DNA of 21,753 nt from a virus, in IMG/VR virus record IMGVR_UViG_3300009026_000070, positions 1 to 21,753 of that record, one strand, 5' to 3'. The notes beneath the pieces were generated by a model. That model did not search any database. It was given only the letters and a program-made list of their open reading frames with translations, and was not told where the DNA came from. A program made the position numbers and the translations under genes. Position 1 is the stretch's first letter; each line of letters begins with the position of its first letter. Positions 1 through 21,753 of this stretch are shown here, piece by piece.

Positions 1-3000
1 GGCTTCCTTGCCGGCCTTCGCCTTGATGGAATCCAGAACCTCGCGGTTATTGAGCGCCGCCATGGCCTCGCTCGCGAAGGGTGCGTAGGCGATGAAATGT
101 TCCATCTGTTTGTTGTGCGCGATGAAGGTTTGCATCGCGTCGCGGAAATCCGGTTTGGCAACGGCCGTGTTCGACCGGTTCTTGAGCGATCCGGGCGTGA
201 GGCCCGGCCCGATCATCGATCCCGAAACGGGGTCCGCGATTTGTCCGCCGGGTTGCTGGGTGGGGGCGACGGTGATCGGCGCGTAGTTCTTGTGCCGCGG
301 CATGTTCACGCCGTAGAGGTCCGAGAACACCGCGTTGATCCGGTCATACTCGGCGGCGTAGGCCTCGCGGATGTGGGCGCGCACGGCGAGCGCGTCCTTG
401 GAAAGCTGGCGCTCGACCGCCTCGCGGTCTTCCTCGCGCCAGTGCCAATCCGAAATCACGTTGCCCTCGTCGTCGGTGATGCCCTCCATGTGGCGGCGGC
501 CGTCTTCCTGATCCCACATCAGGGTGAACGTGATGGCTTCGAGCTGGGAAAACGTCTGTTTGCGCCCCTTCCAATCGGTCACGGTGATGTTGCGATCCGT
601 GCCGAGATTCCAGCGCAGTGCCTCGCCCTGGTATTTCCCGCCGGCGAGGGATTCGAGCAGGCTTTCCAGCTCGTCATTGGCGCGCTGGATGGCGTCCTCC
701 TTGGCGTTGGAGGCGCGAAGCTCCCAATCCCGCAGCATGGCGGCCGTTTCCGAATTCTCCCCGAACGCGAGGGAAAGCACCTGGTCGAACGAGTAGAGCG
801 AGAGCAGCCATTCTTTCGCGCGGCCGAGTTTGGTGCCGCTGTCCTTGATTTCGCGCTCGATCACCTCCATCCGCTCGCCGGCCTTGCCGGTGGCGATGCG
901 GAGTTTCGCGCGGGCGGCGGCAATCCGCGAGCGGCGGGCGGATGATTTGATCATGGCCTCCATGTAGCCGCCGTAGTATGCCTTGGCGGCGGCTTCCAGA
1001 GCGGCCTCGCGGCGCGCGGCGTCCGCCTTGAGCCAGTTCCCGGCGAGGCGGATCAGATTCGCTTCCATGAGCAGGTGGGCGCGTTGCTCCTCGCTGGTCG
1101 TTTCAAGATCTGCCTGGGCTTCGAGCCCGGCGGCGACAGCCTCGACCTCGTGACCTTCCAGCCCCATGGATTCCTCGACCGCGCGGAACAGGTCGTGGAC
1201 GTTCGCGCCGATCTTGCCGCGCGGCTTGCGCCCGGCCTCATCCCGCTCGGGGCGCGTTTGCTTGAGCAGGTCGCGGAATTCCTGATCGAGCGCGGAGCGC
1301 ATCCACGTCTCAATCGCCGCGTCCGCCTTGGCGATGGTTTCCTTGAGGAAGGCCACTTGCTCCTTCACCCCGGCGATGCGGGCCATCTGCTGGTATCCGC
1401 CGATCCGGCCGCGGATTTCCGGCGGCAGCGGGCGAAGGATGGCGTCTAGGGCGGCGAGCGCGCGGATGACCTCCTGACGCGGCGAGTATTCGGTGGCCTG
1501 CTTCGCGCCCTCGCCCTTCAGCCATTCATTGGTTTCCGCCTTCGCCTGTGCGCGAGCGTTGCGGATCTCTTCCATCGCCTTGCCCATGGCTTCCTTCATC
1601 TTGTCCACCATCGCCTGTTCGGAGCGCAGCGCGTCCCACATGGCGTCCGGCGTGTTCTCGCGGATGAGACCGGCGGCGAAGAGTTCCGCGGCGGCCTGAT
1701 CCGGCATCAGTCGGCCCCCGAAAACCGAGCGGGAAATCCCCTCGCTGCCGTCGTATTCGCCCACGGAGTTCCGCAGGAACATATCCGGGTGCATCTTCAC
1801 CGCCGCCGTGCGGCTCATGAGACGGCCGCGGAGCGGCGAGTGGGGATCGCTCAGGTAGGCGTGCACCGGCTGGCTCTTGATCTTCACCAGTTCGTCATTG
1901 GACAGCACTCCGAAATGGCGCGCGTAGGCCTCGCGTTCGAGCTCGTCGGCGCGCTGGGCCTCGCGCATGGCGGCTTCCTTGAGCAGTGACTTGCGCAGGC
2001 GCTTGGACCCGGCCGTGAGTTCGAGACGCTCGGCATCGAGCTTGAGCCGCGCGAACTCGCGGGAAACCCGCTGGAAAATCTCCGCCCGGCGCCGGGGATT
2101 CTTGACGCGGGAAAGGGCGTCCATCCGCATCAGGTCGAGCCCGCGGGATGGTGCGATGGAGAGGCTTACTTTGCCTTCGCCGCTTTCGTCGCCCGCTCGT
2201 TCTGGATTTCCCTCGCCAGCCGGAGGATTTCCTTCCTCTCCTCTGGGGTGTGCGGATCTCCACTCCCGGCCGAGTTGGTTGAAGCCTTCGGGGTCTTTTT
2301 CGAGGAGGTCATCAAGGGATTGATAGCCTCTTGCAAGCGCCTGGTCAAGCAGCCACTCTGCTTGCGCGCGCATGTCCGCCTTCATGTCGAAGGGTTTGCC
2401 TCGCCCGAGCGAAAACGGAATGTCGTCCGCGGGATCTTCCTCCATCTGGAACACCCGCTGGAACTCGGCGGAGGAAAGCCGGTCGAACTCGGCTTTATCA
2501 TCGGTGCCCATGAGCTTGTGGAGGAAAGCGTCGTAGGATTCCCGGTCGAAGCGGCCCTCTTTCTCCGCCTTGCGCAGCGCGAGCGCGCGGGAAAGCGCGA
2601 GGCCGAAGTGGGCGCGCACCGCGTCGATGAACGCGGAGAATTTTTCGGTCGCTCCCGGGGCGAGACGGGCGATGGCGTTCAGGTTGCGGGTGATGAATCC
2701 GGAGGGAGTCTTGACGGCCCCGGCGCGCCTGGCAGGCGTGCGGCGGGTTTTGCCGCCCTCGCGGGTGCGCAGGATTTCCGCCTCCATGACCTCCGAGATG
2801 GCTTCGTCGATGAGTTCCTCGGAAATCCGGTCATCCGTGAGGTTTTCCGGGATGAAGCGCAGCGCCTCGCCGTTCCTCGTCCGCTTGCCGGCCATGACCT
2901 GATCGAGCGCGCGGAGGAAGGCGATTTCGTCGGCGCGCGTGATGCGCCCGGCGGCGCGGGCCTCGCGGCGCTTGCCGTGCGTGAATTCGTGGAACACCGT

Positions 3001-5322
3001 GAGCACGGAACCGCCCTGATAGATGCGGTTCACCGTGTGGCGGAGGTTCTCGCGGAGTTCGGTTTCCGAGCGTCCGAGAATGGCGTAGGCCATCGATCCG
3101 TCCCCGCCGGCGGCCTGTTCGCGAAGGGCGACCTGGGCGGCGTAGCGGGCGGCTGATTGCGGGTTCTCGGCCTCCATCAAGGCCATGTCCATCACCTTGC
3201 CGAGTTCCAGCCGGGTGGTGGTGTTCGGATCGGCATCGGCGAGGAAATCCGCGCTTTCCAGCATGGTGGCCATGTAGGCGACGGCATCGCCGCGCATGTC
3301 AGCGAGGAAATCGGAATGAGATTGGGCGATGCGCCATGCCCCGGCCAGGTCCGGCGAGGTGCCGACCTCCTCGCCGGTTTCCGGGTCCACGACGGACCAT
3401 CCATCAGCGGAGCGCACCATTTCCGGCAGCGCGCCGGAGGCGCGGAGCGATTCCATGGCGGCTTGCTGGGTCTTGAGTTCCTCCACGGCGGCCCGCGCGG
3501 TTTCCGATTGGGGATCGAGGTTGGAAACGAGCGTTTCGACGGCCTGCGTCTGTTCGGCGAAGGTTTTCGCCATGCGGACGTTGGAAACCGCCTCGGGACT
3601 GGCCCCGAGAGCGAGGAGTTGCCGGTCACTGGCCGCGCTGATCTCGGCGATGCGTCGCTGATCGTTCACCACGCCGACACCGGCCCCGAAGATCGCGAGC
3701 GGCAGCATGGTGACCGCGAGAGACGCGCTGTCCTTCCAGAATCCATCCAGCACGCCGTTTTTGCCGTTGCTCCACGTCACGTCCGGGATGTCGGATTCGA
3801 GCGCGTGGGCGATGTCCTGCACGAAGGACGGAACGATGTCCTGAGCTTTTTCCAGCGCCGTCTCTTCCGCCGTGCCGACCAGCCCGCGAATCGCGAACTG
3901 TCCGGCGCGGCCCGGGACCTTGGCCGTGGTTTTCTGGACGAGGCTTTCCAGCATCGGCAGCTTGCCGCGGATGGCCTTGAGTTGGAGGCGCTCCATCAGC
4001 ACTTGCGGAACCGCGGCGACGGGCGCGAGCGTGCGGGCGTTGGTGGCCGCGGTGTCGTAGTCCATGCCGGCGGCTTCGAACTCGCGGCGGTATTGCTGGT
4101 AGGCGGCCTCGTGGCTGGACGCGTAGAAAGCGGCCATGCCGAATCCCGGTATTGCTGCCGTCGCGCTGGTGACGACGGCTCCGGGAATCCCGTAGGCCCC
4201 GACCTCGAGCGTTCGCATTGAAAACACCGAATCAGAGTCCGGCGCGAGGTATTTCACCGGATCGAAGGTGGATTCCTGAACGTGGCGCACGTCCGCGATG
4301 AAATCCATCTCCCTGCGGGTGGCCTCGTCCTGGGCGGCGTTGGTTTCTCGATCCTGCAAACGCCGCTGGATTTGGGAAGGCACAAGATCCGGCATCCCGC
4401 CGCCGGCGATGTCGTGGCGGATGTCGGAAAACGCCTCGGTGTTCGTTTGAACGAATCCGAGAGCGTCGCGGCCGAACGCGGAGATATCGCGCCCGCTTTG
4501 CTTGCCGACGTTCGACCAGAAAGACGGCTGTTGCTCCGGGGCGAGCATCCCGGCCCGCAGGCGCAGGGCGGCGAGAAAACGCATGCGGGTTTCCGCGTCC
4601 GGCATGGCGTCGTAGGCATCACGCGCGGCGCTTCCCACGTCGCCCTCCGTTTCGAACGCGTTCCAGACGGCATCCAGTTGAGGGCGGAATTCCTCCATTC
4701 CCGCCGCGGCGGCCATCCGCGTGCGGTGGAACGCCTCGAAATACTCCGCCTCGCGCTCGGGATCGTAGCCCATGTGCGATTTCAGGGATTCCCGGACCTT
4801 GGCGAATCCTCCGGATTGTCCGGCGGGCATCAGGGCATCATCCAAGGCGGCGGCGCTGATCCGGCCGCGGATGTCCTTTTCGTCCTTGCGGCGGGTGGCG
4901 GCCTTGACGAGCTCGCCGTGGAAAGCGTCGTCATCCTCCGCGCCGCGTCCTTCGAAGCGCTGTGCTGCGACACGGCGGCGCATCAGCTCGTGACCGTCCG
5001 CCCCCATGGGCAGCGGCTTGCCGCCGTTCTCGTGGCGGAGGTAGCCGGCGACGAGAACCCGCCGCCTGGCTTTCTCCGGATCGTCCGCGAACTGCGGGTT
5101 GAAGGGATTCTTTTTGAAAAACGACTCGGGATCGAGGATGGCTGCGTCGAGTTTCTCAATCTGCCGGGCGCGGCGCTCGCGCTCTTCCTGGGATTGATCT
5201 TCCTGCACGCGCATCCACGGCGAGGCGAAGGTGGACGACATGCCGGCGTCCATGGGAGGATCGCCCGCGGGAATGTCGAGGGAGCCCGGGGCCTTGGGGT
5301 CGATTTGGGAAAGCGTGATCAT
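1..5322 (-). CDS. Giant gp16-like ejection / large polyvalent protein with HEFTH metalloprotease motif (C-terminus outside window)
   Basis: An uninterrupted frame of 1774 codons runs from the ATG at 5322 to the window edge with no stop, so the C-terminus is missing. The start overlaps the stop of the gp15-like gene (ATGA, 5319-5322). Residues 1-370 are charged and helical. Hydrophobic segments at about 373-400 and 533-553 could be membrane-inserting. H778-E-F-T-H782 fits the zincin HExxH signature, with glutamates at 835-844 as possible third ligands. Residues 1020-1050 are a Gly/Glu/Pro linker, followed by long charged helices and a tail with an NYAPI segment. Position after the gp14- and gp15-like genes is that of T7 gp16, the giant internal protein ejected into the host. 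Size and protease motif recall phage large polyvalent proteins. No lysozyme or transglycosylase motif was seen in the visible part. Protease activity and ejection are inferred. Confidence 0.85.
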   Translation of the reverse strand, partial: MITLSQIDPKAPGSLDIPAGDPPMDAGMSSTFASPWMRVQEDQSQEERERRARQIEKLDAAILDPESFFKKNPFNPQFADDPEKARRRVLVAGYLRHENGGKPLPMGADGHELMRRRVAAQRFEGRGAEDDDAFHGELVKAATRRKDEKDIRGRISAAALDDALMPAGQSGGFAKVRESLKSHMGYDPEREAEYFEAFHRTRMAAAAGMEEFRPQLDAVWNAFETEGDVGSAARDAYDAMPDAETRMRFLAALRLRAGMLAPEQQPSFWSNVGKQSGRDISAFGRDALGFVQTNTEAFSDIRHDIAGGGMPDLVPSQIQRRLQDRETNAAQDEATRREMDFIADVRHVQESTFDPVKYLAPDSDSVFSMRTLEVGAYGIPGAVVTSATAAIPGFGMAAFYASSHEAAYQQYRREFEAAGMDYDTAATNARTLAPVAAVPQVLMERLQLKAIRGKLPMLESLVQKTTAKVPGRAGQFAIRGLVGTAEETALEKAQDIVPSFVQDIAHALESDIPDVTWSNGKNGVLDGFWKDSASLAVTMLPLAIFGAGVGVVNDQRRIAEISAASDRQLLALGASPEAVSNVRMAKTFAEQTQAVETLVSNLDPQSETARAAVEELKTQQAAMESLRASGALPEMVRSADGWSVVDPETGEEVGTSPDLAGAWRIAQSHSDFLADMRGDAVAYMATMLESADFLADADPNTTTRLELGKVMDMALMEAENPQSAARYAAQVALREQAAGGDGSMAYAILGRSETELRENLRHTVNRIYQGGSVLTVFHEFTHGKRREARAAGRITRADEIAFLRALDQVMAGKRTRNGEALRFIPENLTDDRISEELIDEAISEVMEAEILRTREGGKTRRTPARRAGAVKTPSGFITRNLNAIARLAPGATEKFSAFIDAVRAHFGLALSRALALRKAEKEGRFDRESYDAFLHKLMGTDDKAEFDRLSSAEFQRVFQMEEDPADDIPFSLGRGKPFDMKADMRAQAEWLLDQALARGYQSLDDLLEKDPEGFNQLGREWRSAHPRGEEGNPPAGEGNPERAGDESGEGKVSLSIAPSRGLDLMRMDALSRVKNPRRRAEIFQRVSREFARLKLDAERLELTAGSKRLRKSLLKEAAMREAQRADELEREAYARHFGVLSNDELVKIKSQPVHAYLSDPHSPLRGRLMSRTAAVKMHPDMFLRNSVGEYDGSEGISRSVFGGRLMPDQAAAELFAAGLIRENTPDAMWDALRSEQAMVDKMKEAMGKAMEEIRNARAQAKAETNEWLKGEGAKQATEYSPRQEVIRALAALDAILRPLPPEIRGRIGGYQQMARIAGVKEQVAFLKETIAKADAAIETWMRSALDQEFRDLLKQTRPERDEAGRKPRGKIGANVHDLFRAVEESMGLEGHEVEAVAAGLEAQADLETTSEEQRAHLLMEANLIRLAGNWLKADAARREAALEAAAKAYYGGYMEAMIKSSARRSRIAAARAKLRIATGKAGERMEVIEREIKDSGTKLGRAKEWLLSLYSFDQVLSLAFGENSETAAMLRDWELRASNAKEDAIQRANDELESLLESLAGGKYQGEALRWNLGTDRNITVTDWKGRKQTFSQLEAITFTLMWDQEDGRRHMEGITDDEGNVISDWHWREEDREAVERQLSKDALAVRAHIREAYAAEYDRINAVFSDLYGVNMPRHKNYAPITVAPTQQPGGQIADPVSGSMIGPGLTPGSLKNRSNTAVAKPDFRDAMQTFIAHNKQMEHFIAYAPFASEAMAALNNREVLDSIKAKAGKEA
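2166..2312 (-). CDS. Possible overprinted 48-residue ORF inside the giant gene
   Basis: A second minus-strand frame with ATG at 2312 and TAA at 2166-2168 reads a well-formed Lys/Glu-rich helical peptide (PEERKEILRLAREI at its centre, ending in KAAKAK). Its third positions are mostly G or C, while the giant-gene frame here uses unusually many AGA, GGA, GAA, AAT and CCT codons in a low-complexity linker. No ribosome binding site is evident. It may be chance, a nested gene, or trace of a frameshift or domain junction. Confidence is low. Confidence 0.2.
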   Translation of the reverse strand: MTSSKKTPKASTNSAGSGDPHTPEERKEILRLAREIQNERATKAAKAK

Positions 5323-7013
5323 TTCTCGGGAAGCAGGGAAGCGGATGCGCCGCCGAAGTCGGCCGGCAGGTTGGGAACGGTCGGATCGGAAGATTCGGGC
5401 GTGTCGAACTCATCGCCGAACCATTCGGATTCCCCGATGGTGTCGAGGAAGGCGGCGCTTTCCGCATCGCCGAGACGGCGCATCAGCTCCGCTTCCACGT
5501 CGCCGTCCGGGTGGTCGCGCTGCCACTCGATCAAGCCGCGCTCGATCTCGCCCTTGCGTTGGAGAGCCTTCCACGAATCGCGGAACTCCGCCGATTTCTC
5601 TTCCGGCGTCTTGGCCACGCGGTCACGCCGCTCGACCAGCGCGCGGGCGGCCCGGCGCGTGTAGTCGTCGGACTTGTCCGCCTTGGCGTCCCGCGCGGGA
5701 TAGAGCTCCCGGAACTTGGCGAGGCGTTTTTCGTTGGAAATCTCCGGGTCCATGATGGCGTCGGCCTGATCGGCGGAAAACCCGAGAGACTGGAGCTTGG
5801 CACCGTCCTGCAAAAACTGGTCGGCCACCACATCGGACGTGGATTGCTCGGGGGATGATCCAACAGGGCCGAAATACCCCTGCTTGAACGCGGTGTTCAG
5901 CATCGTGCGGGCGCGGCGCATGGGCCCGGGATCGGATTCCTCCCCGGCGATCTTCTTCGCCAGTTCCGCGGCCAGATGGTTTTTCGTGGGACCCGGGCTG
6001 ATGTCCGCCAGGCGCGTTTCAATCGCCACGCGGGCGTTGATGTCGTTCGGGTCGAGAGAATCGATGGAAGCGGAAACCGCCCCGATGATGCGCGCCTGAT
6101 ACGGCGGCGTCGCGACCATCCGGCGGCGGTTCTCATCTCCGGATTTTTCCATGGACTGCTTGAGCGCGGAAACCGCGGCGGCCCCGAGCTCGTCCTGGAA
6201 TTCATCGAGCTGATCCGGCCGCAGGATCTTGCCGGCGGCGATGCCGTCGCGGATGGAGTCGAGGATTTCCCCTTGCTCGCGGGCGAGGCGCTGGCGGTGG
6301 TGGTCCCGCTTGCGGGCGTATTCGGCCGGGTCCGCGCCTTCCGGCGCTTCCGCGGACTCGTATTTCCCGCGGGTGGCGAAGGGGTCCTCGTCAATCTCCG
6401 CGAGATCCGCCTTGAACGCCTGCTCGCGCTGCCAGTCCTTTTCCTCGGTGTCGAGGCGCTGGATGTCGGCGTCGGTTTCCTCCGGCAGGAACGCGGAGCC
6501 ACGGCCGCTTTCCAGCGTGGTGCGGGCGGATTGGTAGTCGCCGGCCGCCTTGTAGGCTTCCGCGGAGTTGGTGATGCGCTGGCGGGCGCGGGCACGGGCC
6601 TGCTTGAGCCCGTCGAGACGGGTCCTGTGCAGGCTGTTGGATTCCCAGCCGGAAAGCGTGGCGTCGAGCTCCGTCTTCATGAACGGGCTCATTTTTTCCG
6701 CGGCGAGTTTTTCACGCACCGCGCCCACGCGCTGCCGCATGTCTTCCTCCCACGCGGATTCGTCCGGGTTCTGGATACGGAAAGCCTCGTGTTCGGAAAA
6801 CGCGTTCTGCATGAGCAGCGAGGCGTAGGCCTTCACGCCGGCATCGCGGGCGCGGGTCAGTTGCTCGTGGTAGTCGCCGAGATCGTCGCCCACCTGGGAA
6901 ACGGACGCGCCGACTTTCTCCACGGCCTTGCCCGCGGCCATCGCGGCACCAAGCGAGGGGGCGGCGGCGGAGGCTTGGCCGCGGACGGGATCGAAATCGG
7001 GAATGATGGGCAT
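5319..7013 (-). CDS. Internal virion (ejection) protein, gp15-like position
   Basis: The 564-residue protein is soluble, highly charged and almost wholly helical, with no signal peptide or membrane segment. Residues 1-40 are Ala/Gly-rich and the rest is long Glu/Arg/Asp-rich helix. It lies 4 bases after the gp14-like gene and overlaps the giant ejection-protein gene by ATGA. This order (short membrane-segment protein, then 500-750 residue helical protein, then giant protein) matches T7 gp14-gp15-gp16, the internal core proteins ejected with the DNA. No sequence motif confirms the identity, so the assignment is by position and composition. The start ATG at 7013 follows an SD-less gaaccc leader. 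Confidence 0.8.
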   Translation of the reverse strand: MPIIPDFDPVRGQASAAAPSLGAAMAAGKAVEKVGASVSQVGDDLGDYHEQLTRARDAGVKAYASLLMQNAFSEHEAFRIQNPDESAWEEDMRQRVGAVREKLAAEKMSPFMKTELDATLSGWESNSLHRTRLDGLKQARARARQRITNSAEAYKAAGDYQSARTTLESGRGSAFLPEETDADIQRLDTEEKDWQREQAFKADLAEIDEDPFATRGKYESAEAPEGADPAEYARKRDHHRQRLAREQGEILDSIRDGIAAGKILRPDQLDEFQDELGAAAVSALKQSMEKSGDENRRRMVATPPYQARIIGAVSASIDSLDPNDINARVAIETRLADISPGPTKNHLAAELAKKIAGEESDPGPMRRARTMLNTAFKQGYFGPVGSSPEQSTSDVVADQFLQDGAKLQSLGFSADQADAIMDPEISNEKRLAKFRELYPARDAKADKSDDYTRRAARALVERRDRVAKTPEEKSAEFRDSWKALQRKGEIERGLIEWQRDHPDGDVEAELMRRLGDAESAAFLDTIGESEWFGDEFDTPESSDPTVPNLPADFGGASASLLPEK

Positions 7014-7017
7014 GGGT

Positions 7018-7491
7018 TCAGCGGGTGGATGCGTAGGACGTGGCGGTTTGCGAGGCGCTGGAAAGGAGCGTTCCGTAGGAGGCGACGCGGGTAGCTCGGG
7101 CGAGAGCTCGGGCCTCCCACGCGGACACCGCGCCTTCGTTGCGCATGTTGGAGGCGGCCAGATTTCCCTCTCGGGCGCTGTCCTGAATGGCGAGTTCCAT
7201 GTTGCCTGCCGTTTCGGCGAAAACGTCCATCGATGAATCGCTCATGACCACGCCGCCGGCGTTCATTTGCGAGCGCAGGCGGGCGAGGCGGCGGCGCTTG
7301 TTGAGGCGCTCGCGGCGGATGTTCTCGGCGTTCTGCAGCTCCTCATTGCGGGCGGCGGCGTTTGCCGCGGCCTGTTGGGCGCGCCCTTGTTCTTCGGCAG
7401 CCTCGGCGGCCTGCTTGCTTCCCATGTAGGAAACCCCGGCCCCGATGGCGGAAACCACCACCGACGCGATGCCGACATACATCATGCTCAT
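7018..7491 (-). CDS. Internal virion protein, gp14-like
   Basis: This 157-residue protein has one N-terminal hydrophobic segment (about residues 4-23, ending GAGVSYMG) followed by an Ala/Glu/Arg-rich coiled-coil-like helix and a Ser/Ala/Thr-rich tail. That architecture is typical of gp14-like ejection proteins of T7-like phages, which form an outer-membrane channel during DNA ejection. The start at 7491 was chosen because its ATG overlaps the cupin-gene stop as ATGA; an alternative 13 codons upstream would lie inside that gene. It precedes the gp15-like gene by 4 bases. Role is inferred from architecture and position. Confidence 0.78.
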   Translation of the reverse strand: MSMMYVGIASVVVSAIGAGVSYMGSKQAAEAAEEQGRAQQAAANAAARNEELQNAENIRRERLNKRRRLARLRSQMNAGGVVMSDSSMDVFAETAGNMELAIQDSAREGNLAASNMRNEGAVSAWEARALARATRVASYGTLLSSASQTATSYASTR

Positions 7492-7949
7492 GATTCGATT
7501 TTTGGGGGTTGGTGGTTGTATTCCCGCCATGCCTCAAGCCGAGGATCGTTCGAGGCAAGCAGCGGGTTGAAATGCGGTGCCAGAATCGCCTCGCCGATCT
7601 TCTCCACGTCGGTTTCCTCCGTGACGTGGAAGGTCGTCCAAACGGTGTCCTCGATGGCGAGGATTCCGCGCCGCGTGCCGGGCTTGGTGATGCCGGTATG
7701 CGGGGCCTGGTAGATCACCGCTCCCTCGGTTTCCGAATAGACCTCGACCTTTCCCTTGGAAATCACGAAGGGGTGTTCCAGCCGGTGTTCCATGCTGGTG
7801 AGGAGCGTTCCGGCCGGAATGTGGATCTCGCGGATGTAGAGGCCGGGCGTGAACCGGTGCACCACCGGGCACTCCGCGCGCGGCTTGTCAGAAGCGACGA
7901 TAGCCGCCTCGAGCTCGTCGATTCCGACCGGATTGGATAGATCGAACAT
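7488..7949 (-). CDS. Cupin-like phage protein
   Basis: The 153-residue protein has the look of a single cupin barrel: a strand motif IPAGTLL (44-50), then H55-x3-H59, a turn ISKGKVEVY (63-71), and a second strand set around TKPGTRRG (88-95) and WTTFHV (104-109). The histidines could bind metal, but the classical HxH...E pattern is changed, so enzyme activity is uncertain. Cupin-like proteins of unknown function occur in some podovirus tail/ejection gene blocks. The start at 7949 lies 2 bases after the gp13-like stop; the longer frame upstream has Arg/Pro-rich shadow composition. It could be a virion accessory protein or an enzyme. Fold confidence is moderate, function unknown. Confidence 0.75.
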   Translation of the reverse strand: MFDLSNPVGIDELEAAIVASDKPRAECPVVHRFTPGLYIREIHIPAGTLLTSMEHRLEHPFVISKGKVEVYSETEGAVIYQAPHTGITKPGTRRGILAIEDTVWTTFHVTEETDVEKIGEAILAPHFNPLLASNDPRLEAWREYNHQPPKIES

Positions 7950-7951
7950 GG

Positions 7952-8344
7952 TCAGAGGGTTTTCGCGAGGTGGATGGCGTTGGGCTCGGCGAGGTGGAAT
8001 CCGCAGGCGACGGCTTCGAGGCGCATGGATTCCCGGGTGACGGAGGCGAACAGGATGCCGCGGCCGGTAGATCTGGCGTGATCTTCCAGCGCGGAGAGGA
8101 TCAGCCGGCAGGCGAGACGCGCGGCGGAGAGTTGCAGACCCGGGCGGGAAACCAGCCAGTCGATGATGGCGACATCGCATCCCGCGGGCTCATAGAGAAA
8201 CGCGGCGGCGGCGGGTCCATGCTCATCCACGGCGACGCGGCCGACCGGAGGAAGGATGCCCTCGGTCATGGTTCCATGATCGCGGGCGGCCCACCATGAT
8301 TGGATGGCCGGGAGGTGTCGGGCTTGGAAAGGTTCAACCAGCAT
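7952..8344 (-). CDS. GNAT-fold protein, T7 gp13-like
   Basis: The 130-residue protein resembles the phage GNAT-like group that includes the T7 gp13 family: an N-terminal helix with SWWAARDHG, strands around GRVAVDEHGPAAAAFLY, a central IIDWLVSRPG, a long helix after LSAARLACRLIL, and a C-terminal strand pair containing CGFHLAEPN. A canonical acetyl-CoA loop (Q/RxxGxG/A) is not evident, so catalysis is doubtful. In T7, gp13 is needed for virion morphogenesis and sits just after the tail tubular gene, as here. The start at 8344 gives an 11-base overlap with the tail tubular B gene; an ATG two codons earlier (8350) is possible. A longer upstream extension was rejected as a shadow of that gene. 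Confidence 0.72.
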   Translation of the reverse strand: MLVEPFQARHLPAIQSWWAARDHGTMTEGILPPVGRVAVDEHGPAAAAFLYEPAGCDVAIIDWLVSRPGLQLSAARLACRLILSALEDHARSTGRGILFASVTRESMRLEAVACGFHLAEPNAIHLAKTL

Positions 8345-10811
8345 CGCCATAGACGTTGAATTTGAGGATGAGGGATCGGAGGAAAAACGGCCGCGGTTCG
8401 TCGGAAACCACGCAGAACGCGCCCGCCGTGCCGTGACGGCCGTCGAATGAAACCGCTTTCTCGCCGGTGAACATCGTGCCGGAATCCGCGCGGACGGGAT
8501 CGAACTTCGTGCCCGCCGGATCCTCGCCGATCTTGCCGCCGCGGCTTTGATAGAGGGACAGCACCGCCTCATGAATGCGGATCTCGCGGGTGCGCGAGGT
8601 GCCGTTCTGGAGCTGTAGGACCGGAGTCATGGGCATAACCTTGGCCGAGTAGGGACGGCCAAGCGTGACGTTTCCGGTCAGGCCGGTGAAAAACCCGCTG
8701 TTGAGCGTGGCCGGGCCGATGATCGCGCCGTTGTGGATGCCGACCACCGTGAGCCCTTGCAGCGGATTTCCCGCCAAATTGTAGGGCGATGCGAGCGTCT
8801 GGCAGCAATCCGACCACTGTCCGGCGTCCGCGGGCTCGCTCATCAGGCCGGTTGCGAACCTCTCGACGGTCCACTCGGTGCCGTGCTGGACGATAAACCA
8901 AACCTCGTCCTCGGCCGGCTTGCGGATGCAGGCGACGGAAACCACCGTTCCGGCCGTGGGATGCCGCGCCCACGCCGCGACGTTCTGCGAGCGATCGTAG
9001 GTCAGCGAGTGCAGCACACCGCCGGCCACGAACCAGACGATTGTCACGGGGGCGCGCTGGAGCGCGAAGTCGGTGATTTCGTTCCCCTTGAACAGGTGAT
9101 CCGCCAGCAACGTGAGATTTGCAGCCTCGTAGCGGTCGCTCTCATACCGGTATCCCATTTCCCGGACAATCCGGCCGCCCTTCTGGATGTAGAGCGCGGC
9201 GTTGTCCGCGGGCAGCACGCCAGGTCCGTTGACGTGGGAGCCGATGGACGAATGGCGCATGACGTTGCGATCCTCCGCGGTGATCGGCTTGTCGGAATCC
9301 GCGCCGATCATCACGAACTCGCCGACGCTCGATCCGATGACGAGCGCGCGGTCGGAGAGCAGCCAGGCGATGGGCTCGCGCTGGCCGATCATCACCGTGT
9401 GGGTCCACGGGTCCGTCGCGAGGGTGCCGCGGCGGAAATTGTTGTAGTCGTCATCCGCGCTCGCCCAGATGGTGTGGGGGCTCTTGGATGTGGCGGCGAG
9501 CACCACGCGCCCTTGATGGAACTCGATGCAGCGCGGGTGCCCCTGGTGGTCGCTCCATGCGCCTTCGGACCAAACATCGGTGGTATCCTTCTCAATCGGC
9601 GTGATCGTGACCGCCTTGACGGATTTCGAGTTTGTGAACTCGGTGATTTTCACGATCCCGCGAAGATAGGCACCTTCGACGTTCAGCATCGCATACGGAC
9701 TGCCGGATGTTCCGTTGGCGGAGTAGTCCGTGAACATCAGCCGGATGAGAGCTCGCTTCGGCTCCTCACCTTCAAAGGACGCGTTGCGCGGCGTCTTGGC
9801 CGTGCTCTGGACGGCGCGGAGGCTTTTCCACGACATGCCGCGGTCCCGGGAAATCTGGACGTGGAACTTGCCGTTCCAGTTTCCGAACGTCTGCATCGTC
9901 CACCTCCCCTGAACCACCAGCGCCTTGGAATAGACCTGATTGGATCCGGTCGCCGTCTTGTCCACCGGAAGCCGCGCCTCGAACTGCCAGAGTCCGCGCT
10001 TGTGCGCCAGCTCCCACACCGATCCGACGTGGGCGGCCGTCCACAATGCCTTGTTGCACGTCAAGGTCACCGTCTGGCCCTTCGTGCTCGACGTGTCCAC
10101 ATACTCCCGCGTCCACAGAAGCCGGTTTTCCTCTTCCTCGCTGTCGAAATACGTCGGCTTGTCCTCGGGCTCGTTCGAGGACGAGGACGTGTGATCCTGC
10201 TCGCAGAGGTAATAGACGTTCGACCGCTTCACCCGGTCGCCCACCTTGTATGCCTGACCGGTGGCCCACGTAGTGAAATCCGCGTTCACCTTGAACGTGC
10301 TCGTGATGCGGATGGTCCGGTCGAGGTTTTCGGGAAGAAACGCGTGGTTCCTCGCGGGCACGAAGTTTTCCAGCGTCCAGTTGGTATCCGAAACGCGGGA
10401 GAGGATCTTCGGCGGATGGCCCGGGTGAACGAACATCATCACGTCGTTGATCTGCTTCCAGCGCAGCAGCTTGAGCGTGCCGTCATTCCACGGACAGCCT
10501 AGCGTGACCACGATCCCGCCGGAGGTGATCGGCGCGCCGTCCTTGAAAAAGATCATCATGTTGTCACCGATGGCGATCACGATGGAATTCGCCGCGCGAA
10601 GCTCGAACTCCACAAGGCGGCCGTCCGCCGGATTTCCGGGCATCGAGCCGCGCAGCGTCATTCCAGGCCGCTTGACGAGCCCGCCCTGGGGCAGCGGGAT
10701 GAAGTTCTCGACCAGCCGGCAGGCCGAGCCGTATTTTTCAAGATCGGCGCGGCAATCGAGTTTCGGCGACCACTCGCCCCCGTCAAAGCTGACTTGTTGG
10801 GAAACGATCAT
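8334..10811 (-). CDS. Tail tubular protein B (gp12-like tail nozzle)
   Basis: The 825-residue protein starts with the typical podovirus nozzle opening: VSFDGGEWSPKL, then CRLVENFIPLPQGGLVKRPG (residues 31-50). The central portion has β-propeller-like repeats (RCIEFHQGRVVLAAT, WLLSDRALVIGSSVGEF), and the later part has SLTYDRSQNVAAWARH. The length is close to T7 gp12 (about 794). It forms the distal tail tube and receptor-facing nozzle. Residues about 180-235 (WATGQAYKVGDRV ... YYLCEQDHTSS) look like an inserted CBM5/12-type carbohydrate-binding module. The start overlaps the tail tubular A stop by ATGA, as expected for partners assembled together. Confidence 0.93.
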   Translation of the reverse strand: MIVSQQVSFDGGEWSPKLDCRADLEKYGSACRLVENFIPLPQGGLVKRPGMTLRGSMPGNPADGRLVEFELRAANSIVIAIGDNMMIFFKDGAPITSGGIVVTLGCPWNDGTLKLLRWKQINDVMMFVHPGHPPKILSRVSDTNWTLENFVPARNHAFLPENLDRTIRITSTFKVNADFTTWATGQAYKVGDRVKRSNVYYLCEQDHTSSSSNEPEDKPTYFDSEEEENRLLWTREYVDTSSTKGQTVTLTCNKALWTAAHVGSVWELAHKRGLWQFEARLPVDKTATGSNQVYSKALVVQGRWTMQTFGNWNGKFHVQISRDRGMSWKSLRAVQSTAKTPRNASFEGEEPKRALIRLMFTDYSANGTSGSPYAMLNVEGAYLRGIVKITEFTNSKSVKAVTITPIEKDTTDVWSEGAWSDHQGHPRCIEFHQGRVVLAATSKSPHTIWASADDDYNNFRRGTLATDPWTHTVMIGQREPIAWLLSDRALVIGSSVGEFVMIGADSDKPITAEDRNVMRHSSIGSHVNGPGVLPADNAALYIQKGGRIVREMGYRYESDRYEAANLTLLADHLFKGNEITDFALQRAPVTIVWFVAGGVLHSLTYDRSQNVAAWARHPTAGTVVSVACIRKPAEDEVWFIVQHGTEWTVERFATGLMSEPADAGQWSDCCQTLASPYNLAGNPLQGLTVVGIHNGAIIGPATLNSGFFTGLTGNVTLGRPYSAKVMPMTPVLQLQNGTSRTREIRIHEAVLSLYQSRGGKIGEDPAGTKFDPVRADSGTMFTGEKAVSFDGRHGTAGAFCVVSDEPRPFFLRSLILKFNVYGDAG

Positions 10812-11902
10812 TCGTCGTCTACGGGAAAGAAGCTGCCGCGGGTGCCGGTGAGGGAACCGTCCACGAGTTCCGCCAGCGGATGGTTTTCGTTGGATTGGGA
10901 ATCGTGACCGTCCGCCGTGCGTGCGGCCGGAAGATCCACGTTGTGATAGAGCGAGAGCAGGTCGCTTTCCGCCTTCTCGCTGCCGGTGATAGCCCGCGCC
11001 AGGCGCGCGGCCAGCAGCGTCGAGAACGCGGTGACGAAGAGAGGATCGTAAGCGTCCGGATCGTCCAGAAACTCCACACCCTCGATACTGGCGGCATCAT
11101 AATCGTCAGTGAGAATCAGAGTCGCCCCATCGACGCGCCGCAGATCGAACTTCTCAATCTTCCCGCCGTTCTCATCGCGCACCATTTTCGTTTTCACCAG
11201 CCCGGGCGAAGTCCACGCCTTTTCCCAACCAAGCATCCCCGGATGCGCCGGATTGCGGAACGCATCCTTGGCTTGCCATTCCCCGGCACTATCAGACTGA
11301 TACCACGCATAGGGAGCCGCGTCCCCGTGCCTCACCCATTGCCCGGCAAACGCCGAGGGATAATCGACCAGCGCCACCGTTGGCGTGCCCGCCGCGGGAG
11401 AGAAGCCAACGAATGGATTCGTGATGAGATCCGGACTGGCGACATTCTGAACCGCCGTCCACTCCCGGTTGATGGAATTCACCGAATCATAACGGATCAG
11501 AACCCACCCCGCGGAATAGGGAATCCACATCAGCGATTGGGTGTAATCGATTTGATTCCCCGTGTTCGTGTATTTCGGGCGGCCGTTGTATTCGCCGGCA
11601 TAGATCAGCGTTTCAAAAGTCACCGGCTGACCGCTCACAGTCGGGTTCCCTCCGACCGTGATGAACTGGACCGCAGTCGGTGCGGGCCACGCTGCCGGGA
11701 AATACACCCGGAATTCCCGAGCGGAGAGCGGAAGCACCGCCATGGCGAAAAGCCAGAAATGCGCCCGCAGAATTTCCCGGAGCGCCGGCTCGTAATGCAA
11801 CAAGGCCAGCCGCGCGCGGCGGTCCCCGCTGTCCGTGATGTCATCAATCAGGCTTTCCCCGATTTTGCTCAGTGCCAGATTGGCGATGTCGGTTTTGGTC
11901 AT
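10808..11902 (-). CDS. Tail tubular protein A (gp11-like adaptor) with inserted β-rich region
   Basis: Residues 5-55 (DIANLALSKIGE, then LHYEPALREILRAHFWLFA) and 285-355 (LFVTAFSTLLAARLARAITG, then SNENHPLAELVDGSLTGTRG) are the two halves of the gp11-type adaptor that joins portal to nozzle. The protein has 364 residues against about 196 in T7 gp11. The surplus, about 75-255, is an aromatic β-rich insertion including a GEYNGRPKY ... W ... GWVL ... VASPDL ... PTV module. Start 11902 (MTKTDIANLA) was chosen over the ATG at 11950 because the latter lies inside an intrinsic terminator hairpin and would add a non-homologous leader. It overlaps the tail tubular B gene by ATGA. Confidence 0.92.
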   Translation of the reverse strand: MTKTDIANLALSKIGESLIDDITDSGDRRARLALLHYEPALREILRAHFWLFAMAVLPLSAREFRVYFPAAWPAPTAVQFITVGGNPTVSGQPVTFETLIYAGEYNGRPKYTNTGNQIDYTQSLMWIPYSAGWVLIRYDSVNSINREWTAVQNVASPDLITNPFVGFSPAAGTPTVALVDYPSAFAGQWVRHGDAAPYAWYQSDSAGEWQAKDAFRNPAHPGMLGWEKAWTSPGLVKTKMVRDENGGKIEKFDLRRVDGATLILTDDYDAASIEGVEFLDDPDAYDPLFVTAFSTLLAARLARAITGSEKAESDLLSLYHNVDLPAARTADGHDSQSNENHPLAELVDGSLTGTRGSFFPVDDE

Positions 11903-11917
11903 GGCGGGATCGGCAGC

Positions 11918-11959
11918 AAAGAAAAACCCGGCGGACACGCTGCCACGCATCCGCCGGGG
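11918..11959 (-). terminator. Rho-independent terminator ending the head-gene block
   Basis: Read on the minus strand, a perfect 9-bp stem (CCCGGCGGA with TCCGCCGGG, plus-strand 11927-11935 and 11950-11958) encloses a 14-base loop and is followed by TTTTTCTTT (11926 to 11918). This is a textbook intrinsic terminator between the capsid-neighbour gene and the tail genes. No promoter for the tail genes was recognised, so it may be a partial, expression-tuning terminator. Confidence 0.85.
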
Positions 11960-11984
11960 TCATGAATCGGCCCGGCGCCCGGGA

Positions 11985-12455
11985 TCAATAGGTCTGGCTG
12001 AATCCGATGCGGAGCCAGAGATCCTTGGCGGTCGAGGCAATGGTGAGATCCGCGCCCGGCACGAACTGCACCCAGCTATCGGCCGCCACGACGACATCAT
12101 CCGCGGCATCCGGAACGGAGGTGCTTTCCGTGGTTTCCAGATTGGCGGTCACGCCGGTGATTTCCTGCACCGCGGAACCGTCGAGCGGCACAAGCTGGAG
12201 CTTGCCGGCGATGGTCGCGGTGTGGTTGGTCGACAGATAGCACAGGTTGCGGTGGATCACCGCGCCCTTTGGGAGCTTCATGAAGCGGATGTAATCCGTC
12301 GCGGTGGCGACGGCCGGAGCTCCGACAGGGATGGAAGCCTTGTCGGTGAGGAAGCGGAGGTTGCCCCCGCTGGTGGGGGCGGCGACGCCACGCCCCGGGC
12401 CCTTGGAAAGGGCGAGGAGCTGGGCGGAGTAGTTGGCGGAAAGGACGTTGGCCAT
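11985..12455 (-). CDS. Structural protein next to major capsid (possible head decoration)
   Basis: The 156-residue, β-rich, Thr/Ala/Val-rich protein has a disordered-looking N-terminus (PGRGVAAPTSGGNL), then alternating strands: IRFMKLPKGAVIHRNLCYL, KLQLVPLDG, ADSWVQFVPG and LWLRIGFSQTY at the C-terminus. No family was recognised with certainty. Its place directly after the major capsid gene, the shared ACCACCACC-ATG start context and the terminator just downstream suggest a virion protein made with the capsid, such as a decoration or minor capsid protein. It ends 25 bases before the terminator stem. Confidence 0.8.
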   Translation of the reverse strand: MANVLSANYSAQLLALSKGPGRGVAAPTSGGNLRFLTDKASIPVGAPAVATATDYIRFMKLPKGAVIHRNLCYLSTNHTATIAGKLQLVPLDGSAVQEITGVTANLETTESTSVPDAADDVVVAADSWVQFVPGADLTIASTAKDLWLRIGFSQTY

Positions 12456-12491
12456 GGTGGTGGTTCTTTCTAATTAGGTTTGGCGGATGGA

Positions 12492-13433
12492 TCAGGCGGC
12501 TTGCTCGCAGAGGATGTTCACCACGTTGATTTCGTCCTTGCGGCACGCGTTGCAGCGGATACGGCCGCGGATTTGAATCGCGCCGTCCGGATTGGAGAGT
12601 TCTTTGATGGAAGTCGTGATGTCCGTCCAGAAACCGATGCGAACACCGTTGGTCACCCACATCGGGCAGGAACGCGTGATCTTGTTCCCGGCCGGCGTGG
12701 TGGTCGGCAGTTGCTGGGAGCGGATGAAGTGGATTCCCATGAAATAGGAAATCTTCCCGTCCACAAGGGCCTTCACGTCGTTGTAGTCCGCGGAACCGAC
12801 CTGGGTCGCGTCGATGAGCAGGTTTTTCAGCTCGTCCGCGGAGACGGCCATGCAGAGCTTGCCGTCCTCTTCGTCCACGTCCTGACCGAACACCTCGTTG
12901 CGCTGGAAGATCGCCTTGGCTTGGGCGAGCTTGATCAGCGTCAGGCCGGTGTTGGCGCTGCCGCCGTCCTCGCGGTAGTTCACGGCGACGATCTGAGAGT
13001 TCGGCAGCGCGATGGCCTGCACGTTTTCCTCGGAACCCTCGTAGTTGGTGCCGAGAATGCCCTCGATGAAATACTTGTCGATGCGGCGTTTCGCGGCGCT
13101 CGTGATCTCGGTGATGATCTCCCCCTTGGGCGCGACGGCCAGCGCCAGCTCGAAAGCGTCGTCCTCGTCGAGGATCTTCGTTTTCTGGGCCTTGCGCGGG
13201 AAGAGGTAGCGGTGCTGCCAGGTTTGCTCCTCGCCGATAGTCGGCTGGAGACGGCCGGTGACATCCTCCATCTCGGTCTTGTCGATCTTCTTGAAGACGT
13301 GGCTCTTGCCGGTGAGGCCGGTCTTCACGTCCGCAAGCTCGCGGAAACGGGATTGGGTTTGCTGGGCGACGCGCATGAAACCTTCCTGGAAGACGGTGCG
13401 GGCGGCCTGAACGGTGGTGAGGGAAACACTCAT
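12492..13433 (-). CDS. Major capsid protein
   Basis: The 313-residue protein lies directly after the scaffold gene, as the capsid does in T7-like phages. It resembles the podovirus capsid family: N-terminal helix with FMRVAQQTQSRFREL (19-33), then GKSHVFKKI, a long basic stretch FPRKAQKTKILDEDDAFELALA, and DKYFIEGILGTNYEG before a mixed α/β domain. The C-terminal part (MWVTNGVRIGFW, IQIRGRIRCNACRKDEI) is the strand pair typical of HK97-fold capsids. It builds the icosahedral shell. ATG at 13433 follows a CTACCACCACC leader with no Shine-Dalgarno, although capsid should be the most abundant product. Confidence 0.87.
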   Translation of the reverse strand: MSVSLTTVQAARTVFQEGFMRVAQQTQSRFRELADVKTGLTGKSHVFKKIDKTEMEDVTGRLQPTIGEEQTWQHRYLFPRKAQKTKILDEDDAFELALAVAPKGEIITEITSAAKRRIDKYFIEGILGTNYEGSEENVQAIALPNSQIVAVNYREDGGSANTGLTLIKLAQAKAIFQRNEVFGQDVDEEDGKLCMAVSADELKNLLIDATQVGSADYNDVKALVDGKISYFMGIHFIRSQQLPTTTPAGNKITRSCPMWVTNGVRIGFWTDITTSIKELSNPDGAIQIRGRIRCNACRKDEINVVNILCEQAA

Positions 13434-13573
13434 GGTGGTGGTAGAAGTGAGGTTGGAATTTCAGAAGGGTTGAGTCTTCCGAGTGTCCTTTCTGCCACGG
13501 GCCTCTAACGAGGGTGTCCGCCGATCCGGGTCGGTGCGTTCGGTCTTCCGTCTAACGCGATCCTGAGACGCGG

Positions 13574-13602
13574 GCAATATCGTGATGGTCTGCCAATATC
13601 AA
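13574..13602 (-). promoter_or_regulatory. Candidate phage promoter upstream of capsid
   Basis: On the minus strand TTTGATATTGGC (13603 to 13592) gives a TTGATA -35-like box, a 17-base spacer and TATTGC as a weak -10-like box. The same 12-mer with the same spacing to an ATTG tetramer occurs before the portal block (17470-17498). Similarity to a σ70 promoter is only partial, so it may be another regulatory site. Confidence 0.4.
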
Positions 13603-13606
13603 ATCA

Positions 13607-13648
13607 CGCCGGAGCGTCGTGAAAACCCATCAATCCGACGCTCCGGCG
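13607..13648 (-). terminator. 13-bp stem-loop after scaffold gene (terminator or RNA-processing site)
   Basis: A perfect inverted repeat, CGCCGGAGCGTCG (13607-13619) and CGACGCTCCGGCG (13636-13648), encloses a 16-base loop, 17 bases after the scaffold stop. On the minus strand it is followed by TGATTTGATATT, which has only a weak T tract. It may be a leaky terminator, an mRNA 3'-end stabiliser or an RNase III site separating scaffold from capsid messages. Confidence 0.55.
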
Positions 13649-13664
13649 CTATCCATCGCGGGAA

Positions 13665-14522
13665 TCATTCGGATGCGCCTAGCAGGGCATAGACCTTCTT
13701 GCGCACGCCGTCTTCCCCGGCCTGCCACGCGGCATGGTCCGGGTGGGCCGGATCGTTCATGATGCGCATGGCCTCGTCAGGCGATGAGGTGAACGAAGAC
13801 CTGGGAGCGATGGAGCCTTTCGCGCGGGCCAGCGCGTCCTCGCCGAGTTGTTTTTCGAGAGCCTTCACGTATTCCCGTTCCTTCGCGAGGAACTCGACCA
13901 CGCGCGGACTGGAGAAAAGCACGGCGTCGTTCGGGTCCTCGCCGAGCTGTTCGGTGACGTAGGCGGCCAGCTCTTGCTTCCGTGATTCGTAGGCTTCGGG
14001 TCCGCCCCATTTCGATTCCAGCGCCTGACGATCCGCGGTGATCTTGTCATCATACGCCTTGGTCGCCGCGGCGAGATTCTCGGCTTCCAGTTCGGCGAAG
14101 GCCGTCGCGACGGCTTTTGCCTGGGTGTTTCCAATCTGGGCCTTGTGGAAGACCGCGGCCATTTTGGAGGCGACATCATCCGACCATTGGACGCCTTCCG
14201 GCAGCTGATCCGGCTTGAACGCGTAGCCGGATGGATCGGCGGGAACTTCGGCAAGGTGCGGATTCTTGGCGGAAAACGCCTTCTGGAGCTCGCCGTAGGA
14301 CTTGGCGAGCGTCTCGACATCGGCCGGCCCGCCATCCTTCCAATATTTCTCCGGGAACCACTCGGGACGCTGCGGAGCATTCGCCGGTGGGGGCACGTTT
14401 CCGCCAGGTGCAGGTGGCGCAGGTGCTTGAGGATCGCCACTCGCCGGTGGCGCGCCGCCTCCGCCGCCTCCTTCCGGTGGAGCTTCGTTGAACAGGAAAC
14501 GGTTGAATCGGGTCAGGATCAT
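13665..14522 (-). CDS. Scaffold / capsid assembly protein (gp9-like)
   Basis: The 285-residue protein begins with a Gly/Pro/Ala-rich disordered stretch (residues 14-50), followed by the scaffold-type motif RPEWFPEKYW then DVETLAKSYGELQKAF (about 67-82), a long helical coiled-coil-like middle and a basic-acidic C-terminus with FTSSPDEAMRIMNDPAHPDH. This is the usual podovirus head-assembly protein that nucleates capsid assembly and leaves the head. It lies directly upstream of the major capsid gene, as gp9 does before gp10 in T7. Start 14522 has an SD-less ccacccatc leader. Confidence 0.88.
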   Translation of the reverse strand: MILTRFNRFLFNEAPPEGGGGGGAPPASGDPQAPAPPAPGGNVPPPANAPQRPEWFPEKYWKDGGPADVETLAKSYGELQKAFSAKNPHLAEVPADPSGYAFKPDQLPEGVQWSDDVASKMAAVFHKAQIGNTQAKAVATAFAELEAENLAAATKAYDDKITADRQALESKWGGPEAYESRKQELAAYVTEQLGEDPNDAVLFSSPRVVEFLAKEREYVKALEKQLGEDALARAKGSIAPRSSFTSSPDEAMRIMNDPAHPDHAAWQAGEDGVRKKVYALLGASE

Positions 14523-14552
14523 GATGGGTGGATTTGGTTAGGGTGTGATGGG

Positions 14553-14624
14553 TTGCGGGGGATGGAATCGAACCATATTTCAGGGGAATATGAGTCCCCT
14601 CGCTCGCCGTTTGCGTTCCCCGCG
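14553..14624 (-). tRNA. tRNA-Met(CAT), initiator (fMet)-like
   Basis: I folded this by eye on the minus strand. The acceptor CGCGGGG pairs with CCCCGCA except for a C1/A72 mismatch, followed by discriminator A73. The anticodon stem GGGGA/TCCCC is perfect around loop CTCATAT (anticodon CAT, T33, A37). The T loop is TTCGATT with G53-C61, and the D loop has A14 and G18G19. Acceptor sequence, C1/A72 and purine-11/pyrimidine-24 are known initiator-tRNA traits, and the acceptor matches the E. coli fMet acceptor as I recall it. Weak points: only 3 D-stem pairs, A instead of T at position 8, a T49/C65 mismatch, A31-T39 in place of the third G-C pair, and encoded CCC instead of CCA. It fills the only intergenic gap between the HeH-protein and scaffold genes, so it would be cut from the head mRNA. 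Confidence 0.72.
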
Positions 14625-14633
14625 TTTTGGAAA

Positions 14634-15248
14634 TCAGTCTTCCTCCTCCTCCTCTTCGTCGGTCTGCTTTTCAAGTTCGGTGAGGTTGGAAACCGGGCGC
14701 AGCGTGATGGCTTCGAGGTAGAGCTTCACAAGCTCATCGGTCTTGGCCCGGCCGTCGAACTCGACGCCGCGCTCTTTCAATGCCGCGGCGAGTTCCTTCT
14801 TGTTGGCCGGCGAGCCCTCCGGCAGCCCGAGCGCGTTGAGCGGCGGGGACTGGCCGGTCATCTCCTGCGGCGCGGGAGCGGATGGAGCGGCCGGCGCGAT
14901 GTCGAACGGCACGCTTCCTTGATACCGGCGTTCGAACTCCTCGCGCGGGAAGTTCTTCCGGGCGTAATCCACCGCGGCGGGCGTGTGGTGACCCTGGTGA
15001 GGCGTCATGAGCGCGCGGATTTCTTCCGGAAACTCCATCAGCGGCGCGGCGGCCTTCACCACCTCGTCACCGACCAGCACGGAAACGGGGATTCCTTGGG
15101 TCCGCATGAACCACGCCTTGGCCTCGTCCCGGAGACCTCCGAACGCGTCGTTCAGGCGAAGTGTGTGGGTCTGCACGTCATACTTTCCGATGGGATCGTC
15201 TCCCTTGAAAAGGTGGCGCATCTGGTAGATGTGGAAGCGGTCATTCAT
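14634..15248 (-). CDS. HeH/SAP-like domain structural protein with acidic tail
   Basis: The 204-residue protein has an N-terminal region rich in aromatic and charged residues (1-110), a Pro/Ala linker (112-135), a helix-extended-loop-helix (HeH/LEM-like) motif at about 149-180 (NKKELAAALKERGVEFDGRA then KTDELVKLYLEA), and a C-terminal run of Glu/Asp (EEEEEED). HeH domains occur in phage head and packaging neighbours and may bind DNA or protein. It overlaps the preceding small gene by 8 bases and sits between portal and scaffold, so a virion or assembly role is likely. Exact function is unknown. Confidence 0.8.
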   Translation of the reverse strand: MNDRFHIYQMRHLFKGDDPIGKYDVQTHTLRLNDAFGGLRDEAKAWFMRTQGIPVSVLVGDEVVKAAAPLMEFPEEIRALMTPHQGHHTPAAVDYARKNFPREEFERRYQGSVPFDIAPAAPSAPAPQEMTGQSPPLNALGLPEGSPANKKELAAALKERGVEFDGRAKTDELVKLYLEAITLRPVSNLTELEKQTDEEEEEED

Positions 15249-15540
15249 CGTCGTGGTCGGTTTCTGGTTTGGATTTGCCGTCGTAGGCGGAGTTGAGAAT
15301 TTCCGAGATGAACGCCCGGAAGCCGTCGCGGTGCGCGGCGGTGGTCGGATTCATGCCGTCCGCGGCGTCGAAGACGCTGCCCATGTAGTTCGTGCGCGCC
15401 ATGGCGAGCGAGAGCCACTTGCGGCCCTTCACGGTGTTGAAGAGTTCGCGCGTCGCCCGGAAATAATCCCGCTCGGATTTCGCCTTGGCGGCTTGCTGTG
15501 CCTCGAACAGCGCGATGGGATCTTCAAGGAAATCAGGCAT
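15241..15540 (-). CDS. Small Bbp19-like phage protein
   Basis: The 99-residue helical protein has the pattern FRATRELFNTVKGRKWLSLA ... TTAAHRDGFRAFISEIL, which resembles the Bbp19-like small proteins found beside portal genes in podoviruses. It begins one base after the portal stop and overlaps the next gene, so it is expressed with the head genes. It ends in an acidic tail (ETDHDDE). Family assignment is moderate and function is not established. Confidence 0.78.
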   Translation of the reverse strand: MPDFLEDPIALFEAQQAAKAKSERDYFRATRELFNTVKGRKWLSLAMARTNYMGSVFDAADGMNPTTAAHRDGFRAFISEILNSAYDGKSKPETDHDDE

Positions 15541-15541
15541 A

Positions 15542-17203
15542 TCAGGCGGGTGTAGGGATCTTCACGCCGGCGTTGCGCGCCGCCTCGCTGGCGAGTTTCG
15601 CCTGTTCGAGCTCGGCCTGTTGCTGGGCGGCGCGCGCTTTCTGGTCGCGCATGGCGTCGCGGTCCTTTTCGGGTCGCAGCATTTTCTCATCGATCCCGTC
15701 GTTGCGGGCCGTGCGGCGGAGATACTCGTCAACGTCGATGTTTTCGAGGGCGGACGCGTCTCCGCCGGCGGCCAGATTGATGGCGCGCTCGATCATGCGA
15801 TCCGCAGCCGCGGTTTCTGCCTGACGGATGGCGAGCGCCAGGCGGGATTGATAGATCACCTTGGGCGGCGGCACCTCGGCCAGTCCGCCGGCGGTCCTGC
15901 GGATCACCGATGCGGGGATTTCATCGGCTTTGCCGAATGCGCCGGCGCGAAAAAGCACCGCGAAGATCCGTTCCATGAGGATTTGGAAATCCGCGGTGAA
16001 GCGTGTGAAAGTCGTCGATTGGGGAAGCAGCTTCTCCGCCGCCAGCTCGGCGACCTCGCGGGCCGTCATCTGCTTCTCGCGATCCGCGAACATGCGCGCG
16101 GTGTCGTAGTGGAACGCCTTGCGGATGGCCTGCCGGTCATCCTCGATTTCCTCGATGAGACCTTGCGGGTTGCCCTTGTTGAGCCACTCCTGGGGAAGGT
16201 TGGAGTTCTTGCCGTTGAAGACGGTCTTGCCGCCTGGGCGCTGGTCGATGTTTCCGATCAGGTCATCCGGGATGAGGATGGACGGCACTGCCTGACGCTG
16301 CCGGACCACTTGCAGAATCTGCTTGGTGCGGTTGACGTTGAGCACCGCGGCCTTGACCTGTTGGAACGGCGCGAATCCGTATTGCTGTTTGGAGCCGGAC
16401 GATTTGAGATAGCGCGAAACCATGTAGGGCAGCTCCTCGAATCCGGATCGCTCGAGCATCCGGGTTTCGTCCCTGCCGTCCTCGCAAACCCAACACGAGG
16501 CGAAACGCATGTTGAAGATGTCCCGCTTCGTCGCGTCCCGATTGATGCGCGGAAAGACGGCGTGGATGACGATGTGCTCGGCGTTGATCCCCTTTTCCGT
16601 GAAGGCGGCCAGGCTCTTTGAGAGCTTGTCGTTTTTGGCAATCGCCTGCTCGCCGAACATCTCGTGGATCTGCGAGATGGAATAGGGACGGCGGATGAAA
16701 ATGGTGTTCACGTTTCCGTCCGCGTCCTCCTCGCAACAATAGGAGCCGATGGGATGCGTCTGGAAGGAAATCAGGTTTTCCGGGTGGGGCATCGCCCCCA
16801 TGCACGATATCGAGAAACCGGAACGGTCCTCGAAAGCCTCGTTCAGCATGGTGTGGAAGTTGCTCCCCGCCATGATCTTCACGGCGGTTTCGCTGGCCTT
16901 GTTATACCATCCGTCCGCCTCGTCGCTCTTGATCCCCTCCGGAGCCTCCCACGCGAACCACTGCGATCCCGCGGGCGTGATGTTGGTGGCGTGGAAGCTG
17001 GCCAGCGTCGCGATGCACTCGATCAGCGTTGTGTCATAGAGCTTGTTGGCCGGCTGCCCGCCGGGCCCCACCTGGTTGCCGAGAATGTTGCCCTTGCGCG
17101 GCATGCCGAGATCTGCGACTTGCTGCCACTCGGAATCCCACGGCGAGCGGTCGGAGAGCATGCGCCCCCAGCGGGCAAGGACGGCTTTGGCGGTTTCCTG
17201 CAT
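15542..17203 (-). CDS. Portal protein (T7 gp8-like head-tail connector)
   Basis: At 553 residues it is close to T7 gp8 (about 536). The N-terminal pattern LARWGRMLSDRSPWDSEWQQ followed by LYDTTLIECIATLASFHATN, then WEAP and SNFHTMLNEAFED, is that of the Head-tail_con family. Central YGFAPFQQVKAAVLNVNRTK and the C-terminal Ala/Gln/Glu helix (about 500-550) fit the stem and crown of the dodecameric portal. It forms the DNA channel and docks the terminase. Its ATG shares one base with the preceding stop (TGATG at 17203), indicating translational coupling. Confidence 0.93.
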   Translation of the reverse strand: MQETAKAVLARWGRMLSDRSPWDSEWQQVADLGMPRKGNILGNQVGPGGQPANKLYDTTLIECIATLASFHATNITPAGSQWFAWEAPEGIKSDEADGWYNKASETAVKIMAGSNFHTMLNEAFEDRSGFSISCMGAMPHPENLISFQTHPIGSYCCEEDADGNVNTIFIRRPYSISQIHEMFGEQAIAKNDKLSKSLAAFTEKGINAEHIVIHAVFPRINRDATKRDIFNMRFASCWVCEDGRDETRMLERSGFEELPYMVSRYLKSSGSKQQYGFAPFQQVKAAVLNVNRTKQILQVVRQRQAVPSILIPDDLIGNIDQRPGGKTVFNGKNSNLPQEWLNKGNPQGLIEEIEDDRQAIRKAFHYDTARMFADREKQMTAREVAELAAEKLLPQSTTFTRFTADFQILMERIFAVLFRAGAFGKADEIPASVIRRTAGGLAEVPPPKVIYQSRLALAIRQAETAAADRMIERAINLAAGGDASALENIDVDEYLRRTARNDGIDEKMLRPEKDRDAMRDQKARAAQQQAELEQAKLASEAARNAGVKIPTPA

Positions 17204-17436
17204 CAGGACGCGGAGAGGAGGGTTTTTCGGGTAGGCGCATCCGCGGCTTTCGCGGCGGCCGGTGCGGAAAGCAGGGTCTTGCGCCCGGCCTTGGGGTTCA
17301 TCGTCGCGGTGTAGCCGTCGCGCCCGGCCTGCTTGCGGCGCTCCTCATCCGCGGCGCGCGCGGCGTCCGCGCTGGTCGTGGTCACCGGCGGCGGCGCTGG
17401 CTCCTGCGTGACGGCTTTCGGCTTTGAAAATCCCAT
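17203..17436 (-). CDS. Small pre-portal protein
   Basis: The 77-residue protein starts MGFSKPKAV, has a Pro/Thr/Ala-rich centre (PAPPPVTTTSADAARAADEE), then a basic GYTATMNPKAGRKTLLS segment, with KTLLSA occurring twice (near residues 53-58 and 71-76). Similar small Pro/Ala-rich proteins precede the portal in podoviruses and are probably minor virion components, but I do not recognise a named family. It is the first gene after a candidate promoter and is coupled to the portal gene by TGATG. Confidence 0.72.
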   Translation of the reverse strand: MGFSKPKAVTQEPAPPPVTTTSADAARAADEERRKQAGRDGYTATMNPKAGRKTLLSAPAAAKAADAPTRKTLLSAS

Positions 17437-17469
17437 TTGCGGCGCTTCTAGCCCGCTTCCGCAGGCCGA

Positions 17470-17498
17470 TCAATTCCGCGGGTCTCCGCCAATATCAA
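17470..17498 (-). promoter_or_regulatory. Candidate phage promoter upstream of the portal block
   Basis: The minus strand reads TTTGATATTGGC (17499 to 17488), giving TTGATA, a 17-base spacer and AATTGA, and the element overlaps the stop codon of the 76-residue protein. It repeats the 12-mer found upstream of capsid at equal internal spacing. It lies 33 bases before the small pre-portal gene. Confidence 0.4.
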
Positions 17499-17725
17499 AA
17501 CGGCCGGATGACCTTGGAACGATGCGGAGCCTGCTCATCCCCATCTTCATCCTCCGGCACCATCTCCGCGATCCTATCGGCGAGAGATACCGGTTTCGCC
17601 GCGGAAATCACGGGATCGAAGTGCCGTTTGAGGATCGCCAAAATCTCCGGCACTCCGGAGCTTTCCGGGCCGTTGACGACATCGCGGAAAATCTCCTCCG
17701 CGGCGGCTTGATAGGTCGGGATCAT
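17495..17725 (-). CDS. Small hypothetical protein after large terminase
   Basis: The 76-residue acidic protein has an N-terminal helical half (YQAAAEEIFRDVVNG, then VPEILAILKRHFDPVI) and a charged tail (PEDEDGDEQAPHRSK). It lies 3 bases after the large terminase stop, so is almost certainly in the same operon. I do not recognise a family. A packaging or head-assembly accessory is possible from position only. Confidence 0.68.
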   Translation of the reverse strand: MIPTYQAAAEEIFRDVVNGPESSGVPEILAILKRHFDPVISAAKPVSLADRIAEMVPEDEDGDEQAPHRSKVIRPF

Positions 17726-17728
17726 GGG

Positions 17729-19078
17729 TCAATCGAACGGGGAGATGACTTGAGACCGGCGCCGGCGCGGTGTCGCATCCCCGAATCCCTCGATTGGGGA
17801 GATGACCTTGCCTCCGGCGGGCTGCGGGCCATCCTTGATAAGACCGTCCATCATGGCTTCCGCGAGCATGCGCACGGCGTCGGCATCGTGAGAACTCCAA
17901 TCGTGCTCGGGCTCGCTCTTGATGAACCCGGTTTTCTTGTCCTCTTTCCGGTGGTAGGACTCCAGCGCATCGCGGAGATACTTGGTCCGGGTCAAGTGGA
18001 ACACGAAGCGCGGAAACAGCTCCTGCACCTTGGTGATGCCCGGCCATATGTCCGGGCACCGGGGAATCACCTTGATGTTTTGCAGCCCGGCCTTGCGCAT
18101 GACTTCCTCGAAATTGTCTCCGGATCGTTCCCGCGCCCCCGCGTCGTGGGGAAAGAGGTGGGACGCGAAATAGTAGCCTTTCTGGCGCATGTGTGCGACG
18201 CGGGCTGCGGGCGTGAGGTCGAGGTCGGTATCGTGGTCGATGCAATGGATTTCCCGGCCGACGAACTGCCAATAAACGACCTTGGTATTCTGAGGAGCGC
18301 CAAGGTCCCAAGTTGTATAAACGAGATGCTCGCGGCTCCATGGGAAATCGATGATTCGGTTTTCCGCAAGCGCGGCCTCCATCAAACGGGCGTAGATCGC
18401 TCCCGGCCTGCCCACCGAGAAATCGCACTCCATTTCCTGGGCGTATGCCTCCGGCGTGAGTCGAGCGCGGATCGAGGCCAGCGCGGAATCGGAAAGAATC
18501 CCGCTCTCGCTCGCCTTGAGGATCAGCGCGTAGGAATTCTCCGGATCGGCCTTGGCCTCGCTGAGCGCCCGCCAGAACGCGTTGCGCCCTTTCGGCGTGC
18601 CGATCCTCGTGTGCCAGCCTTCATAGTCGAGCAGGCACGGGAGAATCACGTAGTCGAACGCTGCCGGCGGGATGTCGGCATCCTCGTCAGAAACGACGCC
18701 ATCGAAATACAAGCCCCGCATCCGCTCGTAGTTCTCGCCGGAATAGAGACGGATCGAAGCTCCCCTCGGGTGCGCGGTGTTGGCGAGGCTGATCCTCAGT
18801 TCCGCCTGATTCGGGACCGCCCCGGGGACCTTGGCCGTGAAGTCCTGCAAATAGCCCCATGCGATGTCTTTCGCCTGGTCGCGGGTTGGCGCGATGTAGG
18901 CATAGCGCAGCGGCGGACCCGGGCGAGTGTGGGTGAGCGCGCACTTGAGCAGCTTCTGGCAGACCGCGACCGTCTTGCCCGCGCGCCGGTGGGCAGCGAG
19001 AACGCTCCATCGCTTCTCGCATTGCACGAACGGCAGAAACTGCGGCCGTGCGTCGATGCGTATTTTAAGCTTCGACAT
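17729..19078 (-). CDS. terL: Terminase large subunit
   Basis: The 449-residue protein has the phage packaging motor layout. The ATPase domain has a deviant Walker A (HRRAGKT, 30-36), a Walker B-like strand ending in acidic residues (FDGVVSDED, 125-133) and motif III (RIGTPKG, 158-164). The C-terminal RNase H-like nuclease has acidic residues at TWDLG (D258), FPHDAG (D312) and HDADAV (D398/D400). It cuts concatemeric DNA and pumps it through the portal. Its start overlaps the small-subunit gene by 14 bases. The short C-terminal tail is basic, with a repeated VISP motif (ISPIEGFGD and ISPFD). Confidence 0.94.
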   Translation of the reverse strand: MSKLKIRIDARPQFLPFVQCEKRWSVLAAHRRAGKTVAVCQKLLKCALTHTRPGPPLRYAYIAPTRDQAKDIAWGYLQDFTAKVPGAVPNQAELRISLANTAHPRGASIRLYSGENYERMRGLYFDGVVSDEDADIPPAAFDYVILPCLLDYEGWHTRIGTPKGRNAFWRALSEAKADPENSYALILKASESGILSDSALASIRARLTPEAYAQEMECDFSVGRPGAIYARLMEAALAENRIIDFPWSREHLVYTTWDLGAPQNTKVVYWQFVGREIHCIDHDTDLDLTPAARVAHMRQKGYYFASHLFPHDAGARERSGDNFEEVMRKAGLQNIKVIPRCPDIWPGITKVQELFPRFVFHLTRTKYLRDALESYHRKEDKKTGFIKSEPEHDWSSHDADAVRMLAEAMMDGLIKDGPQPAGGKVISPIEGFGDATPRRRRSQVISPFD

Positions 19079-19553
19079 TGGGTCCGATGATGACCTCGAA
19101 TTGAACCTTCTGCACCTCCGGCTCGAACCATCCCAACATCTTGGCTAGCCGGTCGATGGCTTCGATTTTACCGGGCATCTTGATCTTGGTGCGGATGGTT
19201 TCCTCGCCAACTTCATCACGCGTGACTTCCTGGGCGAGGTCGCTGGATTCATCGATCTCGCCGATGGGAGTGCGGACATTCCTCGTCAGGTATTCCATCG
19301 CCTCTTGGCGGTCCATAACGGATCCGGTTGCGGCGATTTTCTGGACGGCCGTGATGTAGGCGGCGACATCCGGATGCTGGCGGAGGCGCGAGGCTGCCGA
19401 CTTGGCTGCCTTGCCCTTGGCCTTGAATCCGGCGGAGAGGTAGGCATCTAGCAGGGAGCTCCCCCGCAAGACAAAATCCGCAAAGCGCTGGTGCCGGACG
19501 TCCTTGGGGAGAGGGATGGATTGCAGGGATTCTGTGAGGGTGTTCGGCATCAT
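19065..19553 (-). CDS. terS: Terminase small subunit
   Basis: The 162-residue protein has the Terminase_2-like N-terminal helix-turn-helix: RFADFVLRGSSLLDAYLSAG (about 23-42), then a basic KAKGKAAKSAASRLRQHPDV, followed by a helical oligomerisation region containing MDRQEAMEYL. It recognises phage DNA and loads the large subunit. Start ATG at 19553 overlaps the upstream stop as ATGA, and GGAG about 9 bases upstream could act as a weak Shine-Dalgarno, one of few in the window. It directly precedes and overlaps the large subunit gene. Confidence 0.85.
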   Translation of the reverse strand: MMPNTLTESLQSIPLPKDVRHQRFADFVLRGSSLLDAYLSAGFKAKGKAAKSAASRLRQHPDVAAYITAVQKIAATGSVMDRQEAMEYLTRNVRTPIGEIDESSDLAQEVTRDEVGEETIRTKIKMPGKIEAIDRLAKMLGWFEPEVQKVQFEVIIGPNVEA

Positions 19554-19921
19554 GATTCAATCTCCGATAAATGAAGTCCCGCGGTGATCTTGTCCCATTC
19601 CGTCCGGTAATTCGCGCTGTTTTGGTATTGCCGGCTGGCCCGCACCTCTGCCGCCCACACCGTCGCCCAATCGCGTCGGAACGCCCGCGCCACATGGCAC
19701 AGCGGAACACCCACCGCCACGCATGCCGCCATCGCCATGCTCCGCGCGCTCGCCACACGCTCGCTCTCACGCTGCGTGAGCAGTATGCTATCCGCGTTCA
19801 CTCCGCGGATTTCCGCCACGAGTTCCAACACCCGCCGGATCCGTTCCTTGCTGCGCGGCTTCTGCGCGTCCTTCGTCCGGTGGTCCTGTTTCGCATCTTG
19901 CATCATATCGGCGGTTTTCAT
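19550..19921 (-). CDS. Orphan DnaA domain IV-like DNA-binding protein
   Basis: The 123-residue protein is almost entirely a DnaA C-terminal (domain IV) helix-turn-helix at about 28-95: LVAEIRGVNADSIL, then RESERVASARSMAMA, then GVPLCHVARAFRRDWATVWA. The last part corresponds to the DnaA-box signature GRDHTTVLHA, with H changed to W and a T changed to A, so box specificity probably differs. No AAA+ domain is present. The start at 19921 was chosen because it overlaps the replication-gene stop as ATGA; a longer frame upstream has a basic shadow composition. It could help open the phage origin, compete with host DnaA, or regulate transcription. Confidence 0.83.
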   Translation of the reverse strand: MKTADMMQDAKQDHRTKDAQKPRSKERIRRVLELVAEIRGVNADSILLTQRESERVASARSMAMAACVAVGVPLCHVARAFRRDWATVWAAEVRASRQYQNSANYRTEWDKITAGLHLSEIES

Positions 19922-20739
19922 GGTTTTGCTGGGGTGAGGGAGAGCATTCCGCGGATTTCCTCGGAGGGAACCGGTTCGTTGTTGACGGGTTGCGCCGGAG
20001 GCTTCGGTGGCTGGCGGCCTTCGCGCTTGCGGTGCCACTGGAGCGCGTGGGTGAGGACGTCGGTGGGGGAGTCGAGGAATTGCGCGCGGCTCTGCGGCTG
20101 GAATCGTGGCGATCCTTCTGGGATGCCGGCCTTGAGGTAGGCCGCCATGATCGGCCAGTGGCGGGCATCAATCGCCGCGAGCGCGGCGCGATTTCCGCGG
20201 AAGATTCGGCCTTCCCGGCGGGTGAGGGCCGGGCATTCGAGCCATGCGGGCCGGAGGTGGTTTATTTTTGCGAGCAATTCCCCGTCGCCGAGCGCGTTTC
20301 CCCCGCCTGGCGGGGGTAAGGGGGCTCTCTCATCTGACGGTTCAATGACCGTTCCTGACGGTTCGGGTGCAGATGAGCGGCGGCCATTTGCACCCCCCCC
20401 GTGCAAATTCCCGGCGGCCGTTTGCACGGGGGGTGCAAATCCCGCACCCCCCACAACAGGTGGTGCGGAATCGTCATTTTTTTTAAAAATGATACGATAT
20501 AGGTGGGTTCCTGATCTTCCGGCATTGGGAACGATCACAAGATCACCGGCGGCGCGGAGGTGCTGCAAATGTTCCTGGACTGAGCGGCGGGAGCATTCCG
20601 CGCGGGCCGCGAGGGTGTCGATCGACGGCCATGCCTTGCCGGAGTCGTCGGCAAAATCGGCGATGGCGATCATGATGAGTTTCCGGGTCTGGTTGCCGTA
20701 GCGGCGGTGCAGGACGTAGGTAGTGGCGGCGAGTGACAT
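19918..20739 (-). CDS. Winged-helix replication initiator-like protein
   Basis: The 273-residue protein begins with a winged-helix domain of the HTH_36 type (about 18-85: LIMIAIADFADDSGKAWPSI, then LAARAECSRRSVQEHLQHL), as in phage replication proteins of the lambda-O kind. A low-complexity Gly/Pro/Ser linker (about 90-150) joins it to a C-terminal helical region (ARHWPIMAAYLKAGIPEG ... FLDSPTDVLTHALQW) and a Pro-rich tail. The linker-coding DNA carries the candidate origin. It probably binds the origin and recruits a helicase or loader; no helicase gene is visible in the window. It starts at 20739 after an SD-less cacaaccc leader. Confidence 0.8.
   Translation of the reverse strand: MSLAATTYVLHRRYGNQTRKLIMIAIADFADDSGKAWPSIDTLAARAECSRRSVQEHLQHLRAAGDLVIVPNAGRSGTHLYRIIFKKNDDSAPPVVGGAGFAPPVQTAAGNLHGGGANGRRSSAPEPSGTVIEPSDERAPLPPPGGGNALGDGELLAKINHLRPAWLECPALTRREGRIFRGNRAALAAIDARHWPIMAAYLKAGIPEGSPRFQPQSRAQFLDSPTDVLTHALQWHRKREGRQPPKPPAQPVNNEPVPSEEIRGMLSLTPAKP
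20300..20492. other. Candidate replication origin inside the replication gene
   Basis: The stretch contains an 8-bp-arm GC palindrome (20300-20316), a 10-base direct repeat CTGACGGTTC at 20334 and 20355 (21 bases apart), two TTTGCAC/GTGCAAA palindromes, and an AT-rich palindrome TCATTTTT-TTT-AAAAATGA (20474-20492) in otherwise GC-rich DNA. Iterons plus an AT-rich unwinding element inside the initiator gene repeat the layout of lambda ori in gene O. Function is inferred. Confidence 0.5.
20378..20439. repeat. Iteron-like TTTGCAC palindrome repeats
   Basis: A 16-base direct repeat CGGCGGCCRTTTGCAC occurs at 20378-20393 and 20412-20427 with one difference. Each copy is the left half of a palindrome: ATTTGCAC-C7-GTGCAAAT (20386-20408) and TTTGCAC-G5-GTGCAAA (20421-20439). 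Four half-sites in 54 bases suggest a dimer-binding cluster. Confidence 0.7.
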
Positions 20740-20757
20740 GGGTTGTGATAGGGGATC

Positions 20758-21360
20758 TCAGCTTGAAACGCGCTGGCCGGTGATCGGGCAGCGGCGGGGA
20801 TTGAAGATGGAGACCGCGACGCGGATGTTGTTTTTCGGATCGTGGAGGGACTTGTCCCAGGCGATGATTCCGGCCCCGGAGGAAAATCGGAAAAAGAGGG
20901 GCTCCATGACGGTGGCATCACCGCACCAGATTTCGCAGCGCGGCAGGCGGGAGATGAGTTGGAGGTGATGGAGGCGGATACGGTGACGTTCCGCGACGCA
21001 GCAGACGGGCGATGGTGCCACACGCGCGCCAAGCCACGGTGAAATGGGCGGCTTGCGGAATAGACTTGGACGGACGTCGTGCATGGCGCGCCAATCTCCG
21101 GCCGGAAGGTCGCCGTGACGGCCCCATGGGAGTTTTTCGAGCCGGGCGAAGAATCCGGGCGGAGCCGGTGAAAAATCGGAATCCATCCAAAGTCCGCGCG
21201 AGACGCGGATTGCGAGGTAGCCATTGCCGGCGAGGACGGCGCTGTCGCGGCCGGAGCCGGTGACGTGGGGGGCGGAAAGCAGGTGGCAGGTAGCCGGGTG
21301 GCAAAATTCTTCCAATGCTCCGAGCTGCAGGGGATAGGGGAAAGGTGTCTTGGAACTCAT
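20758..21360 (-). CDS. Hypothetical protein coupled to the integrase
   Basis: The 200-residue protein is not recognised with confidence. It is mixed α/β, Pro- and Arg-rich, with segments SGRDSAVLAGNGYLAIRV (about 36-53), HLQLISRLPRCEIWCG (about 132-147) and LFFRFSSGAGIIAWDK (about 154-169). The last pattern is seen in phage hypothetical proteins near replication genes and weakly recalls clamp-like proteins, but that is speculation. Its ATG at 21360 overlaps the integrase stop as ATGA, and the replication gene starts 18 bases after its end. A role in replication or integration is inferred only from context. Confidence 0.78.
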   Translation of the reverse strand: MSSKTPFPYPLQLGALEEFCHPATCHLLSAPHVTGSGRDSAVLAGNGYLAIRVSRGLWMDSDFSPAPPGFFARLEKLPWGRHGDLPAGDWRAMHDVRPSLFRKPPISPWLGARVAPSPVCCVAERHRIRLHHLQLISRLPRCEIWCGDATVMEPLFFRFSSGAGIIAWDKSLHDPKNNIRVAVSIFNPRRCPITGQRVSS

Positions 21361-21753
21361 GCGCTGCGTTTGAAATCCGTGATGTTGCTGGTAGCGTGAT
21401 CGAGTGGCGAGACGGCCCGGCTCGCCAACCGCGGCAGGCAGTGCAGATAGATTTTGGTAGTTTCGATGCTGGTGTGCCCCATCAACTCCCGCAGTTCCTC
21501 GATGGTCCCGCCGTGCTCCAGATAGGCCGATGCGAAGCCGTGGCGGAATGTGTGCGCGGTCACCCGCTTCGATACACCCGAGCGCCGCACTGCGATCTTG
21601 AGAGCCTTGGAAAAGCCCTCCTCATGCCGGTGATGCCGGCGCACGATGCCGCTTGCTTTGTCGGTGCTCTCACCTGGTGCCGGCCATAGCCAGAACCACG
21701 CCCATTCTTCTCCCGCGCGGGGATATTTGGTCGCCAGACTGTCGGGAAGCGCA
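21357..21753 (-). CDS. Integron-integrase (IntI)-type tyrosine recombinase, N-terminus outside window
   Basis: The C-terminal 131 residues are visible (first full codon at 21752). The catalytic parts include HTFRHG (HxxR), the LMGH histidine and the nucleophile in TTKIYLH. Ahead of them is the segment that distinguishes IntI from other tyrosine recombinases: KYPRAGEEWAWFWLWP, then SGIVRRHHRHE; class 1 IntI1 has, from memory, KYPRAGHSWPWFWVF and SGVVRRHH. The ending SPLDHA also matches the IntI SPLD tail. About 200 residues, including the first catalytic Arg, lie beyond the window. The ATGA overlap with the next gene places it in the phage operon. It probably integrates the phage; use of integron-like folded or attI-like sites is possible but not shown. 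Confidence 0.9.
   Translation of the reverse strand, partial: ALPDSLATKYPRAGEEWAWFWLWPAPGESTDKASGIVRRHHRHEEGFSKALKIAVRRSGVSKRVTAHTFRHGFASAYLEHGGTIEELRELMGHTSIETTKIYLHCLPRLASRAVSPLDHATSNITDFKRSA

Follow-up and report, generated by a model that had tools for sequence, protein, structure and literature searches.

Why bacteriophages encode tRNAs has been debated for 50 years, with codon supply as the main line of argument, and sense codons cannot be supplied by an initiator tRNA. What, then, would an initiator-like tRNA do among the head genes of a phage? We asked this of a 21,753-nt stretch of viral DNA (IMG/VR record IMGVR_UViG_3300009026_000070; hereafter the window), in which an initial annotation had placed an initiator-like tRNA with the anticodon CAT. 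As described below, the tRNA at 14553-14624 on the minus strand is real, evolutionarily maintained and of the initiator type.

The window phage is a small podovirus. Its minus-strand operon runs in the order small terminase, large terminase, portal, gene C, gene B, tRNA, gene A, capsid and then tail genes (tail tubular A and B, tail fibre, internal virion proteins). The portal/head-tail adaptor (15542-17203, minus strand; phrog_332) is followed on the same strand by gene C (99 aa; 15241-15540) and gene B (204 aa; 14634-15248), which stands immediately 5′ of the tRNA and has only a weak, 31-residue match to phrog_1539. Immediately 3′ of the tRNA is the scaffold/protease-like gene A (13665-14522, minus strand; phrog_3742, and phrog_458 'protease'), and beyond it the gene for the major capsid protein, MCP (12492-13433, minus strand; phrog_3437). 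The tRNA had been said to fill the only gap between genes; this is incorrect, as further gaps of 231 nt (13434-13664, between A and MCP), 153 nt (8181-8333) and 58 nt (17437-17494) are present. The ATG of gene A lies 31 nt from A73 of the tRNA and has no Shine-Dalgarno (SD) sequence, and no promoter or terminator match was found between the tRNA and this ATG. The scarcity of SD sequences, also part of the annotation, was borne out, with good ones at 2 of 19 window genes compared with 25% of random positions. Nearly all window genes are without one, and several head genes carry C/A-rich leaders, such as CCACCACCATG.

A tyrosine integrase gene is truncated by the contig end (C-terminal part, 21357-21752, minus strand; PF00589, 4e-15; phrog_216), and the phage is therefore probably temperate. 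No named phage has a portal more than about 30% identical to that of the window, Pelagibacter phages coming nearest. Judged by kinship of contigs only, the host is probably a member of Verrucomicrobiota: portal relatives occur in 38 of 388 Verrucomicrobiota genomes, and the sole capsid relative found among bacterial genome contigs lies in an Akkermansiaceae MAG. An MCP single-sequence query against viral contigs gave no matches; an alignment query succeeded.

Among the relatives are prophages in Verrucomicrobiota genomes (L111-L121 and L124), with a portal about 31% identical to that of the window. Eleven prophages of Akkermansia-like genomes have, directly after gene A, a host tRNA-Val(gac) on the opposite strand, and host-like genes lie beyond it in the one prophage examined, suggesting either that the prophage ends inside the head operon or that these are remnants without a capsid gene. 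This tRNA-Val was rejected as a homologue of the phage tRNA, being a host gene on the other strand; a search of stretches around one genome turned up no duplicate of it. In G197, a gene for an 862-aa protein, alpha-galactosidase-like by eye (L106, 3038-5626, minus strand), together with other genes sets gene A about 6 kb from the capsid gene. The relative L007/L170 carries the 5′ half of a tRNA-Arg(TCT) beside its integrase (L170, 4138-4191; IMGVR_UViG_3300001765_000200, 24138-24191). Over 48 bases this half matches a tRNA locus in G197 with 94% identity, and it is likely the phage attachment site, attP.

A test fixed beforehand, whether tRNA scanners score the locus, came out in favour of a tRNA. 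The sole ARAGORN call in the window is a tRNA-Met(cat) at 14554-14623 on the minus strand, its ends reflecting the trimming of the mismatched end pair. With the local region as query, Rfam RF00005 scored 38.6 bits (E 3.8e-7; curated cut-off 29 bits) and spanned exactly 14553-14624. The default whole-window Rfam pass missed the tRNA at 14553-14624, which the local search recovers, and the first pass of our genome search missed it too, because the tRNA is atypical. The tRNAs of the relatives L002, L010 and L021 also score above the RF00005 cut-off (46.6, 45.0 and 38.3 bits). R1, a model built from the four focal tRNAs (window, L002, L010 and L021), gives the window tRNA 97.1 bits, the window being one of its four building sequences. 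The folding energy is unremarkable on its own (z -1.6); what decides that the tRNA is real is conservation and compensatory change.

Read on the minus strand, the tRNA (positions 1-73, from C1 to the discriminator A73) begins with the acceptor strand CGCGGGG (14618-14624), which pairs with CCCCGCA (positions 66-72; 14554-14560), as judged from the sequence and pair counts, except for C1, mismatched with A72. Next come A8, A9 and a compact D arm (14601-14617), in which a 3-bp stem, CGC/GCG with the pair G11:C24, closes the D loop AAACGGCGA. After a single A there follow the anticodon arm GGGGA-CTCATAT-TCCCC (14583-14599; CAT at 14590-14592), where U38 replaces A38, the segment TGAAA and the T arm TATGG-TTCGATT-CCATC (14561-14577). 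The CCA end is incompletely encoded, A73 being followed by CC (reading ACCC), and of the four focal tRNAs the window's alone has a mismatch at 49:65. All four focal tRNAs have A8 and the 3-bp D stem; position 8 is near-universally U in tRNAs, and U8 with a 4-bp D stem is usual, though not absolute. A8 for U8, the 3-bp D stem and the 49:65 mismatch could make a poor tRNA. The compact D arm with its AAACGGCGA loop is, on comparison of sequences, the signature of a phage tRNA lineage, to which we return below.

The annotated acceptor arm with C1×A72, the purine 11:pyrimidine 24 pair and CAU are all as claimed. Two hallmarks of bacterial initiators, the 1:72 mismatch (as C1×A72) and the 11:24 pair (as G11:C24), are present in 4/4 focal tRNAs, and the window tRNA also has CAU, U33 and A73. 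A mismatch of the C1×A72 type is the classic barrier to use as an elongator. The block of three G:C pairs, G29-31:C39-41 in classical initiators, turned out to be incomplete: in the window the pairs are G:C, G:C and A:U (31:39), and the block is complete in L010 only. This is less damaging than it looks, because Akkermansiaceae initiators have A29:U41 and so lack the first of the three pairs themselves. In an Akkermansiaceae MAG (L059), the initiator alone among 29 tRNAs has a 1:72 mismatch. Direct comparison with host tRNA-fMet gave a divided answer. In full-length alignment the tRNAs of L002, L010 and L007 are nearest the host initiator, whereas that of L021 is nearer the host elongator Met (43.5 versus 25.5 for the initiator) and that of the window is ambiguous, and this alignment alone leaves initiator identity unsettled for the window and L021. 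The T arm and acceptor differ from the sampled Akkermansiaceae fMet, a family that may not be that of the true host.

Stronger evidence comes from related phages, in which, as the initial annotation had proposed to check, the paired stems are kept with compensatory changes. The tRNA occupies the same gap, between B and A, in L002 and L006, and lies one gene upstream, between C and B, in L010 and L021; L003, L004, L009, L024, L025 and L027 have no tRNA at either place. L007/L008 carry a broken fMet-like copy in the C-B gap (24.4 bits), with the D arm and pair 31:39 disrupted. Across the four stems of the focal tRNAs, 98.7% of cells are paired, with 12 two-sided changes, a result reached in 0/500 shuffles; neither shuffled nor slid structures came near the observed pairing. 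All five anticodon-stem pairs vary yet remain paired among the relatives, and 1:72 stays C·A in 4/4. Such covariation around a constant C·A supports a functional initiator-type tRNA and speaks against a decaying copy, a leftover of an attachment site or a fold that does no more than signal processing. The annotated initiator type and co-transcription with the head genes are likewise supported.

The capsid proteins of the tRNA-bearing phages have diverged to about 54% identity, indicating that the tRNA gene has long been kept. In the capsid tree these phages stand in separate places, the window being sister to L006 (100/99). Such a pattern is consistent with an old tRNA gene that was lost several times, although transfer could also account for it. 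One further candidate carrier, L019, was rejected as a chance match to the first tRNA pattern. In L002 the end of gene B (4733-5173) overlaps the tRNA (5137-5212), its last codons forming the tRNA 5′ half and its stop codon, TAA, lying within the anticodon loop CTCATAA.

The 231-nt gap upstream of the capsid gene holds RNA elements of its own. At 13473-13533 on the minus strand lies a structured RNA, a hairpin in which the same internal loop, with ACAA facing a single C, occurs twice in opposite orientations. Across 12 phages, 89.3% of its cells are paired, with 13 two-sided changes and 0/500 shuffles as good. It is conserved throughout the clade, with or without the tRNA; its model, R2, matches only in the window's clade and in MAG G018, and no Rfam family matches it. 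It could regulate capsid synthesis or serve as a site for packaging or protein binding. Between gene A and this leader an inverted repeat of 13 bp without a mismatch, closing a 16-nt loop (13607-13648, minus strand), is possibly a terminator before a capsid promoter, and stem-loops occur at the equivalent place in several relatives.

The compact tRNA is not confined to the window's clade; it is one of a phage-specific tRNA-Met lineage that is widespread. At least 120 IMG/VR contigs matched a pattern scan for the compact signature (3-bp D stem and AAACGG D loop); the scan itself selected AAACGG and CTCATA, and the figures for the lineage describe that class only. Sinorhizobium phage phiM5 (MF074189, 7352-7426) has a compact tRNA-Met just after its major capsid gene, which R1 scores at 73.9 bits versus 48-54 for canonical initiators. 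Of the 31 best-scoring members listed outside the window's clade, with phiM5 among them, the 1:72 end is mismatched in 25, in several different ways. In the ARAGORN register the mismatch is found in 31/60 lineage tRNAs versus 16/392 non-CAT tRNAs of the same contigs (Fisher 6e-20), all these mismatch counts being lower bounds, since ARAGORN trims unpaired ends. The 31 mismatched members have R11:Y24 in 21 cases, G30:C40 in 25 and the three G:C pairs in 2; A38 is kept in 30/31, and U38 is found in the window and L010. R11:Y24 does not tell mismatched members apart from paired ones, and some of the lineage, phiM5 included, has a paired 1:72. The variety of 1:72 mismatches, together with the loose counts of R11, G30:C40 and the three G:C pairs, suggests that what is kept is an open end, whichever bases form the mismatch, and that the remaining marks of an initiator are only loosely held to.

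Where the neighbours of lone loci beyond the clade could be named, they are packaging, head or tail genes in 10 cases (phiM5, L225, L201, L248, L232, L213, L245, L247, L194 and L227) and other genes in 8 (L199, L202, L209, L217, L231, L222, L257 and L256); placement in structural operons is thus recurrent, but may be no more frequent than chance would give. We raise as a tentative proposal, itself rather doubtful, that many unrelated phages share a compact initiator lineage (3-bp D stem, AAACGG, open 1:72), separate from the tRNA-fMet of cells and frequently located in late operons for packaging, head or tail, for seizing initiation or surviving host toxins that destroy the initiator.

Other functions for the window tRNA have to be weighed. 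It could be a decoding tRNA that supplements codons, either elongator Met or Ile2 (with CAU read after lysidine modification): CAU is common to all three types, L021 aligns better with the host elongator while the window is ambiguous, and a part of the lineage pairs 1:72. Given that C1×A72 stands in all four focal tRNAs and that the best alignment of three relatives is to the host initiator, we regard a decoding role as improbable. Similarly low is the probability that the fold is mainly a processing signal, at which RNase P and 3′ nucleases would split the portal/C/B message from the scaffold/capsid mRNA. The tRNA does lie between co-oriented genes, close before an ATG and without a promoter or terminator match, and stands where tRNA-less relatives have overlapping gene ends. 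A signal of this kind, however, would have no need to keep CAU, C1×A72 and A73; moreover, the place of the tRNA varies (C-B or B-A), several relatives do without it, and in L002, where the gene B stop is inside the anticodon loop, processing would cut the gene B message.

Two readings tied to integration appear less probable still. The initial annotation had offered, as an alternative, a captured tRNA left at the phage attachment site; this, or a decaying relic, would account for the broken L007/L008 copy and has a parallel in the Akkermansia-like prophages (portal ~31% identical) that end by a host tRNA-Val just past gene A. It was not supported, and we consider it very unlikely: covariation extends over all four stems, no 11-mer of the tRNA is repeated elsewhere in the window, and the only attachment-like site seen in the clade, the tRNA-Arg(TCT) half, adjoins the integrase. 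At the window tRNA itself there is neither an adjacent integrase, that gene being about 7 kb off, nor identity to the end of the sampled Akkermansiaceae fMet. The same distance weighs against tRNA-dependent lysogeny, in which a phage tRNA makes up for a host tRNA that the integrating prophage has disrupted, a mechanism established in mycobacteriophages (PMC10865867). The window phage does encode a tyrosine integrase, but its tRNA lies among late head genes, an operon that a lysogen would be expected to keep silent, and the integrase-side site in L007/L170 is a tRNA-Arg(TCT) 5′ half rather than fMet, the window's own attP lying beyond the contig end. This explanation, too, has very little probability in our estimation.

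We consider it fairly probable, though well short of certain, that the locus encodes a functional phage initiator-type tRNA, cut from late mRNA, which adds initiation capacity or replaces destroyed host tRNA-fMet. To the cloverleaf with its maintained C1×A72 and CAU, its covariation and its same-strand place in the head-gene operon, we add by inference late-mRNA processing, charging, formylation and use in initiation. Excision of the tRNA from the late polycistronic mRNA would fall to host RNase P and 3′ tRNA nucleases, and the product would be completed to CCA and charged by host MetRS. The open 1:72 would permit formylation by host MTF and, at the same time, exclude the tRNA from elongation, and IF2 would bring the phage fMet-tRNA to the P site. 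The tRNA would be made only while the head genes are on. The benefit may be extra fMet-tRNA for initiation on the mainly SD-poor capsid mRNAs, or a substitute for host tRNA-fMet cleaved by VapC-type toxins; the evidence does not separate these two inferred benefits. VapC cleaves where the anticodon stem meets the loop (PMC8522696), and phage tRNAs that evade nucleases are reported to be marked by changes in the anticodon loop (PMC10264068), so that by analogy U38 in the window and L010 may hint at tRNA-fMet replacement or nuclease evasion. S. flexneri phages are reported generally to avoid the target tRNA-fMet (PMC10264068). PIN proteins occur in 21/30 genomes of the likely host family, none known to cut tRNA-fMet. 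Counting against the initiator reading are the incomplete block of three G:C pairs, the loose hold of the lineage on R11:Y24, the lineage members with a paired 1:72, the relatives without a tRNA and the degenerate L007/L008 copy.

Phage-encoded fMet-like tRNAs are already known from public records, some of which look like host contamination. Our search of the open-licence literature turned up no description of a compact lineage of phage initiators, or of an initiator tRNA within a head operon. A lone initiator-type tRNA that a small phage keeps through large sequence change, its open 1:72 preserved while its stems drift, points away from codon supply and towards initiation control or anti-nuclease defence. 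Its odd D arm also characterises a group of tRNAs that are overlooked or trimmed by standard scans.

With Akkermansiaceae tRNA-fMet (L059) the window tRNA shares CAU, a mismatched 1:72, A73, R11:Y24, G30:C40 and the T loop TTCRA, but it has a 3-bp rather than 4-bp D stem with the short D loop AAACGGCGA, A8 A9 in place of U8 G9, an incomplete CCA and a location embedded in a phage head operon. The annotated tRNA-fMet of large, tRNA-rich phages such as Escherichia phage JohannJBalmer is likewise phage-encoded, with CAU and a mismatched 1:72 (C·C); unlike the window tRNA, it has a canonical D arm and belongs to a many-tRNA array in a 145-kb phage. The nuclease-evading tRNAs of PMC10264068 resemble the window tRNA as phage tRNAs with a change at the anticodon-loop edge (U38 in the window), the link to nuclease evasion in the window being, in contrast to those, a correlation only. 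The phiM5 tRNA-Met has the compact D arm with AAACGG, A8, CAU, a site in the head operon and a similar T loop, TTCAATT; it differs from the window tRNA in its 1:72, a U:A pair, in its phage, from the LUZ24-like podovirus group, and in its position within the operon.
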